IMG/VR virus record: IMGVR_UViG_3300047548_001372
Location: 21,329 to 85,328 of that record
Length of the DNA stretch: 64,000 nucleotides
From: a virus
Direction: 5' to 3' (one strand)
The translations under genes and the position numbers were made by a program. Positions 1 to 64,000 of this stretch are shown piece by piece. Each line of letters opens with the position of its first letter. The stretch's first letter is position 1. Under the pieces are notes generated by a model that was given only the letters and a program-made list of their open reading frames with translations, did no database searches and was not told the origin of the DNA.

Positions 1-1065
1 TTTTGGATTAACTGCATCAAGAATACCATGGATAAACGTACTAAGCAAGATGCGTGCGCCCTTCAAAAACCCTAATGCACGCAAATACTTATTCTCAATA
101 CCAGGATACCCATCAATAGCAGAAGCAATCTCTTCATCATCAACAAAATCACTGTAGTTAAAGTCAAACTTTGTATTCTTCTTTTTCTTTTTACGCTGCT
201 CTAATTCCCATCGTTGAACGTCCTTCACATTCAATGACGGAACATCTACACCAACTTTTAGTAGCATAGCCTTGAGCTGATCATTACTACTTGTGTTTAC
301 ACAACTATAACCATCTTTGGTAAAGACAATAGTGTCTGCTGCTCCTTGACTGATAAAGAGATCTTGTAAAACTTTATCAGCCACGCGCACATATTCACTG
401 AATGGGCCAATCATCGCAGAGAGCATTTCAGTATTTACATACACACCAGTATATTCCATCATTGCGGTAGGAGCAATGATAGCCATCTCTAAGTGATAGA
501 CACGAGTAAGTCCCTTCTCCTTAATTTCTTTCATCTGTTGATCATAGATTGGTAGAAGATAGGTTGTATCATCTGCTGCATATTGTAGTTCTTCATTACT
601 GAAGAATGATTCTGTGCGATTGATAAAACCCTCGCGCACACTCTTATCTCTAGTAATATTGAGACGACGCTTGCTTACATCAGCAAGACTAAAACCAACC
701 TTATATCCTACTGCCCAGATAAGACGATCTGCAATCATGGTATCGTGCATTGATACCATAGCAATACCATGGTGATAGAAGATCTTATAATCATACGTAA
801 GGTTATGACCAATCTTAAGAATATGTGGATTTTCCAATACTTCCTTAAAAATACTCATCGGTAGTTTTGTCATATCAAAGACAAAGCTATCATCACCATC
901 AATTGGTGCGCGGGTACTTAAAGACACCAACAACGGTCTAGCCTGATACGGATCAAGAGATGTCGTTTCAGTATCCACCCCAAGAATAGTATCATCCATC
1001 CAAGAGAGATCCTGTATTGCTGATAGGATAATAGCTGCTTGTGATTTGTTTGTAATATACTTCAT
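1..1065 (-). CDS. polA: DNA polymerase I (family A), N-terminal exonuclease part, cut by window edge
   Basis: This reading frame has no stop before position 1, so only the first 355 codons are present. It starts with a DEDDy-type 3'-5' exonuclease domain. Exo I has D31 and E33 in VDTETTSL, exo II has D92 in HNLTYDYKIF, and exo III is YAADD (Y162, D166). The last visible residues (GARILLSTFIHGIL) resemble the thumb entry of family A polymerases, so a polymerase domain should follow outside the window. It would copy the phage genome with proofreading. The ATG at 1063-1065 overlaps the TGA of the upstream gene (ATGA), which implies translational coupling at the end of the replication module. The exonuclease is clear; the polymerase part is inferred. 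Confidence 0.85.
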   Translation of the reverse strand, partial: MKYITNKSQAAIILSAIQDLSWMDDTILGVDTETTSLDPYQARPLLVSLSTRAPIDGDDSFVFDMTKLPMSIFKEVLENPHILKIGHNLTYDYKIFYHHGIAMVSMHDTMIADRLIWAVGYKVGFSLADVSKRRLNITRDKSVREGFINRTESFFSNEELQYAADDTTYLLPIYDQQMKEIKEKGLTRVYHLEMAIIAPTAMMEYTGVYVNTEMLSAMIGPFSEYVRVADKVLQDLFISQGAADTIVFTKDGYSCVNTSSNDQLKAMLLKVGVDVPSLNVKDVQRWELEQRKKKKKNTKFDFNYSDFVDDEEIASAIDGYPGIENKYLRALGFLKGARILLSTFIHGILDAVNPK

Positions 1066-1463
1066 ACGCGCACAAAACTTTCTTTATCAACGCTAGTTAC
1101 AGCTGATCCAGCAATCTTCACGACAAACGACCCAGTAGCCGACCCAGTCTCCGACCCAGTTACATTTGGTCTAATAGTAACACATGCGACGCCAATTGTC
1201 CAATCAACATCTTCATCTACAAAAACCAACTCATTCTGATTATCAAAGACTAGTTTGATAAGTGTGGGTGAATAGGCTTTACCATCTTCACCCACACGCT
1301 TCTCTGGAGCTAGTTTAAAACCTGTTGTTTTCTGTATGGCAATGTCAGTAAGTATACCACAAAACTCATGTGTGTCAAATGTGATTATACACGCATGACC
1401 TAACAGTGTATAAAATAAACTACGAATAGCTTCAACTCTCTGCTGCTGTCCTTTTGTTGCCAT
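1062..1463 (-). CDS. Hypothetical protein, 133 aa, in replication module
   Basis: No family is recognised. The protein has a basic start followed by beta-rich stretches such as CIITFDTHEFCGILTDI and LVFVDEDVDWTIGVACV, which would fit a small Sm-like or OB-like barrel. That is a guess from pattern only. A Gly-Ser-Thr repeat tract (TGSETGSATGS) near residue 105 looks like a flexible linker. The ATG at 1461-1463 is preceded by TAGGAG. The gene lies between the resolvase-like and polymerase genes and its stop overlaps the polymerase start by 4 nt, so a role beside replication is likely. The 43 nt before the gene contain three 13-bp tandem repeats. Confidence 0.6.
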   Translation of the reverse strand: MATKGQQQRVEAIRSLFYTLLGHACIITFDTHEFCGILTDIAIQKTTGFKLAPEKRVGEDGKAYSPTLIKLVFDNQNELVFVDEDVDWTIGVACVTIRPNVTGSETGSATGSFVVKIAGSAVTSVDKESFVRV

Positions 1464-1471
1464 ACATACTC

Positions 1472-1510
1472 CTAACTGATTATACTAACTGTTTATACTA
1501 GCTGTTTATA
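1472..1510. repeat. Three 13-bp tandem repeats (CTAACTGTTTATA type)
   Basis: Units start at 1472, 1485 and 1498 and read CTAACTGATTATA, CTAACTGTTTATA and CTAGCTGTTTATA. They fill the junction between the resolvase-like gene and the following 133-aa gene, just upstream of that gene's ribosome binding site on the minus strand. Confidence 0.85.
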
Positions 1511-2606
1511 CTTCTACTGCTGATAGTACTTTATACATAAGATCTCGTAGGAAGTATAAAGGCATAAAGTATATCGTCTTTTCAGCCTTATTGATATAGA
1601 GTGAGATCTTTGCAAATCGTACGCTTATACTTTCCCCCGCACTATCTTGAATAAACTGAACTTTCATAGCGTTCTCAATTGCATCGAGAAACATCATGAT
1701 ATTTGGTGAATACTTTACTGAATTATCTTTTCTCATACTAGGATTACCACGATGCGTAGAGATGTATGACCAATTCTCTGTAGTAGGTGATGAAAGCATA
1801 TACTCTAGTATAGCACGATCACAGTCATATGTCAAGAGCTTTCGTACAGCCTCTTCTGTCAGCAATGCACAGTAAAATGGTGTGTCATGAAAATGCAATA
1901 CAATAGTACCTAGCTTTGCGCGGGTAACGTATACCTCATTCTCTAACTGATCAAACCATTCATCACCTTTAAAAATAATAGCAGGACGATTGTAACGTAG
2001 CTTTGCGGTCATCTTACATTCAACAATCATCATCCCATCTTCATACCGCTTATCATCTACCTGAACGTATAAAGGAACCATAACATCACCCTTCCAACTT
2101 CTTCCTGCTCCTGATAACGGTACCCTTTTCCCTTTCAGGTATTTTGCTACATAGTTTTCCATTCTCCGCGCACGATCTTTATTTAATCTATTTGTTTTTG
2201 CACGATCTTCCATAATTTCCTTTCTTCCAGCATTGCCTGATTTTGTCAGCTGCTTGGACGGCTTTCCTCGTACAAGCACCCTTGCTACAGACTGCTGGAA
2301 TATGTATTCATGAATATTATCCTTTCCCACTAATCTATATCGCTCATCAACAAAGCCTGGCTTTGTTACTGGAATATCCTTTGTTCTTGCATTAAACGCC
2401 TTAGACACCCCAGGATCAATGTCCTGGAGTGTCTTTGGAAAGCGTAGTGTAGTATCTGCTGGTTTAGGTGCTCTGCTGTGCATTGAACGCTGTAGAGTGT
2501 ATTTCCTTGAGCGCACAATACCCAACCTCTTTTCCAGTTTTTCTACTCCTAATAACCTTCCTTTAAATCTACGTTTTACTTTTGTATGTACCTTTGTGCG
2601 CGGCAT
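1506..2606 (-). CDS. Putative PD-(D/E)XK nuclease, Holliday junction resolvase-like
   Basis: This 366-aa protein has a long basic N-terminal region (residues 1-45, many K/R) followed by a candidate PD-(D/E)XK nuclease core. The core shows GAGRSWKGDV with D174, then a beta strand and ECK at 196-198. This spacing and the GxGR lead-in resemble archaeal Hjc-type resolvases. Such enzymes cut branched DNA, here probably replication or packaging intermediates. The gene starts 2 nt after the DnaB stop, in line with the replication operon. The C-terminal 150 residues are not recognised. Another structure-specific nuclease or a repair enzyme remains possible. Confidence 0.55.
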   Translation of the reverse strand: MPRTKVHTKVKRRFKGRLLGVEKLEKRLGIVRSRKYTLQRSMHSRAPKPADTTLRFPKTLQDIDPGVSKAFNARTKDIPVTKPGFVDERYRLVGKDNIHEYIFQQSVARVLVRGKPSKQLTKSGNAGRKEIMEDRAKTNRLNKDRARRMENYVAKYLKGKRVPLSGAGRSWKGDVMVPLYVQVDDKRYEDGMMIVECKMTAKLRYNRPAIIFKGDEWFDQLENEVYVTRAKLGTIVLHFHDTPFYCALLTEEAVRKLLTYDCDRAILEYMLSSPTTENWSYISTHRGNPSMRKDNSVKYSPNIMMFLDAIENAMKVQFIQDSAGESISVRFAKISLYINKAEKTIYFMPLYFLRDLMYKVLSAVEV

Positions 2607-2608
2607 GC

Positions 2609-3856
2609 CTATACATCCATTCCCTTAAACCGCTGATATGGCCCACAGAAAAGGATAGACGTTGTACCAATAGGCCCAAAGCGATTCTTTAAGAAGTTCA
2701 CTTCTACATTACGAACTTCTGTGTTGGTATCATCAGGATTAAGCAGAAACACCACATCTGCTACCTGTGCAATCTCACCACTATCACGAATACCATCAAG
2801 CCCCTGACCATTGCGATTAAGTTGCGAGAGTGCTACAATGGTGATGTTTAATTCCTTGGCAAGAGCTTTTAGCGTTTCTGCTACTTCGCCAAGATCACTA
2901 TTGGTATTTCCTGTTGGATTATGATTTACGATCTGAATATAGTCAAGGAATACTACACGTACACCATTCTGGATGACATGCTCCCTAATTTCCTTTACCA
3001 TCTTATAGAGCGTAATCTTTCCATTATCAATAACATACATTGGTAACTTTTGCAGTGTGGTAACAACACGCTCAATATCCTGTGTCTGCTCTGGTGTCAA
3101 CCTACCACTTGCAATGTATCGGCTATCGATACTGAGTGTATCAGCAATCCATTTGACAAAGAGATCTTCTTTTGACATCTCAAGACTAAAGAATAGGCTT
3201 GGTGTAGGATCGTGATCACCATTGGTGTTAACCTGCCTTGCCATCTCTAGCATACTGTTCGCTACCAGTGTTGTCTTACCACCACCTGGCCCTGCTGCAA
3301 GTACAATAAAAGCCTTTGGCTTCCACTCACCACCCATTCGGATGTCCAACCAAGGCATACCAGTAGAAGCAAAACGATACTTCTTACCTAGCTTTGCGTG
3401 AAGATTACCAAGAAACTCTACAGCACCACCAGTAGTTGAACTATCTTCACCAGCACCTACTGCATGGAAGGATAGTGATCGCATAATATCACCATCGCTA
3501 GGACTAAACTGGCTTGCAATAAACTCAAACTCTTCTGCTTTCTGCCGTGCAACACGCTTCGTAGCTAGACGCACACAGTCATCAAATACCGCTGCAATAG
3601 ATGTTGTGTGAGATGCAAGAAGCTCTCCTGGAACTTCACCCTTGAGATGCAGTGATAGACCTCTAAGATCAAGAGAGCCATACTGAGTAAAAGTATCACG
3701 TAGTGCGCGAAAGACAATAACACGCTCTTCAGTAAACATCACCTCATTAATACGATGAAGATAGACAGCGTTCTTTGGATCAAGAAGAGCTGCAAGTAGC
3801 TTCCACTCACTTACCTCATCAACGAACACATTGCTGAAAGAAATACTTTTTGTCAT
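2609..3856 (-). CDS. dnaB: Replicative DNA helicase, DnaB family
   Basis: The 415-aa protein has an N-terminal DnaB-like helical domain (residues 10-110) and a RecA-type helicase domain. Walker A is GPGGGKTT at 189-196, Walker B is FLDY at 303-306 and SQLNR lies at 344-348. It would unwind DNA as a ring hexamer at the fork, loaded with the primase encoded just upstream. An in-frame extension to 3913 exists. The ATG at 3854-3856 is preferred because AGAAAGG sits just before it and family N-termini begin near this point. The gap to the primase gene is 35 nt and the next gene follows after 2 nt. Confidence 0.93.
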   Translation of the reverse strand: MTKSISFSNVFVDEVSEWKLLAALLDPKNAVYLHRINEVMFTEERVIVFRALRDTFTQYGSLDLRGLSLHLKGEVPGELLASHTTSIAAVFDDCVRLATKRVARQKAEEFEFIASQFSPSDGDIMRSLSFHAVGAGEDSSTTGGAVEFLGNLHAKLGKKYRFASTGMPWLDIRMGGEWKPKAFIVLAAGPGGGKTTLVANSMLEMARQVNTNGDHDPTPSLFFSLEMSKEDLFVKWIADTLSIDSRYIASGRLTPEQTQDIERVVTTLQKLPMYVIDNGKITLYKMVKEIREHVIQNGVRVVFLDYIQIVNHNPTGNTNSDLGEVAETLKALAKELNITIVALSQLNRNGQGLDGIRDSGEIAQVADVVFLLNPDDTNTEVRNVEVNFLKNRFGPIGTTSILFCGPYQRFKGMDV

Positions 3857-3891
3857 AAAGAACCTTTCTAATAGAGATACTGGTAGAGAGA

Positions 3892-4764
3892 TTAATAGCG
3901 AAATTGTAGCCACGTTTCATAAGGAAGCGCAGCTTGAAGAATACAGGGGAATAAGTCTGGTGCTTCTAGTAGGAATGAATCAATATCCATCTTCTCTTTA
4001 CCTAATGACGGTAGTGTTGCTACTCGGCAGGTGTCGAAGTTGGATGCAATGTTTATCACTGCCCGCGCAATAGTATACCGCTGCTCTGGTTGTGTGTCAA
4101 ATAGAATAATCACATCTTGACCATACTGCTGTCGAAAGCCTTTCCTCCATGTATTCATACCTGGAAGTGCTATAGTAGGATATCCATGTTGAAATGCAAT
4201 AGCGGCTTTAATTTCACCCTCTGTAAGAATGAGTGTTTTATTTTTTGATAGAAAGTAATTGTATGGATAATCTGCTCCTCTGAAGTATGTACTATGTCGT
4301 GGTGATTTGTATTTTTGTTCAGCTGTTTTTTCTAGTGTGCGCGCACGAATATCAGAAACCACACCATCAAAACCTATATAAGGAAACGTAACACGATTAG
4401 CAAAAAATGCTTTTCCCTGAACTGCTAATCCAGCATGCCGTGCTACATCCGTACGATACCAGATAGCAGAATCATCTGGACAATATCCAATACGTAGTTG
4501 AACAATTGTAGTATCTGTAAAGCCTCGTTGATATAACCATGCAGTAACTTCTGGTGTTAAGCAACTATGATAGTAGTTACTCATACGATCATAGTAATCA
4601 CGAATATGATCAAGTAATGGGCTTCTAGTAAGTGTGGTTGTTTTTTCTACACCATCAATATAGGCTTTATAACTACAACTAAAACAATACCCAAGATTAT
4701 TATGACTAGTAATGTAAAAATTACTTTTACCACAATGTGGGCATTCCTCTTTTTTTCCAGACAT
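3892..4764 (-). CDS. DNA primase with zinc finger and TOPRIM domain
   Basis: The 290-aa protein starts with a zinc ribbon (C8, C11, C27, C30), as in DnaG and T7 gp4 primases. After a linker a TOPRIM core is visible: LILTEGEIKA gives the catalytic glutamate and VIILFDTQPEQ gives the aspartate region, though the second acidic pair is weak (DTQ rather than DxD). It would make RNA primers for replication. The start at 4764 follows AAAGG. A longer in-frame start at 4821 would run through tandem repeats and add a hydrophobic tail, so it is rejected. It sits directly before dnaB, forming a separate primase and helicase pair. Confidence 0.87.
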   Translation of the reverse strand: MSGKKEECPHCGKSNFYITSHNNLGYCFSCSYKAYIDGVEKTTTLTRSPLLDHIRDYYDRMSNYYHSCLTPEVTAWLYQRGFTDTTIVQLRIGYCPDDSAIWYRTDVARHAGLAVQGKAFFANRVTFPYIGFDGVVSDIRARTLEKTAEQKYKSPRHSTYFRGADYPYNYFLSKNKTLILTEGEIKAAIAFQHGYPTIALPGMNTWRKGFRQQYGQDVIILFDTQPEQRYTIARAVINIASNFDTCRVATLPSLGKEKMDIDSFLLEAPDLFPCILQAALPYETWLQFRY

Positions 4765-4776
4765 AATATATACCTT

Positions 4777-4826
4777 TATAACAAAGAGTATAACAAAAAG
4801 TATAACAGAAAGATATAACAAAAAAG
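4777..4826. repeat. Four 12-13 bp tandem repeats (TATAACAAAAAG type)
   Basis: Copies start at 4777, 4789, 4801 and 4814. They fill the primase leader between the upstream terminator and the primase ribosome binding site, and read as TTTTTGTTATA units on the minus strand. Confidence 0.85.
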
Positions 4827-4854
4827 ATAGGGCATAGCCGAAACTATGCCCTAT
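4827..4854 (-). terminator. Rho-independent terminator after the SSB-like gene
   Basis: Perfect 11-bp arms ATAGGGCATAG (4827-4837) and CTATGCCCTAT (4844-4854) enclose a 6-nt loop. On the minus strand the hairpin is followed by a T-rich tract (TCTTTTTTG). It lies just after the stop of the gene at 4872. Confidence 0.9.
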
Positions 4855-4871
4855 TTTCTATCTACCCTTAA

Positions 4872-5738
4872 CTACTCGCCGTCTTCTTCAGTTGCCCCTT
4901 CTAGTTGCGGGAAGAGTACAATACCAGAGTCCTTCATCACCTCATCAAAATCTTCACCGTCAAGCAGTGCGTTGATCACGCTATGTGGCCAAGGCTTCAC
5001 CCAACTCTTCAGATCGTAGCGAGGAAGATTGACGTGCTCCTCTGCAAGAGGACGAAAATCACCAGCCACCTGAAACGCACGACGAGTATCAGTACCATCA
5101 CCAGTTACACGCAGTGCAATATCAAACTCATACAACTGAAGCACACGATCCTCGTTATCTGGTGCGGTAACACTACCTACAAGATCATTGAGTCCTTGCA
5201 GCATATGCTTACCACCAGGCTTACCATTACTGCCCTCTAGGATGCGCACCTGAAGCAATGGTGAAGGAGTACCGTCTAGCTTTGTCGTAGTACCGTTGAC
5301 TTCGACATAGTACTGATTATTCTCTGAAGGATAGGCAACCTTATTGTTTGGTAGCTTAATCACCTTCGTCTTATCCAACACATTGATCGCAAAACGCTGC
5401 TTTGCCAGTACACGATCACGGTTAGGCTTACCATTTACCTCACGAGGAAGATCGTGGTACAGACGCTCCCAGATAGGATTACTGAACGGCTTGTACGGAT
5501 CAACCATCACGCGCTGCTGCCGCTGCTGTCCCTGCTTCATCACTGGGATCCAGTACTCTGCAAATGGTACTTCATCCTGCATCGCCATACCAGCTGACGT
5601 AACGTGCGGGAGAATACGAAACACACGACGCCCAGTACGATAAATACCACGCAGAGGATCAATCCATGGATTAACAAAATCTTCCGTAGAACCAGTACTA
5701 GCACCACGAGTGTTCTTCATGCTGTCACCAAATGCCAT
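4872..5738 (-). CDS. Putative single-stranded DNA-binding protein
   Basis: The 288-aa protein has a central region rich in aromatic and basic residues (RVFRILPHV, AEYWIPVMKQ, NPIWERLYHDL, RFAINVLDKTKV) and an acidic C-terminus ending EGATEEDGE. This layout resembles T4 gp32-like and T7 gp2.5-like ssDNA-binding proteins, whose acidic tails contact replication partners. No zinc ligands are evident. It is the first gene after a strong promoter and is closed by a terminator, so it is a single-gene unit that could be expressed highly, as expected for an SSB. The assignment rests on pattern and position beside primase and helicase. Confidence 0.55.
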   Translation of the reverse strand: MAFGDSMKNTRGASTGSTEDFVNPWIDPLRGIYRTGRRVFRILPHVTSAGMAMQDEVPFAEYWIPVMKQGQQRQQRVMVDPYKPFSNPIWERLYHDLPREVNGKPNRDRVLAKQRFAINVLDKTKVIKLPNNKVAYPSENNQYYVEVNGTTTKLDGTPSPLLQVRILEGSNGKPGGKHMLQGLNDLVGSVTAPDNEDRVLQLYEFDIALRVTGDGTDTRRAFQVAGDFRPLAEEHVNLPRYDLKSWVKPWPHSVINALLDGEDFDEVMKDSGIVLFPQLEGATEEDGE

Positions 5739-5796
5739 AGTAGACCTCCATTCAGTATTGTCTAGCTGCTGTACATCAGCTGCTCTTCATATTGTC

Positions 5797-5825
5797 AGTA
5801 TATCACGAGTAATGCTTGTTGTCAA
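5797..5825 (-). promoter_or_regulatory. Sigma70 promoter for the SSB-like gene
   Basis: On the minus strand TTGACA (5825-5820), a 17-nt spacer and TATACT (5802-5797) match the consensus. The start of transcription would be near 5790. A stem-loop AGCTG/CAGCT at 5764-5781 lies in the leader. Confidence 0.85.
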
Positions 5826-5846
5826 GTGGTTTATGTTAGCGTTGTG

Positions 5847-6161
5847 TTAGCGAATTAGTTTTGTTGTTGTTGTTGTGTGTGGATTGTAATCTTCTGCCTG
5901 CATAACCCTCTGTATAAACTGCTCAAACTCTTTAGGATCAACACGGTTAATGGTAAGATCCACAGAGTCCCATGGCATCTGTAGAAGAATTGGCCCATTT
6001 GTTGCTACAATCCCTGTAAGAATCTCTTGCACTTCAGGATTCCAAATAATGATAGACTGCATATTAGAATCGATAGCGATGTATACCTTTGCCTCTTCTC
6101 TAAATGATACCCTCTGCGTTTCTTGCTCTTGTACTGGTTCTTGTGTCATGTCTTGTGTCAT
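5847..6161 (-). CDS. Hypothetical protein, 104 aa
   Basis: Not recognised. It has a Gln/Glu-rich start (MTQDMTQEPVQEQETQ), then a mixed alpha/beta middle (AKVYIAIDSNMQSIIIW) and a Thr-rich tail. The ATG at 6159-6161 follows AAGGAG at good spacing; a second ATG four codons later is possible. It is the last gene of a run of small minus-strand genes (7575 to 5847) driven by the promoter near 7640, and lies just before the SSB promoter. Position suggests an early function. Confidence 0.6.
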   Translation of the reverse strand: MTQDMTQEPVQEQETQRVSFREEAKVYIAIDSNMQSIIIWNPEVQEILTGIVATNGPILLQMPWDSVDLTINRVDPKEFEQFIQRVMQAEDYNPHTTTTTKLIR

Positions 6162-6191
6162 GTGTTACTCCTTTTTATTCTTGCCCGCGCA

Positions 6192-6410
6192 TTACGCACA
6201 CCATCGTTCAAAGCTCATTGCATCAACCTTCATGATCTCTTGAGCCATCTCAATAAGATCTACCCGATCACAGTCCATGTGGTTTGCTACATAGTTTACA
6301 AACAGTTTAAGTAATTCATCTTCTACAATATGCGCCATTTCATGATCTCCGATTGATGCGTAAGTTGAGATCTCTTCGATACGTTCGCGCACATGCTCAA
6401 TGGTTAGCAT
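6192..6410 (-). CDS. Hypothetical protein, 72 aa
   Basis: A small, mostly helical acidic protein of unknown function. The ATG at 6408-6410 follows AAAGGAG with a 7-nt gap, a strong ribosome binding site. It belongs to the cluster of small minus-strand genes between the glycosyltransferase and the SSB-like gene. No membrane segment or cysteine pair is seen. Confidence 0.6.
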   Translation of the reverse strand: MLTIEHVRERIEEISTYASIGDHEMAHIVEDELLKLFVNYVANHMDCDRVDLIEMAQEIMKVDAMSFERWCA

Positions 6411-6422
6411 AAGTATGCTCCT

Positions 6423-6797
6423 TTACACTACATATCTAGAATCGTAACGATCTCCGATAGTTGTATCAGTAGCGATCTGTTTTGCATTGATAACTTCAAT
6501 GTCTAGTATAGCAGATTCCCACATAGCGTAATAATGATCAAGTAAAACTACTTCTCGTAAACTTTGCTCTTCTCTTACATAGAAGATAAAGCTCTCTTGA
6601 ATAAGATCCATGACTAATTCACGTGCGTGATGTACTGCTAAGCCTAGATGATGTAGTGCAAGTAGGTAACTATGGTAGTTATTTTGATTACAGTTTTGAA
6701 ATGTATTCAACTTATTTTTTAACAGTTGATACTGAATATACATTTTTCTAATAACTTCTATTGCTTGATCTTCGCTTGCTGTTCGTTCGTTACTCAT
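6423..6797 (-). CDS. Hypothetical protein, 124 aa
   Basis: Predicted largely helical, with no recognised domain. Visible features are an Asn/His/Tyr-rich stretch (NCNQNNYHSYLLALHHLG) and several acidic helices. The start follows AAAGGA. The 123-aa protein encoded just upstream has similar size and helical character, with loosely similar endings (LREVVLLDHYYAMWESA here, SSLHIIYELWYSSVY there). They may be old paralogues, but the similarity is weak. Confidence 0.58.
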   Translation of the reverse strand: MSNERTASEDQAIEVIRKMYIQYQLLKNKLNTFQNCNQNNYHSYLLALHHLGLAVHHARELVMDLIQESFIFYVREEQSLREVVLLDHYYAMWESAILDIEVINAKQIATDTTIGDRYDSRYVV

Positions 6798-6808
6798 AGC
6801 GATCCTTT

Positions 6809-7180
6809 CTATTCTGTGCGCGCACAGTATACACTACTATACCACAACTCATAAATAATATGCAAAGATGAAAGGGGTGAGTAGGATACATTATTCCTTT
6901 CCAGACTAGCAAGAAGTAGATCACGAACAAACTCTTGTGACATAATCTTACCTGCGTTTATCGCAGAGATGCTATCGGATACGCGACGTGGTAGGCTGTA
7001 TGGTGTGTAGATAAGTGCAGAATCAAACGCATCGATAGTTCGCTCTAATGCTACGTAGCAATGATAGATGTCCATAATCTCATTTGGATCTGCGTTATGG
7101 ATAATCGATTCCTCAGGCTCATTCCGAAAAGCCTTTCGTTGATTATAAGCAATAGGTGTTGAAAGATCTTTGTTATTCAT
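6809..7180 (-). CDS. Hypothetical protein, 123 aa
   Basis: Helical protein with no known domain. Its ATG at 7178-7180 overlaps the stop of the preceding gene by one base, so the two are translationally coupled. The last codons contain the palindrome CTGTGCGCGCACAG (6814-6827), a phage-wide word used here in coding sequence. It is part of the small-gene operon starting at 7575. Confidence 0.58.
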   Translation of the reverse strand: MNNKDLSTPIAYNQRKAFRNEPEESIIHNADPNEIMDIYHCYVALERTIDAFDSALIYTPYSLPRRVSDSISAINAGKIMSQEFVRDLLLASLERNNVSYSPLSSLHIIYELWYSSVYCARTE

Positions 7181-7575
7181 TAAAATGCCTCAAAGCTATC
7201 AGAAGTATCACTAGGCGTGTCGAAGAACGCTGCCGAGTTGGTAAGCATAGCCAAATCAAGCGCAGCAAGTACGTGATCGCCATCCTCGTCACGATCTACA
7301 CCATGAAGTTTCCAAAAAAGTGACGTAAACTCAGCCTCCATATACCCAATAACATATTGGTATCCAATATGTTCCCAAGGTTGAAGATTGTGCGTGTTAT
7401 TTTTTGCATTTGTAATAAACTTCTGCACAAAATCTAGAGCCTCCTCTAAAGCCTCATGGGACGATGCGTTATGAACTGCTGCTGTTGCACCAATAAAACC
7501 TGAAAGAAGCAGTGTGCGTACATTCGCAATAAACGCATCCTTACGATCCTCAAGCATCTTAATATGATCTTCCAT
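7180..7575 (-). CDS. Hypothetical protein, 131 aa, first gene of a small operon
   Basis: A helical protein with an acidic C-terminal tail (VDRDEDGDH, then DTPSDTSDSFEAF). Nothing in it identifies a function. It is the first gene after a near-consensus sigma70 promoter, so probably an early gene. Its stop overlaps the start of the next gene. The acidic tail would fit a DNA-mimic or protein-binding inhibitor, but this is speculation. Confidence 0.58.
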   Translation of the reverse strand: MEDHIKMLEDRKDAFIANVRTLLLSGFIGATAAVHNASSHEALEEALDFVQKFITNAKNNTHNLQPWEHIGYQYVIGYMEAEFTSLFWKLHGVDRDEDGDHVLAALDLAMLTNSAAFFDTPSDTSDSFEAF

Positions 7576-7625
7576 AATGCTTCCTTTCTTGCTTTTCTTT
7601 ATGCTTGCTTTTTCTTACCACGAAC

Positions 7626-7654
7626 ATCATAGCACAAGTCAAGCATCCTGTCAA
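7626..7654 (-). promoter_or_regulatory. Sigma70 promoter for the small-gene operon
   Basis: Minus strand TTGACA (7654-7649), 17-nt spacer, TATGAT (7631-7626). Just upstream lies the perfect palindrome ATAGGTAATTTTACCTAT (7654-7671), a possible operator touching the -35 box. Confidence 0.85.
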
Positions 7655-7671
7655 TAGGTAATTTTACCTAT
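7654..7671. promoter_or_regulatory. 18-bp perfect palindrome at the -35 box, possible operator
   Basis: ATAGGTAA and TTACCTAT are perfect arms with a TT centre. It abuts the -35 hexamer of the promoter at 7626-7654, the position expected for a regulator site. No matching repressor is identified. Confidence 0.5.
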
Positions 7672-7684
7672 GTGTGCGCGAGTA

Positions 7685-7870
7685 CTAATACCCTAATTCC
7701 TTTTCCACATCACGAGTAAAATCATTCATCCCATCAAGAATAATCTTACGTAGTGTTGGTGTAACTAGATTTTGTTTTTCTAATTCTAAGAGCATACGCT
7801 TAATATACTTCCCGCGCAAATGTAGTAAAACCCTCTGAGTAATAGTTTTCTGTCGTAATTCTGTAAGCAT
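7685..7870 (-). CDS. Hypothetical small basic protein, 61 aa
   Basis: A short helical protein rich in Arg, Lys and Leu (HLRGKYIKRMLLELEKQNLV). Its start is 5 nt after the glycosyltransferase stop, so the two are probably co-transcribed. Function unknown. The size and charge would fit a small nucleic-acid-binding or structural peptide. Confidence 0.5.
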   Translation of the reverse strand: MLTELRQKTITQRVLLHLRGKYIKRMLLELEKQNLVTPTLRKIILDGMNDFTRDVEKELGY

Positions 7871-7875
7871 TCCCT

Positions 7876-9060
7876 TTATTCCTTAATAAGATTGTTAAAC
7901 ACTGCTTCAAATTGTGCGGCTACGGTATCCCAAAGGTACTCCCTTTGCGTAACCAACGCATATCCAGATTCAGCAATATACTCACGATACAATGAATCAG
8001 TATACATTTTTTCTAAACCATCAATATAACTTTGCATACTTGCCTGTGCGTGAATAGTATTTAGTCCATTGGTAGTAACGTATGGAATATCTGAAGGTTC
8101 GATATAATGTACTCCCCCGCGAGCCCATTCAGATAGTGCAGCAGTATTGACTACCATATTAGCAGTTCGTGTAGCCATACTTTCCATCGTACATAAGCCC
8201 CATCCCTCACCACCACTGGTTGATACTCGTACATCAGCAGCATTGTAGACTGCATTTAGCACACTTGTACTAACTCCATGTGCAGGATCAAGGTTCTTTA
8301 CCGTATAGATCATACGATCGGTAATACCAAAAAACTCTGCAAGCTGGGCAATATCATATCCTACATCAAGCAAAGCACCATGATACCAGAGCTTTACATT
8401 TTTTGGTTTATTGTTTGACCAAAGAGCAAACCCATACATTGCAAGATCAATTCGTTTACGTTGTGAATTACGATCTACTACTTGTACAATGAAATCTTCT
8501 GGATCTACATTATCTGTTAATGATTTGTTTTTAATCTCAGCCCGCACAGCTTTTTTATCCATTGGAAAAAACTCCTGCAAATCAATTCCATGGGGAATAA
8601 CTGCAAGATTTTTGCTATATCCAGATTGCTGAAGTACTGATCCACCAAAATAGGTGTAAACTACTCCTTGAGTAAAGGTATGGAGTGGTTCAACAAATAC
8701 TGATTTTACATTTACTGCATCAACTGGAGTATAGAACACATGTGCTGTTGGATAGGCTTTTGGTATCTCTTTTGCATACTCTGATAAAATCCAAGGATCG
8801 TTAAGATAAAAAACCACATCAGGTTTAATTTTTGTAGTAAGTTCTACAATACGTGTTAATCCATATACATCATTAAAATCACGTAACCTGGGATTAAATA
8901 GTTTTGCTACTTGAGAAATTGGATGATAATCTCCATCGTAGTTTACTCCAAGAATATATAAATCCCAGTTATTAGCCCAACGGTATGCAAGACTGTGGAG
9001 TACTTTTGCAAAGCCTGTATCAGCTGCTGCATCACCAACAAGAAGTAGTTTCTTTTTCAT
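7876..9060 (-). CDS. Glycosyltransferase, GT-B fold (GT4-like)
   Basis: This 394-aa protein has the two-domain layout of GT4 enzymes. The N-terminal Rossmann half starts KKLLLVGDAAADTGFAKVL, with PHGID near residue 160. The C-terminal nucleotide-sugar half has STSGGEGWGLCTMESMA, matching the EX7E region that binds the donor. It would transfer a sugar to a phage virion protein, phage DNA or a host glycan; the acceptor cannot be told. It lies just after the tail region and before the early genes, and is probably expressed with the 61-aa gene. Confidence 0.85.
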   Translation of the reverse strand: MKKKLLLVGDAAADTGFAKVLHSLAYRWANNWDLYILGVNYDGDYHPISQVAKLFNPRLRDFNDVYGLTRIVELTTKIKPDVVFYLNDPWILSEYAKEIPKAYPTAHVFYTPVDAVNVKSVFVEPLHTFTQGVVYTYFGGSVLQQSGYSKNLAVIPHGIDLQEFFPMDKKAVRAEIKNKSLTDNVDPEDFIVQVVDRNSQRKRIDLAMYGFALWSNNKPKNVKLWYHGALLDVGYDIAQLAEFFGITDRMIYTVKNLDPAHGVSTSVLNAVYNAADVRVSTSGGEGWGLCTMESMATRTANMVVNTAALSEWARGGVHYIEPSDIPYVTTNGLNTIHAQASMQSYIDGLEKMYTDSLYREYIAESGYALVTQREYLWDTVAAQFEAVFNNLIKE

Positions 9061-9078
9061 AAAATATCCTTGTATAGA

Positions 9079-9112
9079 GTGGTATTATATGTGCGCGCAC
9101 ATATAATACCAC
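9079..9112. terminator. 34-bp perfect palindrome centred on GTGCGCGCAC
   Basis: The sequence from 9079 to 9112 is its own reverse complement (17-bp arms, no loop). It lies between the stop of the gene at 9126 and the start of the glycosyltransferase. It may end transcription of the structural operon, but there is no strong T tract, so RNA processing or DNA cruciform roles are possible. Confidence 0.6.
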
Positions 9113-9125
9113 ACATCCATCCTAA

Positions 9126-9767
9126 TTACAACTCACGAGAAACCAACACTGTATCAGTAATCTCTGAAAGATAAATATCATGCAAGCCTGGAATATATCC
9201 AATAGGATACTCCAGACGAACAGGAGATGCTAGTTTCTTTCGGAAATAATCATCAAGAGCTTTAATATCAGCATCTAGCAAGCGCTGAAGTGATCGCTCT
9301 TTACTAAGATTGGTAAAACGAATATCTTCAGTTGACCACGATACTAATTCCTCTGATGAACTAGAAACCCTCGCTTTACGCAGCAGGTAGGTTGCAGCAA
9401 GAACGATTGGTGTTTCATCATCAGACAGTAATACTGGTTGTGGTACTGAAAAATCAAGATAGGGATTACGAAACACATCACCAGATGTTAAACCTGAAGG
9501 AATGTAGGCTTGACCATCAACGGTGTTTGCTAACACATATCCAGCAGGTACATTTGGTGGTTGTGGTGAAACAACAATTGCAGATTCAAACACTTGATAT
9601 TTTGATGACCACTTCTTCTGAAGATAGCGGATAGCATTAACTAATGCTGTGCGCACTGTGGTATCGGTGAAGATTGATCCATCAAGATCACCAAAGTTTA
9701 AACGAATCTGCGATAGTAAGTACTCAATGTTAATTGGAGTACTGTAATACGTAACAGAAGTTGGCAT
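9126..9767 (-). CDS. Hypothetical virion-associated protein, 213 aa
   Basis: Not assigned to a family. The N-terminus is helical (IEYLLSQIRLNFGDLDG), followed by a variable loop rich in Pro and Gly and a helical C-terminal half. This composition is like head-tail or tail accessory proteins, and it is the last gene of the tail operon. The start overlaps the stop of the 54-aa coiled-coil gene by one base. It precedes the 34-bp palindrome that probably ends the operon. Confidence 0.5.
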   Translation of the reverse strand: MPTSVTYYSTPINIEYLLSQIRLNFGDLDGSIFTDTTVRTALVNAIRYLQKKWSSKYQVFESAIVVSPQPPNVPAGYVLANTVDGQAYIPSGLTSGDVFRNPYLDFSVPQPVLLSDDETPIVLAATYLLRKARVSSSSEELVSWSTEDIRFTNLSKERSLQRLLDADIKALDDYFRKKLASPVRLEYPIGYIPGLHDIYLSEITDTVLVSREL

Positions 9768-9931
9768 TATGCCTCCTCTGACTGTTTTGTAAGTTTTTCT
9801 GTAAGTTTTTCTAACTCATTTGCAGCAGTAAGTAATGCAGTAATTTGTGTTTCTGCTTGTCGTTTTACTTCTTCTGCTTGTTGTTTTAATTCTTGCACGC
9901 GCTTTAAAATAGTTCCCTGTGGTACGTTCAT
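9767..9931 (-). CDS. Small coiled-coil protein, 54 aa
   Basis: This short frame starts with ATG at 9929-9931 after GGAG and ends with TAA overlapping the next start (TAATG). The sequence is a long amphipathic helix with Gln, Glu, Lys and heptad hydrophobics (RVQELKQQAEEVKRQAETQ; ANELEKLTEKLTKQSEEA), typical of a coiled coil. It lies between a fibre-associated gene and a virion-associated gene, so an oligomerising or chaperone role in tail assembly is plausible. Confidence 0.65.
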   Translation of the reverse strand: MNVPQGTILKRVQELKQQAEEVKRQAETQITALLTAANELEKLTEKLTKQSEEA

Positions 9932-9985
9932 TTATTATACTCCATGAGCTGACAGCATAATTTAACTACTCGTTACATGACACAG

Positions 9986-10246
9986 CTACACACCACTCCC
10001 CCCTCCTGCGGCACTCATCTGCGCTTGGTAATCTGCAATTACCTCCGGTGTGTGGATAACATTACACACAGCCCTTACTTTTTCTGCCTCTTTGCTATAA
10101 TCTTGGCCTGGAGCAATGGTGTGGCGGTGATAGAATCTGCTTAGCTCTTTACCATCTTCGACGATTTTGGTGGCTGTCCTGACCTGTACAATACCGCTTT
10201 CCACAACTTCAATCTGATCAACCATCGTTAGTTTTTCTAGTGGCAT
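9986..10246 (-). CDS. Small fibre-associated protein, 86 aa
   Basis: The protein has a beta-rich start (MVDQIEVVESGIVQVRTATK), then KELSRFYHRHTIAPGQDYS and a helical, Gly-ending C-terminus. Proteins of this style commonly sit directly after phage tail fibre genes, and this one follows the 246-aa fibre gene. GGGAG precedes the start. Role unknown, probably fibre assembly or virion attachment. Confidence 0.55.
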   Translation of the reverse strand: MPLEKLTMVDQIEVVESGIVQVRTATKIVEDGKELSRFYHRHTIAPGQDYSKEAEKVRAVCNVIHTPEVIADYQAQMSAAGGGSGV

Positions 10247-10266
10247 GTTTAACTCCCTGTGATGTA

Positions 10267-11007
10267 TTAAACAAAGTAAGACATTGAAAACATAATAGCA
10301 GAGTTGTTAGCAAAATCTGCATTTGTCAACGCTGTAAGTGCTCCAGCGTTAGTTGTTTCACCTAAAGCAATATTTGTACTGTTAATAACAGCGTATGCCT
10401 GCGGAAAGTCCGCAAATGTGATGTTTTGAAACAATCCTATTGATGCTGAAGGATATGCTGAAGCTAAGTTTAGCACTGCAAATGGCAGTCCTGTTATTGT
10501 AGCAGATCCAGTAGAAGTTCCTTTGTTTGAAAGAATTACATAACCAGAAACCGTGACTTGTCTGCCAATTTTTGTATATGTTCCTGCATTGATCGTGTAA
10601 GTCACACCAACACTCGCCCCACCAAACGCAATACCAATCGTCCAGGTACCCTCCTCATAATCATTAAGTATTTCTGATGTCATCCCGGTCGCTTCTGACG
10701 TAGCAGCAAAGCTGAGACCAATACCGCTTGGAAAAACAATATTTTGATTGAATGTATTTATACCAGTAAATGTCTGATTTGCGTTCAGCCTAGCTGCTGT
10801 TCCTGTACCATCAACAGTTAGTGTATAGTTTCCTGTTGCGGGGGAAGTGGTAATTTTTATACCTCCGCCCCCGCCTTTTACTGTCGCAATATCTCCATTT
10901 GTATCTGCATAGAGATTGATAAAGTTAGTTGCTACACCCGTGGGTGGGGTAACTTGATCTGCAAGTCGAATACTCGTAATATTCGCTGCATTAATATTTA
11001 CTGTCAT
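10267..11007 (-). CDS. Short tail fibre protein, 246 aa
   Basis: The N-terminal 60 residues are beta-rich, then come Gly-rich and Asn-rich repeats (ARLNANQTFTGINTFNQN), typical of trimeric fibres. The C-terminal 150 residues begin ATGMTSEILNDYEEGTW and contain TYTKIGRQVTVSGYV. They match the end of the large fibre gene just upstream (NDYEEGTW against VDYEEGNW, TYTKIG against RYTKIG). The DYEEGTWTP domain is common at phage fibre tips. The start at 11007 is preferred over an upstream in-frame ATG. The two proteins may share a receptor-binding or trimerisation domain. Confidence 0.75.
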   Translation of the reverse strand: MTVNINAANITSIRLADQVTPPTGVATNFINLYADTNGDIATVKGGGGGIKITTSPATGNYTLTVDGTGTAARLNANQTFTGINTFNQNIVFPSGIGLSFAATSEATGMTSEILNDYEEGTWTIGIAFGGASVGVTYTINAGTYTKIGRQVTVSGYVILSNKGTSTGSATITGLPFAVLNLASAYPSASIGLFQNITFADFPQAYAVINSTNIALGETTNAGALTALTNADFANNSAIMFSMSYFV

Positions 11008-11018
11008 GTAATTTTCTC

Positions 11019-14000
11019 CTAAACACAATAGCTAATAGTTGCTTCAAGAATATTAGCAACAAATCCAGTCGCCATATCTGCTGGTGCAAGAACAAGAGTA
11101 TCTCCGTCAGCTGTATTTCTAAAGTACAGATTTGCGTATTTTGTATTTGGTTGCACTGCAATTGCGCTTGGTCGATCGTCGGCAAAGTCTACTGATCGTG
11201 CAATAGATCCTGCTGCACTGGCATTAAGCACGTTTGCTGCTGTAAAAGGTAATCCTTCAACACATACTGTTCCTGAAGCACTGCCTATTGTCATAGCAGA
11301 AGTAGAAAGTACAAACCAGGCAGTAACCATATTACCAATTTTGGTATATCTACCGTATCTAATCGCGTATGTTACTGATGTAAAATTAGTTCCAGTAGTT
11401 GTGTATGTTGGTGTCCAATTACCTTCTTCATAATCAACAAGCACTTTTGATGTCATTCCAATAGCACCGCTATTACTGGAAAAATCAATACCATTTCCAG
11501 ATGAAAATGACACATTATTTGTTACAATAGAAACTGGTGCACTAATGATAAAATTGTCTGACCATAACCTAACCTCATTATCAGCAGTCATCCATAAATC
11601 TTCTGCATCTAGCCTCAAAGTATAAGTAGAGCGTATGTCAATTTCTTGTGGAAAAAATGTTGAACCACTTACATATGCTGGTGTAGCAGTAATTTCTCCG
11701 ATTTGTACAATATTATTTGATTCATAAAATGAAATACGATTAAACCTACCACCCGCAACTTCTATAAATCGTATCTCATCATTCTCCATACGAATACCTG
11801 CGCTAGCAGTTGTAATTACTGCATTTGTAGCAAACAAAGTACCGTCAGCTTCTACACGGAATGGTGCGGTGTTTGGATCTACGTTACCAGCATAAATACG
11901 CCATGTGTTACCTCTGATAAGTGCACCATTTTCATCAATCAGATCATTAGTACCATCTGTTACAACTCCAGCAGATCCGTTTAGTGCTGCAATTGAATTG
12001 TCGCTACCAGCGGTGATTGTTGTTGCTGATGAAATACGATCACCAGTAATAGTACCTGCTTGAATCTGTAATGCAGTAATACTACCAGTAGTAATCTTAC
12101 CCCCACTAATAGTAGTAACGTTAGCATTAACATCGGCAGCAGCTCCACCAGTGGTAATTTTAGTGCTTGGATCATAACTTGCCGCAAACGTAACATCACC
12201 ATCTATTGTAATTCTATTTCCAGCAATACGAATACCTTCTGTTGATGCGTTAATAGAAGTTACTACATTACCAGTTTGTACAGGGGTGAAGTTAAGATTT
12301 GTTACGGTGATAGTATTTACATCTATCTCATCACCAGTAATGCTTCTTGCAGATATTTGCGCAGCGCTGATTGTTTTTGCTGCAATGTTAATAGCTTTAA
12401 TTGATTCTGCTTCAATATCATCTGACTGCACTAACCTGCGTGGATAGAACTCTGCTATGGTGTAATTGCTTGTTGTGTTTCTATGATAGAGCCGCACAAA
12501 ACGAGCCTCCACAATAACTGGTAAATCCCAGCGTGTGGTTAAACTTGCTGAGCTAGCACTAATCGCATTACTTGCTGCCGCGGGTTGATCTGGTTGTTCA
12601 GTGAGTGTTGCTCCAGCAGCGCTTACATTTATTAAATCTCCAGCAAACCACCTCCAATTACTACCATCAATAGATGTAGCAAAATAAAATTGTGTATTTG
12701 TTGGACTAAATAATCCAGCAGTAATGGTACGATAGCGCTCTAAAAGAGCCCTACTCATTTGAGTCCAGCGATATGTTGAACCTACTGTATACGCTACTTC
12801 AGGAGATGTAAGATTGTTATCTGCTAGTACTTGTTTTAGTTGTTGATCTGGTGTTGGTGGTGTAAGGCTGTCGGTGTATTTTGCTTCAGCGCGCAACTCT
12901 TCAAGTGTTAGTGCATCCGCAATTGCGATGTTGCTTGATGTTTCAGCAGATGTTCTGCCAAACACATCAACTTCAGCAACATGCACTTGATATGATCCAT
13001 CAGTAATAATTGCAACAGAATAAATACTTTGAGGAATAAGTGCATTGTAATTACTACCTGTTTCATACCCTAATTGCTGTGCTGGAGAGCTGCTATCAAG
13101 AAGAATATTTGAACTATCTGTTAAAACAGTAATTGCTGATGGATCAGTTGTTGTAGTACCGCCAATAGTTACTCGATATTGATAAAACTCAGTAAATACA
13201 GTACGTGTATGTGCAACTGTTGCAGTTAGCACATCAAAATACACTTGCAGTGTAACTGCATCTGGTTGTGTAGGTGCTGGTGCTGTAGCACTTGCAGTAG
13301 CAGCTGATGTGGATATTTGTCCTAGCGCATCAATTGCCCATAACTCAACATTCAGCGTTGCATCCGCTGCACCACTATGTTCGATCCTGTTTTGTGCTAG
13401 TGTATACACATACCTATTTGTGTATCCTATCTCTCTAGAAAGATTATCTACCTCCATCCTGTAACCGACTACACTTGTTGAGACAGTCCAATTGACAACC
13501 AAGTCTGGTGCAGTAAAGTTTAACGTTAAATTTTCTGGTTGTGCAGGAGGGCTTAACGTAGCAGTTCCAGTTACCGCAGTAGGTGATACTCTGCCCAAAC
13601 CATTCACACCTACAATATTCCATGATAATGTAGGATCAGCAGTAGTGTTATGTTCTGCGCGGTTTTGATCAAGTGTATAGGTATAGGATGTACCAGTAAC
13701 GGTGCGGGCTACATTGTCAATTGTCAAACGATAGCTAGTAGTATTTGCGAGAGGATCCCATTTCCATGTACACTCACCAGTTGCACCATTCCAAGTAGCA
13801 CTTACATTCTGTACTGTTCCAGGATCATTCAGTGTAGCGGTATCTGATGTAGCGGTAGTAGATACTTGACCGAAAGCATCAACACCAACGATATTCCATG
13901 ATAATACATTATCTGCTGTACCGTTGTGCTCTGATGCGTTCTGTTGAACACTGTAGGTATAGGTAGTGCTGTATACATCTCTGGTGATGTTATCAATAGT

Positions 14001-14855
14001 GAGTCTATAGTAACTTGCCCGCGCAGCAGCATTCCAGCGCCATGTTGCACTGCCTGTAACAAAATCAAATGTAGGAGATCCAGCTACCAATGTAACATTT
14101 GCAGGAGTACTAAGCGTTGTAGTTAGGTTGACAGGAGTGCTATAAACGGTACCACTTGAAGCCCAACTACGTGCTTCAAGGATAACGTAGACTGATGGAT
14201 CACCTCCCGTAGAATCACTTATATTTTGTGCGCGAGTATAGATATATGATTGACCACTAACAAACACTGTTCTGTAAAGTGTAGTTTGTGCGGAACTGTT
14301 AAATATACGTAGCCTCACATCACGAAAGTTTACATCAGTAGGATTAGTCCAGGTAATAGTAAGATCACCAGTAAGACTATCCCATGTACCAGCGGGTGAA
14401 CTTACTGGTGCTGTTGCAACTGCATCATCTTCGCTCTCTATTTGTACGGTGTCTGTCCATTGGCTAACGACGTTTCTATGCACAGCCCGCACACGAAAAC
14501 GATAAAATGTTTTTAGCCCAACAGAAATGGTAGCAGCAATATTATACGAAATTACACGCTGTGGATCAGAGAATGTTTTTGTCGTATTGTTCCATTCACT
14601 ACTTCTACCATACTCAATTTCATAGTAGGTTGGAACAATTCCTACAGGAGAACGCCATGTAAGATTGATGTATGCTTCAGGTTTTACTGGAGACCGCGCA
14701 ATACCACCATTTGCTGCTTGTAGGTTTGTTGGTTTTGCAATATTTCCTACTGGTGGTGGTACAACAGTCACGGACTGACTACGTAATGATCCACCGCCAG
14801 TTATATCTGGTTTTGTATCAATGATACGTACGGTATCTTTTTTTGATCTTGGCAT
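11019..14855 (-). CDS. Central tail fibre / tail tip protein with fibronectin type III repeats
   Basis: The largest product here, 1278 aa. Domains in order: two FN3-like domains (about 40-250), three tandem repeats of about 90 aa (about 255-520) each with YRLTIDN-type, EH, LSWNIVGV-type and A/G-FGQVS-type signatures, and a discoidin-like module (about 680-800, RWTQ, WRWFAG, RFVRLYHRNT, IAEFYP). Next come helical collar repeats (IKAINIAAKTISAAQISARS) as in lambda J-type proteins, and a beta-rich C-terminus ending in the DYEEG domain. It would sit at the tail tip and contact the host surface. The discoidin-like module recurs in the tail tube paralogue at 23419-24774. Confidence 0.8.
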   Translation of the reverse strand: MPRSKKDTVRIIDTKPDITGGGSLRSQSVTVVPPPVGNIAKPTNLQAANGGIARSPVKPEAYINLTWRSPVGIVPTYYEIEYGRSSEWNNTTKTFSDPQRVISYNIAATISVGLKTFYRFRVRAVHRNVVSQWTDTVQIESEDDAVATAPVSSPAGTWDSLTGDLTITWTNPTDVNFRDVRLRIFNSSAQTTLYRTVFVSGQSYIYTRAQNISDSTGGDPSVYVILEARSWASSGTVYSTPVNLTTTLSTPANVTLVAGSPTFDFVTGSATWRWNAAARASYYRLTIDNITRDVYSTTYTYSVQQNASEHNGTADNVLSWNIVGVDAFGQVSTTATSDTATLNDPGTVQNVSATWNGATGECTWKWDPLANTTSYRLTIDNVARTVTGTSYTYTLDQNRAEHNTTADPTLSWNIVGVNGLGRVSPTAVTGTATLSPPAQPENLTLNFTAPDLVVNWTVSTSVVGYRMEVDNLSREIGYTNRYVYTLAQNRIEHSGAADATLNVELWAIDALGQISTSAATASATAPAPTQPDAVTLQVYFDVLTATVAHTRTVFTEFYQYRVTIGGTTTTDPSAITVLTDSSNILLDSSSPAQQLGYETGSNYNALIPQSIYSVAIITDGSYQVHVAEVDVFGRTSAETSSNIAIADALTLEELRAEAKYTDSLTPPTPDQQLKQVLADNNLTSPEVAYTVGSTYRWTQMSRALLERYRTITAGLFSPTNTQFYFATSIDGSNWRWFAGDLINVSAAGATLTEQPDQPAAASNAISASSASLTTRWDLPVIVEARFVRLYHRNTTSNYTIAEFYPRRLVQSDDIEAESIKAINIAAKTISAAQISARSITGDEIDVNTITVTNLNFTPVQTGNVVTSINASTEGIRIAGNRITIDGDVTFAASYDPSTKITTGGAAADVNANVTTISGGKITTGSITALQIQAGTITGDRISSATTITAGSDNSIAALNGSAGVVTDGTNDLIDENGALIRGNTWRIYAGNVDPNTAPFRVEADGTLFATNAVITTASAGIRMENDEIRFIEVAGGRFNRISFYESNNIVQIGEITATPAYVSGSTFFPQEIDIRSTYTLRLDAEDLWMTADNEVRLWSDNFIISAPVSIVTNNVSFSSGNGIDFSSNSGAIGMTSKVLVDYEEGNWTPTYTTTGTNFTSVTYAIRYGRYTKIGNMVTAWFVLSTSAMTIGSASGTVCVEGLPFTAANVLNASAAGSIARSVDFADDRPSAIAVQPNTKYANLYFRNTADGDTLVLAPADMATGFVANILEATISYCV

Positions 14856-14880
14856 TGATTTTTACCTTTGTGCGCGAATG

Positions 14881-16404
14881 TTATACATCACTCAAAAACT
14901 CAGCAGCATATACTACATCACCACGTAAGAAATACTCTACCCCAGGAAATAGTCCTTCAAATTGGTTAAGAGAAAACACCTTTGTTTCTAAATCATTACT
15001 AGTTAGCGTATGCTCATAATCATACGTAATATCAATATCTACTTCATCACCACTGATTGGTTTATATGCTGTTGTACCATATCCTAGTTTTATATTTCTT
15101 CCGCGCACCCAAAGAACATCACCAACACGTACTTTTCGATGCTGATATTCTTCTTCAAAGAAATCTAACTGAAAATCATCCACCGCAAATGATGAACGAA
15201 ATATTTCTGCTTTATTCCAGACATTGGTATTGGTATTAATCAGCGTTTCAGCCGCATTTGCAATAGAAATATAGGTATTTAGTGAAGGAATAATTGTATC
15301 ATAACCACTATTTGCTAGTGAAGTAAATGTTGTTACCGAAGTTACTGCGGTTTCTGTAGCTTTATATACTTCTACACCACTTAAAATAACACGATCTGCT
15401 CGTGTAGATGTGCCGTTATCAAAATCTTGATCAATGCGTACAAATAAATCACTGTTTGCTGCCGGAGGATTACCAGTTGATGGATTAACAAACGTGTTTA
15501 ATGGAAGTTCGATTACACCATTCGTTGGGTATGATGTATCTTGCGGTATTGTATAGGATTCAATATGACCGTTTACGTTAATACGCAGCCTGGTACTTGT
15601 GTGATAGCAAAAGTACGTAATGTATATTCGTAGGTGTGTTGCATCTCCAGTGTTAATTTTTGTATAATATAATTCTAATGTTGCTGGTCCACCATTATTT
15701 TCATACCGCGCACACATTACCATTTTGTAACATGGTTGTGGATTCATCGGAACAATAGACATCCTGTCAACTAACCAGTCTAATTTATTTGAAAGATCAT
15801 TTAACTTTGATGTGTTTAACGTAACTGGTGTAGTAGGCCCTGGAGTAGCAAATGCAGTGAGTGTGGGGTTAACAATCGGTAAACTTACTGTATTTAACGG
15901 GAATACATATGCGTCAAACACAGTAATAAGACCAGTAAGGTCATTTGGATCAGCAGTATTGGCAGGATCATAAGAAACCTTTACAAGTACTGTTACAATT
16001 TCTCTATCAGTAAAACCATATGTATTGATAGGTAAATCAATAGAGAATGGATATGGGACAGATGTATTTGGTGGAACTCCGACAATATCTGCACGCTGTG
16101 AATGACGTACGGTATCATTAAGTAAAATCTGTAATTGATTTCCAGATCCCATGTTTCCTGGTGTGAGAATGTTTATAACAAATCGCGCAGTAGTCATCCC
16201 TGTGCGATACTGAAATGCTCCACGAAAAATCCATGTCTCTGTAACCCATGGCCCTGATATTCGTGCAAACGGAACAACTCCAGGATACCTTCTGCTCATT
16301 GACTCGACGATTGTAGCATTCGTTGCAAGTGTATTTAGGTTTGTTGCAGAAAGTGGTGTGTTTGCATAAAATGTAGGGCTATCAGTGTATGCTTGAATTG
16401 CCAT
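14881..16404 (-). CDS. Baseplate or tail fibre protein, 507 aa
   Basis: Not assigned to a named family. It is beta-rich with many Thr, Asn and Pro (ATNATIVESMSRRYPGVVPFARISG; INGHIESYTI-type strands). The start overlaps the stop of the hub protein gene by one base, so they are coupled. It lies between the hub candidate and the central fibre, where siphophages encode upper baseplate or carbohydrate-binding proteins. No catalytic motif is visible, so a structural or adhesion role is most likely. Confidence 0.55.
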   Translation of the reverse strand: MAIQAYTDSPTFYANTPLSATNLNTLATNATIVESMSRRYPGVVPFARISGPWVTETWIFRGAFQYRTGMTTARFVINILTPGNMGSGNQLQILLNDTVRHSQRADIVGVPPNTSVPYPFSIDLPINTYGFTDREIVTVLVKVSYDPANTADPNDLTGLITVFDAYVFPLNTVSLPIVNPTLTAFATPGPTTPVTLNTSKLNDLSNKLDWLVDRMSIVPMNPQPCYKMVMCARYENNGGPATLELYYTKINTGDATHLRIYITYFCYHTSTRLRINVNGHIESYTIPQDTSYPTNGVIELPLNTFVNPSTGNPPAANSDLFVRIDQDFDNGTSTRADRVILSGVEVYKATETAVTSVTTFTSLANSGYDTIIPSLNTYISIANAAETLINTNTNVWNKAEIFRSSFAVDDFQLDFFEEEYQHRKVRVGDVLWVRGRNIKLGYGTTAYKPISGDEVDIDITYDYEHTLTSNDLETKVFSLNQFEGLFPGVEYFLRGDVVYAAEFLSDV

Positions 16405-17975
16405 TAGAATGACACCTTTTTGTTATCTGTAGAAACATAGCTGTTTCCAACAATATACATGTCATTTGTTTGTAACATACCATCAACCGTAATAAGATCA
16501 ATATCCATAGATGTACCAGTTGCATTATGGCCTATTCTGATAATACGATAGAGTGTGCTGTCTGTAACAAAAGATGTACCATTGTATGTCATATTATCAG
16601 AGTTGAAGATTTGTACTAATTCCCCCACAAATCGATCTGGATCATAAATGCAATTTGACAGGGTAATAATTCTTCGCGCACTACTAAAAAACGTGTGTAC
16701 CATAGTTGCTAACTGAAGCGCATGTGATCTACTTTGAATGTACGGGTTGTCTTCTACAGTCTGTACTGGGGTGGTAGATCCAACCTCAACCTCGCCTTCC
16801 TCATCTACGGCCAATGGCTTTCCTCGTAATGTGATGCCAGTCATTACTACAGGAAAACTACCACTATTCGTGATGCTGAGTGTAACTTGGCCAGCATATT
16901 GACTCGTTACTGTTACCGTAAGTGTAGCAGAAGCACTTGTAATTGTTTGAAATGCAGAAGCTACACTGTTAGTAATTGGTTCATACTCAAACACTGGTAA
17001 CGATGTATTACATGTAAATGTTTTTGTTTCAGAAGGAAGAAACAAATAGGGAGTTTTATCAGAATACACGTCCTGTAATGGCTGTATTCTACGAGTTGCA
17101 AACTTACACGTTACTTTTCCAGCAATATTTTCAATAGATAATGATTTAGAAAAACTAGTATACGTACTTTCACTAAAGTTATAGTATCCTGTATACCCAG
17201 TTGTATCAGCAAAAGCTAATGGATTAATAAACCGAAGAACGGAATACCCTACCCCACCATTAATATCTACGGATTCATAAATCTGCCCACCTGTTGCGCG
17301 GGCAAGAAGAAACATCTCATCTACTAAGTTTTCACCAGAAACCCACAGCCACTCTGGATTGATAAGGCTTTGATTACAAGAGTACCAGAATGGAGGATTA
17401 GAAGCACTGTAATCAACAAATCTTTCCCAGGGTCTACCGCCAGCTTCCCAGAAAATCCTGTTGATAATACCAGCAGCATATCCAGGAGCAGAGGGATCTT
17501 CGATACTTGAAGCAGTAGTTAGTGTAGCAATTGGCCTATTATAAAAAATTGTAGTGTAAAACTTAATATTTCGAAAATACTCAAGCACACCTACAATTTC
17601 ATAGGTGAGATCTTGACCAGTAATAGTGTATGATTTAATTACTCCAACAAAAATTGGTTTATACGCACTTGTTTCAAATGCTTGAGAAATGCGAATACGT
17701 CGGTTAATCCAGTAACTATTGTCATAGCCTTGAGTGATAGCTGGATACGTAGTTTTTAATACTAAAAAACGCAGAAGTATTACTGATGCAGATGGTTCAA
17801 CATACGATCCAAAAGAAAGTCCATTTTGAATATTACCAGAACTAATCATACTTCCATTAATACTAAGGATATGATCATCTGGTATTTGATAAAATGTTCC
17901 TTGATGATCTATTTCTACACGATACTTTGGTTGATTAAAGTTTCGTGTGATTTGTGCTCTTGTTGGTAATGTCAT
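16404..17975 (-). CDS. Tail hub / baseplate protein, 523 aa
   Basis: The gene follows the tape measure and distal tail gene, where the tail hub (Tal, gp27-like) is normally found. The protein is beta-rich: an early strand-rich part (KYRVEIDHQGTFYQIPDDHI, IRISQAFETSAYKPIFVGVI) resembles hub domain I, and a later part (HALQLATMVHTFFSSARRI, then a basic beta domain) resembles the end of hub proteins. AAGGA precedes the start. The identity is from order and pattern, not a diagnostic motif. Confidence 0.55.
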   Translation of the reverse strand: MTLPTRAQITRNFNQPKYRVEIDHQGTFYQIPDDHILSINGSMISSGNIQNGLSFGSYVEPSASVILLRFLVLKTTYPAITQGYDNSYWINRRIRISQAFETSAYKPIFVGVIKSYTITGQDLTYEIVGVLEYFRNIKFYTTIFYNRPIATLTTASSIEDPSAPGYAAGIINRIFWEAGGRPWERFVDYSASNPPFWYSCNQSLINPEWLWVSGENLVDEMFLLARATGGQIYESVDINGGVGYSVLRFINPLAFADTTGYTGYYNFSESTYTSFSKSLSIENIAGKVTCKFATRRIQPLQDVYSDKTPYLFLPSETKTFTCNTSLPVFEYEPITNSVASAFQTITSASATLTVTVTSQYAGQVTLSITNSGSFPVVMTGITLRGKPLAVDEEGEVEVGSTTPVQTVEDNPYIQSRSHALQLATMVHTFFSSARRIITLSNCIYDPDRFVGELVQIFNSDNMTYNGTSFVTDSTLYRIIRIGHNATGTSMDIDLITVDGMLQTNDMYIVGNSYVSTDNKKVSF

Positions 17976-17996
17976 GATGTTTCCTTGTTCTACATA

Positions 17997-18053
17997 ACGC
18001 GCACATTATTCTACTTTTTAACAAGCTCTTTTCTAACAAAATAATGTGCGCGT
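17997..18053. other. Intergenic inverted repeat with CGCGCA core
   Basis: Perfect 14-bp arms ACGCGCACATTATT (17997-18010) and AATAATGTGCGCGT (18040-18053) with a 29-nt loop fill most of the space between the distal tail and hub genes. No T tract follows, so a processing or partial termination role is as likely as termination. Confidence 0.65.
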
Positions 18054-18057
18054 CATA

Positions 18058-18408
18058 TTATACTTGCTCTAACCTCAACGTAACATCATAATAGAAAAAC
18101 CCATCTCTACGCATCTTATCAGCAGCTAATGTTACTTCAAAGCCACCAGGAGGAACAAGGACAGTATAATTGGTACTGTTTTCATCAGTAAATGTAAAAC
18201 TACTCGTAAGCTCTGCAATTGTTCTAATTCCTGATAAATCAGTCTCTGGTAAACTTGTCCACACAAGCTCCCAGTTACGTTTATTTGCGCGGTGATAGTA
18301 GTATAGTGTACCATTCGCCGCACGCTTGAGATCACCAATTTTATCCAATGAAGACGTAATAGCAGTTGGATAAAAATTAGTACTGTTTAATACAATATAA
18401 TTATTCAT
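18058..18408 (-). CDS. Putative distal tail component, 116 aa
   Basis: A small beta-rich protein lying directly between the tape measure and hub genes, the normal place of a distal tail or tail-associated protein. It starts 7 nt after the tape measure stop with a weak ribosome binding site, so coupling is likely. Visible pattern: LKRAANGTLYYYHRANKRNWELVW then alternating strands. No family is recognised with confidence. Confidence 0.5.
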   Translation of the reverse strand: MNNYIVLNSTNFYPTAITSSLDKIGDLKRAANGTLYYYHRANKRNWELVWTSLPETDLSGIRTIAELTSSFTFTDENSTNYTVLVPPGGFEVTLAADKMRRDGFFYYDVTLRLEQV

Positions 18409-18415
18409 AATTTAT

Positions 18416-20329
18416 TTATCTTGAAACAATCTGAGGAGCAGGCATACGAATCTTACCAATAGCATCTACTGTTGTTCCTGCACTATCGTATACTGCGGTA
18501 ATAACTTCAGCTAGTTTATTTTCTAGCCGCGCACCAATAGTCTGTAGTGTTGCAGTAAGTACACGATCGTGTACTTCAGATAGTGCTTGCATTGATGTTA
18601 CCGCAGTAGGGGTTGCGTTTGATGGCGCTACTGCTGAAGGTTGTGGGGCTTGAATAACAACATTTGGTGTGTCAATCTTCAACTCTGGTACTGTATACTC
18701 AGTAGCAGCAGGAGCTGTTGGTGTTTCTGGTGCTAATGCTGGTGGTGCCGAATTAGTCGTAATTCCTACTGCTTTATTTGCTGCATCCTTACCAAGCAAT
18801 TTATAAATATCATAGTAAAGATCTAATTGCTTTTGTAGCAGTTGATTTTCTTCACCAATAACTTTCTTTGATCGTTCAGCAGCAGTAATTTTTGCATCAG
18901 CTTGATCCTTTGCGGCAGTAGCAATTTTCTGCGTTTGCTCTCCATATTGCTTTGCTTCTTCAGCAAGTTGATCGGCAAGCTCTGTCTGGTTTTTATCTCC
19001 GCCCTCCATAAGTTGCTTCAGCTCTTCAGCTTGTGCATCTTCAAGCAGCTTTTTAATACCTTGTAGATATTCTAGCTTTGCTTGCTTTGTTGTTTCTGGA
19101 AGATCCTTATCTGTGCGCACATCAGCCATTTCTTTTTCAAGATCAATCATCTCATTTAATTGATCTTGGCGCAGATCAAGAAACTCTTTTGAAAGTGCTG
19201 CTTTGCCTTCTTGTGCAATGCGCTGTGCTTCTAGAAAGATTTGCTCATATTGCGCGGAAAAGGTAGTAACATCAATACCCTCTACATTAGTAAGTGATTG
19301 ATAGAAGGATGCTCTACTACGTCGTTTATCACGTTCGTTGGTTTGTTCTGCTTCTTTCTGTTTCCGCGCAAACTCTTTCTGGATATCCAACACATTTTGT
19401 TGGTATTCCTTCTCAGCATCCTCCATATCGCTATAAAACTCTGTGCGAATATCAGAAAGCTCATAAAGTAACTTTTCCAGCTCGGTTACTTGCCCTTCCT
19501 TTGTAGCAGTACTACCACCCCCACCACCAGTACCCGCACGCTCTCGTGCTAGTTGTTCTTCTAGTTGTTTAATTTGGCTAAGCGTTGACCAGTACTCTTT
19601 GTTGCTTGTAGTTAATCCTTGTAGCTTTGTGTTTAGTGATGCAATTTTACCAGCAGTACCTAATAAGCTAAACTCATAATCAGCTTGTGCCTCTGCTGCA
19701 TCAGCTGTTGCTTTTGCTGTATCTTCTAAAACAGTTGCGTACTCCTCCATCTGCGAGCCAATAGCCGCCCAATCAAGAGACTCCAAACCACCAAACATGT
19801 CTACTGCACTTTCTGTAATAAGCGTTTGTAGTTTATCTGCACCCCCTTCAACTTCACCAGCAATATTTCTTGCGCTTACTTGAGCTTGCCAATTTTTTAC
19901 TTGTTTAAGTGCATTTACAAGCAAAAGAGCATCAGCTTTTGCAATACCAAAGTTTGATCCCATAAGTGCAGCAGCTTCAGCAGTGCTTATTAGTCCAGAA
20001 GCAGCCATCTGTGCAATTTCTGCGAGGGTATTTTGTGCTTCGGAAAGCAGTGCTGTTTCAGCGCTAGCAACAATTGTTGCGGAAGCATTTTCGTTTGCTT
20101 TGGTAGTAAGTTCTTGAAGTTTTATCCCTGCTTGAGCCATAGCGCTAACAGAATCATTGAGGGCTTGACGGCGGTTTTCTTCTCCTACAATAAGCGATTG
20201 AATTGATGCGTATGCTTGTTGCTCGGTTACAATACCAGAGTTCATTGCATCTACGTAATTTAAAATACCTGTACTAATTTCTGGATATTTATTAATTAAT
20301 CCTTGAATATAAACTTTCTCCTTGATCAA
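18416..20329 (-). CDS. Tape measure protein, C-terminal part (frame-shifted)
   Basis: A 637-aa frame rich in Ala, Gln, Glu and Lys with long coiled-coil helices (for example LSDIRTEFYSDMEDAEKEYQ and later KEMADVRTDKDLPETTK). It begins in the last 38 nt of the upstream frame, offset by one base, with only a TTG start and no ribosome binding site. The next ATG is 28 codons in and also lacks one. It therefore looks like the second half of the tape measure reached by frameshift, or one gene broken by a mutation or sequence error. Together the two parts give about 1,220 aa, a usual tape measure size that would set tail length. Confidence 0.75.
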   Translation of the reverse strand: MIKEKVYIQGLINKYPEISTGILNYVDAMNSGIVTEQQAYASIQSLIVGEENRRQALNDSVSAMAQAGIKLQELTTKANENASATIVASAETALLSEAQNTLAEIAQMAASGLISTAEAAALMGSNFGIAKADALLLVNALKQVKNWQAQVSARNIAGEVEGGADKLQTLITESAVDMFGGLESLDWAAIGSQMEEYATVLEDTAKATADAAEAQADYEFSLLGTAGKIASLNTKLQGLTTSNKEYWSTLSQIKQLEEQLARERAGTGGGGGSTATKEGQVTELEKLLYELSDIRTEFYSDMEDAEKEYQQNVLDIQKEFARKQKEAEQTNERDKRRSRASFYQSLTNVEGIDVTTFSAQYEQIFLEAQRIAQEGKAALSKEFLDLRQDQLNEMIDLEKEMADVRTDKDLPETTKQAKLEYLQGIKKLLEDAQAEELKQLMEGGDKNQTELADQLAEEAKQYGEQTQKIATAAKDQADAKITAAERSKKVIGEENQLLQKQLDLYYDIYKLLGKDAANKAVGITTNSAPPALAPETPTAPAATEYTVPELKIDTPNVVIQAPQPSAVAPSNATPTAVTSMQALSEVHDRVLTATLQTIGARLENKLAEVITAVYDSAGTTVDAIGKIRMPAPQIVSR

Positions 20330-22079
20330 GTTGAAATTTATCTATATCTTTAATACGATTAGAAAGATCGTCAATAGATAAACGGTACCTCTGCGCAAAC
20401 TCTGCGGCTTGGTCAAAAGACATACCAGATTTTACAAGACTTTCTAAAACTCTATATTGAGCATCTGTAAACATACCTATATCTTCATCAAATGCTTGCA
20501 GCTGCCATCGGGCTTTATAAATATTGTTAGAATATTGTTGATATGCACCACCAGCTTCAATAGCAGCTTTTGCTGCGTTAAGGTTTGCAGTTTGCAGCTC
20601 AACAGTACGTTTTTCTAAAGCGTTTACCCTATCTAAAAGGTAGTCTGCTACCCCTCTAAAAGCAAAATCAGCAGCTCCTGCAGCAGGACGAGCTAGTTCT
20701 GCACTTAACCTACCAAATGCAGCAATTGTATCGTTAAAAGATCCAACAAGTTTATCATATGTAGTAGCGGCGAGCTGTGTTTTTTGATCAAGGATTTGCA
20801 TCCCAATACCCATATCTTCTAACAACACATCAAGCCCTTCCAGACGTTCTATTTCCGACCCTAATGCTTTGATACTATTAAGAGAGCTTCTACTAATTTC
20901 AAAGCGTCGTGAAAGTGACTGAATATCGCCGCTGAAAAATTCTTTTAATGCTACTGATGCACCTTTCATACCCTGAGCAGGATCAATAATAGCTAACCTA
21001 CGAGCTGTGTTTGCTAAACGATCTACTGCAATACCAGTCTGATTTGAAACATAAATAAAACCTGAAAGATCTTCAAGATTTTCCTGCAAACTACCGCCAT
21101 ACAACTCTTGTTGATTACGAGCAGCTTGCATAATATCATTAAATCTTGCCTGTGACTTACTTAACGCTTCAACAGTGCTTGTAATTTTTTCGAGCTCATT
21201 ACCAGCAGTAATAACTGCTCCAATGTTTGTAAATACTGCATTAAGTGCATATGCTGCACCAACATATGAATTTAAACCTTTTACTAATGCAAATAATGTA
21301 CCATTTAATCTACGTGAATCGGAGTCTGTTTGTTTCTGGTAACGCGCAAGTTGTGCTTGTGCGTTTGACCATTGAATTGTTTTAGTAATAACATCTCCAA
21401 ACTCTTTTTCAAGAGTATTAAGAGATGCTTGTAAATTATTTATAGCTTGAGCATGATTCTTTGCCGCTGCTTGCGCTCGTGCATCTGCCTGGGCTTTTTG
21501 TAAAATAGCTACCGCAGATTTTTGAACTTCCTGTTTTACACGTTCTTCAGCTTGTTTACGTTTATTTAATACAGAGCTTTGTTGTTTTTCTAAGTCAATA
21601 ATTTTTGCAATTATACCTTTATACTGAGCAAGAGTATTGTTGGAGTTTAATAATTCTATTTTTAACTTAGTGAGTGATGCCGAAAATTGATTTGTACCAA
21701 TTGCAAGTTTTGCGTTAGCAACTGCTAGATCAATAGCTGCTTGCCTAGATGCTTGTAGTGTTGCTTGATAAAGCGCAGAGTATTTTGCTCCTGTAATTGT
21801 TTTATCAGTAAATTGCTCTGAGTTTTTCGTCAATATACCCATTGCATTGTTTAATTGACCAGCAGCAGCACGCTGCTTTACAATAGCACTAATATACGCT
21901 AGGTTGGCAGCTTTTGCACGTTCTTGTATAGCTTGCTGTCTGTCTAGGTTTTGCGTAAGTATCTGCGCTCCTTGAGCAGCCTGCTGCATAGCTTGTGATG
22001 CCTCACGCATCACTTGACCAAGTCCTACGTCTTTACCAGAAATAGTTACCTGAACTGTTCCTAAATCGGCTGTTGTCAT
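20292..22079 (-). CDS. Tape measure protein, N-terminal part
   Basis: A 595-aa frame starting with ATG at 22077-22079 after AAGG. The first 300 residues are coiled coil with many Gln and Ala (REASQAMQQAAQGAQILTQN; KAQADARAQAAAKNHAQAI). A middle region (NSYVGAAYALNAVFTNIGAV) is the hydrophobic core typical of tape measure proteins. The frame stops at RIN in the overlap with the downstream frame. It follows the two overlapping tail chaperone genes, the canonical order. As predicted it would lack the C-terminal half unless a frameshift joins the frames. Confidence 0.8.
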   Translation of the reverse strand: MTTADLGTVQVTISGKDVGLGQVMREASQAMQQAAQGAQILTQNLDRQQAIQERAKAANLAYISAIVKQRAAAGQLNNAMGILTKNSEQFTDKTITGAKYSALYQATLQASRQAAIDLAVANAKLAIGTNQFSASLTKLKIELLNSNNTLAQYKGIIAKIIDLEKQQSSVLNKRKQAEERVKQEVQKSAVAILQKAQADARAQAAAKNHAQAINNLQASLNTLEKEFGDVITKTIQWSNAQAQLARYQKQTDSDSRRLNGTLFALVKGLNSYVGAAYALNAVFTNIGAVITAGNELEKITSTVEALSKSQARFNDIMQAARNQQELYGGSLQENLEDLSGFIYVSNQTGIAVDRLANTARRLAIIDPAQGMKGASVALKEFFSGDIQSLSRRFEISRSSLNSIKALGSEIERLEGLDVLLEDMGIGMQILDQKTQLAATTYDKLVGSFNDTIAAFGRLSAELARPAAGAADFAFRGVADYLLDRVNALEKRTVELQTANLNAAKAAIEAGGAYQQYSNNIYKARWQLQAFDEDIGMFTDAQYRVLESLVKSGMSFDQAAEFAQRYRLSIDDLSNRIKDIDKFQLDQGESLYSRIN

Positions 22080-22088
22080 GAGTACACC

Positions 22089-22556
22089 TTATTTTTGTTG
22101 TTGTTTAAGTAATTCGAGGATTTTTGCCTCGTTTTCTACCTGCCGCGCACGCTGATTCTCCTTTTTTGCATTTATCCTGCTTTCGATAACAAGCCTCCTT
22201 GCCACCAATTCACGTGCTAACATACCAGTTGTCATATAGCCAAACTGAGAAAGAGATTTTTCACCAGTTTCAATTTGCTGTGAATAAAGAATAAGAAGAA
22301 TAGAAAGCATTTCTGTAGTAAAAAACTTTCTATTTTCTCTCTGTATTGTAGTGTTTTTAAATTGTGTGGGCGGGGGTGTATTTCTTTTTTCGCGCACAGT
22401 AATAAACCCTTCACACATCATAGAAGGAATAACAGGAATAACAGGTAAAGTTGGAGCGTTCAATCTCCAACTTTTCCGCTGTTTAGTTATCTGGTTAAAT
22501 ACTGTTGAAAGATTATTATTTCTTTCGTTTCTCTTCAAGCTCTTTTTCCACATCAC
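22089..22556 (-). CDS. Tail assembly chaperone, second overlapping frame
   Basis: This 155-aa basic frame overlaps the end of the first chaperone gene by 41 nt and lies directly before the tape measure, the position of lambda GT-type chaperones. It may be made as a fusion by a -2 slip on AAAAA in GTGGAAAAAGAG, which keeps Lys-AAA pairing, or from its own GTG or ATG, since AAAGGA lies 5-8 nt upstream. The end is helical (ARQVENEAKILELLKQQQK). The choice between fusion and separate initiation is not settled by sequence. Confidence 0.6.
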   Translation of the reverse strand: MMWKKSLKRNERNNNLSTVFNQITKQRKSWRLNAPTLPVIPVIPSMMCEGFITVREKRNTPPPTQFKNTTIQRENRKFFTTEMLSILLILYSQQIETGEKSLSQFGYMTTGMLARELVARRLVIESRINAKKENQRARQVENEAKILELLKQQQK

Positions 22557-22932
22557 TTAGTTCCTTTAGTTTTGCAATATAGTCATCAAATACCTGCTTT
22601 GGAATACGCCCAATATTCCAGATCTCATCAGCGAGTGTAGAAATAACTTGTCCGTTCTTACTAAGTAATTGTTTTGCTTGTGCGTATGTTACTGCTGGCC
22701 GCACAATACCATGCACCAATGTCCAAAGCACCCATTCTAAATGATTAAGATTTCCATCCTTATCAGTGCTTTTTTGATTAACTTCTTCCTGCTTCTCAAA
22801 AGAGAGTGCGCGAATACGAAACTTCTTTTTTAATCCAGTAACATGTACATCTGTTTCTACCAGATCACTTTCAATAAGATATTCTTCAATTGCATCGTAA
22901 TAATCGACTGATGTGTTATGATGTTGTAGCAT
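22516..22932 (-). CDS. Tail assembly chaperone, first frame
   Basis: A 138-aa protein with a beta start (VETDVHVTGLKKKFRIRALSF) then helices and an acidic, Lys-rich end (KELSDVEKELEEKRKK), like lambda G-type chaperones that coat the tape measure during assembly. The ATG at 22930-22932 follows GGAGG. A longer frame to 22995 would run through the terminator of the upstream gene and is rejected. It sits between the tail tube and tape measure genes as expected. Confidence 0.72.
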   Translation of the reverse strand: MLQHHNTSVDYYDAIEEYLIESDLVETDVHVTGLKKKFRIRALSFEKQEEVNQKSTDKDGNLNHLEWVLWTLVHGIVRPAVTYAQAKQLLSKNGQVISTLADEIWNIGRIPKQVFDDYIAKLKELSDVEKELEEKRKK

Positions 22933-22954
22933 ATATCCTCCATAATAAAAAAAA

Positions 22955-22982
22955 AATGCCCTACGGTATGTTGTAGGGCATT
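22955..22982 (-). terminator. Rho-independent terminator after the tail tube gene
   Basis: Perfect 10-bp arms AATGCCCTAC (22955-22964) and GTAGGGCATT (22973-22982) followed on the minus strand by a run of T. It separates abundant tail tube mRNA from the low-level chaperone and tape measure genes, although the chaperone's ribosome binding site is just beyond, so read-through is expected. Confidence 0.92.
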
Positions 22983-22998
22983 TTCTCCTTATCACTGA

Positions 22999-23403
22999 TT
23001 ACGCAATAGTAAAGTTGCCGTTAGCCATAAAATCAGCGCTAATGCTGGTTGTTTCACCAGCATCTTGACCAAGAGTTAGCGATGTAATTAGTCCGCTTGG
23101 TACAGTAATAGTGTATCCACCAGTAGTTGTTAATACAAGCTTCACATAGGTTGATCCTGTAGCGTTTGTTACAAGCAATGTTTGACCTGCATTTTTACCA
23201 GAAGGAACTACACCATCAAATGATCCATTCAGCGATACAGCAGTGTTGTATGTATACATAGCACCACCGTCATTGATAAATGGGCCAATTGTCTGATTGT
23301 CATTTTCTACACTTACTTCCCAAGAACTAATCCAGCCAACTGGAGTATCTGATGCCCCAATGGTAATAGTTCCAGCAAACCCACGAATAGGAGTACCGCT
23401 CAT
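22999..23403 (-). CDS. Major tail tube protein, 134 aa
   Basis: A compact beta-rich protein. GWISSWEVSVEND, KNAGQTLLV, YVKLVLTTTGGYTITVPSG and the ending GETTSISADFMANG fit tail tube subunits that stack as rings around the tape measure. The next gene upstream encodes a longer protein with the same N-terminus (MSGTPIRGFAG) and the same C-terminal tube domain. A terminator directly after the gene and a position just before the chaperones support this as the abundant tube subunit. Confidence 0.8.
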   Translation of the reverse strand: MSGTPIRGFAGTITIGASDTPVGWISSWEVSVENDNQTIGPFINDGGAMYTYNTAVSLNGSFDGVVPSGKNAGQTLLVTNATGSTYVKLVLTTTGGYTITVPSGLITSLTLGQDAGETTSISADFMANGNFTIA

Positions 23404-23418
23404 AGTTACCTCTTTGTA

Positions 23419-24774
23419 TTATAGCACACTAAACGCATCATTTGAAACAAAATCTGCACTAATCGTAGCCGTCTCACTGGAGTCTTGACTTAGTGTGACT
23501 GAAGATAATAGGCATTGTGGAACACTTATTGTATAGCCATTTGTTGTTTCTAATGTTAAAGATAGATATGTTGAGCTAAGTGCACCACTTACAACTAGTG
23601 TTTGACCAGCATCTTTATTTGAAGGAATAACACCATCAAAAGAACCAGTCAATGACTTTGATGTTTTATAAATATAGGATGTTCCGTTATCGTTAATAAA
23701 TGGCCCTAGTGTCTGTGTATCGCTCTCAATAGAACCTTCCCAAGAACTAATCCAACCTACTAACGAGTTTCTATTTGAATAAAATGTGCCGATTGTATAA
23801 CTTACTGGTGAATAATGATGCACTCTAATATATCTAGCTTGCTTTTCGCTAGGAAAGTTAAACTTTTCTACTTGTAGCACGCTCAAATCTACAGCATTAG
23901 AATCGACAAGAAGAACTGGCTGTGCTTGTGCAGCAGCCTCACTTGCATAGCTTGTAAGAGAGAGTACATTACCAAAATCAGCAATCGGATTAAATTCTGC
24001 TAAAAAACTACCATCAACAGTGTTTTGATGTAAAACTCTAATATATTTTACTGGCACATTATCATATTCAATGTTCCATCGAATAGTATTTGCATAACTA
24101 CCAGCAGTTACCGACTGAGTACGAGCATTGGTTTCGTTTGTCTGTTCAGTAAGCGTAGCAATGCTGGTAGTGACAGTAGTTACCGGCCCAGAAAACCAAC
24201 GCCAAGCTACACCATCTGCTGATAGTGCAATGTAAAACTTCGTAGCAGAAGCACCCTGAGATCCAATTTTCATCAATACGCTGTTACATACTTTTGCTTC
24301 TGTAAGTTCAACCTGAGTCCATCTCCATCCAGCATCAGCTGTATAAGGTACTGCATAATCAGTACCGCCTGTTAATTGATAGGTATTATCTCGAAGAACA
24401 GAGAGTGTTGCTGTGCTGCTACTAATACTATCAGTATAGGTAAATGTGTTTGGAATAGAGAAAAAATCCCAGTTTGTGTTATCAGTTGATGTTGAAAAAT
24501 ATACAAAAATTGGTTTTTGATAATCAACATCTCCAATAGTTACTGATTGATAACCTTGAGTATTAGAACCAGCAACAGTTGTAGATCGGTAAATACCACC
24601 AGTACCAGGTGTAAAACCAGCTGATGTGTATGTGGCAACTGAGGATGGATCGTTGTCTCGCAGTACTGTTAGCAGGGATGGTGTTGTTGATACACTATCT
24701 GTATATGTTAGTAACGGAACTGCGTTATCTAACGTTATTCTACCAGCAAACCCACGAATAGGAGTACCGCTCAT
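23419..24774 (-). CDS. Tail tube paralogue with inserted adhesin-like module, 451 aa
   Basis: Residues 1-18 and about 335-451 match the 134-aa tail tube protein (shared MSGTPIRGFAG, VGWISSWE, GPFIND, SLTGSFDG/SLNGSFDG, DAGQTL, ISADF). About 315 residues are inserted between them. The insert has discoidin-like features: RWTQVEL, KFYIALSADG, WRWFSG, KYIRVLHQNT, AEFNP, and a second set with RYIRVHHYSPVSYTIGTFY. The same module is in the central fibre (RWTQ, WRWFAG, RFVRLYHRNT, IAEFYP). It is probably a minor tube subunit that displays a carbohydrate-binding domain along the tail. The first 33 bases are identical to those of the other tube gene. Confidence 0.75.
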   Translation of the reverse strand: MSGTPIRGFAGRITLDNAVPLLTYTDSVSTTPSLLTVLRDNDPSSVATYTSAGFTPGTGGIYRSTTVAGSNTQGYQSVTIGDVDYQKPIFVYFSTSTDNTNWDFFSIPNTFTYTDSISSSTATLSVLRDNTYQLTGGTDYAVPYTADAGWRWTQVELTEAKVCNSVLMKIGSQGASATKFYIALSADGVAWRWFSGPVTTVTTSIATLTEQTNETNARTQSVTAGSYANTIRWNIEYDNVPVKYIRVLHQNTVDGSFLAEFNPIADFGNVLSLTSYASEAAAQAQPVLLVDSNAVDLSVLQVEKFNFPSEKQARYIRVHHYSPVSYTIGTFYSNRNSLVGWISSWEGSIESDTQTLGPFINDNGTSYIYKTSKSLTGSFDGVIPSNKDAGQTLVVSGALSSTYLSLTLETTNGYTISVPQCLLSSVTLSQDSSETATISADFVSNDAFSVL

Positions 24775-24792
24775 AGGCTCCTCACTAGTTTA

Positions 24793-25206
24793 TTAGTTAT
24801 ATATTTCAACATCTGCTAATACTGCTGCGGTATAGTATGTTTGTGCAGATGATCGTTCAATTGGGAATTGTTGTGGGGTGCGTAGGGTGATTTGTACTGA
24901 ATACCCCCCACTAATAGTTGTTAATCCTTGAAGTGCTTGCACTGCGGAAAGCAGCTTGTTCATTGCTCCACTTTGTGTCGTATCAATACTGCGAAATGCC
25001 ATAAATCCTGTCCAACCATTTTGATCAAGAAAATCTGTTCGTTGTCCAAAAATATCTTGCTGTTGGTAAATCAGTAATGGAAAAGTTGCAGTAGGTGGAG
25101 CAGTGACAGAATATACACGACCACTGTATACAGGGCCTAGTGTTTGTGCTAATCCTTGTTGCAGTGCAGACATGATTTTTGCTTGGAATGAGTGATCGTA
25201 TGGCAT
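24793..25206 (-). CDS. Tail terminator / tail completion protein (DUF3168-like)
   Basis: A 137-aa protein with a helix (FQAKIMSALQQGLAQTL), the sequence ATFPLLIYQQQ, and a beta end with the pattern seen in DUF3168 and gpU-like tail terminators (QTYYTAAVLADVEIYN). Such a protein caps the tail tube and joins it to the head. Its place between the HK97 gp10-like gene and the tail tube genes is the standard one. Confidence 0.72.
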   Translation of the reverse strand: MPYDHSFQAKIMSALQQGLAQTLGPVYSGRVYSVTAPPTATFPLLIYQQQDIFGQRTDFLDQNGWTGFMAFRSIDTTQSGAMNKLLSAVQALQGLTTISGGYSVQITLRTPQQFPIERSSAQTYYTAAVLADVEIYN

Positions 25207-25209
25207 TGT

Positions 25210-25704
25210 TTATTTTTTCTTTTTACCTTTTCCGCGCATCCTACTTTTTATCGTTTTTTCTACAATGCGAACAACAGGAACTCTGCGTGCCGCTGGATAA
25301 AGATATGGCTGTGCAGGATGATTAACTGTACCAAACTCCTGGAAAACTGCGCGGGCATCTGGTAGATCTCTTCCGAACATAACCATAAGCCCACCTTCAG
25401 CAGGACGAATCTCCCCACTTCTTTGCAAAGCACTAGTGTCTACAGGGGCGTCTTCTCTTGCCTGATCAAGTATTTTCTTTGCTGCTTCGTAAATACCCTC
25501 CCCCATTGCTGCAAGTGCTTCATCGTAAAATGCAGCAAACGCATCAAGATTTACATCAACCTGTATTGTTCTTGTAGAATTAGGCCATGCTTTTCTACCT
25601 TTAGGAGGGAAAAGATTAATTCTACGATAGCGTACTTTACTGCCCTCAGCCTCAAGCATTGCTTCAGGTATTCCAGTAGGTACTTTTCTGCGTCTGCGTG
25701 CCAT
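25210..25704 (-). CDS. Head-tail connector protein, HK97 gp10-like
   Basis: A 164-aa basic protein with the signature AAKKILDQAREDAPVDTSAL followed by GEIRP and an HPAQPYLYPA-type segment, typical of the HK97 gp10 family. This family takes part in head-tail joining. N- and C-termini are Arg/Lys-rich. Only 3 nt separate it from its neighbours on each side, so it is translated within the head-tail operon. Confidence 0.8.
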   Translation of the reverse strand: MARRRRKVPTGIPEAMLEAEGSKVRYRRINLFPPKGRKAWPNSTRTIQVDVNLDAFAAFYDEALAAMGEGIYEAAKKILDQAREDAPVDTSALQRSGEIRPAEGGLMVMFGRDLPDARAVFQEFGTVNHPAQPYLYPAARRVPVVRIVEKTIKSRMRGKGKKKK

Positions 25705-25706
25705 GA

Positions 25707-26108
25707 CTACACTATCTCCTCAGCACCAATAATAAACGCACCCATTAAATCGTGTTGTGTTGGTACAAACACCACATCAAGAACATATGTTTTTACACTA
25801 TCAGTATACTCTAATCGATCTCCAACTTTTATACCAGTGCCATAGGGAAGCTGGATACGATAGGTTGAGTCAAAGTAGCTGTACTTTGGTTGACGATACT
25901 GAGATGATGTAGTAACACGAGATTCACCAGATCGTACAATGACTCGACATCGTACAGTAACTGGTGAGGCATACTGTGTAACACTCTCACCATCGATAAC
26001 GACATCAGGTAATCTGCGTTTGAGTGTTATTGTATCCGCGCAAAAAACATCAGCAGCAGTACGTATCTGTTGTACTTGTGAGAGTAGTTGTGCTTCAGTA
26101 AATGCCAC
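25707..26108 (-). CDS. Head closure / head-tail adaptor protein, 133 aa
   Basis: A beta-rich protein of the size and place of head closure proteins (gp16/FII-like): early helix QLLSQVQQIRTAADVF, then strands TITLKRRLPDVV, VRCRVIV and YRIQLPYGTGIKVGDRLEY. The start is GTG at 26106-26108, preceded by AAGGA. It lies between the connector (26132) and gp10-like genes. Confidence 0.68.
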   Translation of the reverse strand: MAFTEAQLLSQVQQIRTAADVFCADTITLKRRLPDVVIDGESVTQYASPVTVRCRVIVRSGESRVTTSSQYRQPKYSYFDSTYRIQLPYGTGIKVGDRLEYTDSVKTYVLDVVFVPTQHDLMGAFIIGAEEIV

Positions 26109-26131
26109 AGGTTGTGTCCTTATTTATTTGT

Positions 26132-26662
26132 TTATTTGTTTAACGTAAGAAGATGTTCTTCTGCTGCTTTGATGTATGATGCGCTTTTATCTAGCCGCGC
26201 AAGCACTGCAATAAGCCTTCCAACAGTTACTGGGCTGCTAATACCATACAACTGCTTTTTGTATGCAGTAATTGGAGAAAGGTTTGCAATTGCTTCAAGA
26301 TCAGCATCAGACATACTGTTGGTAGTATCTACTCCTGATGCTTCACCATCATACAAACGAATCAGTCCACGTTCAATAAGTGTTTTATTAAACCTTCGGA
26401 ATAATCGAGCCTCATTATCGCTGTACAATTCCAATACTTCATCTTCATAGACCAGTGTAACTTTACTACTACTGTCTGGAAAATCTTTCTTATTTAATTT
26501 TGTAAAATCAAAGTTTGTTGGATTGGTGCGAAGAACAAAGTCGATTGATTCCGAAGGTTTATAGGGATTAAGACGTTTTCCACTTACCATATGAGAAACC
26601 GTCTTAATCCATCGTTCAACTACTTGTTGATCAAACTCAATAAATTGATGATTTTTTGACAT
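26132..26662 (-). CDS. Putative head-tail connector, 176 aa
   Basis: A helical protein directly downstream of the major capsid gene, the place of the gp6/gp15-like connector in HK97-type phages. Sequence pattern: VVERWIKTVSHM near the start, a Tyr-rich middle and a helical end (RLIAVLARLDKSASYIKAAEEH). The ATG at 26660-26662 follows AGGAA; an upstream in-frame ATG is less likely. A perfect 9-bp hairpin (26700-26720) separates it from the capsid gene. Confidence 0.55.
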   Translation of the reverse strand: MSKNHQFIEFDQQVVERWIKTVSHMVSGKRLNPYKPSESIDFVLRTNPTNFDFTKLNKKDFPDSSSKVTLVYEDEVLELYSDNEARLFRRFNKTLIERGLIRLYDGEASGVDTTNSMSDADLEAIANLSPITAYKKQLYGISSPVTVGRLIAVLARLDKSASYIKAAEEHLLTLNK

Positions 26663-26699
26663 ACCTATTCCTTGCAGCAAACAAATGTTTGCCTCTATC

Positions 26700-26720
26700 G
26701 TATAGTTTCTAAAACTATAC
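26700..26720. other. Hairpin between capsid and connector genes
   Basis: GTATAGTTT (26700-26708) and AAACTATAC (26712-26720) are perfect arms with a 3-nt loop. There is no T tract on the minus strand, so partial termination or mRNA stabilisation after the capsid gene is possible. Confidence 0.6.
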
Positions 26721-26733
26721 TATCAATATACTG

Positions 26734-28743
26734 TTAGTGTGTGAGCTTTAGCACACCAATGCCTTCGGGATCATCAACCATCATACCGTATGCCTGCCAG
26801 CAATGCAGCACATAGTTAGGTGGTTGAGTAGAAGGATCGGTGTAATCCTGAAACTCTGTTGCCCCGTAAAGAGCAATGATGCCAGGATTATCAGCAATAA
26901 TCAGCACCTTGTCATCAGGGATAAGACGATCAGCGCGAAGATTACCGCTGTACGCATTTGCAGGTAGCAGGTTACGTGTTACCTGTGGTAGTTCGATAAC
27001 AGGAATACCCGTGTAGCGAGTAACCTTGCGAGTGTTGGTAAACTCATTAAACGCAGACTCAATAGGAAATGCTACTGCATCCGTGTTGCTGCCGTTTAGC
27101 TCAAACTCACGAAACTGACCAAAGGTGTACATTGGTCGAAGAGCCTTGCGCGTACCCATAATAGCACGAACGTTCTGACCATTATCCAGCATACTTTCAA
27201 TCATTGTATCCAGAGGAGTCTGGGTAAGAGGGCCAGCAAGATCCTCATAGTTGTTTGGCGTATCGCTTTCGTTCCAAGTCGTGGTAAGCAGGTTAAACAC
27301 TTTGCTTACCAGATTGTCGAAAATATCAGCGCGAAGATCATTGCGCATCTGAGCAACACTACCAACTTCGCCCGAGTTAACTTCCCAGAGTGAGTGAGAA
27401 GTACCGGCGATAAGACGATCAAACACAAACGTATACTTGTCTACGAATGATGTCTGATCAGTGAGATGCTTTGAACCCAAAGATGTTCTGAATATATCGT
27501 TAAATATATTCCTTCCTATCACTAGGAAGATCAGACTATATCATCATCTCTTCGTATAGAAGAGAGCCTAACACGCGGTATGGTTATCTCTTGTGTTTAC
27601 GGCTTCCCGCGCAGCGGTTTCGCGAAGAGCTTTTCGTTCCTTTAACCGATTGTACACGATAGTTTTATCAACTTTATACGTAAAACTTGGTTGTACAAAT
27701 GGAGTGACAATATCAAGCATGCGATCCACATCTTTTGTTGACAATTGCAGATAGTATAACAATGAACCAACTTTTGAACGATACTGCTTGACGTTCCAGT
27801 CTAAGTTAAACTTCTCTTTTAATGCACTGCGTAGTAACATTTGTTCTGCATAGCAGAATGATTCAGTGGAAAGTGCAATTTCATGACGAAAGGTATCTTT
27901 TCGGAATGATCCACTATGCCATCCATCTTGTACAAACCAGATAGCAAGAAACTCTGCATCTAGTAATGTAAGATGATGTGGATCAATAACTTTACGTCCG
28001 ATAGGATACATTCTCTCACGAAAGTTTGTGTAGAATGGATGATGTCGTGATCGTATGCGTATAGTTGGTTTGATTGTTTTTGTTGCTGTTTTTACACCAG
28101 CCCGCACATCGTAACGAATACTTGTGATGTGTGATAAGCGATCTGCAATATAATCTAAATGATCAAGATGCTCTGATGTTTGTCCAAGTTCAAATCCGCT
28201 GTTTTCCTTATTCTTGCACGCAGTAACGTGCGCGTCTCCAAATAAACAAGCAGCTACAATCTTTGTAAGCTCTTTTCTATTTGGTGTAATGATAAGTGGT
28301 GCTTGAGTAACCACCTTCCTTGGTAGATTGACAGTAAGAACCTCTGTTTCTACTTCTTGTTCTAAACATACCATAGTCGTTGCTCTTCTCCATCAGGAGT
28401 AAGATCAGGATTGTCAACAAAATACATAAATATTGTTGATGTTCCCTGAGTTCTGTTAGGTGAAACATACAGTATCACTACTGTACGGCCCAGTTCAGCA
28501 GCTAGGCACCATCGTGCGAACAGGATACATACCACGACGAACACGGCGAGCAATTTCATCACCAGGAGCAATAGTCATGGTGGGCATGAAAGAACTAAAC
28601 AGATCAAGCGTGAGCTTGTTTGGCTGAATAACGTCCATCATCACTTCTGCATAGCTACTGCGACGGTTAGGGGCATTACCAGCACCGCGTGCATGTTCCG
28701 CAAGTGCCTTGATATATTTCTCTTCTAGCATTGACTTCTCCAT
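26734..28743 (-). CDS. Major capsid protein, gene split by a group I intron
   Basis: Exon 1 is 28743-28504 (80 codons, MEKSMLEEK to RTMVP) and exon 2 is 27477-26734 (GSKHLTDQTSF to LKLTH). Joined they give 327 aa. Unspliced, the first frame stops two codons into the intron. The product has a charged helical N-arm, then a mixed alpha/beta core (IFDNLVSKVFNLLTTTW; RKALRPMYTFGQFREF) and the ending NYVLHCWQAYGMMVDDPEGIGV seen in HK97-like capsid proteins. Its place between the decoration-like and connector genes is standard. The exon junction was set from the group I rules (U before, G at the end) and restores the frame exactly. Splicing is inferred, not shown. Confidence 0.85.
27478..28503 (-). 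mobile_element. Group I intron in the major capsid gene
   Basis: This 1,026-nt intron has 5' exon GTGCCT pairing with internal guide GGGC through a final U-G pair. The P7 strands are CGACTATGG (R, 28380-28371) and GATATAGTC (S, 27542-27534), and a clear P9 hairpin CTTCCTA/TAGGAAG follows S. The last base is G. Between R and S lies a LAGLIDADG endonuclease gene whose ATG is formed by the R strand. The reductase intron at 36640-37520 has the same junction logic, so the two are likely relatives. Confidence 0.85.
27568..28374 (-). CDS. LAGLIDADG homing endonuclease in the capsid intron
   Basis: A 268-aa protein with two LAGLIDADG helices: VAACLFGDAHV near residue 40 and LAIWFVQDGWH near residue 155. 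It resembles the single-chain LAGLIDADG_2 type with HHPFYTNFRERMYP between the motifs. It would cut intron-less capsid genes and so spread the intron. The start codon is the ATG inside the P7 R strand. The second endonuclease, at 36747-37433, shares HPFY, RERMY/RERLY and DPHHLTLLD/DPHYLKLFD. The acidic residue of the first motif is followed by AH rather than GY, which may or may not weaken activity. Confidence 0.88.
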   Translation of the reverse strand: MVCLEQEVETEVLTVNLPRKVVTQAPLIITPNRKELTKIVAACLFGDAHVTACKNKENSGFELGQTSEHLDHLDYIADRLSHITSIRYDVRAGVKTATKTIKPTIRIRSRHHPFYTNFRERMYPIGRKVIDPHHLTLLDAEFLAIWFVQDGWHSGSFRKDTFRHEIALSTESFCYAEQMLLRSALKEKFNLDWNVKQYRSKVGSLLYYLQLSTKDVDRMLDIVTPFVQPSFTYKVDKTIVYNRLKERKALRETAAREAVNTRDNHTAC

Positions 28744-28756
28744 AATAGATTACTGA

Positions 28757-29296
28757 CTACTGGCTAAGAGTGAATACAAGCACGCCAAGCGAACTGTTAT
28801 ACTCTTCGGTATATCCGACAGCTTCAGATTCGGTAGCAGTATATTCCCACTTACCACTTGCACCAACCTTAATCTTGTTACCAGGAACACGAATGTTTGA
28901 GCTATCAGTAAATGCACCGGAAGGTACGGCGTAGGTACCACCACGCTGTGCAGTGGCAAGAACACCAGAAGGAAGTGTGGGGTTCCACAGTGTGCTCATA
29001 CCGACAAGATACTGATTGCCGAGGTTGCGAATAGGATCAGCGTACCCACTGTTACGATCCATCACCACACTGGGATTAGCAGTGTAGAAGGCTTCACGAG
29101 TAGGACGTGAAAAATCATCTGGCGCGGCGATAAGAATAAACACGTTCACCGTTTCACCAGCAGTTGCAAGCGTAGCAGTAGGAAGATCAGGCTTGAGTGC
29201 ATTTGCTGCACCAAGTTTCACTGCAAGACCTTCCTGAAATGCACCACCTAGACGTACACCACGTGAAACGTCAGAAAGACGACTAACATAAGCCAT
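28757..29296 (-). CDS. Putative capsid decoration protein, 179 aa
   Basis: A Gly/Ala/Thr-rich beta protein lying between the protease-scaffold gene and the major capsid gene, the usual place of decoration (lambda D-like or head stabilising) proteins. Segments such as ALKPDLPTATLATAGETV and the ending EEYNSSLGVLVFTLSQ fit an extended beta fold. It could stabilise capsid vertices or faces. No sequence motif proves the role. Confidence 0.58.
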   Translation of the reverse strand: MAYVSRLSDVSRGVRLGGAFQEGLAVKLGAANALKPDLPTATLATAGETVNVFILIAAPDDFSRPTREAFYTANPSVVMDRNSGYADPIRNLGNQYLVGMSTLWNPTLPSGVLATAQRGGTYAVPSGAFTDSSNIRVPGNKIKVGASGKWEYTATESEAVGYTEEYNSSLGVLVFTLSQ

Positions 29297-29314
29297 GGAT
29301 AATCTCCTACAATG

Positions 29315-30949
29315 TTATACAATTTTACGTAATGCTTCAGCTAATGAAGCATGCGTGATAAGTGATTCGGTAAAGATTGGTTCTGGAATTGGTTGATGGA
29401 TGGATGCTTGTGATTTACTTTTATCCCGCGCATAATCACGAACATACTGTTCAAATACGCGGTCTGTCATCTCAAGAATGACTTCTTCGCGCTCAGCCCA
29501 TTCAGCTTCGCGCATTACGACACCAGCCGAACTAAGTTGCTGTTTGCGTTGAACGATAAGCAATGCCTTTCGTTCTGCTTCTGCTTTTACTCGTTCAATC
29601 TCTGCGAGGGTGAATTGTGCTTTATGTAGATCTTCGCGCACATTTACAAGCTCAGCTTGTGACTTACTAAGCTCTTGCTGAAGTGATGTAATTCGCTGAA
29701 CAAGATCTTGTAAACTTGCAGAAAATGATTCAGCAAAGGGCTTCATATCTATGTACTTCTTTTTGTTCTTTTTGTAGGCTTCTACCTCTGGTAGTAAATT
29801 ATCAAATACGCCTACCATGGATGTTTGAAGCTGATTCATCATCATAAAAAACAATTCAATAAGTGCTTCAAACTCTTCTTCTAATGGATCTTCCATATCA
29901 TTTTCAGGCATAGCACCAGGCATATCACCTGAATATGGTTCATCCATACTTGATTCTGCTTCAAGTACAGGATCTACATTTTGATCTTCAATAATACCTT
30001 TTGTAGTATCTTCAGTAGTATTTGACATTGCTTCACTTTTTGGTTCTTCACTTTGGCTTTCTGCCCAACTCATTGCACGTCGTGAGCTGGTAGAAGATCC
30101 ACCACCCCAGAGCGCGTGAGCAACAACACCAGGTGAAGGATAATCTTTGTGTCCAGGCTTTGCAGACGGAGCAGTAAGATCAACCATGTGACGAGCAAAC
30201 CATGCAGCCATACGTTTTGCTTTATCACGACTAATTGATCCAGAAGCCATCTGCCTTGCTTCACGCACAGTTTGTGCTGTTACTCCACCTCCGGATTTTC
30301 CTTCCTCGTGCCATTTTAATCCACGCCGCGCATTATTTCTAATCCATTGAGGAACACTTACTGCTGCAACTTCATGCTCTTGTTCAGCTTCTTGTTCAAT
30401 ATTTTGCTCTTTCTTTGCAATAGTTTCTGCAATAGCAAGAATACGTGTTCTGTTTGGGCCATATGCGGGGGTATCAACAATACACGTTCCAGCAAGGATA
30501 CAATCACTTAACCACTCAACACCAGATTCATCTACCGTTGAATCGCTGTGATAGATCTCCCAAGATGTTCCAACACCTTCAGCAAACATTTCTTTAAGAT
30601 AAGTAGCAATATCGGAATGATCTTCTGTCCAAATAACTGCTTCCCCTTTTACTACTTCCCGCCCATTATCGGTATCTTCATATACTCGTACAATTGGGCC
30701 TAAAGGGATTGCTCCAGAATGACCATGAAATTGCTCACCATCAAAGTTAATGCGAAGCGGCATGTTTAATGCAGATCGCATAATGTTTGCTTTTTCACGT
30801 AATGGAATAGCTTGATTGTTAATGTTTGGCTCAAAGTCGGTAAGAATAAGCCCTACTCTTGTCTGTAGTGGGTTGTTTGATTCACTCACTGCGGCTGATG
30901 ATTGAATATACCCACGAGCGAGTGCTTTATGCACTCTGGCTTCTGTCAT
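29315..30949 (-). CDS. Prohead protease fused to a scaffold domain, 544 aa
   Basis: Residues 25-180 look like a prohead protease (INFDGEQFHGHSGAIPLGPI carries candidate His; CILAGTCIVDTPAYG lies near the nucleophile region). Residues about 215-310 form a module found in several phage head proteins (EGKSGGGVTAQTVREARQMA, RMAAWFARHMVDL, YPSPGVVAHALWGG, RRAMSWAE). An acidic stretch and a long coiled coil follow (about 340-480: LQQELSKSQAELVNVREDLH), typical of scaffolding. The protein would assemble the prohead and then cleave scaffold and capsid. The leader has a hairpin at 30962-30978 just before the ribosome binding site. Confidence 0.78.
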   Translation of the reverse strand: MTEARVHKALARGYIQSSAAVSESNNPLQTRVGLILTDFEPNINNQAIPLREKANIMRSALNMPLRINFDGEQFHGHSGAIPLGPIVRVYEDTDNGREVVKGEAVIWTEDHSDIATYLKEMFAEGVGTSWEIYHSDSTVDESGVEWLSDCILAGTCIVDTPAYGPNRTRILAIAETIAKKEQNIEQEAEQEHEVAAVSVPQWIRNNARRGLKWHEEGKSGGGVTAQTVREARQMASGSISRDKAKRMAAWFARHMVDLTAPSAKPGHKDYPSPGVVAHALWGGGSSTSSRRAMSWAESQSEEPKSEAMSNTTEDTTKGIIEDQNVDPVLEAESSMDEPYSGDMPGAMPENDMEDPLEEEFEALIELFFMMMNQLQTSMVGVFDNLLPEVEAYKKNKKKYIDMKPFAESFSASLQDLVQRITSLQQELSKSQAELVNVREDLHKAQFTLAEIERVKAEAERKALLIVQRKQQLSSAGVVMREAEWAEREEVILEMTDRVFEQYVRDYARDKSKSQASIHQPIPEPIFTESLITHASLAEALRKIV

Positions 30950-30961
30950 AGCACACCCCTT

Positions 30962-30978
30962 GAGATAAAAAGTATCTC
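30962..30978 (-). promoter_or_regulatory. Leader hairpin before the prohead protease gene
   Basis: GAGATA and TATCTC arms with a 5-nt loop lie directly before the AAGGGG ribosome binding site of the gene starting at 30949. The hairpin could affect translation start of the head operon. Confidence 0.45.
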
Positions 30979-30988
30979 TATATAATAT

Positions 30989-31005
30989 GTAATAGTTTTT
31001 TCACA
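30989..31005 (-). promoter_or_regulatory. 17-bp leader motif, copy 1
   Basis: GTAATAGTTTTTTCACA is present in identical form here and at 32210-32226, each time 27-40 nt before a minus-strand gene. It could be a phage-specific promoter element or a regulator site for the head operon. Confidence 0.55.
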
Positions 31006-31008
31006 AAA

Positions 31009-31782
31009 TTAAAATACCGTACTACAGATACCAACACATTCAGTACTTGGATCGTAAGAAAATAAATCTAATTGAAGTGATTCATTTTCTATCTGAATAC
31101 GTAAATCTTCTAAACTCATTGATGAGTGAAATGTACACTTTTTTCCAACTTCTTTAGAAAACTGTTTTTCTACTCGTTCTCTTTCTGCATATACTTCTGG
31201 AAGTGTTTTATAGAGATGTTTCCAACTGTTTATACCTTGGCGCACACATCCACCAGCACAATTGTTATGAGTAAAACCTAATTTGTATAATAAAGGTTGT
31301 TCAATATTTGCATCTTTAAGAAATTGATCTATCTGTTTATCAGTAACATTTTCAGTTATTAAAGGAAAGCGTAAGTAACATGGTTTATTATTTCTAGCAG
31401 AAAGAGAAGCGTATACATCTGTTATTCTTTTTGCACGATGTGATTCGTGCGGGGCAATACCAAAAACAAGAATATCATGTGGTTGATAGAACTCCTGTAA
31501 TCTCTTACCTTTTAACGTTGAAGAGCAGAATGGATGACGATCTGAACCAAGCATACCTTGCTCAAAGAAAAGATCTTCAGGAGTCCTACCATCTACATCA
31601 TATATAATTTCTTTAGTAAAGTACGTAGAAAGATCTTGTAAAAATCGATATAGATCACTGTGTTCCCATTTTGTATCGTTAAAATACAGAATAACAGAAT
31701 CTTTAGGATAGGTCTTTAATGCCCAGTCTGCACACCATGCACTTGCTTTTCCTCCACTAAGTGCGACGATAACTCTTGACAT
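31009..31782 (-). CDS. PP-loop ATPase, PAPS reductase / DndC-like
   Basis: The 257-aa protein starts VIVALSGGKASAW, a PP-loop that binds ATP and adenylates a substrate, as in PAPS reductases, tRNA thiolases and DndC. Cysteines in NNCAGGCVRQG (middle) and ECVGICSTVF (C-terminus) could hold an iron-sulfur cluster. Possible roles are sulfur addition to DNA or nucleotides, or sulfate metabolism; the sequence does not decide. The start follows AAAGGAG. The frame overlaps the end of the upstream regulator-like gene by 67 nt, unusually long here. A second PP-loop protein is encoded at 47373-48107. Confidence 0.75.
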   Translation of the reverse strand: MSRVIVALSGGKASAWCADWALKTYPKDSVILYFNDTKWEHSDLYRFLQDLSTYFTKEIIYDVDGRTPEDLFFEQGMLGSDRHPFCSSTLKGKRLQEFYQPHDILVFGIAPHESHRAKRITDVYASLSARNNKPCYLRFPLITENVTDKQIDQFLKDANIEQPLLYKLGFTHNNCAGGCVRQGINSWKHLYKTLPEVYAERERVEKQFSKEVGKKCTFHSSMSLEDLRIQIENESLQLDLFSYDPSTECVGICSTVF

Positions 31783-32183
31783 GCTTCTCCTTTAGATCGA
31801 TATTTTTTAACAATAGCGCGCACTGTTTGATAGCTTACTGGATCATCTAGTAGCTTTGCGAGGGAACGATATGATAGATTCTTATTTTTCATTCCACGCA
31901 CAACTAAATCTCTGTCTTGATCATACAGCGCTAAAATATCATTTACTATTTTCCAGGAAATAGGAGGTCTTCCATTACGTTTCTGTATTTCTATTAAATT
32001 ACCAGTATGATCAGTATAAAGAGAATAACATTCTTTTTGATCAATTGCTTGTTGTACATTATCCATACGCAATAAACTAGTAAACCATGATTCTTTCATT
32101 GAATTACCGTATTGAAGAAAACACGATTTACACAACTTCATCTTTGGTGCAATCTTTGTAGTACAAAGAATACATGTTCTCAT
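31716..32183 (-). CDS. Zinc-finger and helix-turn-helix protein, likely regulator
   Basis: The 155-aa protein begins with a four-cysteine zinc ribbon (CILC then CKSC in the first 21 residues) and has a helix-turn-helix-like region (LSYRSLAKLLDDPVSYQTVR) near residue 105-125. It is the first gene of the leftward arm after the divergent promoter region, a typical place for a phage regulator. A stem-loop and the 17-bp leader motif lie in its 5' leader. DNA binding is inferred from the pattern. Confidence 0.6.
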   Translation of the reverse strand: MRTCILCTTKIAPKMKLCKSCFLQYGNSMKESWFTSLLRMDNVQQAIDQKECYSLYTDHTGNLIEIQKRNGRPPISWKIVNDILALYDQDRDLVVRGMKNKNLSYRSLAKLLDDPVSYQTVRAIVKKYRSKGEACQELSSHLVEEKQVHGVQTGH

Positions 32184-32209
32184 AGAGAAACTCCTTTACA
32201 TGTATATAA

Positions 32210-32226
32210 GTAATAGTTTTTTCACA
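32210..32226 (-). promoter_or_regulatory. 17-bp leader motif, copy 2
   Basis: Identical to the copy at 30989-31005. Here it lies inside the transcribed leader, about 40 nt after the predicted start from the promoter at 32268-32296 and 27 nt before the regulator gene. Confidence 0.55.
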
Positions 32227-32267
32227 CTTTTGTAGATACTTTTGCGCGCAAAAAGTATTACCCAGAT

Positions 32268-32296
32268 AGTATACCACAAAATACTATAGTTGTCAA
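32268..32296 (-). promoter_or_regulatory. Sigma70 promoter for the leftward arm
   Basis: Minus strand TTGACA (32296-32291), 17-nt spacer, TATACT (32273-32268). Transcripts would start near 32261 and immediately form a near-palindrome with a GCGCGC core (32236-32257). Confidence 0.88.
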
Positions 32297-32335
32297 CTAC
32301 TGCGTATTTTTAAAAACTCTTTACACTCTACCAGA

Positions 32336-32371
32336 AAGTTATCTGGTAAGCTACCCAGTAAGCTACCAGGT
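32336..32371. repeat. Three 12-bp tandem repeats (AAGCTACCAGGT type)
   Basis: Units AAGTTATCTGGT, AAGCTACCCAGT and AAGCTACCAGGT at 32336, 32348 and 32360 lie upstream of the leftward promoter within the divergent spacer. Confidence 0.8.
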
Positions 32372-32395
32372 ATTATTTATGTATTTTTTTTTATA

Positions 32396-32460
32396 TGCTT
32401 TCTGTACATGCTCTCTGTATATTCTTTCTGGTTATTCTTTCTGTATATAGCTATCTGGAT
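32396..32460. repeat. Five 13-bp tandem repeats (TTCTTTCTGTATA type)
   Basis: Units start at 32396, 32409, 32422, 32435 and 32448. The first four are close copies and the fifth is diverged. They lie in the centre-left of the spacer between the two arms. Confidence 0.82.
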
Positions 32461-32542
32461 GATCATGTATATAGTATATAATATATACGCGCACACGCAT
32501 GAGGGCATTATGTAAAGTTTTAATAGTGTGCGTGTTGATAAA

Positions 32543-32696
32543 AACTATCAATTATAGGCATATGCCCCTGTAAGCTCGTAGGAGCCATTCTCAGGCACTT
32601 TAGGTAAAAACCCTAGTCAGGGTACCAAAAGCATCTTTCCGTCGCTCCTAGACCCCTTGTAGGCCCTCACAGAAGCATTGTAGAATATTGATAGTT
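32543..32696. ncRNA. Possible structured RNA bounded by a 10-bp inverted repeat
   Basis: AACTATCAAT (32543-32552) and ATTGATAGTT (32687-32696) bound a 154-nt stretch with nested complementary pieces: TAGGAGC/GCTCCTA (32579-32585, 32644-32650), GGTA/TACC and CCCT/AGGG (32603-32626), and a local GCTC/GAGC hairpin. It has no reading frame of note. It may be a small RNA, a leader element or a DNA structure. No known family is recognised. Confidence 0.4.
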
Positions 32697-32770
32697 GTCG
32701 GAGTAATTTGATGGATGGTTTTTGAGATAATTCACTCACCCGCACATAAAAATAGGGGAAAATTACCCTA

Positions 32771-32799
32771 TTGACATTTGTCTATGTGCGTGCTATAAT
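32771..32799 (+). promoter_or_regulatory. Consensus sigma70 promoter for the rightward arm
   Basis: Exact TTGACA (32771-32776), 17-nt spacer, exact TATAAT (32794-32799). The first gene begins 32 nt later with a full-length Shine-Dalgarno sequence. Confidence 0.93.
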
Positions 32800-32831
32800 A
32801 AAACCTGAAAGCAACAAACAAAGGAGGTGAT

Positions 32832-33173
32832 ATGGTACGAATTAAAGTTGCATCAAAAGAGTTCTATATCCCAAAAGAAATTATGTTCTACCCAGATCAA
32901 ATCCTTGATGAACGTACAAATATGTGGAGGATTTCATTTAATAGCGTCACAGAGCCTAGCTTGACTCAAACAATAGCAAACTTTGCAGCAAGTCTTAATT
33001 ATAAGACAACACAAGTTGTTATTAATAGTCCAACCACTACAGTAAAGTATTACAATGTTACGATTTCTGTTGTTCGTGATACCGTATTGTTTGTAGATTT
33101 TGAAACAGAAGCTAAGCCATCAAATGTTGTTGTATCATTTAAATCAAAGCAGCAACATGCGGGGGTAGTGTAA
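32832..33173 (+). CDS. Hypothetical early protein, 113 aa
   Basis: First gene of the rightward arm. AAAGGAGGTGAT directly before the ATG matches the full anti-Shine-Dalgarno, so it should be made at high level. The protein is beta-rich (TQVVINSPTTTVKYYNVTISV) and resembles no family I can name. With a consensus promoter and a perfect ribosome binding site, an early host-interaction or DNA-binding role is a fair guess. Confidence 0.65.
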   Translation: MVRIKVASKEFYIPKEIMFYPDQILDERTNMWRISFNSVTEPSLTQTIANFAASLNYKTTQVVINSPTTTVKYYNVTISVVRDTVLFVDFETEAKPSNVVVSFKSKQQHAGVV

Positions 33174-33194
33174 AACAATAATAAGGAGTATCGT

Positions 33195-33818
33195 ATGAAG
33201 ATCAGTGACTACCCAACCCTAGCTATGCGAACCGCAGTATATCCTAAAGAGCATAGCTTGAGCTATCCAATTCTTGGACTTATCAGTGAGCTTACCGAAC
33301 TACATGACAAGGCTTCACAGACTACGCCAAAGTATGCACAACACAATACACTTATCCGTGACAACATCCGTGCTGAACTTGGTGATGTGTATTGGTACAT
33401 GGCTGCTATCTGTGTTCATTTTGATTGGAAGTTTGAAGAGCTTATTGATCCCGCGCACATGTCAAACACTGGATATAATGCAAACTTCTATCTTCCTGAT
33501 ACTTATCTGCTTGGGCATATTGGAGATCTTGCTGGTAAAGCAAAGAAACTATTGCGCGGCGATTATACTCCCTATTCTGGAGCAGAAGATTACATCTGGC
33601 GATCACTACGATCCATTCACACTATTCTACTTGAGTGGATGTTGTACTTGTGTATTGATGAAGATCTGCCAGAAGCACCGCGAGATCTCTTTCCTGAGTC
33701 AAGCGTATGGCTCACTCGTGACTATGCGCTTATTTACGCAACATTGAATGAGAATATCGCAAAGCTATCACAGCGTCTAGATCGTGGAACCATTCAGGGT
33801 GATGGAGATAATCGGTAA
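33195..33818 (+). CDS. MazG-like nucleotide pyrophosphohydrolase
   Basis: The 207-aa protein has the MazG metal-binding pattern: GLISELTELHDK (E32, E35) and, 25 residues on, RAELGDVYWYMA (E61, D64). The EXXE and EXXD pairs bind magnesium and hydrolyse (d)NTP to (d)NMP and pyrophosphate. The C-terminal half repeats a similar helical pattern (LLGHIGDLAGKAKKLLRG) but lacks all four acids. Phages use such enzymes to shape nucleotide or alarmone pools. It fits with the reductase and GMP reductase downstream. Confidence 0.78.
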   Translation: MKISDYPTLAMRTAVYPKEHSLSYPILGLISELTELHDKASQTTPKYAQHNTLIRDNIRAELGDVYWYMAAICVHFDWKFEELIDPAHMSNTGYNANFYLPDTYLLGHIGDLAGKAKKLLRGDYTPYSGAEDYIWRSLRSIHTILLEWMLYLCIDEDLPEAPRDLFPESSVWLTRDYALIYATLNENIAKLSQRLDRGTIQGDGDNR

Positions 33819-33915
33819 CTATTGTGCGCGTGAACATTAACAACTACATATTATGTAAATAGGAGTGTGAAAAAAGTATATCCTATATATACAGGATAAA
33901 CAAGTACGTATGGAT

Positions 33916-33947
33916 GTTGGGCATATGAAAATATGCCCAACTATTTT
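33916..33947 (+). terminator. Rho-independent terminator after the MazG-like gene
   Basis: Perfect 11-bp arms GTTGGGCATAT (33916-33926) and ATATGCCCAAC (33931-33941) with a GAAA loop, followed by TATTTTT. The next gene starts 18 nt further on. A second feature upstream, GTGTGAAAAAA (about 33865), resembles part of the 17-bp leader motif. Confidence 0.88.
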
Positions 33948-33964
33948 TCATGAAAGGGATGATC

Positions 33965-34309
33965 ATGCAATACCTCTTAATTAATAACGCGAGCGTGCTA
34001 AAACAGATTGGCGATGGTATTCTTGTGCGCTACTCTGTTTCTGCGTATGAAGGATCTCCTACAATTACGAATAGTGATTATTCTTCTGGTTTGTTTTTAG
34101 GTGATTATGACTTAGTTATTCTTGTGCGCGCACAAGATACTACAGAAATGATCAAAAATGCACTTATTGCTGCATTTCAAGCAATCACTATTTCTAACGA
34201 CAAAGCACTTGCATTACGCGGTCAGCGTGTGGATTGTTTGCTTACTGAAACTGCAAAACCTAAGCTACCAAATTACACATTAAGTTATGGTGATAGTAAT
34301 GTCAGTTAA
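33965..34309 (+). CDS. Hypothetical protein, 114 aa
   Basis: Not recognised. Alternating strands and a helical segment (TTEMIKNALIAAFQAITI) suggest a small alpha/beta fold. The ATG at 33965 follows AAAGGGATG at good spacing; an in-frame ATG at 33950 overlaps this ribosome site and is less likely. The palindrome CTTGTGCGCGCACAAG (about 34126-34141) lies in the coding sequence. It overlaps the next gene. Confidence 0.55.
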   Translation: MQYLLINNASVLKQIGDGILVRYSVSAYEGSPTITNSDYSSGLFLGDYDLVILVRAQDTTEMIKNALIAAFQAITISNDKALALRGQRVDCLLTETAKPKLPNYTLSYGDSNVS

Positions 34310-34640
34310 AACGCTACCAAACCTTCGCGCATATTCTGTACGTAATGCAATTGTTGCTATGACAGATTTTACGTACAAACATCGTCGTGTTGGAGTATTG
34401 TGGGTAGATAAAGATACTCACAAAAGCCTACAAGATTACTACGTAGGAGTAGTGTGCGCGAATGATAATACAGAGGCAATTCTTCACTTCATGATTAACA
34501 CCAACGCTATTACAACATATGGGAAGGAGTATGTATTTGATGAACTAGTATTTTATTTTGAAAATTATCATCATCAACTTCCAAAAATGTGTATATGGGA
34601 TAATGATTCTTATTGTATTATTGATGAGTATGAGCAATGA
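34299..34640 (+). CDS. Hypothetical protein, 113 aa
   Basis: A small protein with a basic N-terminus (SVKTLPNLRAYSVRNAIVAM) and an acidic, Tyr-rich end. ATG at 34299 has GGTGAT upstream; an earlier in-frame ATG at 34287 is possible. It overlaps the methyltransferase start by 4 nt (ATGA), so it is probably co-translated with it. No domain is recognised. Confidence 0.52.
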   Translation: MSVKTLPNLRAYSVRNAIVAMTDFTYKHRRVGVLWVDKDTHKSLQDYYVGVVCANDNTEAILHFMINTNAITTYGKEYVFDELVFYFENYHHQLPKMCIWDNDSYCIIDEYEQ

Positions 34641-35434
34641 TTACATTACACCACAAAGACTGTCTAGAAATACTAAAAACACTACCAAATGCAAGTATTG
34701 ATGCAGTAATTACCGATCCTCCATATCTTACTACTGATTTACACTTTGATAAAGCGGGTAATGCGTTACCTAATCCTCTACAATGGATTCATGAGCTTCT
34801 ACGAGTAGTTAAACCAAATGGCTATTTAGCACTCTTTTCACCAGTAGAAGTACAAGCACAAGTTGCACAGATTTGGTCAATGCGCTTTAGTGGGGCTTGG
34901 GTAAAACCAGCTGGCTCTATGCGTACACACTCAGCAAAGAAGCCTATGAACCAATGGGAATTATACTGCGTTTTTGCTCATCCAAAACATAAAGTATCAG
35001 AGTTAACTTGGAATAAAGCAATGTATCCAGCAAAACCATATAAGAAAGTAAAAAGAAACCTTGGTTATAAGCGTGATGGAAAAGATCAACTAGATCGCTC
35101 TGATACTTCTGCTTGGACAAAGGAAGGATATGTAGTAGAAAATAATGGTACAAGGTACTACACTGATACGCTTTTTGGTGGTCAGAAAGCCTATATGCCA
35201 ATGGCAGAACGTACTATTCATCCTACACAGAAACCAATTGCAGTAGTAGAAGTACTTGTACAGTGGTTAACGAATACTGGTGAAACAGTACTTGATCCGT
35301 TTATGGGGTCTGGTACTACAGGAGTTGCTGCAAAGAAGTTTGATCGTCAGTTTATTGGTGTGGAATGTAATCATGAGTATTTTTGTATTGCGAGAGATCG
35401 TATTGAGAGTTATACTGTGCGCGCACAAGAATAA
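34637..35434 (+). CDS. DNA methyltransferase, N6-adenine/N4-cytosine, beta class
   Basis: A 265-aa protein with the catalytic motif IV TDPPY near residue 30 and the S-adenosylmethionine motif I LDPFMGSGTTG near residue 220. The order IV before I is the beta class. No target recognition domain of large size and no partner endonuclease is seen nearby, so it is an orphan enzyme, probably protecting phage DNA from host restriction or marking it for regulation. Confidence 0.88.
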   Translation: MITLHHKDCLEILKTLPNASIDAVITDPPYLTTDLHFDKAGNALPNPLQWIHELLRVVKPNGYLALFSPVEVQAQVAQIWSMRFSGAWVKPAGSMRTHSAKKPMNQWELYCVFAHPKHKVSELTWNKAMYPAKPYKKVKRNLGYKRDGKDQLDRSDTSAWTKEGYVVENNGTRYYTDTLFGGQKAYMPMAERTIHPTQKPIAVVEVLVQWLTNTGETVLDPFMGSGTTGVAAKKFDRQFIGVECNHEYFCIARDRIESYTVRAQE

Positions 35435-35445
35435 GGGGAAATTAC

Positions 35446-38432
35446 ATGTCAACATTTAGTGATACTATTTTAGCTCATAAGTATTTAAACAAAGATCTTG
35501 GTGAAACATCATGGGATGATGTTGCTCGTCGTGTTGCTTGGGAGGTTGTGGGGAAGAATTATCCGAGGGCTTACAAGGAAATCTACCAGATTATTAAAGA
35601 TAAGAAGTTTATTCCTGGTGGACGTTACCTGTATGCTGCTGGACGTCCGTATCATCAGACACAAAACTGTTTTGCTGCTGAAACACGTGTTCCATTTTAT
35701 GAAAATAGTCAATTCTGTGTAAAAACTGCACCAATTAAAGATCTTGTGGGAAAGCCAGATCTAGTGATTATGACAACTGATGGCAAGTGGACACAGGCAG
35801 AGATTAAGTCATTTGGTGTGCAAAAGCTCTCAAAGATTACACTACAACGACAGATTAACATTTATATGATTTCTGATGGTGGTACGTTGGAGACGTATGA
35901 AGAGAAAGTGATTTATGCCACACCTGGTCATTCTTGGCGTGTGCGGGCTGTAAACACAGATACCAAAGAAGTAAAGAAGCAAGAAGTACAGACAAAGCAT
36001 TTGAAGCCTAAGATGGAATTGTGGGATGTATATGATCGCGCACATCGTTGGGCTGTGATGTCTGTAGAAAAGACAGATCGCGAAGAGGAAGTATTTTGCG
36101 CGGTAGTAGAAAATACTCATGAGTTTGTCATTGAAGGAGATATTCTCACAGGAAACTGTCTACTTCTTGATGTAGAAGATACTCGTCAAGCATGGGCTGA
36201 TCTCTCTCGCAGATCGGTAGAAGGTCTTTCTACTGGTGCTGGTATTGGTGTGGTGTATTCAAAGATCCGCCCAAATGGAAGCCCTATCCGTGGTATGGGT
36301 GGTAAGGCTACTGGCCCTATTGCATTGATGCAGATGATCAATGAGCTTGGTAGGCATATTCAGCAGGGTGGAAGTAGGCGGTCGGCTCTTTGGGCTGGGC
36401 TTCACTGGAACCATGCAGATGTTCATGATTTTATTGCATTGAAGAATTGGATTCCTGAAGTGCGTGCGCTAAAGGAACAAGATTTTAATTTCCCCGCACC
36501 AATGGATGGTACGAACATTAGTGTTATTCTTGATGATGATTTCTTCAAAGCATATCATGATACCAATAATCCACAACATGTTCATGCGCATGATGTGCAT
36601 AAGAAGGTTGTGAGGAGTATGCTGAAGACTGGCGAGCCTAAATTCTGGGCCATTGTTAAGTAATTAACATTGTAAACTAATCTAAAAACGGTGAAAATCC
36701 TACTGGGAAAACACCGTGCTAATCCGATATGGAAAGCGTAACGACTATGATAGCTAATAAAAAAGAGTTCACCAAACTTGTATCGTCGTTTGTGTTGGGT
36801 GACGGATATTTGTCTACCACAAAGTCTTACTATCTTGTTGAACAGCGTACTGTAGAGCGTTCGCAATATAACAGAAAGAAGAACTCTGCTTATCGGTTAA
36901 AGCAGTTAAAAGTTCATCAAGATTATGTGGAGTGGCAAGTATCTATTTTGGAAGAGCTTACATCTGTACACTTGGTAGTGGTTCCACACAGTGTAGACAG
37001 CCGTGGACATAATTCTAATGAAAGATATCAACTGTCTACAAAAACACATCCATTCTACACAGCAATGCGCGAGCGATTGTATAACAGTGGTGTCAAGCAG
37101 TTAGATCCACATTATCTAAAACTGTTTGACTGGCAATCAGCAGCAATTCTGTATATGGATGATGGTTGGATTGATGTAGAACCAAGGCTAACAAAAGAAA
37201 CATATGTGCGGGCTAGTATAGCTTCTCACAGTTACACCTATGCAGAAAACCTTTTACTTAAGCAAGTACTAAAAGAGAAGCTAGGTATTGAGTTTAATGT
37301 ACGACGTCACAAACAACGATCTGGTGAATACAAGTGGTACTTGGAAGCTAAAAAAGATCACGCAAAGCGGTTTCTTTCTGGTATAGAAAGATACGTATTT
37401 CCAAGTTTTTATTATAAGCTGTCGTATGATTAGCTCCTACTATAGCGTAGGATGGTGATATAGTCTCATCTGTATGGTAACATGCAGGTATAGTTGGAAA
37501 CTTCTATACATAAGATTTTGGGATTTAGCATTGACGTTGGTAAGAATGCAGGTGAGCATCTTCGGAACGCTTGCACCGAGGTAACAAGTGCTGATGATTC
37601 AGATGTCTGTAACATTAGCTCTATCAATCTTGCTCGTATTGAAACACTGGATGAGTTTAAGCATGTAGTCAATCTTGCAATGATCTTCCTACTCTGCGGT
37701 ACCTTATACAGTAAAGTACCATTTGCAGAAGTTGCAGCAACACGTGAGAAGAATAGACGTCTTGGATTAGGTTTGATGGGCATGCATGAATGGCTTCTTG
37801 TGCGCGGGAAGAAGTATGGCCCAGATCCAGAATTAGCCACATGGCTAGAACACTACGCTACATCAACAGACATTGCAGCAGGATATGCTGATGAACTTGG
37901 TATCAGCCGTTCGGTAAAGACACGGGCTATTGCTCCAACAGGCACCATTAGTATTATTGCAGAAACAACATCTGGTATCGAACCATTGTTCTGCTCTGCA
38001 TTTAAGCGCCGATACTTGAAGGGAAATACCTGGCATTACCAATATGTGGTCGATGCAACAGCACAGCGTATTATTGAGCGTGGTGTTGATCCTGATAGCA
38101 TTGAAGACGCATACTCACTGGCAAATGATGTAGAACGTCGATTGGCATTCCAGTCGTTTGTACAGCAGTATGTTGACCACGGTATTTCTAGTACGATCAA
38201 TCTTCCTGCTTGGGGAAGTGATTTGAATAACGAAACACGGGTTGACTCATTCGCTGATATGTTGATGAAGTACCTTCCAACACTGCGCGGTATTACGACG
38301 TATCCTGATGGTGCTCGTGGTGGGCAGCCGTTGGTAGCAGTACCATATCGTGAAGCAGTGAATCAAACTGGTACTGAGTTTATTGAGTATGGGAATGAGA
38401 ATGCGTGTGTAAGTGGGGTGTGTGGGATTTAG
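35446..38432 (+). CDS. nrdJ: Class II-type ribonucleotide reductase, split by an intein and a group I intron
   Basis: Exon 1 is 35446-36639 (398 codons) and exon 2 is 37521-38432 (303 codons); joined they read GEP-GFSIDVGKN, the conserved GEPG region. The precursor is 701 aa, or 538 aa after removal of the 163-residue intein (C75-N237). Conserved pieces include LSTGAGIGVVYSKIRPNGS, DSDVCNISSINLARI, APTGTISIIAETTSGIEPLF and the tail CVSGVC (two redox cysteines four apart). No small subunit gene is seen in the window, so a B12-dependent class II enzyme is likely. It makes deoxyribonucleotides. The intein sits directly before a conserved cysteine in QTQN-CLLL. Both elements must be removed for activity. 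Confidence 0.85.
35668..36156 (+). mobile_element. Mini-intein in ribonucleotide reductase
   Basis: Residues C75 to N237 of the reductase (163 aa). The start CFAAETRVPF matches intein block A, block B is YATPGHSW, and the end EFVIEGDILTGN is followed by C238. The residue before the last Asn is Gly rather than the usual His, a known variant. The length leaves no room for a homing endonuclease. Splicing would join N74 to C238. Confidence 0.87.
36640..37520 (+). mobile_element. Group I intron in ribonucleotide reductase
   Basis: The 881-nt intron has 5' exon end GAGCCT pairing with guide GGGC (UGGGCC at 36646-36651) with a final U-G pair. P7 strands are CGACTAT (36742-36748) and GATATAGTC (37457-37465), and the intron ends in G at 37520. 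It hosts a LAGLIDADG gene starting within the P7 R strand. Exon joining is exact in frame. It is a sister of the capsid intron. Confidence 0.85.
36747..37433 (+). CDS. LAGLIDADG homing endonuclease in the reductase intron
   Basis: A 228-aa protein with two motifs, VSSFVLGDGYL near residue 12-22 and AAILYMDDGWI near residue 132-142; both keep the catalytic aspartate. Shared sequence with the capsid-intron enzyme includes HPFYTAMRERLY and DPHYLKLFD. The start at 36747 is the ATG in the P7 R strand, in parallel with the other intron; a longer start at 36729 is possible. It would cut intron-less reductase genes and spread the intron. Confidence 0.88.
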   Translation: MIANKKEFTKLVSSFVLGDGYLSTTKSYYLVEQRTVERSQYNRKKNSAYRLKQLKVHQDYVEWQVSILEELTSVHLVVVPHSVDSRGHNSNERYQLSTKTHPFYTAMRERLYNSGVKQLDPHYLKLFDWQSAAILYMDDGWIDVEPRLTKETYVRASIASHSYTYAENLLLKQVLKEKLGIEFNVRRHKQRSGEYKWYLEAKKDHAKRFLSGIERYVFPSFYYKLSYD

Positions 38433-38441
38433 GGTTATACT

Positions 38442-38478
38442 ATTGGCGCACACAGGAATATAACTTGTGTGCGCCAAT
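38442..38478. terminator. Intergenic stem-loop after ribonucleotide reductase
   Basis: Perfect 13-bp arms ATTGGCGCACACA (38442-38454) and TGTGTGCGCCAAT (38466-38478) with an 11-nt loop. No T tract follows, so it may be a processing or attenuating hairpin instead of a full terminator. Confidence 0.6.
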
Positions 38479-38495
38479 TCATACAAGGAAAACCA

Positions 38496-39671
38496 ATGTA
38501 TACACTACACCACGGAGATTGTTTAGAAGTATTACAAACATTACCAGACAACAGTGTTGATTCTATTGTTACTGATCCACCAGCAGGTATTGCATTTATG
38601 AATATGCAGTGGGATAAAGATAAAGGTGGAAGAGATGTTTGGATCGCATGGATGGAGAAAGTAGCAAAACAGTGTTTACGAATTATAAAACCTGGTGGTC
38701 ATGCACTGGTTTGGTCATTGCCTAGAACTAGCCACTGGACTGGTACTGCATGGGAGAATGCTGGATGGGAGCCAAGGGATAAGATCTATTTTCTTTTTGG
38801 AACAGGTTTTCCAAAAAGTATGAATATTGGAAAGCAGATTGATAAAATGCGCGGGGCTATTAAAATACCAATCACAGCACCAGCAACAGAAGAAGCAAAA
38901 CAATGGGATGGTTGGGGTACAGGATTGAAACCAGCATCAGAAGAATGGTGGCTTTTCAGGAAACCTATTTCTGAATCAACTATTACAGACAATGTACTTC
39001 ACTGGGGTACTGGTGGGTTGAATATTGATGGGTGTAGGATTGAACTTGATGATGCCTCCAAAGAGAGGGCTGGTAAGTTGAAGCAGAGAACTAACAAACC
39101 TTCAGGGAGAGGACTTCATCACAATCCTAAATCAGATATTCAAAGAATAAGATTGGATCGAGAGATTGACACTTTTAAGTTGTCTGGTCGATGGCCAGCA
39201 AATGTAGTGCATGATGGTAGTGATGAAGTGGTGGAGATGTTTCCAGATGTAAAAGCTGGTACTGCTGTAAGAAAGAATGTAGGAGTATCTGGAGCTGGTT
39301 GGAAGTCAGTAGGATATGCAGATACAAAAAATGATGTCTCTTATAATGACTCTGGTTCAGCAGCACGCTTCTTTTATGGGGCAAAGGCAAGTGTGCGCGA
39401 TAGGGATGAGGGGTTGAGTAAATCTGATACTACTACTACTCGCGCAAATATTCATCCTACGGTAAAGAGTACTGAGTTGATGCGGTATTTGTGTCGTTTA
39501 ATTACTCCCCCGCACGGAATAGTCCTTGATCCATTTACTGGTAGTGGAAGTACTGGAAAGGGTGCATTGAAAGAAGGTTTCCAGTTTATTGGTATTGAGA
39601 TGGATGAAGAGTATGTTACTATTGCCCGCGCAAGGCTGGAGCATGTACTTCAGCAGAAAGGATCTTCATGA
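38496..39671 (+). CDS. DNA methyltransferase, beta class with DPPA motif
   Basis: A 391-aa protein with motif IV TDPPAGIAFM near residue 28 (Ala in place of the usual Tyr, a form found in a common phage methyltransferase group) and motif I LDPFTGSGSTG near residue 352. Between them is a long variable region for target recognition. The ATG at 38496 follows AAGGAA; an upstream in-frame ATG at 38469 lies in the hairpin and is less likely. The stop overlaps the GMP reductase start. Confidence 0.85.
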   Translation: MYTLHHGDCLEVLQTLPDNSVDSIVTDPPAGIAFMNMQWDKDKGGRDVWIAWMEKVAKQCLRIIKPGGHALVWSLPRTSHWTGTAWENAGWEPRDKIYFLFGTGFPKSMNIGKQIDKMRGAIKIPITAPATEEAKQWDGWGTGLKPASEEWWLFRKPISESTITDNVLHWGTGGLNIDGCRIELDDASKERAGKLKQRTNKPSGRGLHHNPKSDIQRIRLDREIDTFKLSGRWPANVVHDGSDEVVEMFPDVKAGTAVRKNVGVSGAGWKSVGYADTKNDVSYNDSGSAARFFYGAKASVRDRDEGLSKSDTTTTRANIHPTVKSTELMRYLCRLITPPHGIVLDPFTGSGSTGKGALKEGFQFIGIEMDEEYVTIARARLEHVLQQKGSS

Positions 39672-40606
39672 GCTTTTATGCAGACTTTGAAGATGTGATG
39701 ATCGTTCCAACGTTTAGCCATCTAACAAGTAGGAAAGATGCAGAACTTACTGTTACGTATAAGTTTCCTTATTCAATGTATCCATTTACTGGTGTTCCAA
39801 TTGTAGCTTCAAATATGGATGGTGTTGGTACTCCTCAGATGGCTGAAGCACTAGCATCACATGGTATGCTTACGTGTCTTACAAAGTCATATACAAGCCC
39901 CGCACATGGAATACGAACATTTGGCTTACGCGAAGGTATTTCAGCGGTAGAGCAGTATATTCTACAACATAATCCAGAAATAATCTGTCTTGATGTAGCA
40001 AATGGGTATATGAGTACATTTGTAGACTTTGTACGCAGTGCGCGGAATGTGTATAATGGAACAATCATTGCAGGAAACGTTGTAACTCCCTCAGGAGTAG
40101 AAGCACTAGCCAATGCTGGTGCAGATATTGTAAAAATTGGTATTGGATCTGGGAGCATGTGTACTACCAGGTTAAAGGCTGGTGTGGGTGTTCCACAACT
40201 CACAGCAATTATTACATGCGCTGAAGCACATCTAGGAGTACATCTTATGAGCGATGGAGGATGTAGAAATCCTGGTGATGTAGTAAAAGCATTTGCTGCT
40301 GGTGCATCTTTTGTGATGCTTGGTGGAATGTTTGCAGGTCATACAGAGGGTGGGCATGTGCAAGGAGATCCATTCTACGGAATGTCTAGTCATGTGGCTA
40401 TGGAAAAGCATTATGGTGGTGTTGATGACTATCGTACATCGGAGGGAAGAGTAGCGCTTATCGATCATAAAGGATCAGTACATGATACAGTGCGTGATAT
40501 TCTTGGTGGGTTGAGGAGTGGGATGTCATACATCGGCGCACGCACAATTCCAGAGATTAAACAAAAAGCACGATTTATTCAAGTTAATCGACAGGTTAAT
40601 CATTAG
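39668..40606 (+). CDS. guaC: GMP reductase / IMP dehydrogenase family enzyme
   Basis: A 312-aa TIM-barrel protein with the signature IGIGSGSMCTTR (catalytic Cys165), ASNMDGVGT near the start, and MSDGGCRNPGDVVKAFAAGA for the phosphate loop. No CBS domains are present, and the length is closer to GMP reductases than to IMP dehydrogenases. It would convert GMP to IMP or the reverse direction by oxidation; GMP reductase is favoured. Phage copies may rebalance purines from host guanine nucleotides. It is coupled to the methyltransferase by a 4-nt overlap. Confidence 0.82.
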   Translation: MSFYADFEDVMIVPTFSHLTSRKDAELTVTYKFPYSMYPFTGVPIVASNMDGVGTPQMAEALASHGMLTCLTKSYTSPAHGIRTFGLREGISAVEQYILQHNPEIICLDVANGYMSTFVDFVRSARNVYNGTIIAGNVVTPSGVEALANAGADIVKIGIGSGSMCTTRLKAGVGVPQLTAIITCAEAHLGVHLMSDGGCRNPGDVVKAFAAGASFVMLGGMFAGHTEGGHVQGDPFYGMSSHVAMEKHYGGVDDYRTSEGRVALIDHKGSVHDTVRDILGGLRSGMSYIGARTIPEIKQKARFIQVNRQVNH

Positions 40607-40616
40607 GAGGCTGTCT

Positions 40617-40841
40617 ATGCCAATGCCTAAACCGCGTCCACGAGAGAATGAGCAGGATTTTATTACACGCTGTATGGGAAATGATACCATGGTAACTGAT
40701 TTTCCAGAGAACAATCAGCGTGCTGCGGTGTGCTACCAGCAGTGGAGGGATAGACGTCGTCCACGTAGCCCTGCTGAAAAGACTGAGGCGAAAGCTCCTT
40801 CACGCTTTGATAGTTTGAATACTGGTGAAGTTGATCAATGA
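40617..40841 (+). CDS. Small conserved phage-type protein, 74 aa
   Basis: Starts MPMPKPRPRENEQDFITRCM and continues FPENNQRAAVCYQQWRDRR. This short motif is found in phage head or portal-associated proteins, often as a part of larger ones; here it is free-standing. TAGGAGG precedes the ATG at 40617. It is followed by a terminator, then by the terminase genes. Function unknown. Confidence 0.65.
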   Translation: MPMPKPRPRENEQDFITRCMGNDTMVTDFPENNQRAAVCYQQWRDRRRPRSPAEKTEAKAPSRFDSLNTGEVDQ

Positions 40842-40855
40842 CAGTAATTTTTGAT

Positions 40856-40893
40856 AAAAAACATCCTCTTATATAGATAGGAGGATGTTTTTT
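40856..40893 (+). terminator. Rho-independent terminator before the terminase genes
   Basis: Arms AAAAAACATCCTC (40856-40868) and GAGGATGTTTTTT (40881-40893) with a 12-nt loop, followed by more T. Confidence 0.92.
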
Positions 40894-40900
40894 TTTATTT

Positions 40901-40977
40901 AGTTTGTACATAGTTTACAAGCAGTTTACACCTACTTTACAGATAGTTTACGTATACTTTGTGCAATGTTTACCAAG
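40901..40977. repeat. Seven phased 11-bp repeats (AGTTTACA type) before the terminase
   Basis: Units start every 11 bp from 40901 to 40967 and read AGTTTGTACAT, AGTTTACAAGC, AGTTTACACCT, ACTTTACAGAT, AGTTTACGTAT, ACTTTGTGCAA and TGTTTACCAAG. They end 8 bp before the small terminase start. Phased direct repeats here could be the packaging (pac/cos-type) or terminase binding site. Confidence 0.85.
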
Positions 40978-40985
40978 GATATACT

Positions 40986-41777
40986 ATGGGAAGAAGAAAA
41001 ATTACTCAAACACAGCAGACACAAGCTCCTCAACCAGCTGTGCGCGTGACAGAAAAAGAAGAAAAACCAACACCACCACAATTCAGTACACTTACAAAAG
41101 ATCAAATTATCGAAGAGTATAAACGATCGTACGACATCGATAACCTAACAACACCAAATGATAGAGCTAATCTTGATACGATGATTATGAACGCATTAGC
41201 TATTCGATCACTACAAGAAAAGCTCTTAGAGTTAGCAGTAGAAAACGTTATTGATAATGCTTCTGATATTAAACGCATCAATGACAGTATTCGCGATCTT
41301 ACACAAACCAATCTTGCTATTGAACGACAGTTAAGTATTGATCGCAAGACAAGAAGGTCAGAATCTGAACAATCAGTACTTGAATATATTAACTGGTTAA
41401 AAGATGCAGCATCAGAGTTTCTCAGCGATACTCCACGTCTCACAAAGATCTCTTGTAAGCGCTGTAATATTATGGTTGGCAGAATTAGCGGTGTGTATGA
41501 TACCACATTCTTTTCTGCGGAGTTTCAATGTCCACAATGTAAAAAACATATCTATATTCGTAGAGATGAGCGTGACACATTCTATGACATCAGAGATCCA
41601 GATTGGCGTAGAAAGTATCCTATTGAAATTATTCAGCCAAATAACGCTATCCTGGATGCACCGTTGGATACTGCATTAGTAGAAGATGATGTGGTTATTA
41701 GTAATACGGTACAGGATGTTACAGAGTATGAGGATAAGGTAGTTGAGGTTTTTAGTGAGCCGCGCACACAGGAATAA
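40986..41777 (+). CDS. terS: Putative small terminase subunit, 263 aa
   Basis: The gene sits directly before the large terminase with 2 nt between. The protein has a Gln/Pro-rich start, a long helical centre (residues 50-150; ASDIKRINDSIRDLTQTN) and a zinc ribbon near 165-195 (CKRC then CPQC). The helical core fits an oligomeric DNA-binding terminase subunit; the zinc ribbon is less usual. The start at 40986 follows AAGGAT. The phased repeats just upstream may be its target. Confidence 0.6.
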   Translation: MGRRKITQTQQTQAPQPAVRVTEKEEKPTPPQFSTLTKDQIIEEYKRSYDIDNLTTPNDRANLDTMIMNALAIRSLQEKLLELAVENVIDNASDIKRINDSIRDLTQTNLAIERQLSIDRKTRRSESEQSVLEYINWLKDAASEFLSDTPRLTKISCKRCNIMVGRISGVYDTTFFSAEFQCPQCKKHIYIRRDERDTFYDIRDPDWRRKYPIEIIQPNNAILDAPLDTALVEDDVVISNTVQDVTEYEDKVVEVFSEPRTQE

Positions 41778-41779
41778 CT

Positions 41780-44359
41780 ATGCCTATACGAAAAAAATTA
41801 GATGAAAAGGATTTAGATCTTTTAGAAGTACTAGAAGATGAAGTTTGGCTAACTGAGTTTTTACGCAATACATCAGACGGTGAACATAACCGTGCACTTT
41901 GGCCAGCACAACCATGGAAGTATCGAGACTATCAAAAACAACTACTTACTGATAAATCAAAATACATCTCACTTACTGGGGGACGTGCTATTGGTAAGTG
42001 TGAGCCTGGTGAAGCAAAGATCCTTACCGTAGGGCGTGGATATATGATGTTGAAAGATCTGGTGAAAGAAACATCATTTCCAGTGTATGCACTAGATCAA
42101 TACTCTAATCTTGTTCAGCGTAGAGCACGAGTTACACCAGATGACATGGCTCCAGTAAAAAAGATTTATACTCGTGCGGGGCATTTAATACACGTCACAG
42201 CAGAACATCCAATCCTTACACCAGATGGATGGGTAAAAGCAGAAAATATTGATGTAGGATCGTTGGTTGGTGTATTGACACAAATACCCAACGATATGAT
42301 CAGTCAAACATTTGCCTGGCATGAATTACGGTTTTTTGGATATATCTTACTAGATCCTCCATTGCGCGAAAGTACTGTTTTTGTACCAAAGTATAAAAAG
42401 ATTGGAGAAGAGTTTAAGTACATCTGTTCTCTTTTACCAGTAGATGTATTTCCTCGTGAGAATGGGTTTGGTGTGCGTAGGATTAAAGGTGGGTATTTTT
42501 CTACAATCCGCGCACTTTACAATGATGTAGGTTTTGATGATGACTACGTATTTTCCTTGCGTATGTCAAGTATGCCAGAGCTGCTACTGTTAGAATGTAA
42601 AGAAAATCTTAAAGTATTTCTTGAAGCGCTGTTTGCTCAATTTGCAGAAGTATCTGCGCGGGAGATTAGTATATTTACACGCTACGAATCACTCACTTTT
42701 GCACTACAAACAATGCTCTTGCGTTTTGGCATTGAATCACGTATTACTACAAAAGACGAACCAAATAGTTATACTCTGGAAATACTTGATTACGAGAACG
42801 TGTATGATTTCTGGAAAACATTCACATTACCTGGTGTATCTGTTGATCAGTTAGAAGAGCCTGTACGTAAAGCACGAGTAAATGCACATCTTCGGTATGA
42901 TGAGGTAGTGTATGTGGATATGCCAATATATCCAGTACAAACATACGCTGTCCATGTGCGCGAAGATAATAACTACATCTCCAGTAACATCTACGTACAC
43001 AACACCGTAGTACTTGAAGATAAAATTATTTATGAAGTAGTAAACTATGAGCGTGAGTTTCCTGTTACACCAGAGCAGGTACTTACCACAGCGAACCAGT
43101 CGCAGATGCAGCCATTGCTGTCAAAACTTATACAACGTTTTACTTCAAGTCCATTACTAAAACATTATTTACAAAACAATGTAAATAAACAAGATGGTAC
43201 GATGAGGTTTCCTGCACGAAGTAAACCATTTACGTTTTACTTTCGTATTGCAGGTAGTAAAGGCGAAAACAACGTTGTAGGACTTCACGTACCTAAAGTA
43301 AAGATTGATGAAGCACAACTGTACCCACCAAATGCGTACACACAACTGCTTCCGATTATTAACTACTGGGAACCTAAAACACAACTTCTTATTACTGGGG
43401 TGTCAAATGGTTTACGTAATTCAGTATTGTATTTAGTAGATCAGAAAGATCCGAAGTTTAAGAAATATCGTATTCCCTCGCACAATAACCCATTCTACTC
43501 ACGAGAACAAGATCTGCAAAACTTACGTGATTGGGGTGGTGAGAACGATGATCGCTATGTTCAGCTTGTGCTTGGTAGACATGGATCGGCTGCATTTCAA
43601 ATCCTTACCAGAGATGATTTTAAAGTAGAAAGTTTTCCATTTCATAACTATCGATACCAAAGTAATCAGAAGATGAAAGGTATCCACTATCATGAGGTAC
43701 TAGGTACACCTGCTATTCCAGAATCAATTCAGCTTGTAATGGCTATTGATACAGGATTTGTTGATCCTACCATTATTCAGCTTATTGGTATGGATAAGTA
43801 TCATATCTGGAGAACTTATTGTAGGTATCAACTTAATCGTATTGACTTTACTGAGCAGCGAAAGATTATTCACTGGTTAGCTACAGAATATAATGTACCG
43901 ACAATTGCCATGGATATTGGTGCAGGTGGTGGGGGCGCTGGTATTATGCACGCACTACTTCACGAGGATGAGTACAAAAACGATAATTACAGTCAGCGTA
44001 TTGTACCAGTTATTTTTAATGAAAAGATTGTTGTAGGATTACGTGAATCTGGTGAGGAAGTAGCAGATGATGCAAAATCACATGGTACAAAAGTGCTAGT
44101 GACTGAAGTTCAATCAAGCCGATTAGTATTTAGTGATGTAGATCATGAAGGGATTTCACAACTTGAAAGAATATCGAAACAGAAACTTAGCACTGGAAAA
44201 GATCGTTATTTTGTATTATCCGATCGTGGAAGTGGTGCAGATTCAAATGATCACATTTATGCCAGTTATATTTGTTTTGGTATTGCAATTGACCGTGGTT
44301 TAGTAAAGCCCGCGCAAGCACCACGTAAGTTAGCTTCTGTGTCTGGTGTGTATACGTAA
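41780..44359 (+). CDS. terL: Terminase large subunit with an intein in Walker A
   Basis: The 859-aa precursor contains an intein at residues 74-408; removal leaves 524 aa. The joined extein reads GGRAIGK-TVV, a complete Walker A. Walker B is KIDEAQ (a DEAQ-type box). The C-terminal nuclease half has MAIDTGFVDPT and AMDIGAGGGG carrying the metal-binding aspartates. It packages DNA into proheads using ATP. The gene is followed after 49 nt by the portal. Without splicing the ATPase site is broken, so activity depends on the intein. Confidence 0.92.
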   Translation: MPIRKKLDEKDLDLLEVLEDEVWLTEFLRNTSDGEHNRALWPAQPWKYRDYQKQLLTDKSKYISLTGGRAIGKCEPGEAKILTVGRGYMMLKDLVKETSFPVYALDQYSNLVQRRARVTPDDMAPVKKIYTRAGHLIHVTAEHPILTPDGWVKAENIDVGSLVGVLTQIPNDMISQTFAWHELRFFGYILLDPPLRESTVFVPKYKKIGEEFKYICSLLPVDVFPRENGFGVRRIKGGYFSTIRALYNDVGFDDDYVFSLRMSSMPELLLLECKENLKVFLEALFAQFAEVSAREISIFTRYESLTFALQTMLLRFGIESRITTKDEPNSYTLEILDYENVYDFWKTFTLPGVSVDQLEEPVRKARVNAHLRYDEVVYVDMPIYPVQTYAVHVREDNNYISSNIYVHNTVVLEDKIIYEVVNYEREFPVTPEQVLTTANQSQMQPLLSKLIQRFTSSPLLKHYLQNNVNKQDGTMRFPARSKPFTFYFRIAGSKGENNVVGLHVPKVKIDEAQLYPPNAYTQLLPIINYWEPKTQLLITGVSNGLRNSVLYLVDQKDPKFKKYRIPSHNNPFYSREQDLQNLRDWGGENDDRYVQLVLGRHGSAAFQILTRDDFKVESFPFHNYRYQSNQKMKGIHYHEVLGTPAIPESIQLVMAIDTGFVDPTIIQLIGMDKYHIWRTYCRYQLNRIDFTEQRKIIHWLATEYNVPTIAMDIGAGGGGAGIMHALLHEDEYKNDNYSQRIVPVIFNEKIVVGLRESGEEVADDAKSHGTKVLVTEVQSSRLVFSDVDHEGISQLERISKQKLSTGKDRYFVLSDRGSGADSNDHIYASYICFGIAIDRGLVKPAQAPRKLASVSGVYT
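41999..43003 (+). mobile_element. Intein in terminase Walker A, with degenerate endonuclease
   Basis: Starts C74 (CEPGEAKILTV, block A), block B is VTAEHPILTPDGW, and the end is YAVHVREDNN to YVHN (H407, N408), followed by Thr409. The insert is 335 aa, larger than a mini-intein. The middle has LAGLIDADG-like remains (ELRFFGYILLDPPL; LTFALQTMLLRFGIESRI) but the acidic catalytic positions are not kept, so the endonuclease is probably inactive. Confidence 0.88.
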
Positions 44360-44370
44360 TAAGGTTTTAT

Positions 44371-44382
44371 GTGTGCGCACAC
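44371..44382. other. Intergenic palindrome GTGTGCGCACAC
   Basis: A 12-bp perfect palindrome in the 49-nt gap between terminase and portal genes, related to the other CGCGCA-type stem-loops. Confidence 0.5.
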
Positions 44383-44408
44383 AGTAAATACCATAAAGAC
44401 TATGATAT

Positions 44409-45902
44409 ATGAATAATGATACACCAAAACGAGTAGCAAAGGCTTCATACTTTACAAGCTATCTTGCTACACAACCAATTTATACTCCTCCAGTAAATAA
44501 ATCACTTATTTCTGGATACTATAATCCGTCAGTAAAACTGTTTGACTACCATGAACTTATCAAAGTATGTCGATGGTTTTACACATTTGATCCCATTGCA
44601 GGAACAGTTATCGAACGCATGGCTGATATGTCAGTTACAGAAATTCGTAACCGTAGAAAAGGTAAGCGTAATACTGCACCAGTTGATGATACAACACTTG
44701 CATACTACAATGCTATTGCAAAGCGTATTCGTCCGCTGATTAAAGCCATGGCTCTTGAGTATTTTATTCACGGGCTTGCAGTACCAGATTACACATTTGA
44801 ACGTGTGCGAGGTGATCTGTTATCAGAGCATCTTGGTAGGCGTCGTGTATGGGCTCCTGCAAAGGCTTGGGTGCGTAATCCAGAGAATATTGTACTTGAA
44901 CGTAAACCTGCTGGATTAGATCGTGCAGTATTTCTTAAAATCCCATCACAAGATATTTCTTTTGTAAAAAACAAAGGATATTATGAAGATGGGAACTACG
45001 ATCCAGAAACATACCAGAAACTTCTTCGAGAGTTTCCAGAATATGTGCGTGCAATTGAAAGCGGAAAAACAACTATCCTGCTAGAAAATGTACGCCCAAT
45101 TCTCCGTAAAATTACCAGCTATAATGAATATCCTTCACCATTCTTGACAAAAGCAATTAAAGCACTTCAGCATAAAGAAGCTATTAAACAGATGGATAGA
45201 AGTATTGCTAATCGAGCAATTGAAGCATTACGTCATGTAAAGGTTGGTGATAAGGATTTTCCTGCTGATGATGATGATATTACTTCTGCCCGCGCAGCAC
45301 TAGAACAGAACAGCAGTTCTAGTGAGCGGGTATATAACCTTATTACGCCACACACCTACGACATCCAATGGATTCTACCACCACTAGAAGCATTACTGTC
45401 TCCAGTAAAGTATGATGAGCCTAATGCAGATATTTTCTTAGGCTTAGGCTTTCCCCGTATTCTTACGGTAGGTGAAACATTACGTTCTAACTCTTCTGAC
45501 AGTAAAATTGCTTCACTTGGCCCAAGAGCAACACTGGAAGATCTTCGAGACAGTCTTGTAACATGGCTTGAAGGATTGTACCAAGAGCTTGCAGAGCTGA
45601 ATGGCTTTACTCGCATCCCAGAACCATATCTTACACCAATTCAAACAATGGACTATACTGCATTGGTGCAGTTTGCGGTAAATGCCATGATCGCTGGTGG
45701 TATTAGTAAGAATGATCTTGCACAGCTCTACGGAACAGATTATGATACGGTGCAATCACAGCTAGAGATTGAACAAGGTGGTATTACTCCAACACCACCA
45801 GATACAAACACAGATACAAATACTGCGGGAGATACAGAAAATGACCAATCAGAACCAGAACCAGAGTCAACAGACACCGAGACAAACACTCAAGAATCCT
45901 GA
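44409..45902 (+). CDS. Portal protein, 497 aa
   Basis: The gene follows the terminase, the normal order. The protein has VKLFDYHELIKVCRWFYTFDPIAGTVIERMADMS near the start (wing/stem of portals), helical stem KEAIKQMDRSIANRAIEALRH, and the end of the crown. The C-terminal 40 residues are acidic and repetitive (TNTDTNTAGDTEN). It would form the dodecameric ring at the capsid vertex. The last 62 nt overlap the amidase gene in another frame. Confidence 0.78.
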   Translation: MNNDTPKRVAKASYFTSYLATQPIYTPPVNKSLISGYYNPSVKLFDYHELIKVCRWFYTFDPIAGTVIERMADMSVTEIRNRRKGKRNTAPVDDTTLAYYNAIAKRIRPLIKAMALEYFIHGLAVPDYTFERVRGDLLSEHLGRRRVWAPAKAWVRNPENIVLERKPAGLDRAVFLKIPSQDISFVKNKGYYEDGNYDPETYQKLLREFPEYVRAIESGKTTILLENVRPILRKITSYNEYPSPFLTKAIKALQHKEAIKQMDRSIANRAIEALRHVKVGDKDFPADDDDITSARAALEQNSSSSERVYNLITPHTYDIQWILPPLEALLSPVKYDEPNADIFLGLGFPRILTVGETLRSNSSDSKIASLGPRATLEDLRDSLVTWLEGLYQELAELNGFTRIPEPYLTPIQTMDYTALVQFAVNAMIAGGISKNDLAQLYGTDYDTVQSQLEIEQGGITPTPPDTNTDTNTAGDTENDQSEPEPESTDTETNTQES

Positions 45903-46635
45903 AATCCTACATTTTCGTACTCCAGAAGTATTTGCTACCTATCTACAAAATAGATCTGCACCAACATGGTTTACAAAGGTATGTATTCATCACACGGCTA
46001 TTCCTACGGTAGTACAATGGCGTGGGCTGTCTACTATGCAAAATATGTTGTACTACTATCGTAGGCTTGGATGGAAGAGCTTTCCTCATATCTTTGTTGC
46101 TCCTGATGGTGTGTGGCAAATGAATAACGTGCTTTTACGTGGCACGCACGCAAACGCAGCAAATACGTTTTCTATTGGAGTAGAAGTAGTAGGTAACTAT
46201 GATACGGGAGTGTGGCAAGAGCCTATCCGCACATATGCTGTGGAAACTATTCAGTTACTTCTTCAATGGAAATCGTTAAACAATCAAGATATTGTATTTC
46301 ATCGATCCTACAATCCTTCAAAATCTTGTCCAGGGAGGGCTATTACACTTCCTTGGGTGCAAGAGCAGCTAAATAACACTACTTCTGAAAATCGTACCTA
46401 CAAAGTAATTACCGATCATGCTCGTATACGTCAAGGCCCAGCAACATCGTATCCAATTGCAGGTAAGCTGATGAGTGGAGATATGTTTATCTCTTCAGCA
46501 GTGAAGGAAGATGAGACAGGGATGCACATTGGTGGAAAGAATACATGGGCGCACATTACAAAAACAGTTAAAGCATCAAACAATGTGGATTCTCTCGGCT
46601 TTGTCCATACAAGCCTTCTTGAACAAATTGGGTAA
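45841..46635 (+). CDS. Endolysin: N-acetylmuramoyl-L-alanine amidase with SH3 domain
   Basis: The 264-aa protein has an amidase_2 domain (residues 25-185): H50 in VCIHHTA and HRSYNPSKSCPG supply the zinc ligands. An SH3-type wall-binding domain follows (DHARIRQGPATSYPI, GKNTWAHI, GFVHTSLL). It cleaves peptidoglycan between muramic acid and the peptide. ATG at 45841 has GGGAGA upstream and lies within the end of the portal gene; a longer in-frame start at 45769 has a low-complexity Gln tail and is rejected. It heads the lysis cassette. Confidence 0.88.
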   Translation: MTNQNQNQSQQTPRQTLKNPEILHFRTPEVFATYLQNRSAPTWFTKVCIHHTAIPTVVQWRGLSTMQNMLYYYRRLGWKSFPHIFVAPDGVWQMNNVLLRGTHANAANTFSIGVEVVGNYDTGVWQEPIRTYAVETIQLLLQWKSLNNQDIVFHRSYNPSKSCPGRAITLPWVQEQLNNTTSENRTYKVITDHARIRQGPATSYPIAGKLMSGDMFISSAVKEDETGMHIGGKNTWAHITKTVKASNNVDSLGFVHTSLLEQIG

Positions 46636-46644
46636 AGTAAGACT

Positions 46645-46989
46645 ATGACAGATCCTTCTGCCGTTCTTGCTGCTATACGTGATGTAGGGCTAGCAGCAGT
46701 AATCATCCTCCTTTCACTATGGGGGATTTGGAAGGTTATCATTCCGGCAATTATTGATCAGCAACAGCAACAGACTGACTTCTATGTAGCGGAGATTAAA
46801 TCTTTGAGACAAGAAGCTCGCGAAGATAAACAACGAATGTTTGAAGCGTTTAATCAAAACTCTGAAGTAAATAAAGCTCTACAAGCTGCGCTTAATAACA
46901 TTAGCGCGCAACTAGTAGAACTCTCTCGTGATGTGGTGGCTCTTCAAGAAAAAGTAGACAGTATTAGTAAGGAGCAAACTAATGTTTGA
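46645..46989 (+). CDS. Holin-associated protein: one membrane span and coiled coil
   Basis: A 114-aa protein with one hydrophobic segment (about 14-36) and then a long coiled coil (FYVAEIKSLRQEAREDKQRM; LVELSRDVVALQEKVDSI). This layout resembles XhlA-type lysis proteins. It lies between the amidase and a multi-span holin candidate, with 8-nt overlap to the latter. Membrane attachment and interaction with the holin or endolysin are inferred. Confidence 0.62.
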   Translation: MTDPSAVLAAIRDVGLAAVIILLSLWGIWKVIIPAIIDQQQQQTDFYVAEIKSLRQEAREDKQRMFEAFNQNSEVNKALQAALNNISAQLVELSRDVVALQEKVDSISKEQTNV

Positions 46990-47305
46990 TTTTTCTACCA
47001 TGACCGCGCAAGATGTAGTGCTTGTCGTCTCTCCATTCCTTTCGGTTATTGCTACCTATATTATTGCTCGTGAAGACTGGTCTAAACAAGTAAAAGCGGC
47101 AGTAGCATTTATTATTTCAGCACTCTTTGCAGCCCTTGTAGCATACAGTGAAGGATCACTAGTAGATAATTTCTGGGATAACTTTGTCCTTGTGTACACT
47201 ATTGCTCAAGGTATTTACTGGTCAGTGTTTAAGGGAATTGGGCTAGAGAAGTATCTAGCAAAGCCTCAAGCTGAAGCATCTGCAAAAGAGCCTCTTGACA
47301 AATAG
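46982..47305 (+). CDS. Putative holin, 107 aa, three membrane spans
   Basis: Three hydrophobic segments at about 10-28, 36-54 and 62-82 (VVLVVSPFLSVIATYIIA; AAVAFIISALFAALVAY; FVLVYTIAQGIYWSVF) and a charged C-terminal tail. Size and place after the amidase fit a holin that opens the membrane to release the endolysin. A sigma70 promoter for the next gene lies in its last codons. Confidence 0.68.
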   Translation: MFDFSTMTAQDVVLVVSPFLSVIATYIIAREDWSKQVKAAVAFIISALFAALVAYSEGSLVDNFWDNFVLVYTIAQGIYWSVFKGIGLEKYLAKPQAEASAKEPLDK

Positions 47306-47323
47306 GTAATGTTGTGGTATAGT
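47295..47323 (+). promoter_or_regulatory. Sigma70 promoter for the second PP-loop gene
   Basis: TTGACA (47295-47300), 17-nt spacer, TATAGT (47318-47323). TGGTATAGT at the -10 and ACTATACCA at about 47345-47353 form an inverted repeat over the start site, a possible operator. Confidence 0.85.
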
Positions 47324-47372
47324 GGGTGTGTGAAATGCACATCTACTATACCAAAAACTTTTAGGAGTAATT

Positions 47373-48107
47373 ATGTTTAATATTCTTTGTTATGGTGGAG
47401 GAGTACAAACGGTAGCGATGTGTGTACTCGTTGCACAAGGCCGTCTAGAGCGACCAGATGCCATCATCGTCGCGGACACAGGCCGTGAGATGCCCACGAC
47501 TTGGGAGTATCTCGACGGCTACGCTAGGCCGCTGATGGCGCAGGTTGGCCTAGAGATCCACCGCGCAGGGCACGAACTTGCCACGGTGGATGTGTACGGT
47601 AAAAACGGTGATTTACTTATTCCTGTGTTTACCGAAACTGGAAAATTTAATTCATTCTGTAGTGGAGAGTGGAAGGACAGAGTTGTAGGACGTTACGCAG
47701 TACAAGTGTTAGGTGCTCCATCACACACTCATATCGATTGGATTGGATTTTCACTAGAGGAAAAACGAAGGGTCAAAAGTCACGACGGGAGACGCTACCC
47801 ACTCTTAGAGTTGATGCTTACGCGCTCCGACTGTGAACAGATCATTAAAAATACTGGATTACCTCTTCCAAATAAAAGTCGTTGTTGGATGTGCCCGCAT
47901 CAAAGGAATGAGCAGTGGCGCGAAGTGCGAGAGCGCCCCGAGCTATGGAGGCAGGCAATTGTCTTAGAGCAGGAAATTAGAGATAACAATGATCGTGGCG
48001 GTATGTGGTTTCACGGCTCGCGTGTACCACTTAACGAAGCTCCAATTGACGACGAAGGATCTCCTGATATTGTGCGTCAGTGTGGGCTGGGGCTATGTTA
48101 CGTGTGA
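47373..48107 (+). CDS. PP-loop ATPase, PAPS reductase-like
   Basis: A 244-aa protein starting ILCYGGGVQTVAM, a variant PP-loop (GGGVQT). IIVADTGREMPTTWEYL follows, and later cysteines (FCSGEWK, CWMCPHQRN) may bind metal or an iron-sulfur cluster. This is the family of phage PAPS reductase-like proteins of unknown substrate. Base composition is mosaic: about 47450-47600 and 47880-47960 are GC-rich with different codon use, while neighbouring parts are AT-rich. It has its own promoter. It may act in sulfur chemistry on DNA, tRNA or nucleotides. Confidence 0.72.
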   Translation: MFNILCYGGGVQTVAMCVLVAQGRLERPDAIIVADTGREMPTTWEYLDGYARPLMAQVGLEIHRAGHELATVDVYGKNGDLLIPVFTETGKFNSFCSGEWKDRVVGRYAVQVLGAPSHTHIDWIGFSLEEKRRVKSHDGRRYPLLELMLTRSDCEQIIKNTGLPLPNKSRCWMCPHQRNEQWREVRERPELWRQAIVLEQEIRDNNDRGGMWFHGSRVPLNEAPIDDEGSPDIVRQCGLGLCYV

Positions 48108-48127
48108 CAGTAATAAAGGATGTGTGT

Positions 48128-48892
48128 ATGACAACGATTATCCATAATGACTGTGTGCGCGGGCTACAAACGCTACCACCAAACACTGTAGACGTAATCT
48201 TTATTGATCCACCATACAACACCGGAGTAACACAGGATAAAACACCAAAATACTCACGCAATGAAGATTATGTAAAAAAGAATTGGAAAAGTTTTCATGC
48301 AGAGTGGGATGTTATCGATGATTATTATCAGTGGGCTAGAAGTTGGTTGAGTGAGAGTAAACGAGTACTAAAAGAACACGGATCAATCTTTATTTGTGGT
48401 AGTTTTCATAACATCCCAGATGTTGCAATGGCATTACGTAGTTTGAACTTTTACACTATTCAATGGATCTCTTGGTGTATTCCAAATAGTTTTCCTAATT
48501 TGTCTATGACAAAGATGGTGAGTTCTAATCAGGTTTTAATTTGGGCGCGCGCAAATAGTAAACACTTCTACGATGCAGAAGCAGCAAAGCGATACAATGA
48601 TGGTAAGAACTTGCGTGACTATTGGGTTATTCCAAACAATACTTCAGAAAATAAAGGAAAAGTCTGGTTAGATCATCCAAGCAAAAAGCCTACAGAACTG
48701 GTTCAACGAGCTATTGATATTGCATTACCAAAAGAAGACAATGTGCACGTAGTAGATTTCTTTGCTGGAAGTGGAACAACAGGTACCGTGTGCAAACGGC
48801 TATCACAGATGTATGATATTGATATTAACTGTACGTTGATTGAACGCGAAGAACAATACGTTTCATGGATTAAAGAAAGGATGCAAGCATGA
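48128..48892 (+). CDS. DNA methyltransferase, beta class
   Basis: A 254-aa protein with DPPYN near residue 30 and DFFAGSGTTG near residue 212, order IV before I. ATG at 48128 follows AAAGGA; a longer upstream start overlaps the previous gene and is rejected. It overlaps the next gene by 4 nt (ATGA). It is the third beta-class enzyme in the window, again without a restriction partner. Confidence 0.87.
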   Translation: MTTIIHNDCVRGLQTLPPNTVDVIFIDPPYNTGVTQDKTPKYSRNEDYVKKNWKSFHAEWDVIDDYYQWARSWLSESKRVLKEHGSIFICGSFHNIPDVAMALRSLNFYTIQWISWCIPNSFPNLSMTKMVSSNQVLIWARANSKHFYDAEAAKRYNDGKNLRDYWVIPNNTSENKGKVWLDHPSKKPTELVQRAIDIALPKEDNVHVVDFFAGSGTTGTVCKRLSQMYDIDINCTLIEREEQYVSWIKERMQA

Positions 48893-49842
48893 CAAATACA
48901 CTTACGCTTGGTATTGTTATTCCTACTGTCGGTTTACATAATGTAACACATGATTGTATTACGAGGCTTGTGGTTAATTTACTAAATCCAAAACAAACAC
49001 AGATTATTATTGTAGACAATCTTTATAATGGTCAAAATCTATCAGCACTCGAAGAAGAGCTAAAGCAGTTTGCAGAAGGTAGTTGTATTGTAAAAAATAC
49101 CAACAATCTAGGATATTGGGATAGTCTTATTGCTGGTATCAAACTGCTACACACCGATCTTGCACTATGTATGCACAACGATGTGTATATTTATGAGCAG
49201 GATTTTGATCAGCGTATTATTAATGAGTTTCTTATCAACGATAAGTTAGGTATTGCTGGTTTCTTCGGGGGTAGGGGATTGAGTATTGATGGTGGTAGGG
49301 GTCATCCTGAGAGTAACATGGTTGGTAGGTATGATGGAACACATGGTAGTCTGCACGGGGCTATTTTAAAAGAATCACATCCAGCAGTGGTGTTTGATTC
49401 TCTTGCAATGATCTTTCGGGTGAAGTATTTATTGAGTGTTGATTATACTAACTTGCCCCCGCACCATTGGTGTGATCGTCTTATTTGCTTGCGTATGATG
49501 AAAGCTGGGTTTAATCTTCTCACTATTGGTATTGAGTTTGATCATGGTGGATCATATACATCAAACGCAACATACAATGGTGAATCGTTGCTAGAGTCTT
49601 TCTCTCGTGAATGGTGTACTGGTAAAGGTTTATCGAAACTTGAAAACTGGAACCATACGCTCTATATGTACGGCCTAGATATGTTCCAGAAAGAGTATCG
49701 TGAGTTTGTTGGAAATGATCAGCCTGTTTGGGTACGAAAACACACATTTTATGACTGGAAGCATGTGTATTATCAACTGCATTGGTATCAGGATATTGTA
49801 GATGGGATGATAACTGCGGATAAGTTAGCTCGAAAGGATTAG
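48889..49842 (+). CDS. Glycosyltransferase family 2-like protein
   Basis: A 317-aa protein with the GT-A start LGIVIPTVG, VDNLYN near residue 45, and LALCMHNDVYIYEQDFD with a metal-binding acidic pair near residues 94-96 (HND). The middle is Gly/His-rich (GGRGLSIDGGRGHPES). It probably transfers a sugar from a nucleotide donor. It opens a four-gene glycan-type cluster (with an acetyltransferase, an aminotransferase and a second GT2) that could build or attach an aminosugar. Confidence 0.75.
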   Translation: MTNTLTLGIVIPTVGLHNVTHDCITRLVVNLLNPKQTQIIIVDNLYNGQNLSALEEELKQFAEGSCIVKNTNNLGYWDSLIAGIKLLHTDLALCMHNDVYIYEQDFDQRIINEFLINDKLGIAGFFGGRGLSIDGGRGHPESNMVGRYDGTHGSLHGAILKESHPAVVFDSLAMIFRVKYLLSVDYTNLPPHHWCDRLICLRMMKAGFNLLTIGIEFDHGGSYTSNATYNGESLLESFSREWCTGKGLSKLENWNHTLYMYGLDMFQKEYREFVGNDQPVWVRKHTFYDWKHVYYQLHWYQDIVDGMITADKLARKD

Positions 49843-49844
49843 TT

Positions 49845-50387
49845 ATGAATAGTGTAACACAGAAAAACCTACATGCTCGTAGTGTAAAGACGATTGAAGA
49901 AGCTCAAATGATGCGTGAGATTAGAAATAGTGTGCGCGAATATATGACCAGAGATACAGATGAAATTAGTCCACAACGACAGTATCAATGGTTCTATAAT
50001 AAGTATGGATCTGGTAAATACGATGCGTATTTATTTTATAACGCACGAGGTTGCTGTGTAGGTTATGGGATGCTTACATCTACTGATGGGAAGATGTGGG
50101 GAACATTAGCAGTTAAAAAAGAGTTTCAAAATCAAGGATATGGAACTGCTATTTACCAGTTTCTTATTAAAACATGCGCTGAGCTTGATGAGCAGTATAA
50201 TGATCACTTTTACAAAGGTCAAGTGTATGAGTACTTTTCAAAGCTGTACAAAAATCTCTGGATTGAGATTTATGCAGATAATGCGGAAAGTCTACGAGCA
50301 GCACAGAAGGCAGGTTTTGAAACAGTACATGTGGGGGATAAAGTAATTACACTTGTTCATAGAGGAAGGAATGTAGATGAAGCCTGA
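49845..50387 (+). CDS. GNAT family N-acetyltransferase
   Basis: A 180-aa protein with the acetyl-CoA site AVKKEFQNQGYGTAIYQFL (Q-x-x-G-x-G/A type) and the end IEIYADNAESLRAAQKAGFE, the usual GNAT beta-5 to alpha-4 region. In this context it may acetylate an amino sugar made by the adjacent aminotransferase. Overlap with the next gene is 11 nt. Confidence 0.85.
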   Translation: MNSVTQKNLHARSVKTIEEAQMMREIRNSVREYMTRDTDEISPQRQYQWFYNKYGSGKYDAYLFYNARGCCVGYGMLTSTDGKMWGTLAVKKEFQNQGYGTAIYQFLIKTCAELDEQYNDHFYKGQVYEYFSKLYKNLWIEIYADNAESLRAAQKAGFETVHVGDKVITLVHRGRNVDEA

Positions 50388-51471
50388 GTATACAATTCCA
50401 CTCTTCAAAGTATTTATGTCCAATCAAGCAAAGGCTAATGTACAAGATGTGCTAAACAGTGGATACATTGGTCAAGGATCATATGTAGAAAAGTTTGAAG
50501 AACTATTTGCTAATTATGTAAAGTCAGATAAACCAATTATTTCGCTTAATTCTGCTACATCTGGTTTAGTACTTGCTTGTTATATGATTGGCTTGCGTGA
50601 AGGTGATGAGGTGATTACTACACCAATTACTTGTACTGCTACACAGACTGGTATTGTAAGTAGTAAGGCTACGATTGTATGGGGTGATGTTGATCCGCGC
50701 ACAGGTTTGCTTGACGTCGATGATGTGCGGGCTAAGATGACAAAACACACCAAAGCTATCATTGCGACCAATTGGGGTGGTAGAAAGCCTAACTATGTTG
50801 AACTAAAAAAGTTAGGTGTACCAGTTATTGAAGATGCAGCCCATGGGCCATATGAAGTAACAGAGAATAGTGGTGATTACATTGTATGGTCAACACAAGC
50901 TATCAAGTTTCTTACTACTGGAGATGGTGGGATGTTGTACTGCCCAGATCCAGAACGTGCACGGTTACTACGTTGGTATGGGCTTGATCGTCGATCATCA
51001 AAAGATTTTCGCTGTGCACAGGATATTCAGGAAGCAGGGTTTAAGTACCATATGAATGATATTGCTGCTGCTATTGGATGTGGAAATATTGTGTTTTTAA
51101 AATCTTTGATGAACTCGCACAAGAGGCATGCTTATGCGTATGAAGGTTTACTAACTGTAGACAGACCACCATACGACCGAGATTGTCCATACTGGATTTA
51201 TACTATTTTCTGTAAAAATCCTACGTTGTTAAGTGAACAACTAAAGAATTTTGGTATTGATTCTAGTCCAGTGCATGCGAGGAATGATAAACATACCGCT
51301 TTTCGTCACAGTGCGAAATACAGTGATAATCCTGGTGTATTGGAATATGACAGTAAGCAATTAAATATCCCTGTTGGTTGGTGGCTAGACAGGGATGATC
51401 TAGGAATTGTAGACGAACTCGCATACATTGCTGATACGGTAAATGTACTAGTCGAAAGGATGGGTTTATGA
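50377..51471 (+). CDS. DegT/DnrJ/EryC1 family PLP-dependent sugar aminotransferase
   Basis: A 364-aa protein with NSATSGLVLAC near residue 58, IEDAAHG at 151-157 (PLP-binding acid) and QAIKFLTTGDGG with Lys177 as the Schiff base lysine. The fold and motifs match sugar aminotransferases that convert keto sugars on nucleotide carriers to amino sugars. With the acetyltransferase it could make an N-acetylated amino sugar. Neighbours overlap on both sides, so the cluster is one operon. Confidence 0.88.
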   Translation: MKPEYTIPLFKVFMSNQAKANVQDVLNSGYIGQGSYVEKFEELFANYVKSDKPIISLNSATSGLVLACYMIGLREGDEVITTPITCTATQTGIVSSKATIVWGDVDPRTGLLDVDDVRAKMTKHTKAIIATNWGGRKPNYVELKKLGVPVIEDAAHGPYEVTENSGDYIVWSTQAIKFLTTGDGGMLYCPDPERARLLRWYGLDRRSSKDFRCAQDIQEAGFKYHMNDIAAAIGCGNIVFLKSLMNSHKRHAYAYEGLLTVDRPPYDRDCPYWIYTIFCKNPTLLSEQLKNFGIDSSPVHARNDKHTAFRHSAKYSDNPGVLEYDSKQLNIPVGWWLDRDDLGIVDELAYIADTVNVLVERMGL

Positions 51472-52226
51472 AAAAATCAGTACTATTTGCAGTACCTACA
51501 TACAAGAAACTTCAGATGTGCGTGGATCTTGTACAATCAGTTCCAGACGAAACAGATATTGCTATCTACAATCGGTTAATTATTGATAACAGTGGTGGTG
51601 AGGTAAAACGCCAATTTCCTGATCTTGAGTCACGCTGCATGATTGCTACCCCAGTACATAATATTGGTGTTGCGCGATCATTTAATCTTGCTCTCCATAT
51701 TGCAAGCGTGTATGAGTATGATTATGTGATTATCAGTAATGACGATCTTGTGTTACGCCCAGATACGCTTGATACGCTTGTAGCAGCAGCAATTGAGCAT
51801 GATAATGATTACAAAAAGCTTATCTTTTGTACTAGTGGTGGTGGGTTAAATGCGTTTTCTCTTTTTCTTGCACCCCCCACAGAATTGATTAAGCGTATTG
51901 GTTTCTTTGAGGTAGCGTATTTTAGCTATCTTGAGGACAATGATATGCATTATCGATTAAAGCTCTACGGAACTGATCTCGTGCGTGTACCTGGATGTGA
52001 TGTAGAATCACATGAGATTAGCGCTACTATCAAAGAGTTCGTTGGTGCAGAAGTTGAACACTTCCACAGATATCGTGCAAAGGGTACACATGAATATCTA
52101 CGTAAGTGGGGTGGTGGCCCACATGCAGAGGTCTATCAGACACCATATGACAGTGGACTTGACAGCACAACCTGGCATCGTGTATACTATTGTAAGGAAG
52201 ATCCTATCAACCTTCCTGATTACTAA
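51468..52226 (+). CDS. Glycosyltransferase family 2
   Basis: A 252-aa protein with SVLFAVPTYKK at the start, IIDNSGG near residue 40, and VIISNDDLVL as the donor and metal-binding site. Probably transfers the sugar made by the cluster to a phage or host acceptor. The start overlaps the aminotransferase stop by 4 nt. Confidence 0.82.
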   Translation: MKKSVLFAVPTYKKLQMCVDLVQSVPDETDIAIYNRLIIDNSGGEVKRQFPDLESRCMIATPVHNIGVARSFNLALHIASVYEYDYVIISNDDLVLRPDTLDTLVAAAIEHDNDYKKLIFCTSGGGLNAFSLFLAPPTELIKRIGFFEVAYFSYLEDNDMHYRLKLYGTDLVRVPGCDVESHEISATIKEFVGAEVEHFHRYRAKGTHEYLRKWGGGPHAEVYQTPYDSGLDSTTWHRVYYCKEDPINLPDY

Positions 52227-52235
52227 GAGGTATTT

Positions 52236-52556
52236 ATGAAAAACTCACGTGGTGCTACTATCAATCGACTTATTGTATCAGAGGCAGCATTGGTAACTGA
52301 TAAAGTTCTAGTCACTGCGGTTACTGGGAAAAAAATCTACATTCACCAAATGTATCTTGACACAGCAATTAACAACAACACAGTTACTTTCAAGTCTGGA
52401 GCTACTGCTATTAGTCCTGATTTTTATTTTGCTAGTAAAGGAGACATTCTAGTGCTTCCGTTGGCTGATGAAGTTGGTTGGTTTGTTGCAGATGGTAATC
52501 TCACGATTACATCGTTAGGTGGTTTTACTGGTTTCATTATGTATACGCAGGAATAG
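52236..52556 (+). CDS. Small beta-rich protein, possible virion decoration, 106 aa
   Basis: A Thr/Val/Gly-rich beta protein (VTAVTGKKIYIHQMYLDTA; NLTITSLGGFTGFIMY) of the type seen in phage head or tail decoration. It follows the glycan cluster with 9 nt between, so it could be the protein that the cluster glycosylates. That link is position only. Confidence 0.5.
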   Translation: MKNSRGATINRLIVSEAALVTDKVLVTAVTGKKIYIHQMYLDTAINNNTVTFKSGATAISPDFYFASKGDILVLPLADEVGWFVADGNLTITSLGGFTGFIMYTQE

Positions 52557-52569
52557 TGTGCGCGCACAC
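52556..52569. other. Intergenic palindrome GTGTGCGCGCACAC
   Basis: A perfect 14-bp palindrome directly after the 106-aa gene and before the ribosome binding site AAGGAG of the next gene. Confidence 0.55.
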
Positions 52570-52584
52570 AAAAAAGGAGCTTGT

Positions 52585-53157
52585 ATGATTGACCCCACAT
52601 ACAAAAAGCAGGTAGAGGATATTATTAATTCAGATCGATTTTACACATGGGTTCAGGTTGTTGAATATATCAACTTTAAACCAAATGGAGTACTATTTTC
52701 TAGCTTTGAGCAACATTTCGATCATTCACAGTACGCTAATTGGAATAATGGGATGGATGGTACAAGCTATATGGATAAATCCGAGGCTCGTACACAGTGG
52801 ATGTTTATGCTTGCACTTGAAGCATTTGCGTTCTGTAGTAAAGCATTTGAGACAAAAGAAGATCTTATCCGCTATACCCTTGAAATGCACAGCGCAAAAA
52901 ACAGTGATTATGGAAATCAAGCAAATCCATGGACAAACATTTTTGCATGTGAGCGTGTGATGGGACTACCCGCAGAGGTGGGTATTATGGTGCGACTACT
53001 TGATAAAGTAAGCCGATATCGTCAGCTGATGCAGAAGAACTACACACCGCGAGTAGAAGAGTCTGTTCTAGACACCGTATTTGATATTGCATCGTACGCA
53101 TGTATGTTCCTTTGTATTGAGCAGTTACTAGAATCAGAACGTGCTGAGCTAGGGTAA
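52585..53157 (+). CDS. DUF1599 / nucleotide-modification-associated protein
   Basis: The 190-aa protein has KNSDYGNQANPW at 105-116, GIMVRLLDKVSRYRQL at 133-148 and EESVLDTVFDIASYAC at 159-172. This K-x-x-DYG, R-x-x-DK, E-x-x-x-D-x-x-x-D pattern fits DUF1599, a MazG-like helical family often found with phage nucleotide metabolism or DNA modification genes. ATG at 52585 follows AAGGAG; a longer frame starts inside the previous gene. It may act on a modified or normal nucleotide; the substrate is unknown. Confidence 0.65.
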   Translation: MIDPTYKKQVEDIINSDRFYTWVQVVEYINFKPNGVLFSSFEQHFDHSQYANWNNGMDGTSYMDKSEARTQWMFMLALEAFAFCSKAFETKEDLIRYTLEMHSAKNSDYGNQANPWTNIFACERVMGLPAEVGIMVRLLDKVSRYRQLMQKNYTPRVEESVLDTVFDIASYACMFLCIEQLLESERAELG

Positions 53158-53178
53158 TACAGAGTTACTATTGGGGTA

Positions 53179-53230
53179 TTGACAAAGTTTGAGAAGTATG
53201 CTATACTGTTACCGTGATGTAACAGTATAG
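53179..53230 (+). promoter_or_regulatory. Sigma70 promoter with a 30-bp palindromic operator-like site
   Basis: TTGACA (53179-53184), 17-nt spacer, TATACT (53202-53207). The -10 box lies in a perfect inverted repeat: CTATACTGTTAC (53201-53212), 6-nt loop, GTAACAGTATAG (53219-53230). A dimeric repressor at this site would block transcription, or the new RNA would form a 5' hairpin. Confidence 0.88.
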
Positions 53231-53258
53231 CCTACACGGTAGGTAGAAAGTAGTAAGT

Positions 53259-53471
53259 GTGGCAAAGCATCGAACATTAAAAGAAGAGACAGAGTTTACT
53301 GTAGGTAGTAAGGTGCGGGTTGTTGATAAAAATAATGAACATTATCAACAAACAGGAGAAATTGTACGTCTAGGATCTGCTGGTGAGGTATTGTATATTA
53401 TGGTGTTGTTTGTTGATTATATTACGCCGCGCACATTTGTACATCAGCAGATAGAGTTAGAAAGGGTGTAA
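53259..53471 (+). CDS. Small KOW/SH3-like protein, 70 aa
   Basis: Starts with GTG. The sequence FTVGSKVRVVDKNNEHYQQTGEIVRL followed by strands and EL resembles a small SH3 or KOW-type barrel. Such proteins can bind nucleic acid or proteins. It is the first gene after the regulated promoter. Certainty is limited because the family is short and variable. Confidence 0.5.
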   Translation: MAKHRTLKEETEFTVGSKVRVVDKNNEHYQQTGEIVRLGSAGEVLYIMVLFVDYITPRTFVHQQIELERV

Positions 53472-53472
53472 T

Positions 53473-54036
53473 ATGAATTATTATGGTGTTCGCACTATTG
53501 ATCTTGCCCACTCAGTAACAAGGTTTTTTAATCTACACTACACACTACCTGACGAAGAGGTGAAGGCTGTAAGCACAGTAAATCACCTACAGGCTCTATG
53601 GGAGCGTAAGCGTGGGGGTTGGCTTCGGATCAAGCACGACGTGCTATCATACACAGCACGATCAGGGTTTCTGAGCTTTGTAGTTACTCCAAGTGAGTTT
53701 ACTATCAAGCTCTATAAAATACCATACTTTCCACAACCAAAAGGGGCATTACCTATTGTACATATCACCTACTATGCTCCTACATACGCTCAAGGACGTA
53801 CCACAAGCACAAGAAGTGTTTCTGTGTACATTGATAAATCACTCGATCTTTTATCACATAATCTAGTAAGTGTTGCTCCTCTTTATACTATTGATAATCC
53901 GTTAGGTTTTAATGGTTTTCTGGAAAACCTTTTAGAAGAAACATCTGATGGAATTATTCGTACAGATTGGATAACGAGGAGTGCTGCGCGGGATCTTTTA
54001 TACGCTATGCGCGCATATCGACAGTATAGGGGGTAA
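53473..54036 (+). CDS. Hypothetical protein, 187 aa
   Basis: Not recognised. Mixed alpha/beta with several Arg- and Tyr-rich stretches (RKRGGWLRIKHDVLSYTARS) and a basic helical end. It starts 1 nt after the previous gene and ends 2 nt before the glycoside hydrolase-like gene, so it is part of the same operon. Confidence 0.55.
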   Translation: MNYYGVRTIDLAHSVTRFFNLHYTLPDEEVKAVSTVNHLQALWERKRGGWLRIKHDVLSYTARSGFLSFVVTPSEFTIKLYKIPYFPQPKGALPIVHITYYAPTYAQGRTTSTRSVSVYIDKSLDLLSHNLVSVAPLYTIDNPLGFNGFLENLLEETSDGIIRTDWITRSAARDLLYAMRAYRQYRG

Positions 54037-54038
54037 TT

Positions 54039-54803
54039 ATGTTCTTTGGGCCAATTGTAACTAACATGGGTAGTAGGGCTTCATTTATTGATACGCTTGC
54101 ACGATGGGATAAGCAGAACTTTACCAGTGTGAAGGTGATTACTGGATGGGGGCTGTCTGGTGGTTGGAGTTCTAATGATCGCGCACAAATCCTTTCGCTT
54201 ACACCTAATCCTATTGTGCGTACCGTAGCTGGAGATCCTTCGTCACGTCGCCATCCTCTGCCCCATCCTGGTATCATCATCGATGAGCTACGACCTTGGC
54301 TTGACATGAAGTTCAATCTTATGGTAGAATTAGGTAATGAGCCAAACATCAAGCCTGTCGAAGATCGCTTTATCTGGGAGTATCGCTATTTTCTGGATCA
54401 GAGCATCGATCTTGTGCGGCGAATGTATCCACACGCACACATCATAGCACCAGCGTTCATTGTAAACAACACCACACAGCGATGGTTTGATGTTTGTAAA
54501 GATGTGCTTGAAAAATGTGATAGCGTAGGTATTCATGCCTATGAGCATATGAGTTTTCTGTCAACAAAGGATATTCCTCGTACAAACCAATTAGCTACGC
54601 TAAATACAATGTATGAAGGAATTAAAAAGCCTAAAGTTATGACAGAGTATGGTATTAACGATCCAAAAGTATCAAAAGTGGTAAAATTATCTGAGTATCG
54701 GCAAATGCTACCTATACTCAAGACTATGGGATATATTGGAGCTACGTTTTATCACGTCAATGTAAAAGAGGATATTGATCCACAATATCACATTCCAGTA
54801 TAG
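54039..54803 (+). CDS. Glycoside hydrolase-like TIM-barrel protein, clan A type
   Basis: The 254-aa protein has MVELGNEPN with E101 (acid/base) and VMTEYGIND with E203 (nucleophile), the paired signature of clan GH-A glycosidases. GIHAYEH near 164-170 fits the strand 6 region. No signal peptide is seen. It could trim a capsule or wall glycan, act in the virion, or process the sugar of the upstream cluster. It is near the size minimum for a barrel. Confidence 0.72.
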   Translation: MFFGPIVTNMGSRASFIDTLARWDKQNFTSVKVITGWGLSGGWSSNDRAQILSLTPNPIVRTVAGDPSSRRHPLPHPGIIIDELRPWLDMKFNLMVELGNEPNIKPVEDRFIWEYRYFLDQSIDLVRRMYPHAHIIAPAFIVNNTTQRWFDVCKDVLEKCDSVGIHAYEHMSFLSTKDIPRTNQLATLNTMYEGIKKPKVMTEYGINDPKVSKVVKLSEYRQMLPILKTMGYIGATFYHVNVKEDIDPQYHIPV

Positions 54804-54829
54804 TGTAGTATAGTAGAAAGGATGTTCGT

Positions 54830-55039
54830 ATGCCAAACCCAGTATATATCGTGCAAGTACGGTTTACTAGCCCACAAAAAGCGGAGATGTTTGCACGATG
54901 GATGTCACAGCATGCAATTCACGATTATGCACAATACTCGCAAATGATGGGCACGGATACTGGAGTTTCGATGTTTGTGCGCGAACGACAAGATAAAGAT
55001 CTCCCACATATTACAACCGTTAATGCAATGGGAGCTTAG
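54830..55039 (+). CDS. Hypothetical protein, 69 aa
   Basis: A small alpha/beta protein (VYIVQVRFTSPQKAEMFARWMS) of ferredoxin-like pattern. GAAAGGA precedes the start. Function unknown. Confidence 0.52.
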   Translation: MPNPVYIVQVRFTSPQKAEMFARWMSQHAIHDYAQYSQMMGTDTGVSMFVRERQDKDLPHITTVNAMGA

Positions 55040-55054
55040 TAGAAAGGATACGTT

Positions 55055-55288
55055 ATGTATACTACTGCTTTTGATAAGCTACTCCACCTGTACGAAATTG
55101 CACAAGAATCTGAAAATCCAGCAGATGCGCAGCGCATTTTTAATCTTGTACGACCTATTGCAGAGCGTATGATTTATGAGCTGCTAGAAGTTTCCCTTGT
55201 TGCACGAAATCTTGTTGATGGTAAGCGTGATGTAACTACAGAGGATCTTATTTCTGCTGTACATCATGCTCGTAATGTAATAGTGTAG
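55055..55288 (+). CDS. Hypothetical helical protein, 77 aa
   Basis: Almost all helical (LLHLYEIAQESENPADAQRIF; MIYELLEVSLVARNLV), with AGAAAGGA before the start. The length and end (TTEDLISAVHHARNV) recall histone-fold-like or small assembly proteins, but no assignment is made. Confidence 0.52.
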   Translation: MYTTAFDKLLHLYEIAQESENPADAQRIFNLVRPIAERMIYELLEVSLVARNLVDGKRDVTTEDLISAVHHARNVIV

Positions 55289-55316
55289 TTAGAAGTACAG
55301 TTAGAAAGGCGCTCAC

Positions 55317-55763
55317 ATGAACGCACCACGAGCAGATAAAGGAGCTTCGCTTACTAAAATTGTAGCAATTGTTGTGTGGCTCTTCGGAACAATTATGACG
55401 TTCAACTTCATGAACCAGACAACTTCTGGATCATGGGAGTTCATCCAGCTTGCTGCAATATCATTCGGTATTCAACTAGTGCTTACCTTGGGACAAAGTC
55501 CAATTTGGACTGGATCAACAAAAACCTGGCAGATCAGCGCAATGAGCCTCTTTTGTCTTGTCAGCGATGTACTTATTAATTTCGGCGGTGCATTATCAGT
55601 GATGGCGCAGGTTGATGCCTCTGGAAGTATTCAGGCATTTTCCAGCACATTCTTTGGGACATCAGCTGATTTCCCAATGTGGGTCAAAGGGATGCTCGCA
55701 CTTATTGTCAGTATTGCTATTGCAGGACTTCCAGAATATCTCTGGCGTCTGGATATGAAGTAG
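55317..55763 (+). CDS. Membrane protein with four predicted spans, 148 aa
   Basis: Hydrophobic segments at about 12-32, 40-60, 72-95 and 122-143 (TKIVAIVVWLFGTIMTFNFM; ISAMSLFCLVSDVLINFGG; GMLALIVSIAIAGLPEYLW). The short loops suggest a compact inner-membrane protein. It could be a second holin, a superinfection-exclusion protein or a transporter-like remnant; the lysis cassette is 8 kb away, so lysis is less likely. Confidence 0.6.
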   Translation: MNAPRADKGASLTKIVAIVVWLFGTIMTFNFMNQTTSGSWEFIQLAAISFGIQLVLTLGQSPIWTGSTKTWQISAMSLFCLVSDVLINFGGALSVMAQVDASGSIQAFSSTFFGTSADFPMWVKGMLALIVSIAIAGLPEYLWRLDMK

Positions 55764-55772
55764 GAGGATGTT

Positions 55773-56330
55773 ATGGGGTATGATCACTGGATGACGCCAC
55801 CGGATGAACTAGAGCTTGCTCGGAGTGTCATGGGTAGCATTACGTTAGATCCTGCAAGCAGCACGGTAGCACAGCAGTATGTACGAGCAGATCAATACGC
55901 TGTGCTGCCAGAAGACTATGATGGAAGTCCAGGGCAGGTTGTCGATGGGTTACAGATCGCTTGGTATGGTAATGTTTGGCTTAATCCTCCATACAGTAAA
56001 CCAGTAGCAGACTTTGCAAAGAAAGCAGCAAAGGAGCTACCAAACGTTACCAGTATGATGATCCTCGTTAATTCACAAACTGATGCAGCGTGGTATCATT
56101 TACTAATGGAGAAGATGGACTATCTATGCCTCTATCGAGGCAGGATTAAATTCTGGAAGGTATTTGATGGGGCTACACATCAGCGCTGGATTAGTACTAC
56201 TACCAGTAAAATGACAAACAGCCCTAGATATACCAATAGTGTATTCTTCCACAGCAAGGATGATGCAACACTGAAGAGATTTGCGCAGGTATATGCAAAG
56301 AAGGGTAAAGTCTTGATGCCTTTATATTAG
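55773..56330 (+). CDS. dam: Dam-type phage DNA N6-adenine methyltransferase
   Basis: The 185-aa protein starts HWMTPPDELELARSVMGSITLDPASS and has VWLNPPYSKPVADFAKKAA with catalytic NPPY near residue 72. This is the short phage DNA_N6_Adenine_MTase (Dam) family. It would methylate adenine in a short palindromic site such as GATC. Orphan enzyme, fourth methyltransferase in the window. Confidence 0.87.
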   Translation: MGYDHWMTPPDELELARSVMGSITLDPASSTVAQQYVRADQYAVLPEDYDGSPGQVVDGLQIAWYGNVWLNPPYSKPVADFAKKAAKELPNVTSMMILVNSQTDAAWYHLLMEKMDYLCLYRGRIKFWKVFDGATHQRWISTTTSKMTNSPRYTNSVFFHSKDDATLKRFAQVYAKKGKVLMPLY

Positions 56331-56350
56331 CTTACCAGGAAGCAAAGCGA

Positions 56351-56379
56351 TGTGCGCGGTATTATACTCGCCGCGCACA
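56351..56379. terminator. Intergenic stem-loop TGTGCGCGG / CCGCGCACA
   Basis: Perfect 9-bp arms (56351-56359 and 56371-56379) with an 11-nt loop in the 70-nt gap after the Dam gene. No T tract. The same design (GC-rich arms with an 11-nt loop) occurs after the reductase gene. Confidence 0.6.
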
Positions 56380-56400
56380 CCACAGAAAGGAAGAAAGAGG

Positions 56401-56592
56401 ATGCGAACACACTACATTGTACGAGATCTGCGTAGGTCGAATGAGCGATTAGGTATGGTTACAAACGCGAAAATCTTACTTGGGGAAGTACAATACAAAG
56501 TACTTTGGGATGATAACAAGAGTGAGTGGGTTGCAGCAAAGCACATTATTGACGATGACGATGAGCAGCAGGGAAACCTAGAAAGCAGGTAA
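56401..56592 (+). CDS. Small basic SH3/Tudor-like protein, 63 aa
   Basis: Starts at ATG 56401 after GGAAGAAAGAGG; a longer in-frame start runs through the stem-loop. The sequence VQYKVLWDDNKSEWVAAKHI matches a small beta-barrel pattern (Tudor/chromo-like), ending in an acidic tail (DDDDEQQ). It is coupled to the exonuclease gene 1 nt later. Could be a partner of that enzyme. Confidence 0.5.
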   Translation: MRTHYIVRDLRRSNERLGMVTNAKILLGEVQYKVLWDDNKSEWVAAKHIIDDDDEQQGNLESR

Positions 56593-56593
56593 T

Positions 56594-57277
56594 ATGGTAA
56601 AGTATGTAGACTGTGCTGGTGTGCGCGAGATGGTATATATCTCAAAAAACGACATCCATCCAGCAATGGAAGAAGCAATTAACCAATACTATAATCAACC
56701 AGTAGCAGTAGGAGTAGATATTGAAACCACAGGATTAGATCCTCGCAACGATCGCATTTGTACCATTCAGGTTTCATTACGGTATGTGGGAACAAACGTT
56801 ATCCAACTAGATCCAGGAGCATTTCCAAAAAACCTGATAAACTATCTGACCGATAGTAATGTACACAAGATCTTTCACTACGCGATGTTTGATGTGGGCT
56901 TTCTTTTGTATACCTATAAACATATGCTTCGCAGTGTTAAATGCACGCGCACAGCAGCATCTATTGTTGATCCTACACGACAGAAGTTCTTTTACCGTGG
57001 AAAACCTAGCCTCAGCCTTGCAGCGCTGGTAGATCACTATTTTCAAGATACATTAGATAAAAAGCTCGCAGTAAGTGACTGGTCTACTCCCGATCTTACG
57101 GAAGAACAGCTTGCATATGCTGCAAAAGATTCATACTATCTCACGGATCTCTACTATCGATTGACAGAAGAGATGAATGATTTTGAGTATGACATGTATC
57201 TTGCTGCTTGTGAATGGCTTCCTTATAAGGTGTATGCGTTACAGAACTTTCAACCAGATCACTTTAGTCGTGATTAG
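56594..57277 (+). CDS. DEDDy 3'-5' exonuclease, RNase D / WRN-like
   Basis: The 227-aa protein has exo I VDIETTGLDP (D42, E44), exo II FHYAMFD (D100) and exo III YAAKD (Y175, D179), a complete DEDDy set. It could trim RNA or DNA ends, for example during replication or recombination. The domain is like the exonuclease part of the DNA polymerase at the left edge, but without polymerase. Confidence 0.87.
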   Translation: MVKYVDCAGVREMVYISKNDIHPAMEEAINQYYNQPVAVGVDIETTGLDPRNDRICTIQVSLRYVGTNVIQLDPGAFPKNLINYLTDSNVHKIFHYAMFDVGFLLYTYKHMLRSVKCTRTAASIVDPTRQKFFYRGKPSLSLAALVDHYFQDTLDKKLAVSDWSTPDLTEEQLAYAAKDSYYLTDLYYRLTEEMNDFEYDMYLAACEWLPYKVYALQNFQPDHFSRD

Positions 57278-57312
57278 ATAACCGTGATTACTGTGTGCGC
57301 GGAGGGAGTATT

Positions 57313-57840
57313 ATGTCAACACGAAATATCAACATTAACAGTGGAGATTCAAGTGATAATCCAAAACTATCTCTCCGCAAACCTGAACTAGGTACTACTG
57401 CGATAACTGCTATTGTGGTTATCGCAGTAGCCGCGCTTGCGTATCTGGTTGCATGGTTTCTCGCGGTGAATATCACGAACTTCTACTGTTGGTCAAAGGG
57501 GCAAACTACCTGTATCGCTAGTGATATTATTCACTATCTTTTTATTCTTGGTGTTATTGGTGGTTTTATTGGTATTGGTGCGTATGCAGTGGAGATTATT
57601 CGCAATACAAAGTATCTTTACTTTCGTGGGGTGTTTTTGGATCGTAAGTCTATTGAGGAGCATGCGCAGTCGTTAATTGGTGTTATTAACACGAGCGCAC
57701 GCAGTGAAGCTACGTATGGGCTTGATACACTGAGTAAGAGCGTAGAGGTAGTTGGTGGGAAAAGAGCAGAGGATGAAATAGACTCTATTCTTGCTACAGG
57801 ATCAGTACTGGATGATATTGGACGTGCGCGGAAGAAGTAA
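57313..57840 (+). CDS. Membrane protein with two spans, 175 aa
   Basis: Spans at about 28-52 and 72-96 (ITAIVVIAVAALAYLVAWFL; IIHYLFILGVIGGFIGIGA) are followed by a soluble tail of 75 residues. GGAGGG lies before the ATG at 57313. A CGATAACCGTAAT-like stretch and CGCGCA word are in the leader. Function unknown; it could anchor a phage complex to the membrane. Confidence 0.6.
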   Translation: MSTRNININSGDSSDNPKLSLRKPELGTTAITAIVVIAVAALAYLVAWFLAVNITNFYCWSKGQTTCIASDIIHYLFILGVIGGFIGIGAYAVEIIRNTKYLYFRGVFLDRKSIEEHAQSLIGVINTSARSEATYGLDTLSKSVEVVGGKRAEDEIDSILATGSVLDDIGRARKK

Positions 57841-57854
57841 AGAAAGGATATCTT

Positions 57855-58046
57855 ATGCCAGATCTTACATCAACACCCATCGAGAAGCTAGACATTGTAT
57901 TTGAATGTTATGCTACACGTGAATCAAAATATTACTGTAGCTGTAAACTTACATGGGAAAATATCACATGTATTGCGTATTCCACAGAGAGTTACTTTGA
58001 TGCACTGAAACAAGCATTCGATCAGCTTTCTCAGTTGCGTCGATAG
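57855..58046 (+). CDS. Hypothetical protein, 63 aa
   Basis: A small protein with a cysteine pair (YYCSC) and a helical end (YFDALKQAFDQLSQLR). Beta-alpha pattern similar to small double-stranded-RNA-like or coat proteins, but no match is claimed. AAAGGA precedes the start. Confidence 0.5.
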   Translation: MPDLTSTPIEKLDIVFECYATRESKYYCSCKLTWENITCIAYSTESYFDALKQAFDQLSQLRR

Positions 58047-58072
58047 TACATAGGTAACACTAAGGAGTCTTT

Positions 58073-59032
58073 ATGCCAACAATTGGGCTTGGAACACATG
58101 TACTACATGGAAAGGAGTATTGGGTTGATCTTCCCTGGAACACTGGTAATGGTATTTTAATTGCTGGTCAATCAGGATCGGGGAAGAGTCAAACGGCAGC
58201 GTTTTATTTAAATCAATACGCCTATCATGGAGCAAAGATCATCATCTGCGACTATGACAGTCCAGATGGTGATCAAGAAACGCTATCAGAGCGAGTAAAG
58301 CATCTCTCTGGTAGCTTTGCGCTTCCTGCGGTAACTAGTCCAGAAGCTATTCAGGAGCGTATGGAGTGGTTGAGTGAGGAATATGCGCGGCGAAAGGAAG
58401 ACAACACACGCAGACATCCACTTATTATCGCAATAGATGAAGTATCAGCCTTTCTATCATATATCAATGATGAAGATCCGAGTGCTGTTGAATCATTCGC
58501 CCGCGATCTACTACTGATGCGTAAAGTTGGTATTCGTGCAATGATTATTGGACAGGAATGGTCATCAGGTTTCTCATCACACATCATGCGTCCGATACGA
58601 TCAGCATTTCGTGTCAAGATTTTGCACAGGCTTGATAGTGCTAATGCAAAGATGTTACTTGATTCTCCTACATCAAGTATGATTCGTGAGATTGGATCAT
58701 TAAAGACGGGGGAAGCTTATTATGGTGATATTCGTATGCGTGTACCGCTGTTGACTGAGGAAGATCGTAAACGAGCAGCAGAAGCTACTACTACTACAAA
58801 GGATAGTACTAATTGGCCTATGGATTTTGAAGAAAGTTTTATTCAAACACTTTTAATGAAAAATAAGTTAAACGTTGATGATTTAGAGTCTATTGTTGTA
58901 TACTGGCGCGCAAGGGGATATACGAAAGAGGAAGTACTAAAACTTGTGCGGGGGAATAGAACAACTATCGCTAATTTATACGATAAGAATTACGATAAGA
59001 ATTACGACAATGCCAAACTACAAAACCCATGA
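58073..59032 (+). CDS. FtsK/HerA-like ATPase
   Basis: The 319-aa protein has Walker A AGQSGSGKS (31-39) and Walker B LIIAIDEV (117-124, D122/E123), with IIICDYDSPDGDQ between, as in FtsK, HerA and related DNA translocases. The N-terminus lacks membrane spans. Near its end the coding sequence contains a 12-bp tandem repeat giving the residues YDKNYDKNYD. It may move DNA during packaging, segregation or host chromosome takeover. The last 23 nt overlap the next gene. Confidence 0.82.
   Translation: MPTIGLGTHVLHGKEYWVDLPWNTGNGILIAGQSGSGKSQTAAFYLNQYAYHGAKIIICDYDSPDGDQETLSERVKHLSGSFALPAVTSPEAIQERMEWLSEEYARRKEDNTRRHPLIIAIDEVSAFLSYINDEDPSAVESFARDLLLMRKVGIRAMIIGQEWSSGFSSHIMRPIRSAFRVKILHRLDSANAKMLLDSPTSSMIREIGSLKTGEAYYGDIRMRVPLLTEEDRKRAAEATTTTKDSTNWPMDFEESFIQTLLMKNKLNVDDLESIVVYWRARGYTKEEVLKLVRGNRTTIANLYDKNYDKNYDNAKLQNP
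58979..59008. repeat. 12-bp tandem repeat (TACGATAAGAAT), 2.5 copies
   Basis: Identical copies at 58979-58990 and 58991-59002 and a half copy to 59008, at the junction of the ATPase and DUF2227-like genes. Confidence 0.85.
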
Positions 59033-59435
59033 CAGAATAGGATTAGTAGCAACAGCAGCTCTCTGTATTCCTCTGTGCGCGGTAGAGGTATCACAACAAC
59101 AACAATTCCCATACAACACACTACAAGTAAGTATAGGAATATTGTTTGGAACCTACTTCCTCAGTCCAGATCTTGATACACGGAGTAGGATTTATTATCG
59201 TTGGGGTATTTTACGGTTTCTCTGGTATCCCTATCAGCGGTGCGTGAAACATCGTTCCTGGATTTCTCACAGTGGGCCAATCTCTGGAACGATCAGGTTT
59301 TTCTACCTGTACTGCATCCTGGTAGGGATGTCTTTTTTTGTGCGCGGGGAAGGTGTACCAATACCCATACCCCTATACTTAGGAATATTACTATCAGATA
59401 TTTTACATACAATAACAGATAAGATGAGTAGATAG
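59010..59435 (+). CDS. DUF2227-like metal-binding membrane protein, 141 aa
   Basis: Starts MPNYKTHDRIGL and has FLSPDLDTRSR with D54/D56, then CVKHRSWISHSG with H81 and H87. This is the pattern of DUF2227 (His and Asp ligands, multiple membrane helices), a family best known in cyanobacteria, related to YdjM-type membrane hydrolases. It ends the rightward operon. It could act on membrane lipids or be an exclusion factor. ATG at 59010 is chosen because the family begins with this N-terminus. Confidence 0.72.
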   Translation: MPNYKTHDRIGLVATAALCIPLCAVEVSQQQQFPYNTLQVSIGILFGTYFLSPDLDTRSRIYYRWGILRFLWYPYQRCVKHRSWISHSGPISGTIRFFYLYCILVGMSFFVRGEGVPIPIPLYLGILLSDILHTITDKMSR

Positions 59436-59517
59436 GATTAGTATAGAATTAGTGTAGTTTGTACACTATTTATTGGTGTTTTTGATAGTTTCTGTGCAGG
59501 TTTTAGTAGTTTTTAGC

Positions 59518-59587
59518 ACTTTTTACTACAGTTTTACCAGCGTTTTTACCACACTTCTACCACACTTTTTACCATATTTCTTACCAT
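59518..59587. repeat. Six 11-12 bp tandem repeats (ACTTTTTACCAT type)
   Basis: Units at 59518, 59530, 59541, 59553, 59564 and 59576. They share a TTTTACCA core. Confidence 0.8.
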
Positions 59588-59885
59588 CAATATGCAGTTA
59601 TTCTGTGTATTGGTGGTATTTTTTTTTTATTTTAGTGCTTTTTTTATTGCTTTCTGGTTAGTTTTGATATGTATACATCACCCCCCTCCCCCGCACCTAC
59701 TACCACCGGTCGTTGTGTCGGCCCCCATGCCGGTGTAGCGCGTCTGAATGGTTGATAAATCGCAACTTGGTTAAGGAATCGCAACAATTCACCGGCTTTA
59801 CTTGACAATAACGCAAAGTGCGGTATGAGCCTGACAATGAAAGTTGCTAAAGCGATCATGAAACATTTAGAATGATCATAGAAAC

Positions 59886-59948
59886 CGCTTGAAACATGCA
59901 TCAAACTGCGTCAACGATCATCGTAATCGCTTGAAACATGGATCAAAC
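59886..59948. repeat. Two copies of CGCTTGAAACATG-ATCAAAC, 42 bp apart
   Basis: The 21-mers at 59886-59906 and 59928-59948 differ at one base (C/G). An inverted copy of the 13-bp core is at 61244-61256, on the far side of the two-gene island. They could be binding sites or ends of a mobile unit. Confidence 0.75.
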
Positions 59949-59965
59949 AGGGAAAACCTGATCAT

Positions 59966-59994
59966 TTGACGTATTTTTGAACGTGATCTATACT
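59966..59994 (+). promoter_or_regulatory. Sigma70 promoter for the two-gene island
   Basis: TTGACG (59966-59971), 17-nt spacer, TATACT (59989-59994). The early transcript has hairpin GCGTTG/CAACGC (60001-60017). Confidence 0.85.
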
Positions 59995-60042
59995 ACGCAC
60001 GCGTTGAATTGCAACGCAGAGAATTACATGTGGAGGGCGATA

Positions 60043-60630
60043 ATGGATCGGCTTATGGGATGGACACCTAATGACAGGCTGTCTTATGACGGGGATATAG
60101 ATCTCCGCCGCGCACGCAGTAGGATTCGGGAGTATGTTGACGCTTTTCATAAGGCGCCTGTATACGAATTGCGCTATGTAGCCGTTACTCAACTTCGGGA
60201 GTTGACAGATGCGATTCAGACTCTTAACTGGACTAGCTTACGCGGTCATGAACCATGTGTTGAAGGAATGACCGCGCTTATGCGCCAGCTATGGGCACTA
60301 AGCTCAATAGGCGATTGGGAAAATAACGATATCGTTGACCTTGGTATGATGAGTGCGGTAGCGTTACACTTCGGACAGACCGCGGGCTGCGATAGCGCAT
60401 GGGATGCGGCGGCTATGCCTGTTTGGCGTCTAGGTGAAAGGCTGGCATCAGATTGGATACCGATCATTAATGGGCGTACGGCAGGCTGCGGGCTTAATCT
60501 ACGTCAAGGTAAGATCGCGGCGGCGATCGGTAGTGATGTACTGCTAGTCCGATCGGCAAGGGATAGGATGCACTACTACGGCAAGGATAAATTTGAATCG
60601 CTTAGGGTTTCTTTTCTGGAGGTAATCTAA
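60043..60630 (+). CDS. Hypothetical protein, 195 aa, island gene 1
   Basis: Not recognised. GGAGGG lies just before ATG 60043; longer in-frame starts at 59977 and 60028 are less likely. The protein is helical with Trp, Arg and Ala (RRARSRIREYVDAFHKAP; AAMPVWRLGERLASDW). GC content and codon use (CGC, GCG) differ from the rest of the phage, suggesting a separate origin. It overlaps the next gene by one base. In this region it may be a replication or copy-control factor. Confidence 0.6.
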   Translation: MDRLMGWTPNDRLSYDGDIDLRRARSRIREYVDAFHKAPVYELRYVAVTQLRELTDAIQTLNWTSLRGHEPCVEGMTALMRQLWALSSIGDWENNDIVDLGMMSAVALHFGQTAGCDSAWDAAAMPVWRLGERLASDWIPIINGRTAGCGLNLRQGKIAAAIGSDVLLVRSARDRMHYYGKDKFESLRVSFLEVI

Positions 60631-60917
60631 TGTCATACGTTACTTCGATTACACTTAAGCGCGAGTCATTGACCGCGCTCCTGAACGCACAATCGAATTG
60701 GGAAGCGCATGCGGTAGTCCGATATGCGCTTGAATGTGACACCATTTCGACTAACGCGCTTGCAATCCGCGGTTTGAGGGTACCACTTGCGCCAGGGTTG
60801 CGCGATCGGATTAAAGCCAAGATGGCGATCGAAGGGACACCCGCAAAAATCCGCATACGGATCTATCGGGATATGCGACGCTACCGGCGCACGCGCTATT
60901 GTGTCGATTTTCGTTAG
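60630..60917 (+). CDS. Hypothetical basic protein, 95 aa, island gene 2
   Basis: Start TAATG overlaps the previous stop. The last 40 residues are strongly basic (RDRIKAKMAIEGT, RIRIYRDMRRYRRTRY), suggesting nucleic acid binding. It has the same unusual composition as gene 1. The pair is framed by its own promoter and terminator, so it is an independent unit. Confidence 0.6.
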   Translation: MSYVTSITLKRESLTALLNAQSNWEAHAVVRYALECDTISTNALAIRGLRVPLAPGLRDRIKAKMAIEGTPAKIRIRIYRDMRRYRRTRYCVDFR

Positions 60918-60943
60918 CGTGCAATAGTCCGAGTCGGTATACT

Positions 60944-60978
60944 CCCCTTAGGCAATGCGCCTAAGGGGTTTTTTTTTG
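60944..60978 (+). terminator. Rho-independent terminator of the two-gene island
   Basis: Perfect arms CCCCTTAGGC (60944-60953) and GCCTAAGGGG (60959-60968) with a 5-nt loop, followed by a run of about ten T. Confidence 0.95.
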
Positions 60979-60997
60979 TTTCGGTGCATAGCTGGTA

Positions 60998-61183
60998 GGC
61001 TTGCTCTCAGGCTTGCTCTCAGGCCTGAGAGCAGCGGTCAACCGTCGACGCACTCCACCAAGCTTGGTGGAGTGTTGCTGCTCTCAGGCTTGCTCTCAGG
61101 CTTGCTCTCAGGCCTGAGCGTATCGAGCGCTTCGGCCTGCACACTCGCCTCCCAGCTCAGGCTTGCTCTCAGGCTTGCTCTCA
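60998..61183. repeat. Three pairs of a 12-bp repeat (GGCTTGCTCTCA) with nested palindromes
   Basis: Tandem pairs start at 60998, 61087 and 61160. Between the first two pairs lie a 24-bp perfect palindrome CACTCCACCAAGCTTGGTGGAGTG (split for reading as 61051-61062 and 61063-61074) and outer arms CTGAGAGCAGC (61025-61035) and GCTGCTCTCAG (61078-61088). The whole could fold as a stem with repeats at its base. Confidence 0.85.
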
Positions 61184-61252
61184 GATCTATCAAATATCCT
61201 ACGCGAATCATACGCTAATCTATGATTCACATGGTATGCTACGCATGTTTCA

Positions 61253-61333
61253 AGCGGTTTTCAAGCGATTTTGACGCATTCTGAATCGATCGATTCGTGA
61301 TCAGAATCCGTCAAAAATCGATCAGAAACCGCT
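61253..61333. repeat. Large imperfect palindrome, 81 bp
   Basis: Outer arms AGCGGTTT/AAACCGCT (61253-61260 and 61326-61333), inner arms TTTTGACGCATTCTGA (61269-61284) and TCAGAATCCGTCAAAA (61301-61316), and a central perfect 14-bp palindrome GAATCGATCGATTC (61283-61296). It is near the DnaA boxes. Confidence 0.8.
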
Positions 61334-61559
61334 CAAAATTGCTTTAGGCCGTGAACTATTCGGCATGCGAATGGTTCGCGATGCGAAGCAAATAGAACAT
61401 GCGTTCTACGAGTGCCGGTAGTAGACCCGGTAATTTGCTATGCCCAAAATCCATTTGTGCATTTTAACCAATAATATATATTGAATTTATTTTCTTTTTA
61501 CCATAATCGGCCTGAACTTTCATGGGCATTTGTGCAAAATATCCAAATTGGAAATGTTT

Positions 61560-61590
61560 TGTGGATAAATTGTGGATAACATGTGGATAA
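61560..61590. other. Three consensus DnaA boxes, 11 bp apart: candidate origin
   Basis: TGTGGATAA (reverse of TTATCCACA) occurs at 61560-61568, 61571-61579 and 61582-61590, all in the same orientation with 11-bp steps. Neighbouring AT-rich DNA (61440-61660) has little coding potential. This is what a host-initiator-dependent replication origin would look like. Confidence 0.75.
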
Positions 61591-62419
61591 CTTGGCAATA
61601 ATTTGGTTTTTTGCCTACCAATTTTTACCAAAAATCCACTTTTAGCACAGGCATGCTAATCTGTCTAGACTGTCTAGTTGTGCATAGTATCCAATAGGTT
61701 TTCCTCTTTTTATACCAGTAAAATACCTATAACACAGTAATCTATACCAGAGTATATTGTACCATAGCGTATGGAATATACCAGTAATCGATAATTCCAT
61801 ACGCTGTATCATTCTGGTATAGATATATGGTATGGTATGGTATTTTTTATATTGTGTTGTATGGTATTTTTTGGTATTTTTACCTTTAGCCGCGCATTGT
61901 ACACAATGCACAATTGTGCATAATTCTAGCTATTCCTGAAAAATACTATATACAATATCGATTCACCTATAGACAATTCATTATATCTCTCTATCTATCA
62001 TGTGTTATGGAATTAGAGAATTGTTGAATTGTTATACGTTAGCCGCGCAAAGTATGAATTGTCTATAATTCTCTGTCAAAAATATCAGAAAAGTATATAT
62101 CTTTCCTGAATAAAACATAGTTTTAAATTTATTCCCGAAATTTTGAAAATAGAACCAAATTGCTATTTTTGAGCTGCTAGGTTTTATCGTACCATACTAT
62201 GTGCTATAGTATACATGCGCGGTAAGGGTATATACCATACCCCCGCTACAATACCTCTATAACGCGCTATACGCCATCCTAACGCACGATAAATCTTTTC
62301 TGGTATGATACCATACCCGGCCTATTTTGAGCGCCTTAAAATACCTATTTTGAGCCTCTATGATATACAGTATGGAATAACGATTACTAGATAGAGTAGT
62401 AATTAGAATAAAAAAAAAA
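61591..62419. other. Gene-free AT-rich region with many inverted repeats
   Basis: Inverted repeats include AGCGTATGGAAT/ATTCCATACGCT (61766-61777, 61794-61805), TATAGACAATTCAT/ATGAATTGTCTATA (61968-61981, 62054-62067), and palindromes GCATTGTACACAATGC and TGCACAATTGTGCA near 61900. GGTAT/ATACC words and CTATTTTGAGC copies (62168, 62320, 62343 areas) recur. No convincing gene is seen; open frames are low-complexity. Confidence 0.6.
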
Positions 62420-62448
62420 TACCAGTATGCACAGTGTGCATACTGGTA
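62420..62448 (-). terminator. Rho-independent terminator after the 84-aa gene
   Basis: Perfect 13-bp arms TACCAGTATGCAC (62420-62432) and GTGCATACTGGTA (62436-62448) with a 3-nt loop; on the minus strand a run of T follows. Confidence 0.93.
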
Positions 62449-62470
62449 ACGAACTAGCTAGACTAGCTAA

Positions 62471-62725
62471 CTAGCTATAAATAGAATTAGATTTTGTTTT
62501 CTTATGCTTATGGTAAAATTCTAACACAGCAAGAGTCAATGGTGTGCGAATTGCACGCTTAGGATCTTCAGTATCCCAATTTGGCATAAACCAATCATGG
62601 CCATCCCAAACCATGATGTTAAAATCCTTATAATTAATATTTACATGGTATACCGTACCATACGGACTAGTTACCAGAAATTGTTTTTCTTTTTCTGGCA
62701 ATTGGATAACCGTATACTTTACCAC
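62471..62725 (-). CDS. Hypothetical protein, 84 aa
   Basis: Starts with GTG at 62723-62725 after AAGGAG. Beta-rich with FNIMVWDGHDWFMPNW in the middle and a basic end. Own extended -10 promoter (TGGTATAAT near 62766-62761) and terminator make it a single-gene unit. Function unknown. Confidence 0.6.
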   Translation of the reverse strand: MVKYTVIQLPEKEKQFLVTSPYGTVYHVNINYKDFNIMVWDGHDWFMPNWDTEDPKRAIRTPLTLAVLEFYHKHKKTKSNSIYS

Positions 62726-62760
62726 TGCGTTGACTCCTTGCTACTAGTGATTACTCTGTC

Positions 62761-62769
62761 ATTATACCA
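62761..62769 (-). promoter_or_regulatory. Extended -10 promoter for the 84-aa gene
   Basis: Minus strand TGGTATAAT with no clear -35. It directly follows the stem-loop at 62769-62818. Confidence 0.5.
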
Positions 62770-62818
62770 TAGCCGCGCAATTCATAGTACTAGAAAAGCG
62801 TTAGAATTGCGCGGCTAT
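62769..62818. terminator. Long stem-loop after the DUF932 gene
   Basis: Perfect 15-bp arms ATAGCCGCGCAATTC (62769-62783) and GAATTGCGCGGCTAT (62804-62818) with a 20-nt loop, between the DUF932 stop and the next minus-strand gene. No T tract. It contains the CGCGCA word in both arms. Confidence 0.65.
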
Positions 62819-62829
62819 TGAAAAACCTA

Positions 62830-63882
62830 CTATGCCAGATCCATAATCGCACTATACGCGCTATTGCGCATAGCCAGCCCATCCCCCAACAAGTCATAGT
62901 TCGCACGTGCGTGCGAGTCCATTTTCCTACCGCGGCTGCCAAGCGTACCATGCTGATTCGATCCATACTCCGTCACAGCCTGATAGGCATGGTAGCCGCT
63001 ACCAAGGTGTGACTCTTGCACACCGAACGCAGTTACCCAATTTTGAGTCAACTGGTTCTTTACGCGAGTCACAGATTCGCATTTTTGCGTATAGATATAT
63101 TCGATTGATTCACGCTTTGCGCTATCAATCTTATCTTTCATACCAGACCGTAACAGATTCGGCATGGTGGGCATGGGACAGATAATATTGAGAATGTTAA
63201 CAAAATCGTTATCTGTTACCGCAACAGAAAAGAGATTGTCAATTGCGGCTAACATCTCTGCGTGCGCAGCATTCGCTTGCGCAATAAGCTCTAACGCCCA
63301 CTGTGCCACGCTACGATACCCACCATGATGCCTAATAGTTAGGCGGCTATTAGCGTTGCGCAAGGCAAGATCGTGCGTATTTTTGCAAACAATTTTGATA
63401 TTGCTTGCAATAGCAGAGGATGCCGTGCGCCCATCACGCGATTCAATGTAGCTGAAATAGCGGCTAAAATCATCCCCCCTAATCTGGTAATCGCCCATGT
63501 CAAGCGTACCAAACATCGTGGCACCGTTATGAATAATTCCCGCTGTGCTAAAGCGCCAGCCCGTTGCGCTTGCTAATGAGTCTAGTTCGTTAGCCAATTG
63601 CGTATTTTGCCAATATTCGTAATCCCTACCACAGTTACCCAAGTAAGCATACTCCCCGCTTGAGTCAACGGGATCCCTAAATAGCCCGTAGCTACCAGTA
63701 TCGATTACCATGCCGTTAGGCATGGTAGCCGTTAGCGGCATCTTATGGATGCCGAAATCCATACCCGGCACCGACTCTACTGCCTTTACGAACGACTCCA
63801 TAGTAGAGTCAACGTTACCTAACGAATGCCATGCCGACTCGGTACCAACAAACATGCGCCCTGCCAAAATATCATCCGGCAT
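62830..63882 (-). CDS. DUF932 phage/plasmid-like protein, 350 aa
   Basis: The protein matches the DUF932 (TIGR03299) pattern: start region GTESAWHSLGN, later LFRDPVDSSGEYAYLGNCGRDYEYWQN, RDGRTASSAIASNIKIVCKNTHDLAL and the ending with TEYGSN. The family is widespread on phages and plasmids and its biochemical role is not established. GGGAG precedes the ATG at 63880-63882. Its own promoter and stem-loop make it a separate unit beside the candidate origin, where a replication-linked role would fit. Confidence 0.85.
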   Translation of the reverse strand: MPDDILAGRMFVGTESAWHSLGNVDSTMESFVKAVESVPGMDFGIHKMPLTATMPNGMVIDTGSYGLFRDPVDSSGEYAYLGNCGRDYEYWQNTQLANELDSLASATGWRFSTAGIIHNGATMFGTLDMGDYQIRGDDFSRYFSYIESRDGRTASSAIASNIKIVCKNTHDLALRNANSRLTIRHHGGYRSVAQWALELIAQANAAHAEMLAAIDNLFSVAVTDNDFVNILNIICPMPTMPNLLRSGMKDKIDSAKRESIEYIYTQKCESVTRVKNQLTQNWVTAFGVQESHLGSGYHAYQAVTEYGSNQHGTLGSRGRKMDSHARANYDLLGDGLAMRNSAYSAIMDLA

Positions 63883-63921
63883 GATAACACTCCCTTGCTA
63901 TTGAATAACGATTACAGTAAC

Positions 63922-63950
63922 ACTATACCATACCGCGTACGTTGTGTCAA
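63922..63950 (-). promoter_or_regulatory. Sigma70 promoter for the DUF932 gene
   Basis: Minus strand TTGACA (63950-63945), 17-nt spacer, TATAGT (63927-63922), then a ribosome binding site and ATG at 63882. Confidence 0.9.
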
Positions 63951-63982
63951 GGGGGTAAGTATAAGATTTTTGTTATATCTTT

Positions 63983-63998
63983 GGGGGGCGGCCCCCCC
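63983..63998. other. G-run/C-run hairpin at the window edge
   Basis: GGGGGG and CCCCCCC face each other around CGG. It may be the stem of a terminator or structure continuing outside the window. Confidence 0.35.
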
Positions 63999-64000
63999 GC

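Follow-up and report, generated by a model that had tools for sequence, protein, structure and literature searches.

In bacteria, replication is started by the master initiator DnaA. Three DnaA boxes lie at 61560–61590 in the window analysed here, which comprises the last 64 kb (positions 21329–85328) of an 85,328-bp IMG/VR virus record; all coordinates below are those of the window. This locus raises the question of whether a phage begins its replication here with the initiator of its host, or whether the boxes hold DnaA to some other end.

The array of DnaA boxes

The boxes are located at 61560–61568, 61571–61579 and 61582–61590, each 11 bp from the one before and each found as an exact motif match. 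All three read TGTGGATAA on the + strand (starting at 61560, 61571 and 61582) and hence TTATCCACA on the minus strand. They share one orientation with a period of 11 bp, the 2-bp spacers being AT and CA, and on the + strand CTT comes directly after box 3, a sequence that most other arrays also have there. A sequence-only reading of the window had described three perfect boxes in one orientation and in helical phase, and these exact matches bear it out.

That reading had also called the arrangement improbable by chance, with which the statistics agree. With the 85,328-bp record modelled as a first-order Markov chain, 1.1 exact boxes are expected and 5 are observed, while triple arrays in the same phase are expected 4.6e-11 times, and triples with any two spacings of 9–31 bp 2.4e-8 times. 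Nowhere else in the record do three boxes (with at most one mismatch) fall within a stretch of 120 bp.

Occurrence in viral and bacterial genomes

The exact triple pattern is found in at least 119 stretches of viral contigs, and triple clusters with free spacing in at least 120, apparently from only part of the collection; a reversed-letter control gave 19 stretches over the whole viral collection. The spacings within 98 dereplicated viral clusters concentrate at 11–12 and 21–23 bp, and 80% are in helical phase, compared with 35% if they were uniform. According to a simple ORF caller, 59 of 81 dereplicated viral arrays are intergenic; noncoding DNA makes up 14% of the contigs concerned. A common CC-TGTGGATAA-CTT flank is seen beside the helical phasing at the viral loci L005–L123 and L139–L244.

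The identical pattern occurs in at least 118 stretches of bacterial genomes. Among the matches listed, dnaA or dnaN lies within ~4 kb of 54 of 118 bacterial loci, in contrast to 1 of 119 viral ones; dereplication leaves 42 oriC loci. For 8-kb loci in genomes of ~4 Mb, such proximity would be expected in ~0.2% of cases. The bacterial frequency indicates that the triple array is a recurrent component of oriC, and the near absence of dnaA and dnaN beside the viral loci that these are not mis-binned chromosomal origins. Contamination of the viral matches by bacterial oriC was thus rejected (dnaN in 1 of the 119 matches listed). A 43-nt query spanning the array had no match in 5,426 Escherichia coli genomes.

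These comparisons also dispose of the notion that chance or low complexity created the array. A location in AT-rich noncoding DNA makes such a coincidence slightly more probable, but with ~5e-11 expected occurrences, and with the same pattern elsewhere strongly phased and tied to oriC, that explanation is refuted, its probability being practically nil.

Viewed as a class, the viral arrays have no more AT-rich elements at their flanks than expected, the AT profiles being weak around viral arrays and modest around bacterial ones. A candidate unwinding element at the present array thus rests upon this locus and not upon the class, and for many of the viral arrays the lack of an AT-rich flank favours titration of DnaA. 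DnaA-trios of the BUS type, for which the criterion is three or more within ~16 bp of the boxes (PMC8287927), were not found near the array; control arrays from oriC were likewise not above shuffled sequences, so this comparison discriminates poorly.

The intergenic region and a candidate unwinding element

The array is contained in a gap of 1,451 bp (60969–62419) located between two predicted convergent intrinsic terminators. The rightward gene arm ends in a + strand terminator with a 10-bp stem and T8 (60944–60968), and the leftward arm in a minus-strand terminator with a 13-bp stem and T10 (62448–62420). No convincing gene was found between them, as had been claimed, and the opposing terminators are strong, so that the array is probably shielded from both gene arms. 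The description of the region as AT-rich holds locally, with 36% GC around the boxes and ~30% GC at 61.7–62.2 kb, and the palindromes said to lie nearby were found close to the array.

A candidate DNA unwinding element (DUE) occupies 61461–61500 (no strand assigned), where 36 of 40 nucleotides are A or T. This is the AT-richest 40-mer of the 85-kb record, tied with one other place, and is at the 99.9th percentile for its side. A distance of 59 bp separates its end from box 1, and it lies on the side corresponding to that of the DUE relative to R1 in E. coli oriC. A TTATTT sequence starts at 61487 on the + strand, inside the candidate DUE, and TTGT is found at 61530; the corresponding motifs lie 50 and 30 bp before R1 in E. 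coli oriC. Motifs of this type are required for the binding of DnaA to the opened strand (PMC5742627). They are short, and the likeness to E. coli is therefore only suggestive.

On the other side of the boxes, TACCA and TGGTA pentamers are clustered at 61600–62419 (no strand assigned). Sixteen are present, a tenfold excess over the mean of 1.6 in base shuffles (maximum 6 of 500). Further to the left there are TTTTTACCA repeats with 23-bp spacing (59520–59583). Both sets are possible binding sites of a phage DNA-binding protein.

Several other repeats are present. A 12-bp direct repeat, AGGCTTGCTCTC, occurs as three pairs at 60997–61182, just downstream of the rightward terminator and beside long inverted repeats in the gap. 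A perfect 18-nt inverted repeat, AAACCGCTTGAAACATGC at 59882–59899 and GCATGTTTCAAGCGGTTT at 61243–61260, is absent from the rest of the record. It flanks an island of higher GC content (~50% compared with 40%) with two ORFs (60043–60630 and 60630–60917) that have no family matches, and the island looks like an inserted module. Searches of Rfam and for tRNA gave no match, nor did the array region match the DNA of cultured phages.

The phage, its replication genes and its relatives

The record encodes a portal, a large terminase with an intein-like insertion and an endolysin, and so belongs to a tailed phage. Its replication genes include a DnaB-like helicase (2609–3913, minus strand; Pfam DnaB_C, 1e-49; phrog_19, 2e-59) and a DnaG-like primase (3892–4821, minus strand). 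A PolA-type polymerase and a RecA-like protein were recognised from their sequences, with homologs in the relative G003, and a RecB/Cas4-type exonuclease and a Holliday-junction resolvase are also encoded. No DnaA domain, no match to Rep_3 (PF01051) and no tyrosine integrase were found in the phage record. Any DnaA would consequently have to come from the host. A search for the host through portal homologs in genomes found none.

The relative G003 (106,876 bp, 57% portal identity) is colinear but rotated, and G006 and G009 (148 and 153 kb) have 35–36% portal identity. None of the three records, which may be incomplete, contains the array; G003 contains a stretch with few genes close to where its own arms converge (22.3–23.6 kb in its own coordinates), and the array is lacking there. 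To judge from its absence in three large relatives, the array is specific to this lineage and lies outside the core replication of the family. Searches with the DUF932 protein, an FtsK-like ATPase and the ORF at 60043–60630 gave no further relatives.

A probable host-DnaA platform and its possible use as an origin

The suggestion that the phage uses the DnaA of its host is well supported, given that it has no dnaA of its own, that the array is tied to bacterial oriC and that an AT-rich element lies on the expected side. The array is very likely a real platform for host DnaA of the oriC type. The phage probably recruits host DnaA, be it to initiate its own replication or to sequester the protein.

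The array resembles oriC in its exact TTATCCACA boxes and their same-strand orientation. As in E. coli, where the DUE precedes R1, the AT-rich element lies on the DUE side of TGTGGATAA, TTGT lies 30 bp before the first box and TTATTT is on the same strand. Unlike bacterial oriC, the array has only three boxes, no dnaA–dnaN nearby and no DnaA-trios found, and is carried by a phage; the distance of 59 bp from box to DUE is longer than in E. coli.

That the array is the replication origin of the phage is plausible. More specifically, we tentatively propose, as something close to an even possibility, that the array and the AT-rich element at 61461–61500 form a host-DnaA-dependent initiation site. 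The DnaA binding, melting, helicase loading and origin use that we infer would proceed as follows. Host ATP-DnaA molecules would sit next to one another in the three boxes, all on the same helical face, and oligomerise head to tail. The resulting filament would melt the AT-rich element 59 bp away and hold it open, allowing a DnaB-type helicase, either that of the host or that of the phage (2609–3913), to be loaded there, after which the phage primase and PolA-type polymerase would extend.

Weighing in favour of an origin are the uniqueness of the array and its occurrence beyond chance, the association with oriC, the phasing, the candidate DUE, the lack of DnaA and Rep_3 in the phage and the terminators. 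Counted against it are the phage's own replisome, the lack of the array in relatives, the lack of DnaA-trios and the absence of a class-wide AT excess.

Possible titration of DnaA and the arrays of cultured phages

The main rival of the origin reading is DnaA titration. Rather than starting phage replication, the array would then act as a sponge, taking up more and more host DnaA as the phage multiplies its genome; this would suppress initiation in the host in the manner of datA or a DnaA-box cluster and free the host's replication resources. We consider this less likely than an origin, though it has several observations on its side. Many unrelated phage contigs carry arrays that have no AT-rich element next to them, arrays are also present in cultured T7-like, T5-like and other phages, and helicase, primase and polymerase are all encoded by the phage itself. 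Boxes carried on plasmids titrate DnaA in E. coli (PMC5835720), and an excess of datA does the same (PMC5742627). Yet with only three boxes, many genome copies would be needed for sequestration, and titration alone leaves unexplained why so AT-rich an element lies on the oriC-like side and why the array is placed between terminators. The phage locus is like datA and other DnaA-box clusters in being a noncoding cluster of high-affinity boxes. In datA, however, the boxes are widely spaced and an IHF site is required between them (PMC5742627), whereas the phage has 11-bp tandem boxes, with 2-bp spacers too short for such a site, and a candidate DUE.

Similar runs of boxes lie in noncoding DNA of Escherichia phage P483, Shigella phage A7, Lactococcus phage AM1 and Arthrobacter phage Tiff81, and clusters of boxes in Vibrio phage BD1 and the T5-like SH9. 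Like the present array, those of cultured phages have same-strand boxes at helical spacings in noncoding DNA; they differ in being less perfect and in belonging to unrelated phages, and those of Tiff81 and the Berlinvirus phages lie near record ends or a packaging gene. A need for DnaA is not known for T7-type replication. The presence of boxes or arrays in Berlinvirus and T5-like phages is counted against the origin reading. No function of the cultured-phage arrays is reported in the literature searched.

In the T7-like Berlinvirus phages P483 (L264) and A7 (L265) the runs of boxes adjoin a DNA-packaging gene, and A7 has further runs near the start of its record.

Comparison with plasmid origins

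The sequence-only reading had offered derivation from a plasmid-like replicon as another possibility. Although small plasmids do carry DnaA arrays, this is not supported, as neither Rep_3 nor a tyrosine integrase was found. Runs of boxes with 11-bp spacing occur in the symbiont plasmid pSOE2 (two runs of seven) and a Palibaumannia plasmid (six), and Buchnera plasmid pBTc2 has one 11-bp pair and no annotated rep gene. The tandem runs and the pair in these small plasmids resemble the phage array, and DnaA-assisted plasmid and phage-plasmid origins (P1 oriR, F, RK2 and pSC101) likewise have boxes in a noncoding gap. The phage differs in that no Rep_3 protein was found in it, and P1-type iterons were not identified, though TACCA/TGGTA pentamers are nearby. 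DnaA boxes serve the origins of P1, F, RK2 and pSC101 (PMC4980987); together with the phased boxes of pBTc2, a plasmid without an annotated rep gene, this is counted for the origin reading.

The occurrence of arrays in small plasmids, and the regulation of bacterial promoters by DnaA (PMC5742627), could also point to a DnaA-regulated transcription element or to the remnant of a plasmid-like replicon. However, no gene starts beside the array and the predicted terminators shield it on both sides, while the record lacks a match to Rep_3 or tyrosine integrase; either is very improbable.

GC skew and a possible alternative origin

The genes left of ~32.2 kb are directed leftward and those at 32.8–60.9 kb rightward. 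On a circular map, circularity being presumed, both arms would converge at 60.9–62.5 kb; no end repeat was found in the record. The cumulative GC skew has its minimum, of origin type, at 32,670, within a divergent intergenic region (32184–32831, no strand assigned), and a local maximum of terminus type at ~61.2 kb. The proposal of a candidate origin was to be checked by GC skew, which goes partly against it; the use of host DnaA stays well supported. Bidirectional forks starting from 61.5 kb would moreover run head-on into all transcription, and both this and the terminus-type skew are counted against an origin there.

The main origin could instead be the divergent promoter region at 32.2–32.8 kb, the gap at 61 kb being a terminus or a packaging or concatemer-junction region and the array secondary or structural. 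The positions of the skew extremes and the co-directional genes of both arms agree with this, as do arrays or box clusters of cultured phages lying beside the packaging gene (Berlinvirus) or no more than ~100 bp from the record end (Arthrobacter phage Tiff81 and Vibrio phage BD1). At 32.5 kb, however, neither an initiator nor an iteron was identified, and skew and gene orientation are fully confounded; the genes being co-oriented within each arm, skew is inseparable from transcription and does not decide the position of the origin. An origin at 32 kb is, on this evidence, improbable.

Phased arrays in phages

DnaA-box arrays as such are already known; their abundance in phages appears to be little described, and no description of helically phased arrays across many phages was found in the literature searched, which covered few subscription journals. 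It is conceivable, though we hold it with some doubt, that phased arrays are a widespread and repeatedly acquired accessory of unrelated phages, including lytic ones, which captures host DnaA and serves either as an additional origin or as a decoy for shutting off initiation in the host. The present phage, with an unwinding element of its own, would then be among the most oriC-like.

A phage with its own helicase, primase and polymerase and in addition an oriC-like DnaA platform offers a concrete, testable site for the capture of host DnaA. The recurrence of arrays with strict helical phasing in many viral contigs suggests that phages share a strategy so far little described, which could be tested in the cultured array-bearing phages P483, A7 and AM1, and the class-level pattern of phasing and common flank merits separate study.

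Two further observations concern the genome at large. The genes of the major head protein, ribonucleotide reductase and large terminase (26734–28743, 35446–38432 and 41780–44359) are interrupted by intein- or homing-endonuclease-like insertions, and the endonucleases at 27568–28374 and 36729–37433 match the same region of G003. Directly right of the gap is the gene of a DUF932 protein (phrog_1221; 62830–63882); many actinobacteriophage records have distant homologs of this protein (~25% identity) close to their right end.
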